Notes under the pieces: generated by a model | Database searches by the model: none | What the model saw: the letters and a program-made list of their open reading frames with translations, nothing else | What the model was told of the DNA's origin: nothing | Made by a program: the position numbers and the translations under genes | Assembly: GCA_021817225.1 (NCBI GenBank) | Contig: JAKAVR010000008.1 | Span: forward strand, 1-47,811 | Direction: 5' to 3' | Length of the DNA: 47,811 nucleotides | Source: Thermoplasmata archaeon | GTDB taxonomy: Archaea; Thermoplasmatota; Thermoplasmata; Sysuiplasmatales; Sysuiplasmataceae | Part shown: in pieces, positions 1 to 47,811 of the stretch | Position numbering within the stretch: the first letter of the stretch is position 1 | Layout: every line of letters starts with the position of its first letter

Positions 1-1
1 A

Positions 2-130
2 ACGTTCTACCACAAGAAAGAGAAAACAATAGGCGCTGCAAAGGCACAGGTAGCGGCGGCGCGCAAGCTCGCATGCATCGTCTGGGCCGTGCTTACAAGG
101 AGACAGCCCTATGTGGAGCAGAATGATTAA
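2..130 (+). CDS. Transposase C-terminus, IS110-like (5' end outside window)
   Basis: An open frame enters from the left edge and ends at TAA 128-130, giving 42 residues. The lysine-rich start followed by ARKLACIVWAVLTRRQPYVE matches the usual C-terminal tail of IS110/IS116/IS902 transposases, where an alanine/arginine helix precedes a hydrophobic segment ending in a Pro-Tyr pair. Only the tail is visible, so whether the full gene is intact cannot be judged. Other insertion-sequence remnants follow directly, so decay is likely. Another tail-like transposase family remains possible. Confidence 0.5.
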   Translation, partial: TFYHKKEKTIGAAKAQVAAARKLACIVWAVLTRRQPYVEQND

Positions 131-154
131 CTGACGGCACGTAAAACTGTGATA

Positions 155-301
155 ATGAGAAGGGCAGCCCGGAAGGCAACAGCCTTCTCTGAAAAGCAGC
201 TTTCGGAAGTTACTGATATACTCTGCTCAAAAACGGGAGTAATCGATAAATTGAAGGAGGAAGTCGGTATTGGCTCAATTGAAGATGAAAAGGAAGAATA
301 A
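155..301 (+). CDS. Hypothetical 48-residue protein
   Basis: A short frame from ATG 155 to TAA 299-301 encodes a charged peptide: an Arg/Ala-rich start, then a predicted helical, acidic C-terminus ending in EDEKEE. I recognise no family. It lies between two insertion-sequence fragments and no strong ribosome binding site is seen. It may be a small real gene, the end of a decayed gene, or chance. Confidence 0.25.
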   Translation: MRRAARKATAFSEKQLSEVTDILCSKTGVIDKLKEEVGIGSIEDEKEE

Positions 302-383
302 GTCACAGGGCTCGGACGGTTTTCACGGGAGTATGTGCCATAGGGAGGGTGGCGGATGCGTACAGGCGTGACCGCACGAGGGT

Positions 384-713
384 GTGCTCGTTCAGGAGGC
401 GCGGTGCAGTCTGAGCTGCACCAGATTATATCCACACAGTTGTGGTGTGGAGACTCCGAGAGAGGACGGCCATCTCTTCTTCCAGTTCGTATCGCACAGA
501 TACGAACGTGCAGGCACGGTCTACACGAGCAACAAGACATACTCGGAATGGGGAGAGGCGCTCGTGTACGGGGTGATGGCGCCTGTGGTGCTGGACTGGA
601 TACTGCACCATTCCACGACTGTGAACATAAGGGGAGAGTCTTACAGGCTGAAGGACAGGAGGAAGTCCGGGCTGCCGACGGTGAAGGCAAAGGTGAAGGG
701 TGAGGCGAAATGA
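384..713 (+). pseudogene. IstB (IS21 helper ATPase) C-terminal fragment
   Basis: From about codon 28 onward the frame matches the C-terminal third of IstB, the AAA+ helper of IS21-family transposition. Visible landmarks are LFFQFVSHRYE, the TSNKTYSEWGE sensor-1 region, VLDWILHHS, and the terminal RGESYRLKDRRKSG. The Walker A and B motifs and the whole N-terminal part are missing. The first ~27 codons show no IstB similarity, so the left junction lies near 450-470. No IstA gene is present. This is a dead remnant, consistent with IS debris on both sides. Confidence 0.7.
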
Positions 714-1102
714 ACCGGGGAGAGAGAGTCCATCCTTTCCAATCCACGGGCGTTTCACCGGCTCCGGGACGGGATGATGGAAAATATCTTAACGGGGGTG
801 GGGAATTTCTGGTCTGCGTTTTTGGGGATTCTTACACAGGCGTTGACATCAACCAGATTGAGCCATGACGCGTTTGTCGGTGTTGGTGTAAAGGAGACAC
901 TACCAAAGATAAACTACAGAACAGAAGGATTAAAGGTGAAAGCTAGTGTAAACGACTGCGAAGAAAGGGTCAGCCATCGATAGGAAGGCAGAATCATCAA
1001 TTTCTTATCCGCAAGTGTGATTCTGTTTTTAGCGGGTCCGGACGACGTCCTTCGAAGCTCCAAAAAAAGGTGGATCTATTGAGCTCTAACTTACCGGAGA
1101 TG
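714..1102. other. Gap without a convincing gene
   Basis: About 390 bases separate the IstB remnant from the membrane-protein gene. One 69-codon frame (774-983, +) starts after GGGACGGG, but its product resembles nothing I know and its composition is not gene-like. An A-run at 1062-1068 lies just past the 3' end of the minus-strand genes, where it could form a T-rich terminator. The rest is probably worn IS21 sequence. Confidence 0.4.
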
Positions 1103-1525
1103 TTATGGTCTGTTTGTAAGTCCTTCGTGCATTCTGTGCAGGAATCTCGTCAGTTCCCTTCTGAAAAAAAGAAAGAGGGCTAAATCGCTTAAGAGCCACA
1201 CAAACATCGGATAAGGTGAGTACATCACAGGGCCGGATTGTTCGCCTTGCAGTCGAATTCCCCACAGAAACACGAATAGAGTAAGAATGACATACCCTTC
1301 AAATATGGGAACAAGAAGACGCAGGTTGAATTGTCTGCCCTTGTTGACGACCGATCTCAAATAAATCGCCAATGGAAAAGCGGTCGGAGCAAGGAGCGAG
1401 GTTAACAAGTACCATCGATTGAAATCTAAAAGCATCAAGGAACCTATTGTAATGGCATAAACCGATGATGCGACAGTTAGCACCCCGAATCCGGAAGTTA
1501 TAGGTCTAAACTTCTTTCCTTTCAT
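1103..1525 (-). CDS. Small four-helix membrane protein, second gene of a surface cassette
   Basis: The 140-residue product has four hydrophobic segments (about residues 14-34, 38-56, 68-90 and 105-122) and ends in a basic cytoplasmic-type tail (FFRRELTRFLHRM). No family is recognised. It starts 10 bases after the stop of the 620-residue surface protein, so the two are probably cotranscribed. A similar pair occurs at 12,303-13,083, where the 144-residue partner has the same length, the same helix spacing and a similar YFRR end. The two small proteins are therefore probably diverged copies that serve the surface protein. Confidence 0.6.
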   Translation of the reverse strand: MKGKKFRPITSGFGVLTVASSVYAITIGSLMLLDFNRWYLLTSLLAPTAFPLAIYLRSVVNKGRQFNLRLLVPIFEGYVILTLFVFLWGIRLQGEQSGPVMYSPYPMFVWLLSDLALFLFFRRELTRFLHRMHEGLTNRP

Positions 1526-1535
1526 CCTTCACACT

Positions 1536-3398
1536 CTAAGGCCAAGCATGCCAACCAGAGTCCCCTGGTGGCCATATCGACAGGTGAGGACTCTCAAACC
1601 ACTCAGCCAATATCCCCTCGTAAATGTTGTAAAATGGGAAATATTCAAAGGCTCCACCAGGCACATAATACTCTTGTCCATTCCACATTTTGTATTGATC
1701 AGAGTAAAAACCCGTTTCCATGTAGAGCCAATTAATGCCTGCAAACCAAGAAAACGTAAAGCCCCCTTCGATGTACAATCCAATATTACCGTTTGAATTC
1801 TGATAGTTGCCCATGTCGTAAAGGTACCATCCAGCTACTGCTAGCAAAACAGGAAAGGCAATTGAAGAAGCCAAGCCAACAACCGCCATGTACGCCAAAT
1901 AAGCGAGGCCAAATGAAGCAACCATCGTACTCAGGAAGGTAATAAGTGAGCCGATGCTTGATATTGCATAAGGAACATATCCAACCGAACTGACCATTTC
2001 TGCAAATCCCCACCAATAGTACTTCTTGGTGTAAACTGGGTCCAAAGTAAAACTGATGGGATCGCCATTAAGGCTAATGGTCCCGTTTCCATTCATTATT
2101 ACAGCCGTAAAATATTCCCTCGAACTACCATTCATCATATAACCAGTGATGTTTCCATTGATTGCCACTAAGGTCTGATTGGGATCGCCAAGAAGGACGA
2201 AGCCAGAAGCAGTCCTATTATTACTGGACGCATTGAATGTTACATTTTCATCGCCGTTTGATAAAGCAAGGTATGTAGCGTTGGAAAATTCGGCTATGGT
2301 GGAATTTTCATACGAAGTGGCGTTAGTTGGATTTGCATCCGAATTGTAATACTGCATTTCCAGTGTCCTATTTGCGTAGTCTGATCCAAGAGATTTTGTC
2401 GAAGTCTGCGTGATGAGGTTAGCGAATTGCCTGTAAGTGTCGTTCAGTGTGGTTGTGTTTGTCCAGCTCTCATCATAGTTCGAACCATTGCGGGCGACAT
2501 ACGTGCTATTTGTCAGGTTGATCGTCGAATTCCCGGTTGATGTGGTCGTTGAGTTCAAATCGGTTTGCCAAAATGTGAAAGAATACGTAGTGTTGTTCAA
2601 AACCAAAGCACCGCCGGCACTGTCGTTATAGTAACCGGACACATTATCTGCAGTGTAAGTGAACCCTGCCATATCAATACTCGAATAGTTCCAGTTAGGA
2701 TTGAAGTAGTTAACAAGCCTCTTTATGCTGCTCACTGTCGTGCTGTTGTTGACGAAGTATACTTCGAGTTCTACACTTTTGCCATTAACGGTCACCGAGC
2801 TGGATGCCGGGATGGGCGAGTATTGGTTCAGCCTGCCAATTGAATACGAGAACGTCCCGTCCGAAACACCAACAGCGATGCTCGTGCCAGTGGTAGAATA
2901 TGAACTGCTGCCAAGTTTCGCAGTCCACTGTGTCCCTGCGGGCAGAGCAGAACTGCTGTTTTGAGCGAATGTAACCTTATATGCGGAGCTGTAAGTGACA
3001 TCCACTGTCTCTCCCTGCGTACCTATGTTGAGAGTGCCCGAGGAAGGGGAGGGCGTGGTTCCGAACACTGTTGACACTGAGTATGTGTACTTCGTATTCT
3101 CAGCAGCATCAAACTGTATTTCCCATGTTGTGGAACTCTTCGTGCTTGGAAAACCGCCGCTGGGTGTCATTGTAACGGACCACGATGTCCCGGAGGTTAG
3201 ACCTGTTTCGGCGAAGTTCACATAAACAGCTCCGGGAATGACGTTCGGTGAATGTGGCGACGCGCTTTCCACGCTCCTCCCTCTACCGGGCAGTGGAAGG
3301 ACAGCAACACCCGGCACACTCAGAAGCATCAACAGGGCGGCAAACGCAGCAAATGTCACGATGGCTATGGGCACGTGCTCTTTCTTCCAATCAAACAA
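1536..3398 (-). CDS. Large glycosylated-type surface protein with two repeated beta domains
   Basis: The 620-residue protein starts with a charged stretch and a hydrophobic export or anchor segment (about residues 9-35). Two related domains follow, led by YVNFAETGLTSGTSWSV and YKVTFAQNSS..LPAGTQW. This repeat type is common in secreted Thermoplasmata proteins. Residues about 215-450 hold dozens of N-x-S/T sequons, suggesting heavy N-glycosylation outside the cell. Residues about 470-530 are hydrophobic and could be membrane helices, and a Trp/Tyr-rich tail ends in SPHLSIWPP..GWHAWP. The start is TTG at 3398, chosen because AGGAGG lies 8 bases upstream. Function is unknown; a cell-envelope role is inferred. 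A truncated copy lies at 12,765-13,083. Confidence 0.75.
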   Translation of the reverse strand: MFDWKKEHVPIAIVTFAAFAALLMLLSVPGVAVLPLPGRGRSVESASPHSPNVIPGAVYVNFAETGLTSGTSWSVTMTPSGGFPSTKSSTTWEIQFDAAENTKYTYSVSTVFGTTPSPSSGTLNIGTQGETVDVTYSSAYKVTFAQNSSSALPAGTQWTAKLGSSSYSTTGTSIAVGVSDGTFSYSIGRLNQYSPIPASSSVTVNGKSVELEVYFVNNSTTVSSIKRLVNYFNPNWNYSSIDMAGFTYTADNVSGYYNDSAGGALVLNNTTYSFTFWQTDLNSTTTSTGNSTINLTNSTYVARNGSNYDESWTNTTTLNDTYRQFANLITQTSTKSLGSDYANRTLEMQYYNSDANPTNATSYENSTIAEFSNATYLALSNGDENVTFNASSNNRTASGFVLLGDPNQTLVAINGNITGYMMNGSSREYFTAVIMNGNGTISLNGDPISFTLDPVYTKKYYWWGFAEMVSSVGYVPYAISSIGSLITFLSTMVASFGLAYLAYMAVVGLASSIAFPVLLAVAGWYLYDMGNYQNSNGNIGLYIEGGFTFSWFAGINWLYMETGFYSDQYKMWNGQEYYVPGGAFEYFPFYNIYEGILAEWFESPHLSIWPPGDSGWHAWP

Positions 3399-3426
3399 GA
3401 CAATTTCCTCCTAATGTGTCTTGATG

Positions 3427-3447
3427 CATCGTCCGGGCCGGACGATG
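3427..3447. promoter_or_regulatory. Perfect palindrome in the leader of the surface-protein gene
   Basis: The arms CATCGTCCGG and CCGGACGATG match over 10 bases around a single G. The site lies about 30 bases upstream of the TTG start of the 620-residue protein and downstream of AT-rich TATA-like sequence at about 3470-3500. It could be an operator or an RNA hairpin in the leader. The assignment rests on position and symmetry only. Confidence 0.4.
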
Positions 3448-3593
3448 TCGCTTGATTGATCTGACTGTATTTACTTAAAGTTAGTGATTTATTTTATCAC
3501 ATGTCTCAAAATGATGAAATTACGCTTGGAGTGGACGTGAAAACCCACCGTGCCTCATGATTTATTCTTGCTCTTCATCAGGAGGTAATCAGC

Positions 3594-3761
3594 ATGGCAG
3601 AAAGAGCCGGGAAGGAGTTCTCTTCTCTCCGTCCATTCAGGGCACATTTTGAAAGGTTTACGCAACAGCAGATGGCGGCAGTTATCAGAGGCTGTTTGAC
3701 ATTGAACTTGCGTGAAACTGCCGGTGTCCTGCACCTTGCTTCGTCCGCGGTGCGCCTGTAA
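3594..3761 (+). CDS. Hypothetical 55-residue protein with a strong Shine-Dalgarno
   Basis: ATG 3594 follows GGAGGT with 7 bases between them, an unusually clear ribosome binding site. The peptide is basic, with a predicted helix-turn-helix-like end (LRETAGVLHLASSAVRL), and stops at TAA 3759. The frame continues after the stop with similar-looking sequence to about 3833, so this may be the start of a larger broken gene, possibly a transposase or regulator. No homology is recognised. Confidence 0.35.
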   Translation: MAERAGKEFSSLRPFRAHFERFTQQQMAAVIRGCLTLNLRETAGVLHLASSAVRL

Positions 3762-3831
3762 CGAACAGGCGGGCGACCGACCCTTTTGAGGATTGAATTG
3801 CCAATCTCCCGAGCAGCTAATATCCTGCCCT

Positions 3832-3870
3832 GAAGACAGGACAGGGAGCCCTGTTTTCATGGCTGTCTTC
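3832..3870. repeat. Nested inverted repeat (hairpin)
   Basis: GAAGACAG (3832-3839) pairs with CTGTCTTC (3863-3870). Inside it ACAGGG (3841-3846) pairs with CCCTGT (3849-3854). The nested stems resemble the subterminal hairpins of some mobile elements, but no transposase is attached. It could also be a terminator for the small gene at 3594. Confidence 0.4.
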
Positions 3871-3950
3871 TGCGTTCAATCCCGCTGCCCTATTTGTTCG
3901 CAGCCTGAGTGCTGACAGCAGGCCTTTGCGTAAGATGCTGCAGGTGGCAA

Positions 3951-4340
3951 CTAATCACGGAGATCTTCCATGCGGTAAAGATACCGGAGAGCCAGTCCTT
4001 CTGCATGAAGGTTCAATATCGCGCTTTCGTCCCGTATGATGACGCATAACGCATTGTCTGTTCGTGCTCCAAGAGACCTTAATTCTCTATAGCTTTCAAT
4101 TATCTGCCCGCCGGTGGTAGTTACATCTTCAACTATGCAAAGCGATCTCCCACACACGCCCGGACACCTGGCGAGTTTCATCATACCACACACCTTTGCC
4201 TTCTTCCTCAGAGAAACCACAGGAATTTATGACTTCAACGATAGCGTGATGGCGATATTTACTCCGCCATGCTCGAGACCGTCCGGCACACCCCCATGTA
4301 AGGACGCTTTGGAACACCGAAACAAGACCACTTCAGGGAT
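3951..4340 (-). pseudogene. pyrE: Orotate phosphoribosyltransferase remnant
   Basis: The last 90 codons clearly match the C-terminal half of PyrE, which joins orotate to PRPP in UMP synthesis. Visible are VSLRKKAK (the mobile-loop lysines) and the PRPP-binding signature CIVEDVTTTGGQIIE, then the usual helix and end. Upstream in the same frame, GGVPDGLEHGGVNIAITLSLKS continues the family pattern but runs into an in-frame TAA (4227-4229). The N-terminal ~80 residues are missing. Translation from the ATG after the stop would give only 89 residues without the orotate-binding part. A functional pyrE must exist elsewhere or the cell depends on salvage. Confidence 0.75.
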
Positions 4341-4405
4341 ATGCCGCAGACACCCCAAAAATAAAACGCCGGGGTTCCGGTGCGAATATGCCGATTTGAA
4401 GACGA

Positions 4406-4478
4406 GCCACTGGAGGGATTCGGACCCCCGACCTACGGTTTACGAAACCGTCGCTCTTACCAGCTGAGCTACAGTGGC
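4406..4478 (-). tRNA. tRNA-Thr (CGT)
   Basis: The minus strand folds into a complete cloverleaf. The acceptor is GCCACTG/CAGTGGC, the D-arm is GCTC...GAGC, and the anticodon stem ACGGT/ACCGT closes the loop TTCGTAA, giving anticodon CGT. The T-arm contains GGTCCGAATCC. Length is 73 bases without intron or encoded CCA. A TATA-like AATAAAATAC (plus coordinates 4505-4514 read on the minus strand) lies about 30 bases upstream of the 5' end. Confidence 0.95.
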
Positions 4479-4525
4479 ATGCAATGGATCGAAAAATGTT
4501 GCTGTATTTTATTGTGTCTCCCTGT

Positions 4526-5425
4526 TTACGGAACAATATTGGTCCAGAAATCGAAGAACGCCCACACCTCGGCCTCCCTGTATCCTATCTTCTGATATGC
4601 CTTTATTGCAGGCGCATTGTCAGTCCTGACATAGAGCATAGATCTTTGCGCATTCCGCAGGACTTCCATTGTGGCTGCCGAAGTCACTGCGGTCCCGTAA
4701 CCTTTTCCCCTGTGCTCACGCGCGGTGAATACGCTGCCCACCATGCCTATAAGGCTGTTTCCGGCAAAGGCGGTTGCCACGGAAACAATTTCACCGCCGG
4801 CCCTGATTCCGAAGATTGACTGTGTTTCGAGCGATTTCCTGTAAGAGTCGACTGAATTGAAGGCTGTCCTCGATGCGAATTCACCTGAAGAGTACAGCTC
4901 GTAGAGAGCTTGTGCATCTGCAGGAGAGAGCCTTTGTGCATGCTCCGCGCCTGACGCATGCAAGAAACCGCGATCCACTACCAAGAGATGCTCAAGGTAT
5001 GAGGGGGCATCGGGAAAGATGCTTCTGACGACAGGCAAAAGATGGTTTGGGCATGTCATTATCGACGGCCCTGACTTCAGGCTCCCGAGCAATTCAGCTG
5101 CACCTTCGGCATCACCGGCCAGCCGGTAGATTGAGAGTGTGTCCTGATACAGGTGAAGATAGGCGACAATCCGCCCTCCCTTTCTTGCCACGTGGAGAGT
5201 GCACTTCTCAGGCTCACCGAGGAGGTCGATGGCCGCATAAGTGTCGATCGATCCTGCCGTGCCAAGCTGCGGTGCAATGGCGGTGTAGTCGCCAGGATCA
5301 ACCTTCTGGACTGTCAAGGTCATTTTCTGCACACCAGGATCATTTGCCGTTCGAATGAGATGGGCGTTCAGTATTTCAGTCTGCGGACCAGTCGTGGAGG
5401 TAGGGACTGTCACGGCCACTGACAA
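4526..5425 (-). CDS. GNAT-family N-acetyltransferase
   Basis: The 299-residue protein ends in a GNAT fold that transfers an acetyl group from acetyl-CoA to an amine. Residues about 205-295 hold the family pattern: IGMVGSVFTAREHRGKGYG (the pyrophosphate-binding R/Q-x-x-G-x-G/A loop, here HRGKGYG), a following helix, then LYVRTDNAPAIKAYQKIGY. The first ~200 residues look like a degenerate second GNAT-like half, as in FR47-type proteins. The substrate is unknown. The listed start is a TTG; the ATG at codon 35 (base 5323) is a good alternative because similarity begins about there. It is the intact neighbour of two broken genes. Confidence 0.8.
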   Translation of the reverse strand: MSVAVTVPTSTTGPQTEILNAHLIRTANDPGVQKMTLTVQKVDPGDYTAIAPQLGTAGSIDTYAAIDLLGEPEKCTLHVARKGGRIVAYLHLYQDTLSIYRLAGDAEGAAELLGSLKSGPSIMTCPNHLLPVVRSIFPDAPSYLEHLLVVDRGFLHASGAEHAQRLSPADAQALYELYSSGEFASRTAFNSVDSYRKSLETQSIFGIRAGGEIVSVATAFAGNSLIGMVGSVFTAREHRGKGYGTAVTSAATMEVLRNAQRSMLYVRTDNAPAIKAYQKIGYREAEVWAFFDFWTNIVP

Positions 5426-5459
5426 AGGTTGTAATAAGGCGCTTCCTTGCTCCAGCAGG

Positions 5460-6104
5460 ATGGACAGTGACTCCTACCGGGGAATTGCCAGCGACACAGA
5501 CTTTCTCAGGTTCCGGGCCGCCAATATGAGCGCCGAACTGGGATACGGTTTGTTCGAGCTTGCCACAGCGTGGCTTGCGATCACCGAGTCACATTCTTCG
5601 TTCTTCGCCGGGACGATACTCTTTGTGGAGTTTGACACCTATTCCCTCACGTTTGCGGTAGGCCGCTGATAGATGCCCATCCTGATAAGAGGGAAATTCA
5701 TAACATGGGTCTTTCCTGTCCAGGCTTTTCTTGCCATTCTGATCACGGCAGCCGTTCTGGCCCATGCCATAACGGTGCCCTTCATCCTCCTGGTTGTCTT
5801 TCTCATGGCATTGCTGTGGGATTTCCCATGGCTTGCTGCTTCAGTCATACTTCCGCTCATTCTCAGAAAGGAGCAGCTCCTGAGGGCAAACTCCCTGATG
5901 TTTGCAGTCGGAGGGGGTTCAAGCGTCCTTATAAACGCGATGGGTGGAATTGCACTGTCCATTGTGGGTGTGGGCGGTGCTTCCGCGATATATGCCGCCG
6001 CGGGACTCGTTGCGGGGGCAGTCTGGTTCGGAGTCGCGCTCGTGATTGTGGCTGTTGCAGCATATGCCGTTCTGGAGCCAGTAAGAAATGCGGGCTACAC
6101 TTAG
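5460..6104 (+). pseudogene. Major facilitator superfamily transporter, broken
   Basis: Codons from ATG 5460 read FLRFRAANMSAELGYGLFELATAWLAI, the typical first helix of MFS drug-exporter-like proteins. Two adjacent in-frame stops, TGA 5667 and TAG 5670, interrupt it. The same frame then goes on from 5673 as PILIRGKFITWVFPVQAFLAIL with further helices and RKEQLLRANSLMFAVGGG, the usual inter-helix loop. The whole span is about 215 codons against roughly 400 for the family, so the C-terminal half is also lost. The second part could in theory be translated alone as a 143-residue membrane peptide. Confidence 0.6.
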
Positions 6105-6135
6105 ATTATCAACTCTCAAAATCAAAGAGATGCAG

Positions 6136-6145
6136 TTTTTAATAT
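6136..6145 (+). promoter_or_regulatory. TATA box of the DnaA-like gene
   Basis: TTTTTAATAT is centred about 29 bases before ATG 6170. This spacing places transcription start a few bases before the ATG, so the mRNA is probably leaderless. No Shine-Dalgarno is visible. Confidence 0.55.
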
Positions 6146-6169
6146 CATTTCGATTGGATAATCGATTGG

Positions 6170-8257
6170 ATGATGACAGAAGGAGAGCCGCCGCGTAACA
6201 AGTCCATCAGGACAATGTCCGGTGGAACGGAGGCTATGAAGCAGCTCTCCAGGGAATTGAGGGAAGGTGAACAGTCCGCAATCGTCGTGCTGGAGCACGA
6301 TGGTTCCGAAGGCAAGTTCCGCGGATACATCTCCTTCAAGAAGGGAGCCATAGTCGAGGCGCTGTACAAGGCTACGGCGAAGGATGGCAGCTCAAGCTCC
6401 AGGAGTGGAAAAGAGGCGCTCAGAAGGGTCTGGAGAGAAGCGCTGGATCCACTTGTCAGGATGAAGGTATACAGCATCGAGCCCAGGGAAGAAGAACCGA
6501 AGGATGCAGAAGGCACAGATAACATGCCTGCGACAGTAACGGCAAGGAAAGTCAAGAAGCTGAAAAGCGAAGGACAGGAAGACGCCATGGTTGCACAGGT
6601 CACGGTCTGGAAGGAGGAGGGCTACGCAGTAGACGACCTGCTTGAAAAGATGAAGGCGGAAGACCAGAACTCTTTCCGCATTTACATGGAATACGACGCA
6701 AAGATCAAAAGGCTCAAGAATCTGGAAGGGGCGCTGAAGGAACTCGAGGGAAGAGGTTTTGACGGGGACTTTCAGAGGCTTTCAGGGCTGGCCAAGGAAC
6801 CAACCAAGGTGGCAGAGCTTGAACTTGGCATGGCGCTGCTTAAGAGAAAAGCAGAAAACAGGAAAAGCAGGCAGATGCCAAAACAGGATACGGCGAGCGA
6901 CTACGACGAGGTCTACAGTGTCATCTTCGGAACGGAGAGCGCGGGGCCAGCCGACGGGAAGTGTCCCAACTGCGGTGCAAAAATGGTGTCGGCCACATGT
7001 GACATTTGCGGTCATTCAATTGGACCGGAGAGCAACGGCGCTACGGGCTTGAACACTGCGTTGAATTTCGACAATTTCGTTGTCGGCTCCAGCAACAAGT
7101 TTGCCTACGCGGCATGCATTTCAATTGCCAATTCAAGTCCGGACCAGTACAATCCGCTCTTCATTTACTCTGCACCGGGGCTTGGAAAAACTCATCTCCT
7201 CAATGCAATTGGCAACCAGATAAGAGAGGAGAGGAAGGGCTACCGTGTCATGTACACGGGAGCAGAGAAACTGGTTGACGAGCTGATTGCACCGACAAAG
7301 GAGAAAGGAGACGGCTATGCCTCAACACTCAGAAAACTCGACTTGCTACTGATAGACGACATACAGTTCATTTCGGGAAAGGATGAAGCGCAGAATCTGC
7401 TGCTTGGTGTCATGAGTTCACTCCTCAGGGACGGCAAGAACGTTGTCATCTCGGGCGACATGCAGCCGAAGGACATACAGGGTCTGGAGAGCCAGCTTGT
7501 GGCGAGGCTCGAATCGGGACTGCTCGTTGACATGAGGCCTCCCGACATGGAAACGAGAATCAGGATACTCGAGCAGAAGATAAGGGAGGAGAAGTACCAG
7601 ATGCCGCAGTCTGTGCTGAAGTTCATTGCCGAGACAGTGGATGACAACATAAGGGAGCTGACAGGCTCGCTGAACAGGGTCGTTGCGTACAGCACGCTTA
7701 TGAAAATACCGCCGACAGTGGAAACGGCAAAAAGGATACTGAAGATCGCACCACAGGAACAGAGGAAGGAGACGAAGGCGAGGATAGAACTTCGCCCGGG
7801 GCATGGCTACCTGATTGAAGAGGACAGGGCAAGCATGTGCCACCTGCTTGTGCAGGAGAAACTGGGGGAGAACTGGATTGCCCTGGACATTTCGAGAGTA
7901 AACCCCACCAGGCTTCGCACAAAGTTCCCCGGCCTGGAGAAGGCGCGCGTCGTATGGCTGACGGATCGGGAGAGCGACCGCGAAATCACTCTCCAGCCTT
8001 CTCTTGAGAAGATAGAGTTTGAAATCAGGGGATTCATGGAGTCCGCATCAAGAGAAAATACGAGGGCAATAGTCAACATTGACGACCTGCAGTATGTTGT
8101 AAGCAACACAAACTTCGAAGGAACGGTCAGACTGCTGAGGAGGACAGTCGATGAGATGTCCGAGCGCAATTCGGTGCTTATCATCTCGGTTGGAAAGGAA
8201 ACACTGGCCAAGCAGGAGATAGCGATCCTTGAACGGGAGCTTGAACTCATACAGTAG
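6170..8257 (+). CDS. DnaA-type AAA+ ATPase with zinc ribbon and DUF835-like C-terminus
   Basis: A 695-residue soluble protein. Residues about 20-105 form a small N-terminal domain reminiscent of PATAN/DUF4388-type domains, and 135-240 are charged and helical. A zinc ribbon has Cys265, 268, 277 and 280. Residues 298-525 match the bacterial DnaA AAA+ core closely: NFDNFVVGSSNKFAYAA, Walker A GLGKTH (337-342), the initiator-specific segment YTGAEKLVDEL, Walker B LLLIDDIQF with Asp396-Asp397, RLESGLLVDMRPPD with its candidate arginine finger, and sensor 2 NIRELTGSLNRV. The DNA-binding domain IV of DnaA is absent. Residues about 545-690 resemble DUF835 instead (GYLIEE..., VVWLTD, VNIDDLQYVV). Archaea start replication with Orc1/Cdc6, so this is more likely a DnaA-derived regulator or signalling ATPase. 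ATG 6173 is an equal start. Confidence 0.85.
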   Translation: MMTEGEPPRNKSIRTMSGGTEAMKQLSRELREGEQSAIVVLEHDGSEGKFRGYISFKKGAIVEALYKATAKDGSSSSRSGKEALRRVWREALDPLVRMKVYSIEPREEEPKDAEGTDNMPATVTARKVKKLKSEGQEDAMVAQVTVWKEEGYAVDDLLEKMKAEDQNSFRIYMEYDAKIKRLKNLEGALKELEGRGFDGDFQRLSGLAKEPTKVAELELGMALLKRKAENRKSRQMPKQDTASDYDEVYSVIFGTESAGPADGKCPNCGAKMVSATCDICGHSIGPESNGATGLNTALNFDNFVVGSSNKFAYAACISIANSSPDQYNPLFIYSAPGLGKTHLLNAIGNQIREERKGYRVMYTGAEKLVDELIAPTKEKGDGYASTLRKLDLLLIDDIQFISGKDEAQNLLLGVMSSLLRDGKNVVISGDMQPKDIQGLESQLVARLESGLLVDMRPPDMETRIRILEQKIREEKYQMPQSVLKFIAETVDDNIRELTGSLNRVVAYSTLMKIPPTVETAKRILKIAPQEQRKETKARIELRPGHGYLIEEDRASMCHLLVQEKLGENWIALDISRVNPTRLRTKFPGLEKARVVWLTDRESDREITLQPSLEKIEFEIRGFMESASRENTRAIVNIDDLQYVVSNTNFEGTVRLLRRTVDEMSERNSVLIISVGKETLAKQEIAILERELELIQ

Positions 8258-8339
8258 ATGAGCGCCGTTGGACGGATTTTGCTGTAGGGTCAAAATCAGG
8301 TAGTTTGTTTAAAAAATCTCCTTGAAGACGGACCAGCAT

Positions 8340-8868
8340 ATGAAGCTCGCACAGATGGACCTCTCTTACGAGATACGCAAGTTATCCGAGTCAATTACAC
8401 CAGAAGAGAACAAAGAAAGAATAAGAGAATTTATACATCTTATCCAGGGCAGTACATGCAACAGAAAAGTCTGAGAGAGCCAGAAAGTATGCCCGCACTG
8501 TTGCAAGCAGGAAACTCCAAGTAATGCTTGAAAGGAGATGGAAGAACGGGGATGCTACACACATAGCCGCCGAACTCAGACGGTGGTTCGGAATGCTCTT
8601 CATGTTCCTGCAGCGGCACAACGTACCATGGCACAACAACCGTGCCGAGAATGCGATAAGGCAAGGCGTACTCCACCGCAAGATAAGCGGCGGAGGGAGG
8701 ACATGGAATGGTGCACATGTGCTGGAATGCATTATGTCGGTATACAGGACATGCAGGAAAAAGAAACAGGACTTCAAGGGCAACAGTCCTGTCATCACCG
8801 GTAAGAGGGGGTTACAGGGAAAGAATCACTCGATTGCCAGTGCCGTGAAGGTGAGTAGTTACGATTGA
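8340..8868 (+). pseudogene. IS66-family transposase, C-terminal remnant with frameshift
   Basis: The frame from about 8425 to 8868 contains VPWHNNRAENAIRQGVLHRKISGGGRTWNGA and LECIMSVYRTCRKKK, the hallmark C-terminal block of IS66 (TnpC) transposases, including the last acidic residue of the catalytic triad in RAENAIR. An upstream stretch from ATG 8340 (MDLSYEIRKLSESI...) is in another frame and ends at TGA near 8471, so at least one frameshift separates them. The N-terminal two thirds are missing. TnpA and TnpB are not seen. Confidence 0.75.
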
Positions 8869-9067
8869 TGTAATCGCCAGTACCAAGTCCTGCGAGAGCA
8901 AGTATCGTTTGACCTAACGCACTCACACTAAACGAACACATTTCAAGAGACATCTCAAGCAGCAACGGAATAGCTTAACAGCTTAGCGCCTCAGGTGGCT
9001 TGATTACAGCAGTTCGGGCCCTGGCATGGTTGTAGCTATACAATACAACCCGGTTTTTCACCAAGAT

Positions 9068-9796
9068 CTATTCGAAATTGTACACAACAAGAGTTAGTTC
9101 GCAACCGACCGGCTCAGCCAGACCCTTCAGCGTGGCATATAGATGAAAGATGTAACTGGTTGGACTGTTGCTGCTTGCGATTTGGATCAGTGTGTACCCA
9201 GCGAAACAGAAGTGATAATATCCATTACCCGAGGAGGTTTCGTTGAGCAACTTACCTGCCAATGAAAGCGAGCCATTGTTGCCGCTAAGAGAGAAGTTTG
9301 TGTAATATCCAGTGGGAGGATTGTTCGGAGGAATGCTATCCCATGTTATCAAAGAGACATTTTCGCTGGGCGGAGAATCCCAATATGTAGGTTGTGGCTC
9401 CGCCCATTGGACATTTGTATTATTGCCATAGTCGTTTAGGGAAAAAACAATATAATCAGGACTAAAGGCCATGCTTATATTGCCTGTTATGTTAGTGTAC
9501 ACTTCCCAGAATATGTTGCCGTTAGCGTCTTTATTTGAACCAGTGTCCAGAACTGCAGAGAACGTCAAGGTTGAATTCGTGTTGGTTTTGTCTGATCCAT
9601 AGAAGTAACTGGTCACATTTGCCAATAGAGATGAATCGGTCCCATTGTTGCTAATTGTCGTCGTGTTCCAGTATAAGAATTTCGAACTCGAATTATTTCT
9701 AGTCGTCAAAGCAGCAAGGGGCTGTGGTATCATCGCAGCAATCAAGACTATAGCCCCAATGCTGACTACCGCGAACGTAAGAATTACCTTCTTCAT
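9068..9796 (-). CDS. Secreted asparagine-rich protein
   Basis: Starting at ATG 9796 (MKKVILTF), the 242-residue product has a classic signal peptide: Lys-Lys, then a hydrophobic core to about residue 24 and AxA-like LAALTT. The mature part is rich in Asn, Ser and Thr with many N-x-S/T sequons, and has no C-terminal anchor. No family is recognised. The frame runs 42 codons further upstream, but that extension would bury the signal peptide, so the inner ATG with GGGAG upstream is preferred. It shares composition with the other surface proteins of this region and is probably glycosylated and exported. Confidence 0.65.
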   Translation of the reverse strand: MKKVILTFAVVSIGAIVLIAAMIPQPLAALTTRNNSSSKFLYWNTTTISNNGTDSSLLANVTSYFYGSDKTNTNSTLTFSAVLDTGSNKDANGNIFWEVYTNITGNISMAFSPDYIVFSLNDYGNNTNVQWAEPQPTYWDSPPSENVSLITWDSIPPNNPPTGYYTNFSLSGNNGSLSLAGKLLNETSSGNGYYHFCFAGYTLIQIASSNSPTSYIFHLYATLKGLAEPVGCELTLVVYNFE

Positions 9797-10010
9797 TCCA
9801 AGCCACTCCCTTAACATCTTGTTACCACACTCCGACAAGAGTTCAAGTCTTGGCCCCGCTTCATTTCGCTTATGCTTTGAGCTATGTCCCGGTGATTTGC
9901 AGCCATTAGAGATCGCTTGCACTTTATATATAGATACGCCGCTGCATCAATTTGTTGAGTCCAACTTGGGATTTCATGCATTAAATTCACATCACTTCAT
10001 TCTTGATACC

Positions 10011-10883
10011 TCAGGCCTGCTTGTCATCGAATAACAGCCCATTAGCTATGTAGTCGCCTCCGTGGGTGGTTCCATTAGGAAAAGCCGGAGCGGCAGAGAT
10101 ATCATAAACCGCAAAGGTACCGTTTAGAATTGAAATATTGACAATGGGAAGCCACGTTGCATTCAGTGGGTCGAATACTTTCATCGTAGTATTCAGCTTT
10201 CCAAGAACGAGCCACTCATCTGTTCCATTCTGTAATTGAACATATAAAGGCTGATCATGTCTCCCGGAAACACCAACAATGCCGTCAATTTCCCATACTT
10301 GGGTCACATTAGATACAGTGATTCCAACAACAGTGCCTCTCACAAACGAGCCGCTTGTTATGTTATACGACATAATTTGCGAACCCACACTCAAGTTTTG
10401 CACCTGTGTGTCACCTCCCCCCGCCAGAGATATTTCTGCCCCATTAAGAACACAACCCGGGGGTATGTAATAATAAGTCAACGATGCGCTCCACGAATTG
10501 ATCGTGTCCATAACAATAGAAATGCTCCCTTCCACCGTGTTATATTGGGGTGCACTCGCACTGAGTGAGTAATCTTCAGAGCCAGCAAAGGCCATTTGGT
10601 AATTGTACACGGTGTTGGAATTTGTGAAAGCGACGAGTGAGTGACCGTCATAAGATGCCGTGACACTTGCATCCAAGATGGGGACACCGCTGGAACTGTC
10701 TTTTATCTCACCTCTCAAGACCCCTGCCGGGATGAATACGGTCGGGATCCCCTGCGAATCTCCAACGAAATTCTTGCCTGTATTGGAATTGGAGGTCACA
10801 CTTGATGAAATATCATTCATAGGCGAATTCACGATATGACCCCAAGACATCGGTGTATGAAGCGGACACACTATATGTCGCAC
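10011..10883 (-). CDS. 3' part of a frameshifted surface protein (carboxypeptidase-regulatory-like domain)
   Basis: This frame overlaps the end of the preceding surface-protein gene. The first ~25 codons are antisense-like filler (RHIVCPLHTP) and there is no signal peptide. From about 10,830 it reads as a normal extracellular protein: VFIPAGVLRGEIKDSSSGVPILDASVTASYDG, a carboxypeptidase-regulatory/peptidase-associated beta domain, followed by YYYIPPGCVLNGAEISL and several sequons. Such a domain also ends the upstream frame, and the two join smoothly if one base is gained or lost near 10,815-10,835. It is best read as the C-terminal half of one protein of about 680 residues. Confidence 0.55.
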   Translation of the reverse strand: MRHIVCPLHTPMSWGHIVNSPMNDISSSVTSNSNTGKNFVGDSQGIPTVFIPAGVLRGEIKDSSSGVPILDASVTASYDGHSLVAFTNSNTVYNYQMAFAGSEDYSLSASAPQYNTVEGSISIVMDTINSWSASLTYYYIPPGCVLNGAEISLAGGGDTQVQNLSVGSQIMSYNITSGSFVRGTVVGITVSNVTQVWEIDGIVGVSGRHDQPLYVQLQNGTDEWLVLGKLNTTMKVFDPLNATWLPIVNISILNGTFAVYDISAAPAFPNGTTHGGDYIANGLLFDDKQA

Positions 10884-12030
10884 CAGGCATGGCGAAAAAG
10901 TGCCAACCTCCAGAAGAGTTCGTCATGAGCTGAAAGGCTGCAAGTTCGTTGTTCATCTTCTGAACAAGTATGACCGGAACGTTTGCCGCTGGAAAACCCG
11001 ATGCAAAATTGACATATCCGCCAATGGAGACAGCTGGACTCAGATTTATGTTGAACTCTGTAGAAGTGCCATTCTGATATTGGTATCCAAGCTTGGTGTT
11101 CTCAAGCACCTCATTCTGTGCGAAAAGGGTGATGGTGCTGGGTCCTATATACTGAACAACTGATGGGAAGTTTGAAATTTGAATCAGTACGTATGCCCCA
11201 ATTCCGAACACGTTATCTCCTGCTGGTGAATTTGAGTCCACTGTGGTCCCGTTATCTACTTTCATCCACGCGTTATTTGATCCGGGCCCTCCAAATTGGT
11301 TGATATTTGAAGGGAAGGGACCATTTAGGAGTAATCCTGCTGCGCCAATACCTAACGAAAACGGGTACCCAAAAGCACCTACACCATCGATCCCAGACAG
11401 TTCTGCGAGTAGCAAAAGAGGTTTGATGCCCGATTCAATTGCATAAGTCAATGTATCATACGACTTGCCATTGTCTGCACCTGTGGTGGCGTTTAGCCCA
11501 GAATTGTAATATGATTGCCATTGGGTCACTACACTACTGGCTCCGGTTCCGTTTATTTGCGTTTGAATGCCCATCTCCTGCCAGCCAGTGCCATAACTGA
11601 TTCCCGGATATTGCTGAGTCCACTGATTAGAAACACCTACTGACGAAAGATAAAGCTCGATCCAAAAATGATGTGATGGATCCTGAGAAGCATAGTAATA
11701 ATTCGAAGAATTTGGTGATGTTGTTGAGAGATTAAGTTGTAATGCATTAGGTATTCCAAGAGAGTTGTTGTTCGAGAGTTGATAATTTGAAGCCCCAGGC
11801 GACCCGCCCTCTTGATCCAAAATCGGAAACGACTGCGGATCCTGTGTCAAATAAACGGTTTGATTCCCGTTGTAACCGAGCCAATCATGAAGTATCGGTG
11901 ACTGACCACTTGCCAAGCCAATGACTCCCGAGAAAACAAAGAATGCCATTGAAAGCATCGATGCCAAAATGACAAGTGTTGAAAAAACTCCGAAACACCT
12001 TCTCTGTCGACTACGAATCTGATTTGGCAT
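10813..12030 (-). CDS. Secreted surface protein, N-terminal part before a probable frameshift
   Basis: The product from ATG 12,030 (MPNQIRSRQRRCFG) has a basic start and a strong hydrophobic export segment (about residues 12-40), then a long extracellular part with many N-x-S/T sequons and aromatic patches. The middle (residues about 100-190: HHFWIELYLSSVG..WTQQYPGISYGTGWQEMG) looks like the glycoside-hydrolase- or lectin-like fold seen in thermoplasmatal secreted proteins, but no catalytic family can be named. A regulatory-type beta domain (SIGGYVNFASGFPAANVPVILVQ) is cut short at TGA 10,813-10,815. The ATG at 12,030 is chosen over 12,072 because GAGG lies 6 bases before it. Confidence 0.65.
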   Translation of the reverse strand: MPNQIRSRQRRCFGVFSTLVILASMLSMAFFVFSGVIGLASGQSPILHDWLGYNGNQTVYLTQDPQSFPILDQEGGSPGASNYQLSNNNSLGIPNALQLNLSTTSPNSSNYYYASQDPSHHFWIELYLSSVGVSNQWTQQYPGISYGTGWQEMGIQTQINGTGASSVVTQWQSYYNSGLNATTGADNGKSYDTLTYAIESGIKPLLLLAELSGIDGVGAFGYPFSLGIGAAGLLLNGPFPSNINQFGGPGSNNAWMKVDNGTTVDSNSPAGDNVFGIGAYVLIQISNFPSVVQYIGPSTITLFAQNEVLENTKLGYQYQNGTSTEFNINLSPAVSIGGYVNFASGFPAANVPVILVQKMNNELAAFQLMTNSSGGWHFFAMPGATYSVSASYTDVLGSYREFAYE

Positions 12031-12154
12031 TCCTTTCCTCTTTATTCCACCAGCTGCCAACTGATTTTTCATACGGCTCCGATTCCAGGGGTGGGTGTTC
12101 TCAACGGCTCAGCGTTCCAACTAGTAATGTTGCAGTGAAACTCCCCACTCCACG

Positions 12155-12163
12155 AATATAAAT
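12155..12163 (-). promoter_or_regulatory. TATA box for the surface-protein gene
   Basis: On the minus strand GATTTATATTC gives a clear TATA element. Transcription start is expected near 12,131, leaving a leader of about 100 bases before the ATG at 12,030. The rest of the 12,073-12,302 gap shows no gene. Confidence 0.5.
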
Positions 12164-12302
12164 CGATCACCACGTTTATTTTACTTCCTTTCCATAGGGT
12201 CATATTCCCTTAACGTTGTTCTTTCTTCAATTCTTAGTAAGTTCTGTTCTCTCTTCCGCCAATAACCCGTTAATTAAGAACAGAAACATCGGTTTCCAGA
12301 AT

Positions 12303-12737
12303 TTAAGGCAATATCTGACTATTGCGGCAATAGATTTTGAAGTAAGAAGAAATTCCTCTCCTGAAATAGATAGATACCGCTGCCATATTAGAAACCACAA
12401 CCAAAAGGTATAGGGAATAATATGATGGTTGCGGTGGCGAAGTCAGAAGGCGTAAAATGGTAACTGCAATGGCATTAGATCCGAGTGCAAGTGCCCAACG
12501 AACCGCGTTTTCACCGATGTTTTGGGAATTCATGGGCCATGGTTTGTTTTTGTACTTGAGCAGAAAAGATGTGATGTTAGACCACGCCAAGTAGAAAATC
12601 AGCCACAATAGTAGCCAATAACCGGCAGCGAAATTCACACCTGAATCAGGGAGGGTGAAGGTAGTCATGAAGGGAATGGAATTGGCCAATATCCATATGT
12701 AGGAAGAAGCTGACTCCCTTCGTTTATAATCATTCAA
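12303..12737 (-). CDS. Small four-helix membrane protein (second cassette copy)
   Basis: The 144-residue protein has hydrophobic segments at about residues 13-30, 36-60, 78-97 and 106-124 and ends in a YFRRGISSYFK tail. It begins 27 bases after the stop of the truncated surface-protein copy. This repeats the order and spacing of the pair at 1103-3398. Sequence identity to the 140-residue partner there is low but concentrated in the last helix and the xFRR junction. Function is unknown; it survives although its surface partner is broken. Confidence 0.5.
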   Translation of the reverse strand: MNDYKRRESASSYIWILANSIPFMTTFTLPDSGVNFAAGYWLLLWLIFYLAWSNITSFLLKYKNKPWPMNSQNIGENAVRWALALGSNAIAVTILRLLTSPPQPSYYSLYLLVVVSNMAAVSIYFRRGISSYFKIYCRNSQILP

Positions 12738-12764
12738 TGGGCATCACTGTTCAAGTAATGATGA

Positions 12765-13083
12765 TCATGGCCAAGGCGGGCTGTAAGGATATGATGGCCA
12801 TATGCTCTGGTGAGGACTTTCGAGCCAAATTGCAGCGCTAAGTGAGTATAAATTGATCATTGGATAGTACTCCCAAGGTGTTCCCTGCCACTGACCAGTA
12901 TGTTCCTGAGGTGAGGCCGCTTTCAATGAAGTATACATCTACGGCCCCTGGAATGCCATTTGGCGAGTGTGGCGAAACATTTTCTATTCCTCTCTCTGTC
13001 CCTCGAGTGGGAAAGATAGCAGCACCGAATGCGCCCAAGAGCATGACCAGAACCGCAAACAAGGCGAATATCACAATTACCAC
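12765..13083 (-). pseudogene. Internally deleted copy of the 620-residue surface protein
   Basis: The 5' part from GTG 13,083 reads VIVIFALFAVLVML...SPHSPNGIPGAVDVYFIESGLTSGTYWSV, nearly the same as residues 10-75 of the protein at 1536-3398. An in-frame stop sits two codons upstream, so the normal start is lost. In another frame, bases about 12,765-12,835 encode AAIWLESPHQSIWP...PPWP, matching the last ~22 residues of the full protein. About 540 codons between these ends are missing. The copy is thus an internal deletion with head and tail both preserved, joined near 12,835-12,890. Confidence 0.75.
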
Positions 13084-13500
13084 AGGACCCTACTACCGTT
13101 CCAACTACTCAAGACACTTCCCTACAGCCTTGCAGTTTGAATCCCATGAACATATAAAGCCATGATGATTCTTTTTGTCACGTGCCATGAAATTGATTCT
13201 GTCCCACAATGAATTTAATCAATTTTGCGGATGAAGAATCGCGTAACAGCTGTAACACACGCTCAGAAGAAAGTGGCAGAGACTCTTGCCCGACTATGAA
13301 ATCACAGCAGTGTCACGAATCCTGTGTAAGCACTGGATACCACACGTCAAACATTTCCTGAATCTCTTCCCTGCAGGCAGTGAATCCATTCAGTGTTATG
13401 ATCTACCAGTAGCTGTCTATTCTTTGCTGTTCGCTTGATAGGACATGCTTCTTGTCGCAGATAGTAAAGTGCTTTGAAGGACTTCAGACCTTTGAGAAAG
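13084..13500. other. Gap without a recognisable gene
   Basis: Roughly 415 bases between the deleted surface gene and tRNA-Asn. All frames are broken by stops and no strong promoter or repeat is seen. A TATA-like CATATAAAG at about 13,150 may belong to the former surface gene. The stretch is probably decayed accessory DNA. Confidence 0.4.
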
Positions 13501-13586
13501 CGCCGTTGGACGGATTTGAACCGTCGACCTTATGGTTACTGCGCATGGTTAACAGCCACACGCTCTGCCAGCTGAGCTACAACGGC
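13501..13586 (-). tRNA. tRNA-Asn (GTT) with a 13-base intron
   Basis: Acceptor GCCGTTG/CAACGGC, D-arm GCTC...GAGC and T-arm GACGG/CCGTC are intact. The anticodon stem TGTGG/CCATA closes the loop CTGTTAA only if 13 bases (plus coordinates about 13,537-13,549) are removed after position 37, the standard archaeal intron site. CTG and CAG flanking the junctions can form the short central helix of a bulge-helix-bulge cut by the splicing endonuclease. Spliced length is 73. TATA-like TTTAATAACC (plus 13,613-13,622, read on the minus strand) lies about 30 bases upstream. Confidence 0.9.
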
Positions 13587-13655
13587 ACTGATGCTTTTTA
13601 TCAAAAGCTAGTGGTTATTAAAATCTTTGGAGGAGACTGGCCGTTCTGCAGCCGT

Positions 13656-13970
13656 TCATTCGCCTATTGCAGCCTTCAGCTGATTCACGGTCTCGCTCAT
13701 TTCCATCAGCACGCCCTTGAGGTGCTCAAGGAACGGTTTTATCTCGTCCGTGGTTACCGCCCCGTTCGGAGAAGGAACTATGAGCCCCTCCTGTTCGAGT
13801 ATCCTGAGCGAATATCTCACCTTGTGCTGCGGATAGCTGAGCATTTCAGACAGTTTCAGTATCCCGATGGGCTGATTCCCAATGATTGCTTTCAGGACAG
13901 CAACATGCCTCTTCAGGAGATCTATCTCGACTTCCATCTTGCTGGTGAGTGAGTTTTTTTCAGGGTTCAT
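13656..13970 (-). CDS. Winged-HTH transcriptional regulator
   Basis: The 104-residue protein has a leading helix, then a winged helix-turn-helix at about residues 22-72 (VLKAIIGNQPIGILKLSEML..PQHKVRYSLRILEQEGLIVPSPNGAVTT). A C-terminal amphipathic helix (FLEHLKGVLMEMSETVNQLKAAI) probably forms the dimer interface. The pattern is that of small archaeal regulators with no ligand domain. It stands alone, 70 bases from tRNA-Asn, and has a perfect palindrome over its own promoter, so autoregulation is likely. Targets are unknown. Confidence 0.75.
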   Translation of the reverse strand: MNPEKNSLTSKMEVEIDLLKRHVAVLKAIIGNQPIGILKLSEMLSYPQHKVRYSLRILEQEGLIVPSPNGAVTTDEIKPFLEHLKGVLMEMSETVNQLKAAIGE

Positions 13971-14010
13971 ATAGAATCATATCCCCGCCACACTCTGTGA
14001 CGTGTAAAAT

Positions 14011-14026
14011 AGTATCCTATGATACT
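14011..14026. promoter_or_regulatory. Operator-like palindrome at the HTH gene promoter
   Basis: AGTATC and GATACT form a perfect inverted repeat with a 4-base spacer. It lies directly downstream of the minus-strand TATA element (plus coordinates 14,025-14,033, TTTAAAAAG), over the expected transcription start of the regulator at 13,656-13,970. This is the expected place for a repressor site. Confidence 0.5.
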
Positions 14027-14135
14027 TTTTAAAGCTAGCCGGTGAGCCATCCATGCAACCGCTCCGGAGATTGAGTTGAGGGGAAAGGCCACCCGGCCCA
14101 GGCAGGGACAACCGCTAAATAGCAGTTCTAACTTA

Positions 14136-14152
14136 ATTAGGTATTACCTAAT
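14136..14152. promoter_or_regulatory. DtxR/IdeR-type operator
   Basis: ATTAGGTATTACCTAAT is a perfect palindrome around a central T. It carries the TTAGG...CCTAA half-sites known for iron- or manganese-sensing DtxR/IdeR repressors. It sits 20 bases upstream of the ATG of the DtxR-type gene and overlaps its TATA-like sequence. Metal-dependent autorepression of this gene and the one downstream is the simplest reading. Confidence 0.7.
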
Positions 14153-14171
14153 AAAGAAAGAGAGATATGTT

Positions 14172-14591
14172 ATGAGAAGGACGGGCGTCACAAAGAAAGA
14201 GAGGGATTGCCTCATTACAGTCAGGGAGAACGGCAGCGAGCCCTTCCCGATAAGGCTCTGCGAAATAGCGAAGCTGATGGGAATACGACCACCCTCGGCG
14301 CTTGAACTTGTGGAAAGACTTGAGGGAAAGGGACTGCTGAAGTCGAGGAACGGCATGATCAGGCTTACCCCCCAGGGATTGAGGGAGTACGAAAGGATAA
14401 TACTCAACCACAGGGTCTTTGAATCGCTCTTCGTCCAGAGTGGGATTTCGGCTGATGAAGCATGCAAAGAAACGGAGTCGTTCGATTACTTCCTGGACAG
14501 CAGGACGGCCGAAGCTGTGCACAGGAAGATAGGCAGCCCGTCACTCTGTCCACACGGCAAACCCATAAAGGCAAAGGCGGGGGGCGCATGA
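14172..14591 (+). CDS. DtxR/MntR-family metal-dependent transcriptional regulator
   Basis: From ATG 14,172 (MRRTGVTKKERDCL) the 139-residue protein has the family's winged HTH (residues about 8-68; RLCEIAKLMGIRPPSALELVERLEGKGLL..RLTPQGLREY) and then the metal-binding dimerisation domain with ILNHRVFESLFVQSG and the closing LCPHGKPI. Such proteins bind Fe(II) or Mn(II) and then repress uptake genes. The acidic/histidine motif after the AC pair is not canonical (ETESFDYFLD), so the preferred metal is uncertain. There is no SH3-like third domain, as in MntR. A TTAGG-type operator lies just upstream and a transporter-like gene overlaps the end. Confidence 0.85.
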   Translation: MRRTGVTKKERDCLITVRENGSEPFPIRLCEIAKLMGIRPPSALELVERLEGKGLLKSRNGMIRLTPQGLREYERIILNHRVFESLFVQSGISADEACKETESFDYFLDSRTAEAVHRKIGSPSLCPHGKPIKAKAGGA

Positions 14592-14592
14592 T

Positions 14593-15591
14593 CTGACAGC
14601 AATCAACCTCTGGTCTCCCGCCGATCTCGGCTTTGCGTACGTCCTGGTCGCTTCATTCCTGCTTGGTGTGGTTCATGGCATAACACCCGACGAGCACACC
14701 TGGCCAATCACCTTTGCCTATTCCGTCGGTTCGTTCAGCTCCAGGGGAGGGGCGAAGGCTGGGCTGCTCTTCTCTCTCGGATTCACTCTGCAGAGGTCTG
14801 TCCTTGCAGAGCTCGCTTACTTCACGCTTATTGGCATATTCACGACGGCTGCCGCATTCGGCTTGTCATACATCGCCGTCGGTGTGGCCATGGCCGCGGC
14901 TGGCCTTTACTTCCAGAGGAGGCGCCACTACTTCCACTGGCACTACCTGGAGGAAAAGCTCGGGACTCTCGTCGGCATACACAAACATGGCAGCCAGGAG
15001 CAGAAGGAGGAACTTGAACACAGGGCTGATCCATCGCTGAGCATGGATGGGATCGAAGGCGACAGGCCCATACCTGCACGCCTTGCGCTCCTGCATGGGA
15101 TAATTGCAGGCTTCGGCTTTGGTGCGTTTGCTCTCATAATGTATACTGTCCTCGTCCCTGCAATGCCGAGTCCCTGGGTAGCATTTCTGCCCGGGCTGCT
15201 GTTCGGCCTCGGGACGATGGTTATGCAGATACTGTTCGGCGCCTTCTTCGGCAGGGCTGTCAGGGGATTCGGAAAACTGAGCAGGGAAGGTGTTTCCTAT
15301 GTCTCGAGAAGAATATCGATTTCAGTCCTTTCCTATGGCGGCATAGCCTTCCTGATTGCAGGCCTGGCCATACTTGCCTTCCCATCACTGATGGATGTGG
15401 GCATCTCGACAGGGGTCAGGATCCACAACATTGATTCGCTTGGACTTGGATTCTTCATGGTGGTGATCAGCGTGGCCGTTGTCGGGATAGTGTCTTACCT
15501 GGTATCTGTCAGGAAGGCAAAGGAACTCGGCTACGTCGAGTCTAAGGGGGGCCCTGGAGAGAGCGTTGAGAGGCTGGGAGGATCCGACTGA
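14593..15591 (+). CDS. NicO/UreH-like metal transporter candidate (start unclear)
   Basis: A membrane protein with about eight hydrophobic segments. The first helix ends in LLGVVHGITPDEHT, resembling the His-x4-Asp signature of NicO/NiCoT/UreH nickel-cobalt transporters. A second LLHGIIAGFGFG at about two fifths of its length suggests the usual repeated half. A charged loop (residues about 85-140) separates them. The gene follows the DtxR-type gene with overlapping ends. No ATG, GTG or TTG precedes the first helix after the in-frame stop at 14,566; the first such codon is GTG 14,668, inside the helix. Either CTG 14,593 is used or one base changed after the ATGA overlap at 14,588. Metal transport under DtxR control is inferred. 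Confidence 0.65.
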   Translation: MTAINLWSPADLGFAYVLVASFLLGVVHGITPDEHTWPITFAYSVGSFSSRGGAKAGLLFSLGFTLQRSVLAELAYFTLIGIFTTAAAFGLSYIAVGVAMAAAGLYFQRRRHYFHWHYLEEKLGTLVGIHKHGSQEQKEELEHRADPSLSMDGIEGDRPIPARLALLHGIIAGFGFGAFALIMYTVLVPAMPSPWVAFLPGLLFGLGTMVMQILFGAFFGRAVRGFGKLSREGVSYVSRRISISVLSYGGIAFLIAGLAILAFPSLMDVGISTGVRIHNIDSLGLGFFMVVISVAVVGIVSYLVSVRKAKELGYVESKGGPGESVERLGGSD

Positions 15592-15626
15592 GCGCGCTGC
15601 CCCTGCCCGTGAGTCGGGATGTCTTT

Positions 15627-16604
15627 TCAGGTTCCTTCAAAGACAAGTTCCAGTGCACCAATGTCGACAACAGAGTCCGGAAATCTGGAGACAAGTATGC
15701 TTGCTGGCCGGGTCCGCCCTCTTGCGAGACCCTTCATGGTATAGAATTCGACCTTCTTCCTGAGATATTCTCCCTCCCTGGCAACACCGCCTCCCAGGAC
15801 TACAGATGAGAAATCCATGAGCATCAGGGCTCCGGAGATTGCCGTTCCGAGATAGCGGCATGCATTCTCGACAAGTTCTGCAGCAAGAATGTCTCCCTTT
15901 CGCGCTTCTTCGAAAACAACGATGCTTGACACCCTGCCTCCCCTTTCCAGTGCCCTGCGGCGGAGGGAGGTCTCCTCCACTTTCATCCTTTCAAGTGCAA
16001 TTCTTTCAATGGAGCTGCCCGAAGCAACCGTCTCAAGACATCCTGATTTGCCGCAGCCGCATTTCCGGCCCCGCTCAATGACTGTACTGTGACCAATCTC
16101 CCCTGCCATGTGGTTGGCACCCTCGTACGGTTTACCGTCTATCACAATCCCCGCACCGATGCCAGTGCTTATTGTGATGTACAGCATGTCGCCAGCTCCT
16201 GCAATTCCGCCGTGCCTGTATTCTCCAAGTGCACCCACGTTGGCATCATTATGCACCCGGACGCGCACTCCAGTCTTCTTCTCAAGAAGATGACGGAGGG
16301 GGACATTTTCCCAACCCTGTATATTAGGCGCATAGAGCACGGTTCCCTCCTTTCCGTTCACGGGCCCTGCGAATGCAACACCAAGACCCATGCAGTTTTT
16401 CATCGAGAGGCGGTTTTTTTCCACCAGGCCCGATATCATTCCTGAAAGCTCGTTTATCAGCGACTCAGGTTCCTTCATCCTGTCGGTCATGTCTGTGAGC
16501 TTGTCAGATATCTCTCCCGGCCTGTAGCCAAGTGAAAGAGACACTTTTGTCGCACCTATATCACAAGCAAGAGCGAACTTCCTGTTTGAATTGTCTGAGG
16601 GCAT
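15627..16604 (-). CDS. ROK-family sugar kinase (glucokinase-like)
   Basis: The 325-residue protein has the ROK fold. ATP-binding loop 1 is CDIGATK (14-20), GVAFAGPVNG follows at about 75-84, the catalytic base Asp120 lies in VHNDANVGALGE, and GTGIGAGIVIDG-type phosphate binding is at 146-157. The ROK zinc site has His172 in GEIGH and Cys182, Cys184 and Cys189 in CGCGKSGCLE. VVLGGGVA is the adenosine motif. Such archaeal enzymes phosphorylate glucose or an N-acetyl hexosamine. There is no DNA-binding HTH, so it is an enzyme rather than a repressor. TATA-like AGAATATAGT lies about 30 bases upstream of the ATG, so the mRNA is probably leaderless. Confidence 0.88.
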   Translation of the reverse strand: MPSDNSNRKFALACDIGATKVSLSLGYRPGEISDKLTDMTDRMKEPESLINELSGMISGLVEKNRLSMKNCMGLGVAFAGPVNGKEGTVLYAPNIQGWENVPLRHLLEKKTGVRVRVHNDANVGALGEYRHGGIAGAGDMLYITISTGIGAGIVIDGKPYEGANHMAGEIGHSTVIERGRKCGCGKSGCLETVASGSSIERIALERMKVEETSLRRRALERGGRVSSIVVFEEARKGDILAAELVENACRYLGTAISGALMLMDFSSVVLGGGVAREGEYLRKKVEFYTMKGLARGRTRPASILVSRFPDSVVDIGALELVFEGT

Positions 16605-16732
16605 CTGCTTAACTGAAATGGCGCCCGACTATATTCTGTTTCTTCGCATCCGATCTCCTTTTCTGCGGAAGTAAGACATAAGTTTTTAGCCAGAGATCGC
16701 TTAATCTATTTCTCCCTGAAAGGTTTGACAGC

Positions 16733-16975
16733 ATGACTCTATCGGCGCTTGAAATAGACATTCTCTCTTCAATAATCAAGAGGGGGACGGCGGGAATTAC
16801 AAGGGACGAGCTTATGCTCGACCTGAGCAAGATGGTCAAGGGCATTGCCTATGACGATCTGATGAGGCATGTAAAGAACCTCGTAGACAGCGGTTATGCG
16901 GAGCTGGACGAGACGGGGCCAGATGACTTCACAATCATAATCACGCAAGCCGGAAAGGAAGTTTCCGGTTTGTGA
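16733..16975 (+). CDS. Small winged-HTH protein
   Basis: The 80-residue product is a single winged helix-turn-helix: LSALEIDILSSIIKRGTAGITRDELML as helices 1-2, YDDLMRHVKNLVDSGYAEL as the recognition helix and start of the wing, and FTIIITQAGKEVSG as the last strand and helix. It resembles the ArnR/PadR-like mini regulators of archaea. The gene is monocistronic between the divergent ROK kinase and the 3' end of the 23S gene. Target and ligand are not visible. Confidence 0.7.
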   Translation: MTLSALEIDILSSIIKRGTAGITRDELMLDLSKMVKGIAYDDLMRHVKNLVDSGYAELDETGPDDFTIIITQAGKEVSGL

Positions 16976-17010
16976 TCAGTGCCCAGGCTGAACAAACAAC
17001 AATTCTTATG

Positions 17011-17018
17011 AAAAAAAC
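17011..17018 (-). terminator. T-run terminator of the 23S transcript
   Basis: Read on the minus strand this gives GTTTTTTTC a few bases after the pre-23S processing stem. A short T-run is the usual archaeal intrinsic terminator. Confidence 0.5.
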
Positions 17019-17023
17019 ATTTG

Positions 17024-17037
17024 TCATATGCATTCCG
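17024..17037 (-). other. Pre-23S processing stem, 3' arm
   Basis: This 14-base block is the exact reverse complement of 20,016-20,029, and TGT/ACA extend the pairing beyond a 3-base bulge. The two arms flank the 23S gene and would form the long stem cut by the bulge-helix-bulge endonuclease in archaeal rRNA maturation. Confidence 0.75.
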
Positions 17038-17069
17038 TGTAACGGCAAGCCGTTGCTGCAAAACTTCTA

Positions 17070-20000
<2,931 letters not shown>

Positions 20001-20015
20001 GGCTCTGCACACGTC

Positions 20016-20029
20016 CGGAATGCATATGA
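20016..20029 (-). other. Pre-23S processing stem, 5' arm
   Basis: This is the partner of the arm at 17,024-17,037, with perfect 14-base complementarity. The adjacent CGT could be the 3-base bulge. It confirms that the 23S is released from its own precursor rather than from a 16S-23S transcript. Confidence 0.75.
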
Positions 20030-20131
20030 CTGGTATCACCGACCTCGATCTGCCTTCCACAGAAGAGGGGTCTCACCACTTCCTCGTTGATATTGCTCAA
20101 CGAGTGCACGTACGTCTTACTACGCACACCC

Positions 20132-20143
20132 TAGTATTAAATC
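20132..20143 (-). promoter_or_regulatory. Probable promoter of the lone 23S gene
   Basis: Minus-strand GATTTAATACTAG is a good TATA element. Transcription would start near 20,112, about 85 bases before the processing stem. The 20,030-20,330 stretch has no gene and otherwise holds only leader and IS-flank sequence. Confidence 0.55.
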
Positions 20144-20332
20144 CTTCGATCGGAACTGGCTTCAAATCCCGAAACCCGAAAACCGGGGCTCTTTTCTACA
20201 GGATTTTTCAGCCGCCCTTCTTGAAGGCTTAACGGCACAGTAGCTACCCCATGATAAACCTTTCGGATGCTCGCAGAACCTCCGAGTGCCATAATCATTC
20301 AGACAGTCTACGCTGGGTTGCCTGCCGGCGTT

Positions 20333-21574
20333 GAGTGGAATATGACTGGGAAGTATGCCACACATGCCGTGTGCCGCGGCCGCTCCTCAAATGCCGTCTG
20401 CTTTGGAGCGCTTCCCGGCCGCCTTCCCCTCCGCCCGCTCCACACGCTCTGTGCATGTGTCGCTAAGCGCTATGAGCATCCCCTTGAATGAGACCTCCTC
20501 TCTGTAGAACACCGACCATATGAGCTGCAGCAGCTGCCCGTATGCGAAGTAGAAGAAACGTATGCTGACCTCCTTCGACTTCGACCTGATTGCCGCCTCG
20601 TCCTGCATCCTGAATGCGTTCTCTATGTTCCATCTCTGCCTGTATGTGGACACAATATCGCCAAGATCTATCTCCTGCCTGTTTGTTGCGAAGGACCAGT
20701 CGATGCACCTGTCCAGCCTCCTCTCATATATCTGCCTGAGGAGGGCGTATGTTGTTTCGCCCTTCAGCACCGTCTTGTCCCTGTTCACCCTGAACTCATG
20801 CTCAACTGTGCGCATGTCGCCGGAGCGCATGGGAGCAAGCGCTCCCTTCACTGGTCCGTTCTTAGGCACGAATATGAGATACGGCACATTCGAATTGGAC
20901 AGCGTGAGCATCAGCTCATTGTTGTAGAATCCCCTGTCGAACAGAGCCAGCCTTATTGAGCGGAAGAGGGGGCGGACAAGCTCCAGCATGAACGACACGT
21001 CCGCAGGGTTGCTGTATCCGACATGCACCGGGATGGAGAGAAGGGGCACCTTCTCCGGCACATCCCTGCCGACGAGCGCGCATGTGAGGAATTTGAACTT
21101 GCCCGTCACCGCATGCTCGCCCGTCCAGTTGTGTATCCATGCAGTTTCCACACTGCCGTAGAACTCCTCGTCGGTGTGGTCAAACGCCATGACTGCATCA
21201 TGCTCCTGGAAACATGTCCTGGGCAGCATCGTGTGCAGCGTCTTCAGATATGTCCAGTATATGTCCGACGGGTTAACGGATTTGACAGCAAGGTGAATGC
21301 TGTCGGCCCTGTTCCCGACAGTCTCCAGGTATGTGTTTGCCATTGAAGCCTTCAACAGGTCTTTGTTGTAGTTGAAGCCGGACAGTGCTGCAGACTTGGG
21401 AGTGAGGTGTAGCGACTTGTCCACGAATATGTCGAGCGTTGTGAGTGACCTGTAGAGTCGCTCCCTGTTCAGCATACCCTGCATCCGGGGTGGATTGGCG
21501 GCCGAACGTTATAACAGGATCGGCGTGGAAGTCGCAAAACGGCCGGAATGCCGGAAAACAGGCATATTCCATTC
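20333..21574 (-). mobile_element. IS4-superfamily insertion sequence, about 1.24 kb
   Basis: Imperfect terminal inverted repeats bound the transposase gene. The left end is GAGTGGAATATGACTG and the right end, read inward, is GAATGGAATATGCCTG (14 of 16 match). One intact transposase fills the element. No clear target-site duplication is visible, so the exact outer limits may be off by several bases. The element lies about 190 bases upstream of the 23S TATA box. Confidence 0.55.
20387..21484 (-). CDS. DDE transposase, IS4 superfamily
   Basis: The 365-residue protein has an RNase-H-like DDE core. Candidate catalytic residues are Asp102 (AFDHTDE), Asp183 (LFDRGFYN) and Glu288 in YRQRWNIENAFRMQDE, the Y-R-x3-E signature of IS4-type enzymes. 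FFYFAYGQLLQLIW after it is the usual C-terminal helix. The layout resembles the haloarchaeal ISH3/ISH8 types, but the subgroup is not certain. The frame is uninterrupted and the triad complete, so the element may be active. Its GC-rich coding style differs from the AT-richer surface-protein region. Confidence 0.8.
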   Translation of the reverse strand: MQGMLNRERLYRSLTTLDIFVDKSLHLTPKSAALSGFNYNKDLLKASMANTYLETVGNRADSIHLAVKSVNPSDIYWTYLKTLHTMLPRTCFQEHDAVMAFDHTDEEFYGSVETAWIHNWTGEHAVTGKFKFLTCALVGRDVPEKVPLLSIPVHVGYSNPADVSFMLELVRPLFRSIRLALFDRGFYNNELMLTLSNSNVPYLIFVPKNGPVKGALAPMRSGDMRTVEHEFRVNRDKTVLKGETTYALLRQIYERRLDRCIDWSFATNRQEIDLGDIVSTYRQRWNIENAFRMQDEAAIRSKSKEVSIRFFYFAYGQLLQLIWSVFYREEVSFKGMLIALSDTCTERVERAEGKAAGKRSKADGI

Positions 21575-21696
21575 GATCCTCGTACGAAGGGAACGATCCT
21601 GTTCGGAGGTTCTGTGCTCGCTATGCGCAGTTTACCTCCTGCAGGAGGGTCGAAGACTGCCAATTGAGTTCAGCTGGGAATAGGATGAATCTGTTC

Positions 21697-22686
21697 TCAA
21701 TTGCCCTTCTTAGGACTTATTGTGATGATGTAATCAGCGGGACCCAGGGCCGTAGTGTTGTCGAAATCCACAATGAAATTACTGTCCTTGTAGACAGCAA
21801 TTGCCCGTTCCTTCCTGGCATCCATAAGTTTCCCGACGGTGGTAGGGGTTTCTGCAGAGAGCTCGTCAAGTCGAAGTCCGTTTGTTCCGCTCAGCAGATG
21901 TATAAGGAATTCAAGGCCCTTCGAATCAACGACTGCATCGGCAAGCAGGTCTCCTTGGAGCCTTGAGACGGGTATCACAAGGTCTATCTTTGCAGAATTC
22001 ATTATCTGGTAATCCTCGTACTTCTGGCAGGCAGCAATTACAGTTACACCTGGATTGAGCTCCTTTGCTTTCAATGCAACCATGACGGCAAGCTCGTCGG
22101 GTTGAGAAGATATGACGAGAGAGTCTGCCTCGGTGATGCCTGCCTTCCTGAGGACCCCTGAATGAAGGGGGTTGCCGGAAACTACGTTGACGCCGTTTGA
22201 CATCATAACCGCAGGATCGACATTTTCGTCCACAAGAACAAGCTCCATGTCGTGCCTTCCGAGCCTTTCCAGGAGTTCGTTGGTGTTCTCGCCGTAACCG
22301 ATGATAATGACGTGCCTTGTCAACTTGAACCTCCTAAGCCCCCTGAGTTGTAAAAATCTTTTGTTCGAAATGTAGCCTCCAACTTCAGTGAGCGTCGCCG
22401 CGAATACGCCAAGACCGAAGATGATGACATAGAAAAACACAATCCTTGCCCAGAAATTGCTAGGGTATATGTCACCATAACCCACGGTTGTGAGTGTCGT
22501 CACAACCCAGTACAGAGAGGAGAAGAGCGTATTTCTGGCACCGTCGGGCAGAACAGGCTCTGCAATATAGAAAAGAAAGGTGCCCGATGCAACGACCGCA
22601 GAGGCAAGAACTGCAAGGCTGAGGGCCTTGGCCACACCCAAGAATCTTCTGACCTTCTTCCTGAAGGCGATGAGCATGTATATCAT
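21697..22686 (-). CDS. Two-helix potassium channel with RCK (TrkA-N/TrkA-C) domain
   Basis: The protein has an outer helix (about residues 20-42), the pore loop with selectivity filter TTVGYGD (66-72 from the ATG), an inner helix FFYVIIFGLGVFAA, then an RCK domain starting HVIIIGYGENTNELLERL. That glycine motif forms the nucleotide- or ion-sensing Rossmann fold. A TrkA-C-like domain (LDELSAETPTTVGKLMDAR...YIITISP) closes it. The architecture is that of MthK-like ligand-gated K+ channels of the cytoplasmic membrane. ATG 22,686 is preferred over the TTG at 22,695 because GGAGGT sits 9 bases before it. Confidence 0.88.
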   Translation of the reverse strand: MIYMLIAFRKKVRRFLGVAKALSLAVLASAVVASGTFLFYIAEPVLPDGARNTLFSSLYWVVTTLTTVGYGDIYPSNFWARIVFFYVIIFGLGVFAATLTEVGGYISNKRFLQLRGLRRFKLTRHVIIIGYGENTNELLERLGRHDMELVLVDENVDPAVMMSNGVNVVSGNPLHSGVLRKAGITEADSLVISSQPDELAVMVALKAKELNPGVTVIAACQKYEDYQIMNSAKIDLVIPVSRLQGDLLADAVVDSKGLEFLIHLLSGTNGLRLDELSAETPTTVGKLMDARKERAIAVYKDSNFIVDFDNTTALGPADYIITISPKKGN

Positions 22687-22846
22687 TAGAGCCAAACCTC
22701 CGTTCGATTGTGTGCCGGGAACTGCTTTGTTTGATTAGGCGGCATGCGCAACGGGATATACATCCCTTGCTCCTACTCTGAAGCAAGAACGGCAATATCA
22801 TCTTGTCTCGTTCCTGGATGCTGCAGGGCATGGCGGGCAAGGAAAA

Positions 22847-22898
22847 TCTATTATAACATGTAAAACCATATCGTGCCGACAGTTGTCAGACAATTGTC
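22847..22898 (+). promoter_or_regulatory. Promoter and tandem palindromic operator of the TPR gene
   Basis: A TATA element TCTATTATAAC (22,847-22,857) predicts a start near 22,877. Exactly there lie two 10-base palindromic blocks one base apart, GACAGTTGTC (22,878-22,887) and GACAATTGTC (22,889-22,898). The 11-base period puts both on the same face of the helix, as expected for a repressor binding as two dimers. The remaining gap toward the potassium channel holds no gene. Confidence 0.55.
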
Positions 22899-22923
22899 GC
22901 ACCAAAAAGGGATGGGTTGAATA

Positions 22924-25900
22924 GTGTCAGAGGCTGATTTGCAGTCAGTGGAGCCCACAGGCTCCTTTAACGAGTATGATCGGAGACAATCTGTAACTGT
23001 CGGGGGCAATCTGGACGAAGTCACTGCACGGAAGATACTAGACACCATAAGGGCAAGCAGGGACTTCATAGAGGAAGCCGAACTCGCAAAGCAATGCAGG
23101 GCGGTCGTCGAATTTTACCAGGAGAAGGGGAACTTCCAGGGAATTGTGGATGCTTACTCGCTCATAGGGACGCTACCCCTGTCAATTCAGGACGCCTATG
23201 CCCTGTCTGTCTCCCTTGCCCAAACAGGAAATCTGGAGCGGGCAAGAACAGTCATTGCCTCAATTGCGTGGAAGGACAGGGAGGATCTCAAACTGACATC
23301 CCTTGGAAAGCTATTGATCGCGCAGGGCAAGGAGCTCGATGCGAAGGCCCATTTCACCGCCGCCCTGAAGATAAACGCAGGGAACCAGGAGGCAATGGCC
23401 GAGTTGTCCCTACGATGGCCAGAGGATGAAGCGCTCCTTCTTGCCAAGGGTGAAGCACTCAGACTGCAGGGAAAATCGGAAGAGGCGTCGAAGACATTTG
23501 AAAAACTGCTGGAGAAGGGTGAAGAAAGCCCGGAAGTTCTCAGATCGGCAGGAATTGCGATGGCGGACGCAAGGCACTTCGAGGATGCTGAAAAACTTCT
23601 TGAGAAAGCAGCAAGCCGGGGGGATGCCGCCGAGGCGATGCTTGCCCTTGGCCTAGTCCAGATTGAGAGGAATGAAGTCGAAGCTGGAGTCAGAAACATA
23701 GAGGAAGGATTGAGAAAAGGGGCGGGCAGAAAGCCGGAAGTGATCAAGAGGCTTGCAATCGCCTACGCAGAACAGGGGGAGAACAAGAAGGCGGTTGATG
23801 CGGTTGACTTTGTTCTGAAGGAATGGAAGCAGGATGAAGGCGAAAAGAAAGCATTTGAACTAAGGTTGCTAGAAACTTCGAAAAATCACGGTAACAACAG
23901 CACAAGGCTGGTTGCGGCTGAAAAACTATTGAGCGGCGATGAGACGAGTCGGATCTTCCAGGCGGAAAAGATAGATGCTCTGAATGAGCTTGGAAGATAT
24001 GAAGAAGCGCTAGGTTTCCTGGACGGGCACAGGCAGATAGACAATTATCACGAAAGGAGAATGGATATACTAAGGCGGTCAGGCAGGCTCCAGGATGCTG
24101 AGTCGGAGGCTGATCAACTGCTGAAGAGGGATGCACGGAATCAGGAGGCTCTTTTCACAAAGCTGCAGGCAGCAAACGAGAAGGGAGAAGGCAGGAAGGC
24201 ACTGAGGCAGTATGAGAAAACGGTACTAAGGCACGGCGGGGAGAAACTCCTGAAGCTTCATCTTGAGATCGCGAAGCGCTGCAGGGAGGATTTGATGGTT
24301 GTCAGGGCCTGCCAGGCGCTCATATCGTCCGGAAAATCTACCATTAACATTCTTGGGGACAGGGCGGTGGCTGTCGAACGGCTCGGCAGGACAGCACAGA
24401 GCATGAAGTATCTCAGGAAGCTTTACAGGAGAAACAGAAATGTCGAATCACTTGAACTCCTGACTTCGTTCTACGCGAGACACGGGAAAGGGAGTGAAGA
24501 GGAGAGGCTTCTTGCGGAAGCGCATGCAACAATGGAGCTCCCCATAGGACTGCTCGAAAGGCTTGCGAAGCTCAAGATGGACAGGGGGGAGGAAGCGGAG
24601 GCCTTTTCAATAATAGCATCGGCGATAGAAAAAAAGGAAACGCCGGAGGGAAGGTACCTTGAAGCCGAGGTACTCCTGAAGACGGGAAAGATGGAAGACG
24701 CACTGAAGGCGGTAGGCAGGGCTATGCAGCTGGGCTACCCTGGAAAAATAGGAGAGTTTCTGGCAGGAAGGGCAGAGGAGGCAGCAGGTCACTTTGAATC
24801 CGCACTTCAGCGGTACAACAGATCGATAGGTTACGGTCTGTCGACGCCTGACATTTTCCTGAGCAGGGTAAACATATACAAGCAGATGGGCAAGGCAGCT
24901 GAAGCGAAAGAAGAGATGCAGTCAATTGAGAAATTGTTCGCAGATGATTCCCTGGTCCAGGGCGAATGCATCGAATTCTACTTCTCAACCGGAATGTATC
25001 AGCAATGCATAGAAACGGCAGAGCGGCTCATCAAGTCTGACAGAAACAATGAAAAGGCATGGAAGAAGAGAGGTCTTTCACTGCTTGCAATAAAGAGATA
25101 TGATGATGCAATAACATCGCTGGAGGCTGCCCTGAAGATCAACAGGGACAGTGACACCGTTGCAGGCCTCAAGGAGGCTTACAACGCCAAGGGAGACCAG
25201 AAGTCGATAATCAGGACTATAGACATGCTGCTCGAATTCAAGGGCACTGACAAGAAACTCCTGCTTGAGAAAGGAGACGTGCTGGCTGATATCGGCAGGC
25301 CCGAAGAAGCCATGAGCGCATACCAGGCAGCCATGGACAGGTTCGGCCAGGATGAAGATGCCGTCATCAGAAAGGCAGGAATCCTCCACGCCAAGAAGGA
25401 CTACCAGGACGAGCTTGAATTGCTGATTGAATTCCTCAAGAAGGATGACAAGAAACCAGCGTTGCTTTCAATGGTGTCCAGGGCATACCTGGCCATCAAG
25501 AGATATTCCGACGCGCTCGAATATGCAGACAGGGCAATGCAGCTCGAGCCGGAGAACATAAAGCACCTTGACCTGCGGGCAGAGATACTCTCTTCGCTGG
25601 GAAGATACGACGAGGCTGAAAGGAGCGTTGACATAGCGCTCAGTGTATCGCCGAAGGACCCCGATGCACTGGAAATCAAGGGAAATGTTCTGATGAAGGA
25701 CGGCAGGTACTCACAGGCGCTGGAACTACTCAATGGGGCTCTTTCAGCAGGCATATGCAATCCACAGATATACAGGAACAGGGGAGAATGCCTTATGAAC
25801 CTCGAAAGGCACTCCGAAGCCCTTGACTCATTCACGAAGGCATTGAAGGATGAGCCGGAGAATCCGGGCATTCTGCTCGGGAAAGGTATGTGCGAGCTTA

Positions 25901-27039
25901 CCCTCGGGAGGTACTCATCAGCAACGCTTTCCCTCAACGAGCTCACAAAGAGGGATCCGGAGAATGGCGGTGGTTGGTACTATTTCGCAATGGCACTGAA
26001 GAACCAGAAAGTGCTCTCGGAAGCTAAACGTGCGTTCTCAGAGGCGGTGAGGCTCGATGATACTCTTGACAGGGCCTGGCATGAACTTGCCGAAATGCAC
26101 ATGAGCGCCGGCGATCTTGACGAGGCTGAAAGGGCGTACGAGAAGTCGCTTGAGTATTCGCCTGCTGACAACGACAGCAGGGAAGGACTGGAAACATGCA
26201 GAAATGCCAAAGGAAGACAGAGAGCAGAAGACAACGCGATTGCACTTCTCAAGCTTGAATACGAGCTAAACAGGAACCCCACCAAAGAGGAAGCATTCTC
26301 AGTCTGCAGAATACCGATGGATGAAATAGACATTGCTTTCGACCTGGTGAATGAGCCGACAACTCTCGCAGTCCCTTCAAGCGGCGAAAAAGGCTGGAAA
26401 GAAGTCGAAGACAGATCTGCATCGGTCCTGTCAAAGTGCTTCAAGAACAGGGAAACAGCCAGCTACGGTGTGAGACTCTGCGATATAGTTTACAACTTCC
26501 CTTCACTCACACTGGATGAGGCAAAACAGCTGTTCGAATACATCGCAAAAATCCAGAAGCTTAGCGTCATAGATGCAATCGAGGATGAAAAATTCGAACG
26601 GTTGCTGAAAAAAGCGACCAAGTTGAGGCAGGCGGATCGCTCACTGATAGGGATAATAACCAATCTCGGTGTCGGGATTTATATCGCAAAGCTGCTGGAG
26701 TCAAGCCTTGTGGCAATGGGCCAGTCAGGCTACACGACAGACTTTGTGAGTTTCTCCGCTGAGCCCTCGGAGGAGGAGAGCACCGGACAGACCGAAGCCT
26801 ACGACCCCTATGAGGTGAGGAGACAGCTCTACGATCAGTTCTACGGCGGTGAGACACCGCAACCGGCAGAGGAGGAGGGCAGCACGCAGAGATGCCTGTA
26901 TCACGGCGAAGATGCGATAGGAGCCTGCAGTTCCTGCCAGACAAACATATGCAACAGCTGCCTGTCGGCAACGGACGGCCACTGCCCCAACTGCGGTGTA
27001 GTGCTGCTGAGCGACGAGGCAGGCAGCACAGCCGCGTGA
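22924..27039 (+). CDS. Giant TPR-repeat protein with C-terminal zinc module
   Basis: The 1371-residue protein is almost entirely tetratricopeptide repeats up to about residue 1095. Many 34-residue units show the W/L-x2-G/A/S...Y/F...A-x4-P/L pattern, such as YSDALEYADRAMQLEPENIKHL and YDEAERSVDIALSVSPKDPDAL. A helical region without repeats follows (about 1100-1270), then an acidic linker and a cysteine cluster near the end (CLYHGEDAIGACSSC..CNSCLS...CPNCG) resembling a B-box or double zinc ribbon. No signal peptide or membrane helix exists, so it is cytoplasmic. TPR arrays scaffold protein complexes; no partner is named by context. The start is GTG 22,924. It ends 4 bases from the convergent truD. 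Confidence 0.85.
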   Translation: MSEADLQSVEPTGSFNEYDRRQSVTVGGNLDEVTARKILDTIRASRDFIEEAELAKQCRAVVEFYQEKGNFQGIVDAYSLIGTLPLSIQDAYALSVSLAQTGNLERARTVIASIAWKDREDLKLTSLGKLLIAQGKELDAKAHFTAALKINAGNQEAMAELSLRWPEDEALLLAKGEALRLQGKSEEASKTFEKLLEKGEESPEVLRSAGIAMADARHFEDAEKLLEKAASRGDAAEAMLALGLVQIERNEVEAGVRNIEEGLRKGAGRKPEVIKRLAIAYAEQGENKKAVDAVDFVLKEWKQDEGEKKAFELRLLETSKNHGNNSTRLVAAEKLLSGDETSRIFQAEKIDALNELGRYEEALGFLDGHRQIDNYHERRMDILRRSGRLQDAESEADQLLKRDARNQEALFTKLQAANEKGEGRKALRQYEKTVLRHGGEKLLKLHLEIAKRCREDLMVVRACQALISSGKSTINILGDRAVAVERLGRTAQSMKYLRKLYRRNRNVESLELLTSFYARHGKGSEEERLLAEAHATMELPIGLLERLAKLKMDRGEEAEAFSIIASAIEKKETPEGRYLEAEVLLKTGKMEDALKAVGRAMQLGYPGKIGEFLAGRAEEAAGHFESALQRYNRSIGYGLSTPDIFLSRVNIYKQMGKAAEAKEEMQSIEKLFADDSLVQGECIEFYFSTGMYQQCIETAERLIKSDRNNEKAWKKRGLSLLAIKRYDDAITSLEAALKINRDSDTVAGLKEAYNAKGDQKSIIRTIDMLLEFKGTDKKLLLEKGDVLADIGRPEEAMSAYQAAMDRFGQDEDAVIRKAGILHAKKDYQDELELLIEFLKKDDKKPALLSMVSRAYLAIKRYSDALEYADRAMQLEPENIKHLDLRAEILSSLGRYDEAERSVDIALSVSPKDPDALEIKGNVLMKDGRYSQALELLNGALSAGICNPQIYRNRGECLMNLERHSEALDSFTKALKDEPENPGILLGKGMCELTLGRYSSATLSLNELTKRDPENGGGWYYFAMALKNQKVLSEAKRAFSEAVRLDDTLDRAWHELAEMHMSAGDLDEAERAYEKSLEYSPADNDSREGLETCRNAKGRQRAEDNAIALLKLEYELNRNPTKEEAFSVCRIPMDEIDIAFDLVNEPTTLAVPSSGEKGWKEVEDRSASVLSKCFKNRETASYGVRLCDIVYNFPSLTLDEAKQLFEYIAKIQKLSVIDAIEDEKFERLLKKATKLRQADRSLIGIITNLGVGIYIAKLLESSLVAMGQSGYTTDFVSFSAEPSEEESTGQTEAYDPYEVRRQLYDQFYGGETPQPAEEEGSTQRCLYHGEDAIGACSSCQTNICNSCLSATDGHCPNCGVVLLSDEAGSTAA

Positions 27040-27043
27040 CAGG

Positions 27044-28339
27044 TCAGTTCTTCGTTATTTCCCTGAGAAGTGAAGTGGCATAGCTTCCCTTAATCAGCTT
27101 GAAATGAAGCTTCAGGGAATTGCCGTCAACCTCCATACGCAACTCGTGAAGGGGAGACAGCATCTCCCTTCTGGAGCCCGAGGATGTGCACTCCCCAATC
27201 TCGGGGACAATGAAGTCCTGTTCCTTCAGATCGTTGCGCTCGACAACCTTCCTCTCTATTATGCCCTGGATTCCATCCGCAAATACCGGTTGCCACCCAA
27301 ACAGTATTCCTGAAACGAAGCCGAATCCCCTTCCGACCTGTTCAGCAACTGCGACAAGGTTCCTTTCATCAACCTTAATCTGCCTCTCTCTGTCCGGCAC
27401 GCCTGTTTCCCTGGCGGCAAGGACAATATCTCCCACCACGGGCCTGTCAAGTGGAACACCGGAAAGGATACGATCACATATGATTTCATTGAAAAGCTTC
27501 GCCTGAACAGCATGGACAAACATCATAAGCATGTTTGGTGGAAGCTGGCGAAGGCTCCCGACGAAATCCCCGGGGTGCTTCTGAAGGTACTGGAGCATTG
27601 TCTTTTCGAATGTCATTACACCGGGGAGTATTGAAAGAATCTCTGAAATCGGGCCGCCGCTGTCAAAGAGAGCTCTAGCCCTCCGGACCTCCTCGTCTTC
27701 GCCTGAACCGGGGTTTCCGGCATATGCATGGACGGCACCCTCGAAATCCTTCTTGATTATCCGCAGTCCTACGATATGCGTGTTTGGCCTGAGGCTGCCG
27801 AACCTCTGAACGCCGAAGAAATTCGGAAAGCCTCCAGTGGATGTGATGTTGTCCAGGACCGTCCTTGCAGTTGATTCGAGCTCGTTGCCAGACATCTGGC
27901 ATTCCCTGATGACAATATCAAATTCATTCCCCCAAAGGTTGCCGAGCGTTATTGCGCGGGCAGCCAGGTGCATTGGCTCGATGGTCACATCCCTGATGTT
28001 TAGCGCCCGAACCCCGTCCTTCTCAACACCCTCGAAAGTCATGAACTGGGTCGTGACCCCCCTCTTGTCCTTGGTCCCGGCAAATCCAATTCTTTTCCTG
28101 CTGATGGCCAGTCTCCGGGACAGTTCCCTGATCAGCCTGTTTGTCTCCCAGTTCCTGGCGGTTACCCTGCAGATGAGGAAACGGCCAGCCTCCTTCTCGA
28201 CAGGTAGGTCAGGGATTTCCCTCACTACAAAATCATCGATCTCGACCTTGATCCTGCCCCCTGTACCCCTGCATGCGCCGGTCAGGTAGAGGCTCATACC
28301 AAGCTCAGAGTCACTTGACTTCGGTTCTATGGATTGCAT
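27044..28339 (-). CDS. truD: tRNA pseudouridine(13) synthase TruD
   Basis: The 431-residue enzyme isomerises uridine 13 of tRNA. The family signature GFAGTKDKRGVTTQ (85-98) with catalytic Asp91 is intact. FVVREIPD, the N-terminal substrate strand, lies at 37-44, and the TruD-specific insertion begins near NFFGVQRFG (about 173). Length fits archaeal TruD/Pus7 proteins. It follows rpoL by 7 bases, so the two probably form an operon, with translation and transcription functions together. No anomaly is seen. Confidence 0.93.
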   Translation of the reverse strand: MQSIEPKSSDSELGMSLYLTGACRGTGGRIKVEIDDFVVREIPDLPVEKEAGRFLICRVTARNWETNRLIRELSRRLAISRKRIGFAGTKDKRGVTTQFMTFEGVEKDGVRALNIRDVTIEPMHLAARAITLGNLWGNEFDIVIRECQMSGNELESTARTVLDNITSTGGFPNFFGVQRFGSLRPNTHIVGLRIIKKDFEGAVHAYAGNPGSGEDEEVRRARALFDSGGPISEILSILPGVMTFEKTMLQYLQKHPGDFVGSLRQLPPNMLMMFVHAVQAKLFNEIICDRILSGVPLDRPVVGDIVLAARETGVPDRERQIKVDERNLVAVAEQVGRGFGFVSGILFGWQPVFADGIQGIIERKVVERNDLKEQDFIVPEIGECTSSGSRREMLSPLHELRMEVDGNSLKLHFKLIKGSYATSLLREITKN

Positions 28340-28346
28340 GAGAGTT

Positions 28347-28622
28347 TCAACGGGACTTCTTCTCTATCTTTGACTTGAGGTCCGTGAATTCCTTGTTTAC
28401 GTTCTCAGCTGCCTTCTTCAAAGCAGTCTTTGGATCGCCTGAAGTGACTTTGATGTAAACAGAGGGGACATCGAGTTCAGGGTGGCCCTTCAGATATTTC
28501 GCCTCGGCGACCTTTTCATTCTTAAGAAGCTCGGCCAGCAGGGGATGCATCAGTGTGTCATCGACACCCACAACACTGACTGTAAGTTCCTTTTCCTTTT
28601 CTTCAACGACCTTGAGTTCCAT
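28347..28622 (-). CDS. rpoL: DNA-directed RNA polymerase subunit L (Rpo11)
   Basis: The 91-residue protein shows the Rpb11/RpoL pattern: an N-terminal strand MELKVVEEKEKELTVSVVG, DDTLMHPLLAELLKNEKVAEAKYLKGHP (the dimer helix and HP motif), then VYIKVTSGDPKTALKKAAENV. It pairs with Rpo3 (RpoD) in the assembly platform of archaeal RNA polymerase. A TATA-like GTTAATAAGC (plus 28,649-28,658, read on the minus strand) lies about 30 bases upstream, giving a nearly leaderless mRNA. Confidence 0.93.
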   Translation of the reverse strand: MELKVVEEKEKELTVSVVGVDDTLMHPLLAELLKNEKVAEAKYLKGHPELDVPSVYIKVTSGDPKTALKKAAENVNKEFTDLKSKIEKKSR

Positions 28623-28768
28623 GCGACCGGTACGACTTCAGTCTGAACATGCTTATTAACGTTGTCTTGGTCCTGGATGAATGGCTGAAGCTGATATTCT
28701 GGGCAAGGGTGAGCCATTGAAAAGGTGTGTCATGGCAGCGGCTGAAAGGCATCGGCCCTCCGAACTTC

Positions 28769-28779
28769 ACATATAAATG
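28769..28779 (+). promoter_or_regulatory. TATA box of the sulfur/Qmo-like operon
   Basis: ACATATAAATG is a good archaeal TATA box. Transcription would start near 28,801, leaving a leader of about 50 bases with GGTGA before the first ATG at 28,854. All seven genes to 34,664 are packed with gaps of at most about 10 bases, so this is probably the main promoter. Confidence 0.6.
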
Positions 28780-28853
28780 CCATTCCTCACATGTTGAGTT
28801 CGGAATATTTCTAGCTCAGGCAAGCTCTTAACAACGTACAGGGTGAAGCAAGA

Positions 28854-29273
28854 ATGCCAGAAAAAGTGAGCATAGTGCTCTTCTCCGGGAGCTTCGACAA
28901 GCTGATAGGAACATCCATACTCGTTGGCGGAGCGGTCGGGATGGACTTTGATGTGGACATCTTCCTGCAGATGTGGGGGGTGCATGCCTTCACAAAGGAG
29001 CAGGCAAGCAACGGGGGGCTTCCACTTTCCAAGGAATTCGAGCAGTACGGACCGACCATTAGCCAGAGACTCAAGGAACTCAAAATGCCGACATGGCTCG
29101 AAATGCTGATGCAGGCCAAGTCGAACGGCAATGTGAAGATACACGCGTGCTCGGCGGCCATGCAGGTCTGGGGACTGAAGAAGGAGGATCTGATAGACCT
29201 CGTCGATGATGTCATGGGCGCCGGCGAATTCATAGAAAGGTCGAAGGATGCGAATGAGACCTATTTCGTGTAG
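28854..29273 (+). CDS. DsrE2-like sulfur-transfer protein
   Basis: The 139-residue protein has the DsrE/F-like fold. Its start VSIVLFSGSFDKLIGTSILVGGAVGMDFDVDIFLQMWGV is typical of DsrE2, and the single conserved cysteine is Cys99 in IHACSAAMQVWG before KKEDLIDLVDDVMGAG. DsrE2 proteins carry persulfide sulfur and are usually linked with TusA and rhodanese in sulfur-oxidising and sulfur-trafficking clusters. Here it opens the operon and TusA follows by 8 bases. No membrane helix is obvious, so a soluble carrier is likely. Direct partner identity is inferred. Confidence 0.8.
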   Translation: MPEKVSIVLFSGSFDKLIGTSILVGGAVGMDFDVDIFLQMWGVHAFTKEQASNGGLPLSKEFEQYGPTISQRLKELKMPTWLEMLMQAKSNGNVKIHACSAAMQVWGLKKEDLIDLVDDVMGAGEFIERSKDANETYFV

Positions 29274-29281
29274 GTGGTAAC

Positions 29282-29533
29282 ATGACTGCTGACCTAAGCT
29301 TACTCAAAGCGGACAAAGTTGTCGACGCGCGCGGTGTCTCGTGCCCCGGACCATTGCTGGCAGCAAAGAAGGCAATGACAGAGGTCAAGGCAGGGCAGGT
29401 GCTTGAAGTAAAATCATCCGATGCAGGCACCCTGAAGGATCTGCCCCTCTGGGCAAACAAGATGGGATACGCCTTCCTGGGCACAATTGAGGAATCAGGC
29501 TACACGAGACTCTTCGTACGCAAGGGAAAGTAA
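29282..29533 (+). CDS. tusA: TusA-family sulfur carrier
   Basis: The 83-residue protein has the TusA/SirA signature VDARGVSCPGPLLAAKKAM with active cysteine Cys21 in CPGP, then the two-layer fold to LFVRKGK. It accepts persulfide sulfur from partners such as rhodanese or DsrE-type proteins and hands it on. The place between DsrE2 and the redox subunits matches sulfur-oxidation modules of archaea and bacteria rather than tRNA thiolation, though the latter use cannot be excluded. It sits 8 bases after the DsrE2 gene and 8 before the MvhD-like gene. Confidence 0.9.
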   Translation: MTADLSLLKADKVVDARGVSCPGPLLAAKKAMTEVKAGQVLEVKSSDAGTLKDLPLWANKMGYAFLGTIEESGYTRLFVRKGK

Positions 29534-29541
29534 GGCGGAAA

Positions 29542-29964
29542 ATGCCTACTGAAAATCCACGTATTCTTGTCTTTGCAGGGTCGATGGCCTACCTAGGGGC
29601 GGACAACGCTGGACTCCTGCACAAGGAATACCCTTCCAACTCGTTTGTAGTCAAAGTACCCTGCACGACGATGCTGAGGCCGGGACTGATTCTCTATGCG
29701 CTCCGGCATGGTTTTGACGGTGTCTTTGTTGCATCATCCGGACCTGACTGCCCCTACCTGCCTGACTGTGTGGAGAGGACGGCAAAGCGCGTGGAGTCGG
29801 CATATGATCTCCTGAAAAAGAACGGAATCGAACCGGAGCGGATTCAGCTCGCAGGCATTTGCTCGGTCTGTTCTGACGCATTCGCAAACAACGTGAAGCA
29901 ACTGCACTCCAGACTGAAGAAATTAGAGCCGATGAGGAGGGATGGTCTCCTTGTCAGTCAATGA
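29542..29964 (+). CDS. MvhD-like electron-transfer subunit with altered cysteines
   Basis: The 140-residue protein follows the MvhD/FlpD pattern: an N-terminal strand, CTTMLRPGLILYALRHGFDGVFVAS, DCPYLPDC, and LLKKNGIEPERIQLAGIC. MvhD carries a [2Fe-2S] cluster and links HdrA to an electron donor. The usual first cysteine pair is absent: the matching place reads FAGSMAYLGAD instead of a C-x2-C motif. Cysteines remain at 41, 70, 76, 107 and 110. A cluster, if present, must use another set. In QmoB of sulfate reducers this module is fused to the C-terminus of the HdrA-like subunit, whereas here it is separate and upstream. The end overlaps the next gene by 23 bases. Confidence 0.7.
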   Translation: MPTENPRILVFAGSMAYLGADNAGLLHKEYPSNSFVVKVPCTTMLRPGLILYALRHGFDGVFVASSGPDCPYLPDCVERTAKRVESAYDLLKKNGIEPERIQLAGICSVCSDAFANNVKQLHSRLKKLEPMRRDGLLVSQ

Positions 29965-31273
29965 ATACGACGTCCTGGTTATAGGCGGAGGCATTGCAGG
30001 AATGGAAGCTGCCACCGCCCTAGGCGACATGGGCTTCAGCGTTGTCCTTGTCGAAAAGGAGCCAAGCATAGGCGGAATAATGATTTCCCTAAGCAAGGTG
30101 TTCCCCACGACAGATTGTGCAAGCTGCATCTCATCGCCAAAGGTGTCTACCGTCGCTCACCATCAGAACATAAAACTGTTGACCTATTCTGAAGTGCTTG
30201 ACGTGAGGAAGGAGAATGGAGAGTTCAAGGCGAGGGTGAAGCAGAAAGCAAGATTCGTCCACCCGGAGGACTGCACCGGCTGCCTCAAGTGTGAGCAGGC
30301 GTGCCCCGTGATGGTCCCGCATGAGTTCAATCAGGGCTTCGTAGGAAGGAAAGCGGCATATGTGCCGTTTGACACGGCATATCCGAGGTCCGCTGTGATA
30401 GACCTCAACAACTGCATTTTCTGTGGAGCATGTGAAAGGGTGTGCCCCACGAATGCAATCGACTTCCTCCAGAAGGATGAAGAGGAGGAGCTGAGTGCAA
30501 AAGCTGTCCTGATAACAACGGGGGGAAAACTCTTCCCGATGGAGAGGAAGAAAGAATTCGGATACAAAAAAATAAGCAATGTGATCAACGGACTGCAGAT
30601 GGAAAGGCTGCTTGCACCTACGAGGCCGTTCAACACGGTCCTGAGACCTTCCGACGGAAAGGTTCCCGGGAAGATTGGCTATGTTCTATGCGCCGGCTCA
30701 AGGGACGCTTCTCTAGGAAACCCCTACTGTTCGAGGATATGCTGCATGTACTCAATCAAGCAGGCAATCCTTCTGATGGGCGCCCTCCCCCTGGTGGACG
30801 TTACAATACACTACATGGACATAAGGGCCTTCGGCAAGGGTTATGAGGAATTCTACAGGCAGGCCGTAGATATGGGCGTCCAGTTTGTCCGGGGCAGGGT
30901 TGCTGACCTGAATGAGCTTGAAAACGGCGATGTCCTCATGAAGTCCGAGAATACGGATACGGGTAAGATTGTTGAGGAGAAATATGACTTGGTTGTGCTT
31001 GCAGCCGGAATACTTCCCGAAACGCACAACAGAACGGCAACAGAAGCACTTGGATATGCAACAGACTCGATAGGTTTCATAAAGCCTCGGGCTGACACGA
31101 TAGGTGCAACAGAGGTATCGGAAGGAGTCTTTGCGGCCGGTCTTGGCACGGGTCCCAAGGACATAGTGGATACCATTGCGGAGGCGGATGCGGCTGCATC
31201 ATCTTGCGCGTCGTACATGAAGGAGAACTTCGGCAAGGAGAGAGCTGAAAAGATCCTCAGGGAGCTGATGTAG
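29942..31273 (+). CDS. HdrA/QmoA-like FAD- and FeS-binding subunit
   Basis: The 443-residue flavoprotein starts with the FAD Rossmann motif VLVIGGGIAGMEAA (12-25) and ends with the second FAD-binding stretch GVFAAGLGTGPKDIVDTIAEADAA. Between them is the HdrA-specific DCASCISSPK (Cys59, Cys62) and two [4Fe-4S] ferredoxin motifs, CTGCLKCEQACP (Cys111, 114, 117, 121) and CIFCGACERVCP (Cys158, 161, 164, 168). CAGSRD..YCSRICCMYSIKQA is also family-typical. At this length, lacking the HdrA N- and C-terminal extensions, it fits QmoA better than HdrA proper. It would bifurcate or relay electrons on the cytoplasmic face of the complex. ATG 29,942 and TTG 29,951 are both possible starts. Confidence 0.85.
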   Translation: MVSLSVNEYDVLVIGGGIAGMEAATALGDMGFSVVLVEKEPSIGGIMISLSKVFPTTDCASCISSPKVSTVAHHQNIKLLTYSEVLDVRKENGEFKARVKQKARFVHPEDCTGCLKCEQACPVMVPHEFNQGFVGRKAAYVPFDTAYPRSAVIDLNNCIFCGACERVCPTNAIDFLQKDEEEELSAKAVLITTGGKLFPMERKKEFGYKKISNVINGLQMERLLAPTRPFNTVLRPSDGKVPGKIGYVLCAGSRDASLGNPYCSRICCMYSIKQAILLMGALPLVDVTIHYMDIRAFGKGYEEFYRQAVDMGVQFVRGRVADLNELENGDVLMKSENTDTGKIVEEKYDLVVLAAGILPETHNRTATEALGYATDSIGFIKPRADTIGATEVSEGVFAAGLGTGPKDIVDTIAEADAAASSCASYMKENFGKERAEKILRELM

Positions 31274-31274
31274 G

Positions 31275-33236
31275 ATGCCGGAGAGGATCGGCGTTTATGT
31301 CTGCTGGTGCGGCGGAAACATAGCGGATGTGGTCAACGTCAAGGAGGTGGCGAAACACGCCGCAGGCGTGCCTGAGGTCGTTGTTGCGAAGGATATCATG
31401 TTCGCATGTTCCGATGAAGGGCAGAAGACAATGGTGGACGACATAAAGAACCTCAAGCTGGATGGCATTGTGGTTGCATCATGTTCACCTGTTCTGCATG
31501 AGCAGACCTTCAGGAGGGTTGCTGAAAGGGCAGGCCTCAACAAGTACCTGTATGTCCAGGTCAACATAAGGGAGCAGGACAGCTGGGTGCATGCCCACGA
31601 CAAGAAGGGAGCAACCGAGAAGGCAGAGGAACTCGTCGGAATGGGAATTGAAAAGCTTGCAAGAGCCACACCGCTCAACCCGATAAAGGTGGAACTCACT
31701 TCAAAAGTTCTTGTCGTTGGCGGCGGTGTTTCAGGCCTGACGACAGCGCTTGAATTGGCAAGAGAGGGAATACATGTAACGCTGGTGGACCGGGATCGCT
31801 ACCTCGGGGGCTTCGTCAGGCGTCTGCCTGATGTAAATCCTGTCCACAGGCCTGGCAAGGATGTAATTGCCGACCTTTACAGCAGGGTGGTAAGCACAGG
31901 GAATGTCGAAATACTGTCAGGAACAGATTTGCTCGAGGTGAGCGGTTCCATAGGTCACTTCAGGGCAAGGTTCAAGGAAAGGTCCGGTCACATACGACAT
32001 GACGCAGACAGGGAGCTGCTTTCAAGGGCGGAGAGAGAGTGCCCGGTTGAAGTGGACAATGAGGAGAACTTCGGCTTTACCAGGAGAAAGGCAATTGTCC
32101 TCCCCGATGACAGGGTGCCGGAGACACCGTACATTGACATGGAGCATTGCATAAAATGCGGTGTATGTCAGAGACTCTTTGGGGAGGGTGTTTCATTTGA
32201 TGCCAGTGACATTGAGTTCGAGGAAGAATTCAGCATGGTTGTGCAGTCGACAGGTTTCCAGCCGTACCTTCCAGGAAGGGGTGAGTTTGGTTACGGCGAG
32301 ACAAGAAGGGTTCTGACGCTGCCTGAATTTCTGAGGCTGGCCGACACGTCCGGGAAAACACTCGTTTTCAACGGCAGGCAGGTGAGGGACGTAGCTTTTG
32401 TCTACTGCGTCGGGAGCAGGCAGACGGAAACGGGCGGACCCAATACATACTGCTCAAGATACTGCTGCACCTCCACTCTCAACACGGACAGCTACATAAA
32501 GAAGAAATTCGGCAGCAGCATAAACAGCTTCCACTTCTATCGTGACATAAGGGCGTACGGTCTGTACGAGACGATGTACGAAAGGGCTTCAAGGGAAAAG
32601 GGGCTTTTCATCCGTTACGACCCTGCTTCGCCGCCATCCGTTACCGCCGAAGGCGAGCGCGTAAAGCTGGTGACAAAGGACTCTCTCACGGCCGGAAGGG
32701 ACATAGAGGTGTCCGCCGACCTGGTGGTGCTTGTCACAGGCATGATGCCTAGCGAGGACGGAAAGAAGCTTTCGGCAGCGCTCAAAGTCTCATCCAGCAA
32801 GGACGGATTCGTGCAGGAGCTGCACCCGAAGCTCAGGCCGGTTGAAACAACCGTGGGCGGAGTCCTTGTTGGTGGGACTGCCCAGGGACCGAAGGACACG
32901 CATGAATCCATGATATCGGGAGCTGCAGCTGCCGCCAAGGCGTCGACCCTTCTGATGAAGGGCTACACCGAGCTCGAGCCGTATGTCGTGACAGTCTCGG
33001 AGCAAAAATGCAACGGCTGCACCCAGTGCGTGACCGAGTGCCCGGCGGGTGCAATATCGATGGTGGAAATGGAAGGGAGGCAGGTCGCCTCCGTCAATGT
33101 TGCCATGTGCAAGGGGTGCGGTGCTTGCGCGGCCATCTGCGAACCGGAGGCACTGCAGCTCATAGGATACACCTACCCGCAACTGCGTGCAATGGTGAGC
33201 TTCTCACCGCAACCACTGGGGGCCCAGTCAAAATGA
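31275..33236 (+). CDS. HdrA/QmoB-like FAD- and FeS-binding subunit
   Basis: The 653-residue protein has the full HdrA layout. The N-terminal domain IGVYVCWCGGNIADVV (Cys10, Cys12) includes VVASCSPVLHEQTFRRVAERAGLN and NIREQDSWVH. The FAD motif is VLVVGGGVSG (145-154), a core region contains CVGSRQ..YCSRYCC, and two C-terminal [4Fe-4S] motifs are CNGCTQCVTECP (579-590) and CKGCGACAAICEP (612-623). The inserted middle ferredoxin site is degraded: CIKCGVCQRLFGEG (Cys292, 295, 298) lacks the fourth cysteine and proline. It corresponds to QmoB without its MvhD tail, which is encoded separately upstream. It starts one base after the previous stop, so coupled translation is likely. Confidence 0.85.
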   Translation: MPERIGVYVCWCGGNIADVVNVKEVAKHAAGVPEVVVAKDIMFACSDEGQKTMVDDIKNLKLDGIVVASCSPVLHEQTFRRVAERAGLNKYLYVQVNIREQDSWVHAHDKKGATEKAEELVGMGIEKLARATPLNPIKVELTSKVLVVGGGVSGLTTALELAREGIHVTLVDRDRYLGGFVRRLPDVNPVHRPGKDVIADLYSRVVSTGNVEILSGTDLLEVSGSIGHFRARFKERSGHIRHDADRELLSRAERECPVEVDNEENFGFTRRKAIVLPDDRVPETPYIDMEHCIKCGVCQRLFGEGVSFDASDIEFEEEFSMVVQSTGFQPYLPGRGEFGYGETRRVLTLPEFLRLADTSGKTLVFNGRQVRDVAFVYCVGSRQTETGGPNTYCSRYCCTSTLNTDSYIKKKFGSSINSFHFYRDIRAYGLYETMYERASREKGLFIRYDPASPPSVTAEGERVKLVTKDSLTAGRDIEVSADLVVLVTGMMPSEDGKKLSAALKVSSSKDGFVQELHPKLRPVETTVGGVLVGGTAQGPKDTHESMISGAAAAAKASTLLMKGYTELEPYVVTVSEQKCNGCTQCVTECPAGAISMVEMEGRQVASVNVAMCKGCGACAAICEPEALQLIGYTYPQLRAMVSFSPQPLGAQSK

Positions 33237-33246
33237 GGTGTTGGCA

Positions 33247-33528
33247 TTGACGCGAGTGAGTGACAGGAAATCATATCTTCGAAAGAAGAAGGAGATTGGA
33301 CAGGTTTCTCAGGCACTTCTTGAAGAGGCCAAGGAACAGTCGAGGGTCAAGACAGCCATCTTGAACACCTTGAAGAACGGGCCAATGACACTGCCCGAGA
33401 TAAGTTCGGCCACGGGTCTTGATCTGAGGACGACTGTCTACTATGTGATGACGCTCAGGAGATACGGCCAGGTGAAGGATGGCGAAGCCAAGGGGGACTA
33501 CTATTCATATGCCCTGAAGGGGGCCTGA
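33247..33528 (+). CDS. Small winged-HTH protein inside the redox operon
   Basis: About 93 residues: a charged helical N-terminus (DRKSYLRKKKEIGQVSQALLEEAKEQSRVKTAILNTLK), then a winged HTH (NGPMTLPEISSATGLDLRTTVYYVMTLRRYGQVKDGEAKGDYYSYAL). The TTG at 33,247 is chosen because GAGGTG precedes it by 6 bases; GTG 33,238 and TTG 33,241 are alternatives. It lies between the QmoB-like and QmoC-like genes with 10- and 2-base gaps. This makes it a likely regulator of the operon. Small HTH proteins of this kind also accompany Hdr-like clusters in other archaea and sulfur oxidisers. Confidence 0.75.
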   Translation: MTRVSDRKSYLRKKKEIGQVSQALLEEAKEQSRVKTAILNTLKNGPMTLPEISSATGLDLRTTVYYVMTLRRYGQVKDGEAKGDYYSYALKGA

Positions 33529-33530
33529 AT

Positions 33531-34664
33531 ATGGCAGAATACGGTGTCGCAGGAAAAACGCTCAAGGTTGATCTGGATGTAAGGAATCTGCTTATGGATT
33601 ACGGTGCCTCAGGCGCGGCGCTGTGCTTCAACTGCGGCAATTGCACTGCCGTCTGCCCGCTGTCGGAGAACGGGGCACCGTTTCCACGAAGCATGGTCAG
33701 GTTTGTGCAACTTGGCAGCAGACAGGATATACTCCACTCCCCCGAGCCGTGGCTCTGCTATTTCTGCAATGAGTGCAGTGCCACCTGTCCAAGGGACGCC
33801 AAGCCCGGGAACACCATGGCTGCTGCCAGGAAATACCAGATCAGGTCTGCCACCATCGGACCTGTGGCCGATATGCTTGTAACCAAAAAATGGGGGATCG
33901 CGCTCCTTCTTGCTGTCACCTCCCTGTTCTACTTTGCAGGGTTGTATTATGTAGGAGCACTGAAGCTTCCCACTCAGCTTCTGTTCCAGGCATTTGTGCC
34001 TGAAGAGGTAATGCACATTGCCGGAATGGTAGCTGGCATATTCGCCGTCGCCGTGATGGGCATTGCCATATTGAGGGTGCTATACTGGATAAGCAGGGGA
34101 CGGCAAAGCCGATACATCACAATAAGCAAGAAAATATCGGCGGCCATTCGGAGCCTGCCGCTCGTCATCACGGAAGTTGTGGCACAGAGAAGGATGTCCA
34201 AGTGCGAAACGGGTAGGCCAAGATGGATAGGCCATATGATGACCATGTGGGGTTTCATTGGCCTTTTCGTAACCTCCGGTCTGATATACATGATCAACCC
34301 CAACCTGACTAACTATCCATACTCCTTCACCAATCCGATACAGATACTCGCAAACGTCAGCGCAGCTGTCCTTATCACTGGAATGTGTCTCATACTGCTT
34401 GACAGGCGAAACCACAGGGCAACCACTCAGGATCATGACTACTTCGACTGGGTCTTCTTCTACACAATCTTTGCTGCGGGAATCACGGGCCTTGTCGTTG
34501 AAGCATTCAGGTTCAGCGGGCTGCTCATGCCAACGTTCATTGCATACTCCATACACATAATCAATGTCCTGTTCCTGATCGCATTTGCCCCGTTCTCAAA
34601 GTTCGCACATGTGGGGATACGCCCCTTCGTTATTTGGTATTCCAAGTATGCGGGCCTGGTGTGA
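33531..34664 (+). CDS. HdrC-membrane fusion (QmoC-like quinone-interacting subunit)
   Basis: The 377-residue protein starts with a soluble HdrC-type domain holding two [4Fe-4S] motifs, CFNCGNCTAVCP (Cys32, 35, 38, 42) and CYFCNECSATCP (Cys76, 79, 82, 86). About six membrane helices follow (residues about 120-375) with HdrE/NarI-like features, including several helix histidines (such as HMMTMWGFIG and AYSIHIINVLFLIAFAPFSKFAHVG) that could hold haem b. This soluble-plus-membrane fusion is the hallmark of QmoC and anchors the complex while passing electrons to or from menaquinone. It is the last gene, 35 bases before the convergent antiporter gene. Confidence 0.85.
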   Translation: MAEYGVAGKTLKVDLDVRNLLMDYGASGAALCFNCGNCTAVCPLSENGAPFPRSMVRFVQLGSRQDILHSPEPWLCYFCNECSATCPRDAKPGNTMAAARKYQIRSATIGPVADMLVTKKWGIALLLAVTSLFYFAGLYYVGALKLPTQLLFQAFVPEEVMHIAGMVAGIFAVAVMGIAILRVLYWISRGRQSRYITISKKISAAIRSLPLVITEVVAQRRMSKCETGRPRWIGHMMTMWGFIGLFVTSGLIYMINPNLTNYPYSFTNPIQILANVSAAVLITGMCLILLDRRNHRATTQDHDYFDWVFFYTIFAAGITGLVVEAFRFSGLLMPTFIAYSIHIINVLFLIAFAPFSKFAHVGIRPFVIWYSKYAGLV

Positions 34665-34698
34665 CATGGACCGGCCCCAAAACATGACTGCGCTCAAA

Positions 34699-35907
34699 TC
34701 AGCTGCTGCTTTCAGGATGAGTGACATGGTCTGCCAGCTCCCCTCTTCTTGAGAGCATGAATGGTCCGAGGAGGGCGCTGATTATGACAGTGACCCCAAT
34801 GATGGAGTAGAGTTCCACCGACAGGACTCCAGATGTTGTCGCTGCCTGGGCAATGACCAGCGAGAATTCTGCACGTGGAAGAAGCCAAAGGGCAAATGTA
34901 CCTGAAGCAACACCCGTCCTGGCGATGGTTGATGCCAGATACCCGCCGAAATACTTGGAAGTCAGAGCGATAATCAATATTGGAAAGAGAAGGAGGGGCG
35001 CCGCAAATGCAGAACGTGGATCGATCTGCAGGCCGACGGATACAAAAAAGAGAGTGACAAAAAGGTTGTGCAGTGAAATCAGCTGCTTTGAGACGAAAAC
35101 CGAATATTTTCCCCGGAGGGAAAGACCTATCAGAAACGAGCCGATGGCGGGGGAGAATCCGAAGTATGTGGCCACCGCGCCAAAAATGACACCGAGAGCA
35201 AGGGAGAACAGGAAGGGGATATCCCTTGAATTTGATAGGACGCTTTCGAAATACTCAACAACGACCGGAACGAGGTAGGTGCCTGCAAAATAGGCTATTG
35301 AAAGAAATGCCAGTCCGCCCGCCACGAGCAGAGCCACGGTGGTGAACGCATTGCCCGCCAGCTGCCCCGACAGTCCGGGGATCAGTGAAAGAAACACCAC
35401 TGCGGCAACATCTTCCACCACAAGAACACCTATCAGCATCTTGCGGTATTCCGGGAATGACTGGCTGTTATTACCCAACCGGTTGTCGAAAGTGAGTCTG
35501 CCCACTATTGCGGTGCTTGTAAACGATAGGGCCACGGCGACAATGACTGCAACCGTGTAGTTGCCTGTGAATAAGGACATGAATGCGAAGACAGCAATAA
35601 ACGAAATCGCCGCCTCGACTAGAGCGATGCCACTGACGCGGGCAAGCATCGTCTTCATCTCCCTGACGTCGAGCTCGAGCCCGATTATGAACATCAGCAG
35701 GATAATCCCGAGCTGTGACAGCGCAGTAATCACGGGCAGGCTGCTGACCAGCCCCAGGACATATGGCCCGACTACTGTTCCGGCGATTATCTGTCCGGAT
35801 ACCTCAGGCAGGCCGAAACGTGCAAGCAGGAAAGAGAAGAAAAGGGCTGCAATGGTTAGAATCCCTATGTCAAGAATGAATGTTGAGAATCCTGCGGCCA
35901 CATACAC
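34699..35907 (-). CDS. CPA2-family cation/proton antiporter (KefB/NapA-like)
   Basis: The 402-residue membrane protein has about 12 hydrophobic segments. Family landmarks are FGLPEVSGQIIAGTVVGPYVLG in helices 1-2, LIILLMFIIGLELDVREM-type sequence, a VEDVAAVVFLSLIP stretch holding the ion-binding Glu-Asp pair, FGFSPAIGSFLIGLSL, and FVTLFFVSVGLQID. It exchanges Na+ or K+ for protons across the cytoplasmic membrane, which suits pH or salt homeostasis. No TrkA domain follows. A TATA-like element around 35,920 lies very close to the start, so translation may begin at the GTG two codons inside. Confidence 0.85.
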   Translation of the reverse strand: MYVAAGFSTFILDIGILTIAALFFSFLLARFGLPEVSGQIIAGTVVGPYVLGLVSSLPVITALSQLGIILLMFIIGLELDVREMKTMLARVSGIALVEAAISFIAVFAFMSLFTGNYTVAVIVAVALSFTSTAIVGRLTFDNRLGNNSQSFPEYRKMLIGVLVVEDVAAVVFLSLIPGLSGQLAGNAFTTVALLVAGGLAFLSIAYFAGTYLVPVVVEYFESVLSNSRDIPFLFSLALGVIFGAVATYFGFSPAIGSFLIGLSLRGKYSVFVSKQLISLHNLFVTLFFVSVGLQIDPRSAFAAPLLLFPILIIALTSKYFGGYLASTIARTGVASGTFALWLLPRAEFSLVIAQAATTSGVLSVELYSIIGVTVIISALLGPFMLSRRGELADHVTHPESSS

Positions 35908-36051
35908 CTATATGTTTTGTGAAACTATAAAATGTCCGAGCTGACGCCACCGAGAAGGTAAAAAGAGTGTTGCTCATTACGATCGGAGAGATACTGGCGC
36001 TGCACGGAGGCGATGTGAATAAACGAAGATCCTTTCCAGTACGCCGAAAAA

Positions 36052-37788
36052 ATGGATCGGCGGACAATGGAGTATTCAAAACTCCACACGCAGAGGTTCA
36101 AAGCCGAATTCGGCGACATCGATACAAGACTGAGAAGGGAGGTCGAGGCGCTGAATGAAACCAGGACGGTGCTTGAATCCAGGATAGAGGGAATGCATCT
36201 GGTAAACCTTTGTACCCGGGAGGACAAATACTGCGTTACAGCGGATGGGAAAGACGTCTACACAACAGCTGACATCATACAATGGATTGAAACACGCGGC
36301 GATCTTAGAAGAATTGCTATTTTCGAGAGCTCAGGCTCAGACAGTGGCACGCTGAAAATATTGACTGACGGAAAGCTGTCGGAACTGTTTGAAGGCAACA
36401 TAACTCAGCTTGTCTTCACCCATGATTCGTACTATACCGTCAGGACGTTCGTCGAAAATCCTCCCCCTGATGGCGGCGAACTCAATTCCCACCGCGTTCT
36501 GAGGGGCGGGCACATTGTCTTCGGGAGTGGACTCAAACCCAGCGAGTTCATCCACATCTGTCCAAGCGGAGACAAGGCGCTGATCACCGTTGGGGACTGG
36601 AATCACTCGACACTGTACTTGGGGGAACTCGAAGACCCGTCGACCTGGAAAGAGCTCTATGTTCTCACATCCCCTGCCAAACCGCTGGGCGTGAGAGAGG
36701 GGGAAGCCTGCTACCTTGAGAGGAAGGGGAACGGAATAATAAGGAAGGGAACCCAGGCGGTAGTTGAAGGGAAGACAGCGATAGAGGATTGCGTCATAGT
36801 CAGGGAGGGGTTCCTTGCGCTGCATCTCAGGGATGCAAAAGTGGTGCCTGTGCTATACGACTTCGGAGGAAAAAAGCTAAGGGAATTTAACATGGATGTC
36901 CCAATGGGACTGCGTTCGACCGATTCAGATGGCGCCAACGCGGTCATCAACCTGCAGTCCTTCGGAATACCATATGCCATCTACATGTTCAGGGAAGGAG
37001 GACTGCATAAGCTTGAGGAAAACAGGCTGCTAGATCTGACTGTCAGGGATCGATGGGTGAATTCTTCCGGTACAGACATTCATTATTTCCTCGTAAGCAA
37101 ACCGCGCCAGAGGAAGAGGAAGGTTGTTGCCTACGGCTACGGAGGATACAATGTGTCCCTTTTTCCAGCATACTCACCACTGTTCGCAATTCTGCTCAAG
37201 AGAGGAGTCAGGATTGTTCAGGCGAACCTGAGAGGAGGCGGGGAGTACGGAGAGGGATGGCATCGAGCAGGCATCAGGGAGAAGAAGCAGAATGTCTTTG
37301 ATGATTTCATATCAGTGATAAGCTCCCTGAAGAAGGAAGGTTACACCGTTGTTGCAATGGGTGAGAGTAACGGCGGACTGCTGGTTGGCTCGGTTCTCAC
37401 TCAGCGTCCGGAACTTCTGGATGGCGCCGTAATAGGCGTTCCTGTTCTGGACATGATGCGTTTCCATATGATGTCTGTGGGGAAATACTGGACGACAGAA
37501 TACGGCAACCCGGATGATCCGGATGATGCAATGTTTCTCTATGAATATTCTCCCTACCACAATATCAGGGACGAGAGTTACCCCACGACGCTTCTCTACG
37601 CCAGGTCCAATGACGACAGAGTCCATCCAGCTCACGCAATCAAATTCCACATGGAGCTGGATCAGAAGGGGAAGAATGCCTATCTGAGAATTGCAACGGG
37701 CGGCGGACATGCAGGTATGCCTATCCGGGAAAGGGAAGTGGAGATATGCGAGAATTTCAACTTCATAAGCAGATGTCTCAATATGTGA
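36052..37788 (+). CDS. Prolyl-oligopeptidase-family serine peptidase (S9)
   Basis: The 578-residue protein has a divergent beta-propeller (about residues 50-340) and an alpha/beta-hydrolase end. Candidate triad residues are the nucleophile Ser439 in MGESNGGLLVG, an Asp at 521/522 in SNDDRVHPAHA, and His553 in GGGHAG. YGYGGYNVSLFPAYSP and ANLRGGGEYGEGWH are S9A signatures of the oxyanion and active-site region. There is no signal peptide, so it acts in the cytoplasm, trimming short peptides, often after proline. It is about 110 residues shorter than standard prolyl oligopeptidases, the loss falling in the propeller. ATG 36,067 is an alternative start. Confidence 0.88.
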   Translation: MDRRTMEYSKLHTQRFKAEFGDIDTRLRREVEALNETRTVLESRIEGMHLVNLCTREDKYCVTADGKDVYTTADIIQWIETRGDLRRIAIFESSGSDSGTLKILTDGKLSELFEGNITQLVFTHDSYYTVRTFVENPPPDGGELNSHRVLRGGHIVFGSGLKPSEFIHICPSGDKALITVGDWNHSTLYLGELEDPSTWKELYVLTSPAKPLGVREGEACYLERKGNGIIRKGTQAVVEGKTAIEDCVIVREGFLALHLRDAKVVPVLYDFGGKKLREFNMDVPMGLRSTDSDGANAVINLQSFGIPYAIYMFREGGLHKLEENRLLDLTVRDRWVNSSGTDIHYFLVSKPRQRKRKVVAYGYGGYNVSLFPAYSPLFAILLKRGVRIVQANLRGGGEYGEGWHRAGIREKKQNVFDDFISVISSLKKEGYTVVAMGESNGGLLVGSVLTQRPELLDGAVIGVPVLDMMRFHMMSVGKYWTTEYGNPDDPDDAMFLYEYSPYHNIRDESYPTTLLYARSNDDRVHPAHAIKFHMELDQKGKNAYLRIATGGGHAGMPIREREVEICENFNFISRCLNM

Positions 37789-38019
37789 TTGCATGAATGC
37801 AGAGGGCGGTAATGCACTCCACATGTTTCGAACCGTATCCACTTCATTCAACCGATAAACCTGAAAGTGGATGACAAGGGAGAGCATGCAGATCCGAGGT
37901 CGTGCAATCAGAACATTAATGAAGAAAAGGCTTATCATCGGAATTGGGCTAGATGGGAACGGCATTGAGGGCGGGCACCAGCAATAATGGGCGCAACAGC
38001 AAGCTGAATCGTGCCTGAA

Positions 38020-38106
38020 GCAGGTGTAATCTAGTCTGGTTAGGATTTTGGCCTTCCATCTTCGGGATGAAAGCCAACAAGTCGGGTTCAAATCCCGACA
38101 CCTGCA
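38020..38106 (+). tRNA. tRNA-Gly (TCC) with a 13-base intron
   Basis: Acceptor GCAGGTG/CACCTGC, T-arm TCGGG/CCCGA and a weak D-arm ATC/GAT are present. The anticodon stem TTGGC/GCCAA closes CTTCCAA when 13 bases (about 38,059-38,071) are removed after position 37, giving anticodon TCC. The removed part contains CATC...GATG around TTCGG, able to form the local helix of a bulge-helix-bulge. Spliced length is about 74. Intron borders could shift by a base or two. No clear TATA element was seen upstream. Confidence 0.85.
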
Positions 38107-38197
38107 CCTGGACCTTCTCCCAGTGACGGAGGAATGGCAACTTGCCTTGAATCCCGAAGGCGTGGTTGAAAGAACCTGATTCCGGTCGTGAAATCAC

Positions 38198-38866
38198 ATG
38201 GAAAGAGTGGCACTTTCTTGGAGCGGCGGAAAGGATTCCTCGCTTGCATTGCAGAAACTCAGAAGGAGGGGAGAAAGTGAGGTCACCGGACTGCTGACAA
38301 CAGTCACAGAGGACTACGACAGGATAAGCATGCATGGTGTTAGAAGGTCTCTGCTTGATATGCAGGCAGAACGACTTGAGCTCCCGCTTGATGTGGTGCA
38401 TATACCAAGGGATTCAAGCAACAGCGTGTATGAAGAAAGAATGGGAAAAGCGCTGGAGAAGCTCCGCTCGGAGGGGGTGAGTAAGATTGCATTCGGCGAT
38501 CTTTTCCTTGAAGACATAAGAAGATACAGAGAGGGCAGGCTGAAGGAAGTTGGAATGACGGCCATATTCCCTCTCTGGCGGTCTGATACCACCGAGCTTG
38601 CACATTCATTCATATCATCGGGTTTCAGGGCAATCGTCTGCTGTGTTGACACACGGAAGCTTGACAGGAATTACTGCGGCGCAGAGTTTGATGATGATTT
38701 CATAAGTTCTCTCCCCCCGGGGACAGATCCATGCGGCGAAAATGGTGAATTTCATACATTCGTCTACGACGGGCCGATATTCTCTTCAGGAATAAAGGTG
38801 AAAAGAGGGGAGACTGTGGTCAGGGAAGACTTCTGCTTCACTGATCTGAAGGCTGAATCCAGCTGA
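38198..38866 (+). CDS. Dph6-type ATP pyrophosphatase (diphthine-ammonia ligase family)
   Basis: The 222-residue protein belongs to the ATP_bind_4/DUF71 family. The PP-loop SGGKDS (9-14) binds ATP, and the family end GAEFDDDFISSLPPGTDPCGENGEFHTFVYDGPIF is complete. The eukaryotic enzyme Dph6 makes the last amidation step of diphthamide on elongation factor 2, and archaeal members are assumed to do the same. The GDLFLEDIRRYRE and FPLW motifs are present. No gene neighbour relates to it; tRNA-Gly is about 90 bases upstream. Confidence 0.85.
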   Translation: MERVALSWSGGKDSSLALQKLRRRGESEVTGLLTTVTEDYDRISMHGVRRSLLDMQAERLELPLDVVHIPRDSSNSVYEERMGKALEKLRSEGVSKIAFGDLFLEDIRRYREGRLKEVGMTAIFPLWRSDTTELAHSFISSGFRAIVCCVDTRKLDRNYCGAEFDDDFISSLPPGTDPCGENGEFHTFVYDGPIFSSGIKVKRGETVVREDFCFTDLKAESS

Positions 38867-38931
38867 ATTGATGCTGTTCTGCAGCAGGCATCCACAGGCC
38901 TTTAGGGAAACAGGATGATGGTGATGAACTA

Positions 38932-39993
38932 CTACAGCCCGGATATGAAGATCGGGATGCCAGCCATCCTGAGGGCAATGTCGAGTATCAGCCCGAATAC
39001 GAACAGCCCGCCAAAGTTCCTGTTGAAGACGAATGAAAAACCGACATACCACAATGGCCACGACTCCGAAGGATAGTCATCAGGCTTGCTCAGCGGCCTC
39101 GGCTTGGAAAATATCCTTGCAGCGGCAAGCGCGCTTGGTATGGACAGAATCACAAGCAGGACAGGAACGCCCAGGTAGCTGTAAAGAACAAGGAGGATGG
39201 ATGTGGCGTACATCAGGACGATTATCAGGATGGATGCCAGTCTTGCCCATTTTTCGCCAAGTATGACAGGCAGCGTCCTTATGTTCTTCTTCCTGTCGTA
39301 GTCAATCTTGTCAATATGCTTTCCAAAGAGGACAAGCGTGACACCCAGTGTGTATGGGAGGGAGGCAAGTATGACCCAGAGCGGCAGGACACCGGTCAGA
39401 ACATAGAAAGTTCCACCGATCATCAGCGGCCCCCATATCACGAAGACAGCAACTTCTCCGAGACCCATCCTCTTGAGCGGATACGGTTTGCCCGAGTATG
39501 TCATCATGAGTACCAGCCCGGCTGCAGCAAAAAGAACGACCCAGGGACCCCGCACGACTGCAAGATACAGGCCCGCAAGCATTGCCGCGCAAAGCGTTGC
39601 GAACACCCACATGAGAAGCTGCCTTTGCGTTAGAAGCCCACCTATCAGCGGATGGGGGCCATACTGCGCCCTGAAGTAATTTCCCTCATCCACACCCATT
39701 CTTGTGTCCCAGTAATCATTCAGAAGGTTTGAGCCTCCGTGAGCCAGCACAAGTCCAATGACTGTAAGCAGAAGCAGAAGAGGGCTGGCAGGGCCAACGG
39801 CAAAGGCCAGCAATCCGCCGATCAGTGCAGAGAAGAATGTCATTATCAGGACGGCTCCCCTCGCCGCCACAAGCCATTTTGACACCGGGTCCAGGGCGTC
39901 CCACTCATTCCTGCTCAGACGCGGTATCACCCTGAGTGCCTTGTACCACATCCTGAGATCCGCGCCCAGCGTCTGTCTGTGTTCTCCGTCCAT
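38932..39993 (-). CDS. UbiA-family prenyltransferase (MenA-like)
   Basis: The membrane protein has about eight or nine helices. The first Asp-rich motif NLLNDYWDTRMGVD and the second DKIDYDRKKNIRTLPVILG bind the prenyl diphosphate through Mg2+. The pattern and NDYWD spelling fit MenA-type enzymes, which prenylate 1,4-dihydroxy-2-naphthoate in menaquinone synthesis, better than geranylgeranylglyceryl-phosphate synthases. This matters because the Qmo-like complex 4.3 kb upstream would need a quinone. ATG 39,993 is chosen over the GTG at 40,005 because GGTGGT precedes it. Confidence 0.8.
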   Translation of the reverse strand: MDGEHRQTLGADLRMWYKALRVIPRLSRNEWDALDPVSKWLVAARGAVLIMTFFSALIGGLLAFAVGPASPLLLLLTVIGLVLAHGGSNLLNDYWDTRMGVDEGNYFRAQYGPHPLIGGLLTQRQLLMWVFATLCAAMLAGLYLAVVRGPWVVLFAAAGLVLMMTYSGKPYPLKRMGLGEVAVFVIWGPLMIGGTFYVLTGVLPLWVILASLPYTLGVTLVLFGKHIDKIDYDRKKNIRTLPVILGEKWARLASILIIVLMYATSILLVLYSYLGVPVLLVILSIPSALAAARIFSKPRPLSKPDDYPSESWPLWYVGFSFVFNRNFGGLFVFGLILDIALRMAGIPIFISGL

Positions 39994-40040
39994 TGCGGCT
40001 ACCACCGGTTACAAAGTCGTTTGCAGGGTCAGTTTGCCTT

Positions 40041-40646
40041 TCAGGGCAACCACGATTTGAATGAGACAGTATGATCGAATATAGATTCAACATTTGTGAT
40101 TGCCGTCACAATGATAGCAATCACAAAGAGGGCGATGGCCACATAACCAACAAGCCTCCTGGAAGTGAAGAGATATGCCGATGTTGCAACAGAGCCCAAT
40201 CCTTCAGCTACCATCATTCCAGCGGCCGCCAGAGGGTTCTGGCTCAGGTTGTAATAGAATATGTCTGCCCCGTATACAATTACAAACAGGCCGAAGACAG
40301 CGATCATCGGGTAAAGGAGGCGTATGCTCTCAGGCGACTTGAGCATCAGGAGGCCGGCAACGAGAAGCAGCGTCCCTATGTATACCACCATGTCCCCGTA
40401 GATGAAGTTGTAGCTGCTTGGAAGCGGCCAGACAGTATCCATTTCAATCCCGAGAACGAGCAAGGGAACGGCGAGACCGAGGAAGAGACTGCCAAAGGCC
40501 CTTAGTCTTTCCCCTGCCTCCTGATTCCCCTTCAACTTTGAGAAATCAATGCCGAGGGTGTAGAATATTAACTGGCTCACGACGACATCTGCAACTATCA
40601 ACAGTGTCATGACAGCTGTCAGATAGTCCACAAACTGAAGGGCCAT
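40041..40646 (-). CDS. Six-helix membrane protein (DUF981-like)
   Basis: The 201-residue protein has about six hydrophobic segments and a short polar loop (DFSKLKGNQEAGERLRAFGSL) after the first helix. The pattern, including GLEMD-type GIEMDTVWPLP and IYGDMVVYIG, resembles the uncharacterised archaeal DUF981 family. Start ATG 40,646 has AGGTGA 6 bases ahead. It lies 35 bases upstream of the prenyltransferase gene on the same strand, so cotranscription is plausible. The function is unknown. Confidence 0.65.
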   Translation of the reverse strand: MALQFVDYLTAVMTLLIVADVVVSQLIFYTLGIDFSKLKGNQEAGERLRAFGSLFLGLAVPLLVLGIEMDTVWPLPSSYNFIYGDMVVYIGTLLLVAGLLMLKSPESIRLLYPMIAVFGLFVIVYGADIFYYNLSQNPLAAAGMMVAEGLGSVATSAYLFTSRRLVGYVAIALFVIAIIVTAITNVESIFDHTVSFKSWLP

Positions 40647-40821
40647 GCTTTCACCTTACTTGGTGTCAGGAGGTGTTTGTAGTTACGCTTGGACCCTTAA
40701 ATGTGATACAAGTGTTTTAAATCTGCTATATTCTGGCCCCGAATTGCAGCTGCAATCGCAGCATAATCGGACATGAGTTGACTAAGAAACGTGCCATATT
40801 TTGATAAACGGAGTTCCCAGC

Positions 40822-41265
40822 TCACTCGAGAGGGCGCCTGCCGCCGTATCCGCCCTCGAGAGTGTGCCAGTATCTGACCTCTGGCTCTCCGCGCTGCCAG
40901 CACAGAAAGACAACCTGGCCATCCCTGATGCTGTAAAAATCGACCAGCCCAAGATCAGGGTTCTTGATTAGAATGCCTACGTCCTCTATCTCCCTGATTG
41001 ACTTGTTCCAGCGCTCTATCCTGTCGCTTTTCTCCTTCTCGAGTTTTATGTATTCGGTCCTGTCCGGGTTGGTGTCTTCGTTTATCGATTCCCCCCAGTA
41101 CCACTCCATGTCCTCCGTAAGTTCTGAAACAGAGCGTATCTCTATCAATATCTGGTCGCAGACCTTCAGTTTCTTCTCGAGGACAGGTATCATGTCGTTT
41201 GCCTCGTCCACGGTGAAGAACCTTGTGGGAGCATTTCGTCGAAATTCTTCTCTTTCCTCACTCAT
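40822..41265 (-). CDS. DUF2203-type protein
   Basis: The 147-residue protein matches DUF2203: an N-terminal RFFTVDEANDMIPVLEKKL, a central helical coiled region, and the diagnostic end IKNPDLGLVDFYSIRDGQVVFLCWQRGEPEVRYWHTLEGGYGGRRPL. The family is widespread but has no known activity. The gene is alone. Its promoter is palindromic and shares an 11-base motif with the divergent rhodanese-like gene. Confidence 0.8.
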   Translation of the reverse strand: MSEEREEFRRNAPTRFFTVDEANDMIPVLEKKLKVCDQILIEIRSVSELTEDMEWYWGESINEDTNPDRTEYIKLEKEKSDRIERWNKSIREIEDVGILIKNPDLGLVDFYSIRDGQVVFLCWQRGEPEVRYWHTLEGGYGGRRPLE

Positions 41266-41308
41266 CCGGTGTCTTCCTTGAATTGATGAACGGGTTCTTA
41301 TGCCTAGT

Positions 41309-41329
41309 CCAACTATATATCAGTTGGTC
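41309..41329 (-). promoter_or_regulatory. Palindromic promoter of the DUF2203 gene
   Basis: CCAACT (41,309-41,314) and AGTTGG (41,322-41,327) flank the TATATA core. A regulator bound here would cover the TATA box. The right side, ATCAGTTGGTC (41,319-41,329), recurs as ATCAGTTGATC at 41,441-41,451. Confidence 0.45.
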
Positions 41330-41431
41330 ATTCCAAATTACGATAGACGAATACGCTTCCTGACTATGCATTCCGCGGGTGGAACTGCAGACTGACGGAC
41401 GGGAGTCCCGGAGGAGTGCTTGTGAAACAGG

Positions 41432-41466
41432 TATTTTATAATCAGTTGATCTGTCAAAAAAGACAG
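41432..41466 (+). promoter_or_regulatory. Promoter of the rhodanese-like gene with shared motif and hairpin
   Basis: TATTTTATAATC is the TATA element. ATCAGTTGATC (41,441-41,451) repeats the motif of the divergent promoter. CTGTC-AAAAAA-GACAG (41,451-41,466) is a short hairpin ending one base before the ATG. Together they suggest joint regulation of the two divergent genes. Confidence 0.45.
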
Positions 41467-41467
41467 A

Positions 41468-41944
41468 ATGAGGACATTCCCCTACATAATCATCATAATG
41501 GCGCTGTGGATTATCTTCGTGTCCACCCTCTATCTCGCATTCGGAATCACTTTCCCAACGTTGCTGCTGGCAGTAGTGTCGATCGTCGGTGTGACCATGT
41601 CGATCTTCACATACCGGTACTACGGCTGGCCGTATGCCGAGAGGGGGGGTTATGCCGATCTCAAGCCGGGCGACCTCAACTCCATGGTTGAGAAGGGAGA
41701 ACAGCTGGACATCGTAGACGTCCGCACACCTGCTGAATTTGCAAAGGGTCATCTGCCAAGATCGGTCAACATGCCCTATACCAGGGTAGTCCGCGGACAG
41801 TCTGTCGGGAGCAGGACTGTTTTCGTTTCCGGCACAGGCAGGAGATCCAGAGCGGTCATCAGAAAGGTGATTGGCAAGGAACTGTACAATCTGAGGGAAG
41901 GCTACACAGAATGGATGAAGGAACACCTGCCTGTCGAAAAGTGA
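41468..41944 (+). CDS. Membrane-anchored rhodanese-like protein lacking the catalytic cysteine
   Basis: The 158-residue protein has two N-terminal membrane helices (about 5-25 and 28-48) and a rhodanese domain: LDIVDVRTPAEFAKGHLPRSVNMPYT, then the active loop. That loop normally reads C-x4-R/G; here it is VFVSGTGRRS with Ser121 in place of cysteine. It therefore cannot form the usual persulfide and is probably a binding or sensing domain. A link with the sulfur-carrier operon 7 kb away is possible but unproven. The mRNA looks nearly leaderless. Confidence 0.8.
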   Translation: MRTFPYIIIIMALWIIFVSTLYLAFGITFPTLLLAVVSIVGVTMSIFTYRYYGWPYAERGGYADLKPGDLNSMVEKGEQLDIVDVRTPAEFAKGHLPRSVNMPYTRVVRGQSVGSRTVFVSGTGRRSRAVIRKVIGKELYNLREGYTEWMKEHLPVEK

Positions 41945-42048
41945 GAGTGAAATCAGAGAAGGAGTGTGACCAGCTTCCGTCCTTGGAGACAAAGGGAATC
42001 TGTTCTCGTAGCTAACTTTAATAGATCCGACAATCTTAACAAAGAAAC

Positions 42049-43530
42049 ATGGGGTCTTCTCTGCAGGAAGAGATTATCAGGCTCGCCGCTTCCAAGGGTG
42101 TCCTGATTGACCCGCTCGCGGTAAGGGAGCTAGAAAACAAGAATGATGCTATAGAGAGGCTCCAGACGATATTGCACTCGTTTGACAACCCGCCCCTGGT
42201 CATAACACATGAAATGATCAGCGGGACCGGCCCGGAAACTGCTGAAAGCGCGGGGCGCGGGGAATCGGCTGGCACCGTGGGTCATATTTCCTCGACCCCG
42301 TCACCGCCGAAGATACTGAAGGACATCACCGGAAACAGCACGTCGCGTGGAAATGTGAAGGATTTTGCAAAGTACTTTACCGACAGGTTTCACTCCCTGA
42401 AGAAGATACTGATGAGAAGAGGGGACATGGCCGGCGCGCTTCCCATATCAAGGGCGGTCAGGCTTAACAGGGATATAAGCGTCATAGGGATTGTCAACAG
42501 CGTACACACCACAAGAAACGGGCACAAGATACTTGAGATAGAGGATGAGGAGGAAAGGTGCAAAGTGCTCCTCATGGCCGACAGGAAAGATGAGCACGTT
42601 CTCAAAGATGAAGTCATTGGCGTGAAGGGAAGAATGAACAGGGAGCGCACAATGATTGTTGCGGACGCGGTTGTCAGGCCAGACGTGCCCTTCAACAGGT
42701 CGGTGGAAAAAGTCGATTCAACTTCAAAAGTGGCTGTCCTTTCAGACACGCACGTGGGGAGCAAGACTTTTCTCAGGGAAGAGTGGGACCTCATGCTCGA
42801 CTGGCTCAAGCGATCGCCGGAAGCCAGGGATATAAACTACATCATAATTTCAGGCGATCTGGCGGATGGCATAGGAGTGTATCCGGACCAGGAGGAAGAT
42901 CTTGAGATCGACGATGTGTACGCCCAGTATCAGCGGGTGGCGCAGTACCTTTCGGAGCTGCCTGACTGGATGAGGCTCATACTGATGCCGGGGAACCATG
43001 ACGCTGTCAGGCCGGCTGAGCCCCAGCCCACCTTCCAGACCGAGCTGCAAAAGATGTTTGACTCAAGGGTCACTTTTGTAGGGAATCCGGCCACGGTGGA
43101 AATAGAGGGGAGAAATGTGCTTGCATACCATGGCCGCAGCTTTGACGATGTCATAAGTTCGCTTCCGCACCTTTCCTGGGAGAGACCGATTGATGCAATG
43201 AAGGAGTTGCTCAAAAGGAGACACCTTGCACCCGTATATGGCGAGAAGACCCCCCTCGCGCCCGAAAAGCGGGACTACATGGTCATAGATGAAGTTCCGG
43301 ATGTTTTCATAACAGGGCATGTTCACTCATACGGCCTGGATGACTACAGGGGAGTAAGGCTGATAAGCGGGTCCACCTGGCAGTCACAGACTTCCTACCA
43401 GAAGATGAGGAACATATCACCGATACCGGCCAAGATGCCTGTTTTTGACCTTGCGTCCCTGAACCTGAATGTGGTGAATTTCAGCGAATTCCACAACAAT
43501 CAGAAACACTCGATGCAAAGGGTTGTCTGA
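42049..43530 (+). CDS. polB: DNA polymerase D small subunit (DP1)
   Basis: The 493-residue protein is the exonuclease subunit of the archaeal replicative polymerase PolD. A helical N-terminal domain and a poorly conserved linker (55-105) come first, then an OB-fold (about 135-215). The Mre11-like phosphoesterase follows with all metal-binding motifs: DTH (233-235), GD (269-270), GNHD (315-318), H361, and GHVH (423-426). A complete set implies active 3'-5' exonuclease. TATA-like AACTTTAATAG is about 30 bases before the ATG. The large subunit DP2 is not in the window. Confidence 0.93.
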   Translation: MGSSLQEEIIRLAASKGVLIDPLAVRELENKNDAIERLQTILHSFDNPPLVITHEMISGTGPETAESAGRGESAGTVGHISSTPSPPKILKDITGNSTSRGNVKDFAKYFTDRFHSLKKILMRRGDMAGALPISRAVRLNRDISVIGIVNSVHTTRNGHKILEIEDEEERCKVLLMADRKDEHVLKDEVIGVKGRMNRERTMIVADAVVRPDVPFNRSVEKVDSTSKVAVLSDTHVGSKTFLREEWDLMLDWLKRSPEARDINYIIISGDLADGIGVYPDQEEDLEIDDVYAQYQRVAQYLSELPDWMRLILMPGNHDAVRPAEPQPTFQTELQKMFDSRVTFVGNPATVEIEGRNVLAYHGRSFDDVISSLPHLSWERPIDAMKELLKRRHLAPVYGEKTPLAPEKRDYMVIDEVPDVFITGHVHSYGLDDYRGVRLISGSTWQSQTSYQKMRNISPIPAKMPVFDLASLNLNVVNFSEFHNNQKHSMQRVV

Positions 43531-43612
43531 ATCAGCGCAATCCACGCACCTGCTTTGATAGAACAGGCCAGGGGACACCATCATGAGCGGGACGCGTGCT
43601 TGATTCGCGACA

Positions 43613-43624
43613 AGTTTTTTATAA
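43613..43624 (+). promoter_or_regulatory. TATA box of the ATP synthase operon
   Basis: GTTTTTTATAAG lies about 38 bases upstream of the first ATG (43,656). A start near 43,645 gives a short leader with GGTGAT as ribosome binding site. Confidence 0.6.
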
Positions 43625-43655
43625 GACACGCAAATAGACAGGCGGTGATTGTCAA

Positions 43656-43904
43656 ATGGCGGTTACACCGACGGGTATACCAGACTACACCGACGCCCTG
43701 TATGCGATTGCCGCCGCTATATCGATAGCTGGCGGGCTTATAGGCACCGGCATGGCGCAGCAGGGAATCGGCGCAGCGGGAATGGGCATAATTGCTGAGA
43801 AACCAGAGAAGTTTGGACAGGTCCTTTTCTTCTTCGTTATTCCAGAAACTCTGTGGATACTCGGATTCGTTCTTGGATTGATCCTACTGCTGCACATCCT
43901 GTGA
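43656..43904 (+). CDS. atpK: A-type ATP synthase subunit K (membrane rotor)
   Basis: The 82-residue proteolipid has two membrane helices: AIAAAISIAGGLIGTGMAQ, and VLFFFVIPETLWILGFVLGLILLL with the ion-carrying Glu64. A glycine-rich polar loop joins them. One hairpin per subunit is the standard form, without the duplication seen in some methanogens. Glu without the Na+ ligand pattern on helix 1 leaves proton or sodium open. It is the first gene of the operon here; subunit I and H genes are not just upstream. Confidence 0.93.
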   Translation: MAVTPTGIPDYTDALYAIAAAISIAGGLIGTGMAQQGIGAAGMGIIAEKPEKFGQVLFFFVIPETLWILGFVLGLILLLHIL

Positions 43905-43913
43905 AGGATTATT

Positions 43914-44483
43914 ATGGCGCTGGAAAACATCCTTCAGTCGATAGAAGAACGCAGGGACAGCGAGCTGAAGCGGATAGCCGATGAATACAATGCAAAAGTG
44001 GAGGCTGCCGTCAGCGAGACGCAGGCGCGACTGAGGACGCTTCAGAACGAGTTCGAAAGGAAAACGGCCGAGGACAGCAGATCCCTTGAAAACAGGGAAC
44101 TCTCGAATGCCGACATCGAGGCAAAGAAGGCCCTGAGAGACAAGAGATCCCAGCTCGTAGACGCCGGCCTGTCGAAGGCATATGAAATAATGGACAACCT
44201 GAGCAATTCGCCTGAATACAAGGATGTGGTTCTCCAGATGGTCACGACCGCCAGGAAACTGCTTGGGAGTGACTGCACGATCCGCGTCGGTGAGAAAGGA
44301 GCGCATTTCATCAAGAACTCGAAAGGAAAGAAGGTTATTGTCGAGGAAGTGGACCCCTCGGGTGGGCTGGTGGCCGAATCATCGGACGGGACAATGGAGC
44401 TTGACCTCACCGTTTCCACGATGAAGAAAGAACTGAAAGAGAGACTGATGCTTGAAATCGCAGGCAAATTTGGTGCGAAGTAA
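43914..44483 (+). CDS. atpE: A-type ATP synthase subunit E (peripheral stalk)
   Basis: The 189-residue protein has a long charged N-terminal coiled coil (about 1-95; EERRDSELKRIADEYNAKVEAAVSETQARLRTL) and a C-terminal globular domain ending LMLEIAGKFG. It forms the peripheral stalk with subunit H and binds the catalytic head. There is a 9-base gap after atpK, and its last base is the first of atpC. Confidence 0.88.
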   Translation: MALENILQSIEERRDSELKRIADEYNAKVEAAVSETQARLRTLQNEFERKTAEDSRSLENRELSNADIEAKKALRDKRSQLVDAGLSKAYEIMDNLSNSPEYKDVVLQMVTTARKLLGSDCTIRVGEKGAHFIKNSKGKKVIVEEVDPSGGLVAESSDGTMELDLTVSTMKKELKERLMLEIAGKFGAK

Positions 44484-45547
44484 TGGACTCGACTTACTCT
44501 GGCAGCTACGGCAGGATCAAAGTCGCACAGACCGAATTTCTCAGCGACAGTCTTGTGAGGGGTTTCATCGGCATGACGCTGGAGGACGTCACGAGGGCTT
44601 TGTCGTCAACTGTATACAAGGATGACATAAATGCACTGTATTCCCTCTACACAAATCCAGATCTCCTTGAAATGGCAGCCAACAGGAGGCTAGTTACAAG
44701 AAACAAGACGGCCCTCTTCGCCGCCCCGCCAATGACGTCGGATCTGCTGAGGGCGTACATGTCCAAGTGGGACGTGCAGAACATCAAATCAATAATCACT
44801 TCGAAATACCTGGGCTACGATGTCAAGGAGACTGAGACGTTCCTTGTAAGCTTCAGGGATGTCCCGATGGGCATATTCGGCGGCATTATGAGCAACGACG
44901 ATTTCAGGATACTGATAAACCAGTCTAGCATCGAGGCTGTTGCAGAAAATCTGACGAGATTTGGCTACGGCCAGCAGCTTCTTCAGCATCTGGATAATTA
45001 CAGGAAGGAAAATGACATAGCGCCAATGCTCCAGGCCCTCGACAGATTCTACTACATGAGGCTGATAACGAGCCTGAAATTCTTCAACGGCGATGAAGGA
45101 CCGCTTATCAGATTTTTCAAAGAAGAAGTGGACAACAAGAACATAATGGTCATTCTGGCCGCAAAGGATATGCATGTTCCTTTCGAGAAGGTCAGGGATC
45201 AGCTCCTGGCCCTTGGGAACATGTCGACTGAGAACCTTCAATCCCTTTACGGCTCCGGCGGGGTGGAGGACATAGCCTCAAAACTGCAGGACAGATACGA
45301 TCTGCACACTGCAGTGGATGCCTACAGGAAGGACGGGGATCTCAAGCTGTTTGAATCGGAAATGCGCTCATCCGTTCTCAGAAGGTATCTGGATGTCCTG
45401 TCATCCCAGGCGCTCTCTGCGGGGTCCATGTTCGCCTATATACTCAGGTCGGAGAGGGAGAGGGACAACCTGAGAACAATAGTCATCGGAAACTCGTACG
45501 GGATTGAGTCGAAGAGGACAGAAGAAATGCTGCTCGGAGGTGTGTGA
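44483..45547 (+). CDS. atpC: A-type ATP synthase subunit C
   Basis: The 354-residue protein is almost wholly helical and links the rotor ring to the central stalk. Family features are the start YGRIKVAQTEFLSDSLVRGFIGM, LYSLYTNPDL and the closing ERDNLRTIVIGNSYGIESKRTEEML. Length is normal for archaeal AtpC (V-ATPase d). The stop of atpE overlaps its ATG (TAATG), and its own stop overlaps the atpF start by 4 bases, so translation is coupled. Confidence 0.92.
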   Translation: MDSTYSGSYGRIKVAQTEFLSDSLVRGFIGMTLEDVTRALSSTVYKDDINALYSLYTNPDLLEMAANRRLVTRNKTALFAAPPMTSDLLRAYMSKWDVQNIKSIITSKYLGYDVKETETFLVSFRDVPMGIFGGIMSNDDFRILINQSSIEAVAENLTRFGYGQQLLQHLDNYRKENDIAPMLQALDRFYYMRLITSLKFFNGDEGPLIRFFKEEVDNKNIMVILAAKDMHVPFEKVRDQLLALGNMSTENLQSLYGSGGVEDIASKLQDRYDLHTAVDAYRKDGDLKLFESEMRSSVLRRYLDVLSSQALSAGSMFAYILRSERERDNLRTIVIGNSYGIESKRTEEMLLGGV

Positions 45548-45873
45548 TGACCGCGAGCCAGAACTTCGGCAGAATTGCTGTGCTGGGAGAAAGAGAGATA
45601 GCTCTGGGCTTCAGGCTGCTGGGAGTGACAAATGCTTTCATAGCCGTAGGGGAAAAGGGAGTCGAGAAATTCAGCGAACTGTTCAGGTCGGATGAATTCA
45701 CATTCATCATGGTCTCTGAGAGCCTCAAAAAGTTTATGGACAGGAGAATGCTCGACTCGATTGAAACGTCAACGGTGCCGTTGGTGGTCTTCGTCCCTCT
45801 TCCAGGAGGAGGAGACGAGGAGTCAATAGAAAAATTTGCAAAGCGCGTGCTTGGTGTCGATATAGGCAGGTGA
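45544..45873 (+). CDS. atpF: A-type ATP synthase subunit F (central stalk)
   Basis: The 109-residue protein has the Rossmann-like fold of V/A-type subunit [46 protein letters not shown], then a C-terminal helix that reaches into the catalytic head. It couples rotation in the stalk. It overlaps atpC by ATGA and lies 4 bases before atpA. Confidence 0.92.
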
Positions 45874-45877
45874 ATAC

Positions 45878-47641
45878 ATGGGTAAGGTTGCCAGAGTGTC
45901 GGGTCCGGTTGTCATTGCAGAAGACCTGGAGGGTGTCAGGATGTACGACGTCGTCAGGGTCGGCGAGCTTGGGCTCATTGGCGAAGTCATACGCATTTCG
46001 GGGAACAGTGTCACCATACAGGTATACGAAGACACCAGTGGAATAAGACCTGGTGAAAAAGTGGAGAACGTCGGGAAGCCGCTCTCGGTGGAACTCGGGC
46101 CCGGGCTTCTCAAGTCAATTTATGATGGCATCCAGAGGCCGCTGGATATTATAAGGGCCAAGAGCGGAGACTTCATCAGAAGAGGCTTTTCGGCCACACC
46201 CCTCAATGAAACGTTGAAATGGGCGTTCAAGCCCACAGTCAAGAAGGGAGAGGAAGTCTCACAAGGACAGGTCCTGGGAGAGGTCCAGGAAACATCCCTG
46301 ATTGTGCACAGGGTAATGGTGCCCTTCGGTGTGAAGGGCAATATAGAGAGCATAAGCGGCGGCGAATTCACAGTCAACGACGTTGTCGCAACCATAAAGG
46401 GCCCTTCAGGCACAGTGGAGGTCAAGCTGAAACAGGAGTGGCCGGTCCGGGTGGCCAGACGCGTCATGAACAAGCTGCCTCCGACTGTTCCGCTGATAAC
46501 AGGGCAGAGGGTCATCGACACTTTCTTTCCGGTTGCGAAAGGAGGTACAGTGGCCGTGCCCGGGCCTTTCGGCTCGGGGAAGACAGTCGTGCAGCACCAG
46601 CTTTCAAAATGGGCGGACAGCGACATAGTCGTCTATGTGGGATGCGGGGAGCGTGGCAACGAGATGACGGAGATACTGACCACCTTCCCCGAGCTGCTCG
46701 ATCCAAAGAGCGGAAAACCCCTCATGGAAAGGACTGTGCTCATCGCCAATACATCCAACATGCCTGTTGCAGCAAGAGAGGCGAGCATCTACACGGGCAT
46801 TACAATCGCAGAGTACTACAGGGACATGGGTTACGATGTTGCGCTGATGGCGGACAGCACTTCAAGGTGGGCCGAGGCGCTCAGGGAGATTTCAGGCAGG
46901 CTTGAGGAGATGCCGGGGGAGGAAGGATATCCGGCCTACCTGGGAAGAAGGGTATCAGAATTTTACGAGCGGTCAGGCAATGCAAGGGTCGTCTCGGCTG
47001 AAGAGAGGTACGGGTCGGTGACAATAGTCGGTGCGGTGTCGCCGCCTGGCGGAGACGTTTCAGAGCCCGTATCACAGAATACGCTCAGGGTCACAAGGGT
47101 CTTCTGGGCGCTTGACTCGTCGCTTGCTTCGAGGAGACATTTCCCGTCTATAAACTGGCTGAACAGCTACTCCCTGTATCAGGGGGAGCTCGAGAAGTGG
47201 TTCGAGGACAATGTCGCAAAGGAGTGGGGGCATACATATTCGGAGGCGATGGCCACCCTTCAGAAGGAGGCAGAACTGCAGGAGGTTGTTCAGCTTGTCG
47301 GCTACGATGCACTGCCTGAAAAGGAGAAGGCGGTGCTTGACGTTGCGAGGATGATAAGGGAAGACTTCCTGCAGCAGAGCGCCTTCGACGAGGTCGATTC
47401 TTACTGCTCGCCAAGGAAACAGTACGGAATGCTCAGGACGATAATGGAGATGGGAAGATTCCAGAATGAGGCACTCGAAAGGGGAGCCACAATGGAGCAG
47501 CTCTCAACTCTTCCGGTCAGGGAGAGAATCTCCAGGATGAAAGAAGTGAAGGAGGAGCAGGTGGAGGCATTCTTCGCCGACCTGCTCAAGGAGATCGCGG
47601 GGCAGATGCAGTCTGCCGGTACACAGATGGCAGGTGCATGA
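45878..47641 (+). CDS. atpA: A-type ATP synthase catalytic subunit A
   Basis: The 587-residue subunit hydrolyses or makes ATP. The N-terminal beta barrel is followed by the A-specific bulge (about 115-185), then Walker A GPFGSGKT (229-236), the GERGNEMTE motif holding the catalytic Glu, Walker [39 protein letters not shown], and a helical C-terminus. No intein interrupts the P-loop, a site where some Thermoplasma and Thermococcales homologues carry one. Its stop overlaps the atpB start. Confidence 0.96.
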
Positions 47642-47811
47642 AAATGCCTGGTGTGAGCTACAAGTCAATATCACAGATAACGGGCCCTCTCCTTTTTGTG
47701 GAGAAGGTGGAGAACGCTGCTTACAACGAGCTTGTCGAAATCAGGACGCCTGACGGGCTGACAAGAACCGGGCAGGTCCTGGACACAAGCAGGGGCCTGG
47801 CGGTCGTGCAG
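47638..47811 (+). CDS. atpB: A-type ATP synthase subunit B (3' end outside window)
   Basis: The first 58 codons, from ATG 47,638 in the ATGA overlap with atpA (ATG 47,644 is in frame as well). [44 protein letters not shown] is the normal beta-barrel start of the non-catalytic subunit B. The frame is open to the window edge. It completes the order K-E-C-F-A-B. Confidence 0.93.

What the first reader, a model, noticed from the sequence alone, without database searches (positions are those of the whole stretch)
6170..8257. Bacterial DnaA-type AAA+ core in an archaeal protein, fused to a zinc ribbon and a DUF835-like domain
Residues 298-525 carry every DnaA-class landmark (entry motif NFDNF, GLGKTH, initiator-specific helix, LLLIDDIQF, sensor 2 NIRELTGSLNRV). 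The DnaA-box-binding domain IV is missing and a DUF835-like domain takes its place. Archaea use Orc1/Cdc6 for origin work. The protein may be a transferred DnaA/Hda-like ATPase turned regulator, membrane-signal reader or replication control factor. It sits in an accessory region but looks intact.
Basis: partly seen in the sequence, partly recalled or inferred. Interest (0 to 1): 0.8.

Follow-up and report, generated by a model that had tools for sequence, protein, structure and literature searches.

The report
Archaeal DnaA-core ATPase in signalling scaffold
Many archaea of one phylum carry a gene in which the motor part of DnaA, the bacterial starter of chromosome copying, is built into a different protein that has lost the origin-recognising part; it is ancient, conserved and unstudied, and most likely works as a regulatory switch rather than as a replication starter.

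Summary
Window 6170-8257 encodes 695 aa: a weak PATAN/DUF4388-like N-terminus, a helical linker, a zinc ribbon, a genuine DnaA domain III (model against B. subtilis DnaA: 1.4 A, 43% identity) and DUF835, a RecA/KaiC fold without a P-loop. DnaA domains I and IV are absent, and domain IV is absent from the whole genome, which carries two Orc1/Cdc6 genes. The core lies with DnaA, not DnaC/IstB. Direction and number of transfers are unresolved.

It is not an accessory oddity. About 105 of 300 genomes of its class carry an orthologue, most with the same architecture and a conserved neighbourhood. The modules also travel apart. In two other families, probably Poseidoniia, PATAN-DUF835 and a degenerate DnaA core are adjacent genes (6/6 loci). 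In Methanomassiliicoccaceae the core was lost while PATAN-DUF835 stayed in the same slot. Catalytic and inter-subunit residues are kept; the ssDNA residue V211 (E. coli) is not kept across the family.

Best reading: a DnaA ATPase reused as a nucleotide-dependent assembly switch in a PATAN/DUF835 regulatory complex, not an origin initiator. Biochemical function is untested. I found no paper describing it.

The parts
6170..8257 (+). Complete CDS, 695 aa, PATAN-like / helical linker / zinc ribbon / DnaA domain III / DUF835
6209..6478 (+). N-terminal beta-rich domain (aa 14-103), PATAN/DUF4388-like; tentative identity
   Evidence: DUF4388 E 7e-4, 20.1 bits, below cut-off; modelled with pLDDT about 78-93 over this stretch; same domain in class orthologues and in separate genes of f47/f55
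6575..6874 (+). Helical linker (aa 136-235), possibly coiled coil
   Evidence: predicted structure
6959..7018 (+). Zinc ribbon CPNC...CDIC (aa 264-283)
   Evidence: sequence; weak DZR/Zn-ribbon matches
7049..7768 (+). DnaA domain III: AAA+ core plus lid (aa 294-533)
   Evidence: PF00308 6e-49; Foldseek to 8bv3: TM 0.95 on target, 1.4 A, 43% identity
7169..7192 (+). Walker A (aa 334-341, K340)
7259..7336 (+). Initiator-specific two-helix segment (aa 364-389)
   Evidence: length 29 as in bacterial DnaA, Hda 20; helices 365-372 and 377-388 in the model
7343..7360 (+). Walker B (aa 392-397, D396/D397)
7505..7507 (+). Arginine-finger equivalent (R446 = E. coli R285)
   Evidence: role of R285 from PMC12122000
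7652..7654 (+). Sensor 2 arginine (R495 = E. coli R334)
7790..8254 (+). DUF835 domain (aa 541-695), RecA/KaiC fold without P-loop
   Evidence: PF05763 2e-18; model pLDDT 95.5; Foldseek best hits FlaH, RecA, KaiC
4526..5425 (-). GNAT acetyltransferase, upstream neighbour shared with family members
13656..13970 (-). Small winged-helix protein (CggR_N-like), same domain as the gene next to the orthologue in relatives; displaced here by a 5-kb insertion
15627..16604 (-). ROK-family kinase, downstream neighbour shared with family members

Best explanation
A DnaA domain III, which looks bacterial, has been built into an archaeal regulatory protein. Shown by sequence and structure comparison: the ATPase site and the residues that let DnaA subunits read each other's ATP (arginine finger, sensor 2) are kept; the DNA-addressing parts of DnaA (domains I and IV) are gone; the partner modules are a PATAN-like domain and a DUF835 domain, a KaiC/RecA fold without a P-loop. 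Inferred: ATP binding makes the DnaA cores self-assemble, and hydrolysis releases them. This changes how the PATAN-like and DUF835 ends are presented to partner proteins, perhaps KaiC-family ATPases, one of which is encoded close by in several orders. The protein would be a nucleotide-driven assembly switch in a signalling complex, not an origin initiator; Orc1/Cdc6 presumably does that work.
For: Domain match and near-identical fold to DnaA domain III. Walker A, Walker B, sensor 1, arginine finger and sensor 2 kept in 35-42 of 43 orthologues and in the window. V/I at the E. coli V211 position, which is needed for single-strand binding (PMC12122000), in 13 of 14 bacterial DnaA but 7 of 38 orthologues (p = 1.4e-6). 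No domain IV in 23 genomes. Two Orc1/Cdc6 genes in the genome. Functional coupling of the modules: fused in the class; adjacent same-strand gene pair PATAN-DUF835 then DnaA core in 6 of 6 loci of f47/f55, in genomes with only two DUF835 copies each where counted; DnaA core followed by a DUF835 gene in G364; DnaA core overlapping a DUF2226-wHTH gene in G511. The core is dispensable while PATAN-DUF835 stays: one clade of 14 core-less Methanomassiliicoccaceae-type proteins nested among core-bearing ones in the same syntenic slot. Arginine finger and sensor 2 are lost in f47/f55. DUF835 called an inactive KaiC, with REC-DUF835 signalling proteins in Thermoplasmata and Methanomicrobia (PMC5847659).
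Against: The window protein itself keeps I373 (V211 equivalent) and K404, so single-strand DNA binding by this member is not excluded; R245 varies in bacteria too. The zinc ribbon could bind DNA. The PATAN assignment is below Pfam cut-off. No partner protein is identified for the window locus. The gene keeps company with gyrB/gyrA, an Lhr-type helicase and an OGG-type glycosylase, genes of DNA metabolism. No biochemical data exist.
Confidence: 0.5

Rival explanations
1. A replication control factor: the DnaA core interacts with the initiation machinery (Orc1/Cdc6, MCM or the clamp) or with chromosomal DNA through the zinc ribbon, in the way that Hda acts on DnaA in bacteria, and times initiation.
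For: Family resemblance to initiators; conserved neighbourhood with gyrB/gyrA, an Lhr-type helicase and an OGG-type glycosylase; K404 and I373 kept in the window protein.
Against: The neighbourhood also holds thiC and other unrelated genes and is unchanged where the DnaA core is lost. The core is lost or degenerate in whole lineages that keep PATAN-DUF835. No DnaA-box enrichment in the window. Hda models fail their cut-offs.
Confidence: 0.2
2. A DnaA-type origin-opening ATPase still at work, addressed to DNA by its zinc ribbon or by a partner instead of domain IV, acting beside Orc1/Cdc6.
For: Core fold and initiator-specific segment intact; in Altiarchaeota-phylum genomes DnaA cores are fused to, or next to, apparent winged-helix domains (winged helix by eye).
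Against: V211 position not conserved in the family, R245 position is E406 in the window; no domain IV; the archaeal initiator is present; core lost in some relatives.
Confidence: 0.1
3. A control protein of type IV pilus-like or archaellum-like surface machines: PATAN addresses a motor ATPase, DUF835 mimics the KaiC-like ArlH/FlaH, and the DnaA core gates the complex.
For: PATAN response regulators act on the T4P motor ATPase PilB in cyanobacteria (PMC7690835); the best PDB match of the DUF835 model is FlaH; one relative has a transmembrane anchor with an Fn3-like ectodomain.
Against: Nearest PDB match only reflects the RecA/KaiC fold (TM 0.67, 11% identity); no pilus or archaellum genes were recognised among the recurring neighbours; PATAN identity tentative.
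Confidence: 0.15
4. Annotation or assembly artefact: bacterial contamination or a chimeric contig.
For: Most carriers are metagenome-assembled genomes; one bin (G026) does carry an apparently canonical bacterial DnaA with domain I.
Against: Orthologues in about 105 of 300 genomes, archaeal neighbours, archaea-typical DUF835 and PATAN-like domains fused in the same frame, and single-contig chromosomes CP070732 and CP070748.
Confidence: 0.01

Closest known systems
Bacterial DnaA (TIGR00362 / PF00308), domain III
   Same: AAA+ core and lid fold, initiator-specific two-helix segment, Walker A/B, sensor 1, arginine finger, sensor 2; TM 0.95 and 43% identity to B. subtilis domain III
   Different: No domain I, no DnaA-box-binding domain IV, score below the equivalog cut-off; fused to PATAN-like, zinc ribbon and DUF835; V211 position drifting in the family
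Hda (TIGR03420)
   Same: A DnaA-type AAA+ core without domain IV, used as a regulator
   Different: Hda lacks the initiator-specific segment (20 against 29 residues); TIGR03420 89.5 bits against cut-off 194.8
DUF835 / inactive KaiC (iKaiC) signalling proteins of archaea (PMC5847659)
   Same: C-terminal domain, fold and missing P-loop; REC-DUF835 and REC-PAS-DUF835 signalling proteins are known
   Different: The DnaA core as partner domain is not among the DUF835 architectures in that paper's table, which covered response regulators only
PATAN / DUF4388 and DUF2226 proteins
   Same: Similar N-terminal module at the edge of detection; DUF2226 near cut-off in L083, above it in the L209 partner
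   Different: Below cut-off in the window protein; no REC domain
Archaeal Orc1/Cdc6 (TIGR02928)
   Same: Initiator-clade AAA+
   Different: No match of TIGR02928 to the protein; the genome has two separate Orc1/Cdc6 genes

Membership tests
Bacterial DnaA (replication initiator) | Domain III AAA+ core with DnaA-class signature | tested here: met
   PF00308 6e-49; Foldseek 8bv3 1.4 A; tree
Bacterial DnaA (replication initiator) | Domain IV, DnaA-box binding (PF08299) | tested here: not met
   absent from the protein and from 23 genomes of the phylum, present in all 10 bacterial controls
Bacterial DnaA (replication initiator) | Domain I (DnaA_N) | tested here: not met
   no match up to E = 1
Bacterial DnaA (replication initiator) | Curated equivalog score | tested here: not met
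   TIGR00362 278.9 bits against 343.9
Bacterial DnaA (replication initiator) | Initiator-specific segment between beta2 and Walker B | tested here: met
   29 residues, two helices in the model
Bacterial DnaA (replication initiator) | ssDNA-binding residues V211 and R245 | tested here: inconclusive
   window I373 and E406; family-wide V/I at 211 in 7 of 38, bacteria 13 of 14; R245 also variable in bacteria
Bacterial DnaA (replication initiator) | Binds and opens the chromosomal origin | not testable with these tools
   needs biochemistry or ChIP
Hda | Hda profile score | tested here: not met
   TIGR03420 89.5 bits against 194.8
Hda | Short beta2-Walker B segment without initiator helices | tested here: not met
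   29 residues against 20 in E. coli Hda
DnaC / IstB | Grouping with DnaC/IstB in a tree of the core | tested here: not met
   DnaC and IstB fall together, apart from all DnaA and archaeal cores (99/98)
Orc1/Cdc6 | TIGR02928 match | tested here: not met
   not among the matches of the protein; genome hits lie on other contigs
DUF835 (inactive KaiC) | PF05763 over cut-off, RecA/KaiC fold, no P-loop | tested here: met
   66.9 bits against 33.1
PATAN / DUF4388 | PF14332 over cut-off | tested here: inconclusive
   20.1 bits against 25, E 7e-4 on the isolated N-terminus

The most novel reading that the evidence does not exclude
An archaeal lineage runs a second, DnaA-derived initiator-class ATPase beside Orc1/Cdc6, addressed to DNA by a zinc ribbon or by partners instead of domain IV, so that a bacterial initiation motor has been grafted onto an archaeal chromosome cycle.
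Probability: 0.1. Interest if true: 0.9.

Novelty: new variant of a known kind. Interest (0 to 1): 0.62.

Why it matters
Current reviews treat DnaA as the bacterial initiator and Orc1/Cdc6 as the archaeal one (PMC11880632, PMC3984812). Here a DnaA domain III with its catalytic residues is a stable part of about a third of the genomes sampled from a large archaeal class, and DnaA cores also occur in other families of the phylum and in the phylum of an Altiarchaeota genome. It shows that the DnaA motor can be separated from origin recognition and reused. The recurrence of the same partners, by fusion, by adjacent genes and by selective loss of the motor, makes the role of the motor testable. It is also an annotation hazard: some of these proteins pass NCBI's DnaA equivalog cut-off (L072, 367.7 against 343.9 bits) and could be named replication initiators although they lack domain IV.

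Tried and rejected
DnaC/IstB origin: rejected by the tree and the initiator-specific segment. Contamination: rejected by fused architecture and synteny. DnaA boxes near the gene: 2 in the window against 1.02 expected, both about 28 kb away. Hidden domain IV elsewhere: none. One clade of bacterial against archaeal cores: neither shown nor rejected (AU p = 0.415). Proximity to gyrase as a sign of transfer with the bacterial dnaA-gyrB-gyrA block: not supported, because the slot is kept without the DnaA core and gyrase was not found beside the DnaA cores of the other families within the stretches fetched. PF00308 hits in archaeal control genomes: three archaeal controls ring over that cut-off but not over the DnaA equivalog cut-off; a weak hit of this sort in G013 is a double-AAA Cdc48-like protein and three others are IstB-like, so such hits were not counted. 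A split DnaA core in G026 (f15) proved to be an apparently canonical bacterial DnaA with domain I in a bin with N runs, so the second apparent core loss (L063/L145) is not relied on. A proposed DUF835 link 5-6 kb from the DnaA core in f41 is too loose to count. First named search with a broad DUF835 alignment failed for lack of conserved stretches. Archaeal phyla other than Thermoplasmatota and that of the Altiarchaeota genome could not be surveyed.

Full report
THE OBSERVATION. Window 6170-8257 (+) is an open frame of 695 codons from ATG to stop. Pfam finds the bacterial DnaA ATPase domain at residues 294-454 (6e-49) and DUF835 at 569-691 (2e-18). NCBIfam's DnaA model matches 248-535 at 8e-83 with 278.9 bits, below its equivalog cut-off of 343.9; Hda, IstB and DnaC models match far more weakly. 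Residues 264-283 hold a CPNC...CDIC zinc ribbon. An AlphaFold2 model from 32 orthologues gives well-ordered separate domains, mean pLDDT 82. Foldseek places the core on B. subtilis DnaA domain III at 1.4 A rmsd, TM 0.95 on the target and 43% identity, then on T. maritima and A. aeolicus DnaA and, much lower, Hda. The two-helix initiator-specific segment is there (helices 365-372, 377-388) and has the DnaA length of 29 residues; the E. coli Hda segment has 20.

WHAT IS MISSING. No DnaA domain I or IV matches the protein. PF08299 (domain IV) is absent from the whole own genome and 22 others of the phylum, while it is found in all ten bacterial control genomes. The own genome carries two full-scoring Orc1/Cdc6 genes on other contigs. 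Two DnaA-box consensus sites in 48 kb, both about 28 kb away, are what chance gives.

THE DUF835 END. On its own it models at pLDDT 95.5. Its nearest solved structures are FlaH, RecA and KaiC (E about 1e-5, TM about 0.6-0.67, 10-14% identity). The P-loop position reads GHGYLIEED and no Walker A motif is conserved in the family. This fits the description of DUF835 as an inactive KaiC domain in archaeal signalling proteins (PMC5847659). The N-terminus resembles PATAN/DUF4388 below the Pfam cut-off; the same domain in another family of the phylum approaches DUF2226. I call it PATAN-like and treat the name as tentative.

RESIDUES. I mapped published E. coli DnaA positions on an alignment of 14 bacterial DnaA, 43 distinct class orthologues and 19 other DnaA cores of the phylum. 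Walker A K178, Walker B D235/D236, sensor 1 D269, arginine finger R285 and sensor 2 R334 are kept in 35-42 of 43 orthologues and all in the window protein. At V211, which DnaA needs to hold single-stranded origin DNA (PMC12122000), 13 of 14 bacterial proteins have V or I, but only 7 of 38 orthologues (p = 1.4e-6; related sequences, so the p value is optimistic). R245 differs too (E406 in the window) but is variable even in bacteria. The window protein itself keeps I at 211 and K at 243. So ATP use and subunit contact look preserved, while single-strand DNA binding looks relaxed in the family and is undecided for this member.

TREE. DnaC and IstB separate from all DnaA and archaeal cores with 99/98 support. 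Within DnaA the order of bacterial and archaeal sequences is unresolved: grouping all bacterial DnaA costs 2.1 log units, AU p = 0.415. A bacterial source is the natural inference, given that DnaA is otherwise bacterial, but one or several transfers cannot be told apart here.

DISTRIBUTION AND NEIGHBOURS. By my count of rows at E <= 1e-40, about 105 of 300 genomes of the class carry an orthologue, most with full-length architecture. Named hits include Candidatus Sysuiplasma, whose family the window belongs to (the window orthologue in MAG YF1.bin95 is 97% identical over the DUF835 end). Across families the gene lies in a conserved neighbourhood: gyrB and gyrA on the opposite strand 4-9 kb upstream, thiC, a zinc-ribbon helical gene converging on it, then an OGG-type glycosylase and an Lhr-type helicase; in other orders a KaiC-family ATPase and a helical zinc-ribbon gene stand about 3-4 kb downstream (gene names by sequence, Pfam-checked for the KaiC ATPase and zinc-ribbon genes only). 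In the window's own family the shared neighbours are a GNAT gene upstream and a winged-helix gene and ROK kinase downstream; in the window a 5-kb insertion with an IS66 remnant separates them. The gene is therefore not accessory.

THE MODULES TRAVEL TOGETHER, AND APART. (a) Fused: class orthologues, and f38/f48 in the rest of the phylum. Three of these genomes were counted for DUF835 and have two copies each. (c) G364 has a DnaA-core gene followed 75 bases later by a DUF835 gene. (d) In genome G511 of the phylum of an Altiarchaeota genome, a 491-aa DnaA-core gene overlaps a DUF2226 gene with an apparent winged helix at its end; genome G517 has apparent winged helix, helical stretch, DnaA core and helical stretch in one frame. 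(e) Loss: 14 Methanomassiliicoccaceae-type proteins of about 340-370 aa have PATAN and DUF835 but no DnaA core. They form one clade (99) nested among core-bearing proteins (97) and those with flanks lie in the same gyrB-thiC-OGG-Lhr slot. The PATAN-DUF835 pair is thus the constant part and the DnaA motor the removable one.

OTHER ARCHITECTURES. In further families DnaA cores follow an N-terminal helical segment (about 420 aa), a 900-residue helical array and precede zinc ribbons (about 1250-1400 aa), or follow an Fn3-like domain and a transmembrane helix (L076, L101). Some pass NCBI's DnaA cut-off (L072).

MECHANISM. Shown: domain content, kept and lost residues, linkage, loss. Inferred: ATP-driven assembly of DnaA cores changes the presentation of the PATAN-like and DUF835 ends to partner proteins. 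KaiC-family ATPases are candidate partners because one is encoded nearby in several orders and DUF835 shares their fold. I give this 0.5. Rivals are replication control (0.2), control of a type IV filament machine (0.15) and a working origin-opening ATPase (0.1).

NOVELTY. The DnaA core and DUF835 are known domains. I found no paper in the library on this combination or on DnaA cores in archaea; reviews assign DnaA to bacteria only. The library is not the whole literature. I rate it a new variant of a known kind.

Noticed in passing
L089-L093, L100 (f47/f55): A PATAN-DUF835 gene directly upstream of a gene with a DnaA core that has lost arginine finger and sensor 2, in 6 of 6 loci; probably Poseidoniia.
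   Followed up: yes
L209:7949-10680 and L208:6871-9259: DnaA cores in two genomes of the phylum of an Altiarchaeota genome: one overlaps a DUF2226 gene that ends in an apparent winged helix, the other is fused to an apparent winged helix.
   Followed up: partly
L076:7850-9454 (-), L101:4995-6587 (-): DnaA core behind a signal-peptide-like start, an Fn3-like domain and a transmembrane segment: an apparently membrane-anchored DnaA core.
   Followed up: partly
L072:9975-14198 (-): 1407-aa archaeal protein with long helical array and zinc ribbons scores over NCBI's DnaA equivalog cut-off without domain IV, so it is liable to be annotated as the replication initiator.
   Followed up: yes
L062:8379-9212: In bin G026 a DnaA with domain I, apparently bacterial, stands next to a gyrA-like frame with N runs; the bin looks chimeric.
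   Followed up: partly
window 384-713 and 8524-8868: Remnants of an IS21 IstB gene and an IS66 transposase flank the region; the IS66 remnant begins 267 bases after the gene.
   Followed up: partly
window 1536-3398, 9068-9922, 10011-12072 (all -): A group of long Ser/Thr/Asn-rich, apparently secreted proteins, two of the stretches in the 5-kb insertion that separates the gene from its usual downstream neighbours.
   Followed up: no
window 38020-38108: ARAGORN reports a tRNA with a four-base anticodon (tcca); probably a false call.
   Followed up: no
genome G000: About ten DUF835 domain matches in one 2-Mb genome, in frames of about 200 to 1350 aa: an expanded signalling-domain family.
   Followed up: no

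Follow-up and report, generated by a model that had tools for sequence, protein, structure and literature searches.

The gene at positions 22924..27039 (+ strand) of the window, i.e. the whole 47,811-nucleotide stretch of Thermoplasmata archaeon DNA that was analyzed, encodes a 1371-residue protein in which a long TPR array is followed by three HTH-like modules and a cysteine-rich zinc module. Within the class Thermoplasmata such a protein is the rule. We propose, with a probability of roughly 0.6, that it is a cytosolic assembly scaffold conserved across the class, which would work in the manner of Ski3, CTR9 and IFT139, which serve as TPR backbones of multi-subunit machines in eukaryotes. 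The great length of the protein and its nearly fixed number of repeats in most of an archaeal class suggest that it organizes something important, and the shared HTH-like domain, the zinc module and the C-terminal tail of many relatives appear as separable parts of it.

Gene, distribution and genomic neighbourhood

The gene is a single intact open reading frame of 1371 codons, with a GTG start at 22924 and a stop codon ending at 27039. Its start is supported by the N-terminus of the homolog in a genome of the same genus (G002, locus L040), which is similar to that of the window protein, and relatives were found across the class. The comparison with the near-identical copy in YF1.bin95, which is partial and lacks approximately the first 80 residues, gave dN of 0.020 and dS of 0.181 over 1291 codons, and the gene is thus under purifying selection. 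The earlier note had described a 1371-residue TPR protein with a cysteine-rich zinc end, and this description was confirmed, as the reading frame, the Pfam TPR matches, the structural model and the ligand pattern all agree.

The distribution across Thermoplasmata, which the same note had proposed as a check, proved to be wide. A profile of 41 class members detected the C-terminal domain in 268 of the 349 genomes that are at least 80% complete, representing 83 of 94 genera, with one match per genome in most rows of the search (a first profile, of 8 rows, had given 233 of 400 genomes). At E 1e-3 the remaining 81 genomes were without a match; among 20 of them listed, 18 belong to family f6, and another listing of 20 genomes without a match comprises 13 of family f17 and 7 of f6 (f1, f6 and f17 are labels of the tool itself and carry no taxon names). 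The f6 and f17 members that were detected (13 loci) are divergent, having kept the array without the zinc module and the tail, therefore the absences may reflect either loss or divergence that escaped detection.

The steady neighbours of the TPR gene are housekeeping genes encoded on the opposite strand. The convergent truD gene (27044..28339, - strand; Pfam TruD, E 3e-134), in an arrangement common to other families, is an orthology anchor, for which no partnership is claimed, and beyond it lies rpoL, encoding RNA polymerase subunit L (28347..28622, - strand; RNA_pol_L_2), as part of the conserved neighbourhood. With neighbour families named from one representative each, the truD cluster occurs in 13 and rpoL in 13 of 41 neighbourhoods, and in 20 further loci truD is at most 4 bases away in 5 and rpoL is present in 9. 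Of the 61 loci, 21 have a small divergent neighbour, c1, adjoining the TPR gene (in one case at E 0.015), and c1 is encoded in 92 of the 349 genomes. It was rejected as an explanation of the window protein because the 349-genome scan did not detect it in any of the 6 genomes from the window's own family.

Judged by the literature searched, which excludes most subscription papers, the TPR-HTH-zinc family and its combination of domains are new, although of a known kind: no description of such a family was found there, nor was the protein assigned to any described family, the outcome that would have spoken against the earlier note. The family was not recognized in the excerpts consulted of PMC10936438, PMC7883539, PMC4192671, PMC4153887, PMC11354881 and PMC2948915. 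TPRs are mentioned for Asgard ESCRT proteins in the excerpt of PMC10936438, which holds nothing matching the window's TPR family, and a link to ESCRT was therefore dropped.

The TPR array

The AlphaFold2 model (mean pLDDT 86) shows 62 helices arranged as 31 units of about 34 residues, which run from residue 32 to 1078 and are followed by one long helix. Supported also by Pfam TPR families and by per-unit conservation, the array spans residues 32-1082 (23017..26169, + strand). The TPR families match far above the Pfam cut-offs (TPR_2, E 5.7e-54), and the protein thus possesses both the 34-residue two-helix repeats and the profile scores by which TPR proteins are recognized. Models of TPRs in NCBIfam and PADLOC match the whole protein as well; PPR, a short repeat model scoring 22.5 against 20 bits, is one model over its cut-off among the best 25 of 28. 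In an alignment of 41 relatives, the 40-residue blocks of the window protein between residues 121 and 1280 are occupied at 90-100%, and the C-terminal domain starts after 986-1165 residues (after more than 1050 in 40 of the 41), which indicates that the length of the array is held across relatives.

Foldseek matched the array to chain 8fgw_D, the IFT-A protein TTC21B (E 1.7e-20), the Ski complex (4buj_F, E 1.0e-17), the Ctr9 complex (6af0_A, E 3.4e-14) and OGT (E 1.5e-13), with TM-scores of 0.14-0.27 by query length. These fold matches are generic, being matches of the repeat type. The entire TPR region, when searched against PDB sequences, likewise returned generic TPR proteins, TTC37 and TTC21B among them. 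All three TTC21/IFT139 models of Pfam, with the accessions PF25058, PF25062 and PF25063, pass their cut-offs, the three scores being 44.4 versus 27, 44 versus 40 and 36.3 versus 35 bits, but these scores may reflect the repeat type only, since many other TPR models pass too. In IFT139/TTC21B, Ski3/TTC37 and CTR9 a long TPR superhelix forms the backbone of a complex, and the window array is like them at the level of repeat type; to our knowledge, none of the three has a three-HTH head, a zinc module or a D-x-x-R-L tail. By analogy, the 31-TPR superhelix would offer a long groove capable of holding several partner proteins.

The HTH-like domain

The earlier note had called the helical region preceding the zinc module unique. 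This does not hold, as the region is a conserved domain of three HTH-like modules, the most widely shared part of the protein across the class, which is also present in members without the zinc module. Module 1 (residues ~1094-1143; 26203..26352, + strand), placed by the model and VIA-align, resembles sigma-70 region 3, while modules 2 (residues ~1155-1212; 26386..26559, + strand) and 3 (residues ~1222-1267; 26587..26724, + strand) were placed by the model and alignments. They are followed by a linker of low confidence (26725..26892, + strand; pLDDT below 50 in parts), in which one helix is predicted, YDPYEVRRQLYDQFYGG, similar in the alignment to that of other f1 members. When the C-terminal region of the window protein was compared with NCBIfam and PADLOC, no families and no models, respectively, were matched.

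DNA binding, the first reading of the modules, was lowered on account of the net charge of the HTH region, the median of which is -4 in 41 relatives. A role in transcription or on the chromosome, in which the modules would contact DNA or RNA polymerase while effectors sit on the array, is accordingly considered rather unlikely. In its favour, module 1 can be superimposed on sigma-B (VIA-align Z 5.7, rmsd 3.4 over 52 residues), the profiles Sigma70_r3 (E 0.0058) and FliA_WhiG (E 0.00053) each match 1 of 41 members, and rpoL is a neighbour in many loci. However, the Z values of the HTH region fall where the tool warns of a possibly common arrangement, with histone acetyltransferases also scoring 5.0-5.3, and the best Foldseek E value for the region is 0.22. 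The likeness to sigma-70 region 3 concerns only one of the three modules and stands in an acidic context. Moreover, rpoL lies on the opposite strand, beyond truD, therefore its linkage is not co-transcription.

PCI-domain proteins (proteasome lid, eIF3) also carry helical repeats followed by helix-turn-helix modules. They end, however, in a winged helix with a beta wing, whereas the model of the C-terminal part contains no strands in its residues 1-190 and the wing is absent from all three modules, so membership of this group was rejected.

Under the preferred scaffold reading, the three HTH-like modules, neutral to acidic, would form a second, protein-docking head, and because of this charge a DNA-binding head is less favoured. 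Nucleic-acid binding may still occur; module 3 taken alone has a positive median charge.

The zinc module and the ubiquitin-like system

The zinc module (residues 1324-1357; 26893..26994, + strand) was delimited by its ligand pattern, alignments, and profile and fold matches, having been folded and searched as part of the larger C-terminal region. Its eight Cys/His residues, C1324-x2-H1327-x7-C1335-x2-C1338-x4-C1343-x2-C1346-x7-C1354-x2-C1357, are predicted to bind zinc; six of the eight columns, the exceptions being 1327 and 1335, belong to the nearly invariant positions of the 41 relatives. The earlier note had seen here a B-box or a double zinc ribbon akin to that of a DnaA-like protein. 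The resemblance to a B-box stands in a weak form: among Pfam families zf-B_box matches the C-terminal part best (E 0.0022), yet at 18.6 bits it stays below the gathering score of PF00643 (24.1), and it matches 15 of 41 members, at best with E 0.00046. The pattern C-x2-H-x7-C-x2-C-x4-C-x2-C...C-x2-C resembles that of the B-box (PF00643, PF22586), the spacing of the first six ligands fitting the consensus. B-boxes usually have histidines in the last ligand pair, which is C-x2-C in the window protein and varies among relatives from C-x2-C to H-x-C. No RING or coiled coil was found beside the window module. The double zinc ribbon is likewise weak, with DZR_2 matching 3 of 41 members, and the kinship with the DnaA-like protein was not upheld, as the latter has one CPNC...CDIC pair as opposed to an eight-ligand module. 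The zinc module may already be classified in Burroughs 2011, a study that reportedly treats prokaryotic RING domains and their relatives.

The module also bears a possible resemblance to RING fingers (RNF4, XIAP, PML) by profile and fold. CHIP-type ligases combine a TPR array with a RING-like end, in their case 3 TPRs and a U-box, as compared with 31 TPRs and a putative RING-like module here. It is thus conceivable, if very unlikely, that the protein serves an archaeal ubiquitin-like cascade as an E3-like adaptor, with the TPRs picking substrates and the zinc module engaging the E2 in the CHIP manner. The genes needed are at hand: UQ_con exceeds the Pfam cut-off in the window's genome and in all 8 genomes examined from its order, and in 0 of 14 controls, and the window's genome has a cluster of E1 (ThiF), E2 and JAB genes. 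The three are close together in L131-L136 too; in L137 they are spaced more loosely and the E2 match is weak. In the window's genome, however, the E2 gene is on another contig than the TPR gene. RNF4 is matched by profile at E 3e-7, although profile searches easily overrate cysteine-rich motifs. The zinc-domain fold match among the matches listed is the PML RING, with a Foldseek probability of 0.89 but an E value of 1.6 (VIA-align Z 4.4, rmsd 2.6 over 45 residues). The RING consensus spacing differs from that of the window module, the first six ligands of which are spaced as in a B-box.

Across 53 genomes the zinc module and E2 co-occur above expectation (25/13/4/11; Fisher p 0.015, relatedness ignored). 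Nevertheless, no E2 was detected in 13 of the 38 genomes with the zinc module, whereas 4 of the 15 without the module do encode one. This table covers 53 of 61 loci, leaving out L042 (cut off by the contig end), L050 (interrupted reading frame), L056, whose genome the E2 scan did not cover, and L093-L097, which belong to other classes, and E2 absence means that a genome is not among the 119 E2-positive ones listed.

More specifically, it would be highly improbable that the protein acts as the scaffold on which a Thermoplasmata ubiquitin-like conjugation system holds its substrates, presenting clients on its 31-TPR groove to the E2 of the conserved E1-E2-JAB cluster, contacted by the B-box/RING-like end. 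It would then be the counterpart in archaea of the large ligases that join a TPR array or solenoid to a RING. If linked to the E1-E2-JAB genes of the same genomes, the protein would bear on the origin of ubiquitin ligation. According to PMC5654768, an archaeon with E1-like, E2-like and RING genes has a ubiquitylation cascade, but its RING protein is small, whereas the RING-like module of the window protein sits on a TPR giant. Of the two roles raised in the earlier note, regulated proteolysis is thus unproven, even with E1, E2 and JAB present, while that of a hub is plausible and is the one we prefer, given the architecture. In such a scaffold the zinc module, conserved and carried on a flexible linker, would be a further docking point.

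The C-terminal tail

In many relatives the protein closes with the conserved peptide D-x-x-R-L-COOH, the site of which corresponds to positions 27022..27036 (+ strand). The window protein ends with GSTAA and lacks the tail, which is therefore not required there. Positions -5, -2 and -1 carry 2.88, 2.30 and 3.34 bits, compared with 0.94-1.55 for the remaining nine positions among the last twelve. Docking to the proteasome through an HbYX motif, as given in the excerpt of PMC4192671, was set aside, since YL ends 2 and RL 26 of 61 C-termini. A scan of 16 genomes for the tail pattern, in which TGG may stand where a stop codon is expected, gave 115 matches and the reversed control 178, and on this basis, with 30 of the matches followed up as loci, the idea of a peptide shared with other proteins was discarded.

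TPR grooves are able to read C-terminal peptides; those of PEX5 read a C-terminal SKL. The tail might accordingly be read by the groove of its own or a sister molecule, leading to autoinhibition or head-to-tail assembly. Several observations are consistent with this: L ends 35, RL 25 and [ST]RL 16 of 41 class members, the final L is kept in two members devoid of the zinc module (L051 and L077), and when 30 of the 115 pattern matches were taken as loci, the 6 that end a reading frame of more than 120 residues were all the TPR protein. We regard such self-recognition as decidedly unlikely, however, because the window protein and the 13 f6/f17 members keep the array without the tail, and the tail could be read by any protein. 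As part of the proposed scaffold, the conserved tail of the many relatives that carry it would rather provide another docking point.

Architecture of the TPR protein

The focal gene (22924-27039, + strand) is an intact open reading frame with a GTG start that encodes 1371 amino acids, the length given in the earlier note. Compared with the nearest copy found, that of Thermoplasmata archaeon YF1.bin95 (L001, compared over 1291 codons), it gave a dN of 0.020 and a dS of 0.181, which matches the expectation for a protein-coding gene under purifying selection. The long TPR array claimed in that note is also borne out by the predicted model, in which residues 32-1078 form 62 helices, i.e. 31 units of approximately 34 aa each, preceded by a segment of very low model confidence (residues 1-28). 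Residues 1-1111 were modelled with a mean pLDDT of 86 and a pTM of 0.45, and the overall curvature of the array is therefore uncertain. An N-terminal segment resembling MGFLDSL-DKEKR is frequent in members outside the window's family (19/61, counted with a permissive pattern to which some instances escape) and does not occur within it.

Residues 1082-1371, modelled from 41 sequences (mean pLDDT 85.5), are predicted to open with a long helix, after which come three helix-turn-helix-like modules; a linker of poor prediction quality then leads to a small zinc module. In structure comparison module 1 resembled sigma-70 region 3 (Z 5.7 across 52 residues); as several histone acetyltransferases gave Z scores close to this one, its fold may be a common arrangement. 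No Foldseek match to the C-terminal part was found at E 0.001 (best E 0.22).

In the alignment of 41 full-length members, the 40-residue blocks covering window residues 121-1280 were occupied in 90-100%, and the C-terminal domain starts after 986-1165 residues. The conserved array length, the several docking-type modules and the fact that none of the Pfam matches listed for the window protein is to an enzyme domain suggest that this protein probably acts as a scaffold. Such features are also those of the backbone proteins IFT139, Ski3 and CTR9, which are among its nearest fold matches, although the likeness is one of kind and not evidence of common descent. The parts are known, while their combination was not found elsewhere, nor was a description of the family found in the literature searched.

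Distribution of the family

The search with the C-terminal 277 aa alone was positive in all 8 genomes of the order, and a profile built from these sequences found matches in 233/400 class genomes. With profile A2, made of 41 diverse members, matches were obtained in 268/349 class genomes (the set at least 80% complete), in 153 of the 196 high-quality ones and in 83/94 genera; those listed lay mostly within open frames of more than 1000 aa. The protein represents a real, broadly conserved family. In a phylum sample, 122/389 genomes gave a match. Out-of-class genomes accounted for 20 of these, 15 of which match the linker or zinc part only and carry little meaning. The helical domain was found outside the class in five genomes (G403, G414, G422, G430 and G435), in ORFs of 889-1467 aa, that of G430 (L097) being cut by a contig end.

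The C-terminal tail is conserved in many members. Among the 41 class members, 35 end in L, 25 in RL and 16 in [ST]RL; information reaches 2.88, 2.30 and 3.34 bits at positions -5, -2 and -1, versus 0.94-1.55 bits at the remaining nine of the last twelve. Six of 20 further loci end in L and one in RL, the C-terminus of three out-of-class members is WRDTL or WRDSL, and the window protein ends in GSTAA.

Zinc module and ubiquitin-like genes

The complete zinc ligand motif was present in 43 of the 61 members examined. It is missing in L042 (ORF truncated), L050 (ORF interrupted), L051, L077, L095 and 13 divergent members of families f6 and f17 (1144-1279 aa; 13 examined). L050:7414-11922 has an internal stop, with the zinc module in a separate downstream ORF, which may reflect either a sequencing error or a broken gene.

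The B-box likeness proposed earlier is weakly supported: B-box is the commonest Pfam match at the module (15/41 members, best E 0.00046), and RING models of Pfam match in single members. At this module, a profile search against solved structures retrieved RNF4 (3e-7), RING2/BMI1 (1.1e-5), BIRC7 and MAT1 (4.9e-5). The module resembles the PML RING, with a Foldseek probability of 0.89 but an E of 1.6; in a second structure comparison Z was 4.4 across 45 residues.

Because the module is RING-like, an E2 was sought in the organism. UQ_con scored above cut-off in 8/8 order genomes and 0/14 controls, and was present in 119/349 class genomes. The E2 of the window's genome carries an HPNI...GGVVC motif and is adjoined by ThiF (E1) and JAB genes, in the order E1-E2-JAB on a single strand (L130:7042-9122, contig C36 of G000). 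Homologues of all three cluster at L131-L136; L137 shows a weak E2 match, with the E1 match approximately 4 kb away. Across 53 genomes, 25 had both zinc module and E2, 13 the module only, 4 E2 only and 11 neither (Fisher p 0.015, a statistic that ignores kinship). This overlap is too loose to support a functional link. A 2010 paper states that no E2-like protein had yet been detected in archaea (PMC2948915), and a 2017 paper reports such a protein in an uncultured archaeon (PMC5654768).

Genomic neighbourhood

Upstream of the focal gene, on the opposite strand, lies a K+ channel gene with a TrkA-N domain, and beyond it an ISH3-like transposase gene and a 23S rRNA gene (17074-19996, - strand); an Rfam search of the whole window gave no 16S rRNA. 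Downstream, truD and rpoL are convergent with the focal gene, followed by FlpD-like, HdrA-like and second HdrA-like genes in series (29542-33236). The truD and rpoL clusters each occur in 13/41 neighbourhoods; among the 20 further loci, truD is at most 4 bases away in 5 and rpoL approximately 1.3 kb away in 9, including f6 members. A gene with DUF5591, TGT and PUA domains, presumably archaeosine-synthase-like, was found in 14/41 neighbourhoods and a DNA ligase gene in 9/41, each cluster being named by one representative.

A small gene (approximately 60-110 aa) is transcribed divergently immediately upstream of the TPR gene at 21/61 loci (one weak), e.g. L074:13066-13251. Its 16 aligned members share invariant W, H and G, and the gene shows a dWMk.HTi.Dl pattern. 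It occurs in 92/349 class genomes and in none of 6 scanned genomes of the window's family.

A signalling style common to the TPR and DnaA-like proteins, suggested from their zinc parts, found no support, that of the latter being a CPNC...CDIC ribbon. In the DnaA-like gene (6170-8257) this pair precedes, and DUF835 follows, a bacterial-type DnaA ATPase domain, here encoded by an archaeon. ARAGORN assigned a four-base anticodon (tcca) to the tRNA gene at 38020-38108, where Rfam also places a tRNA.
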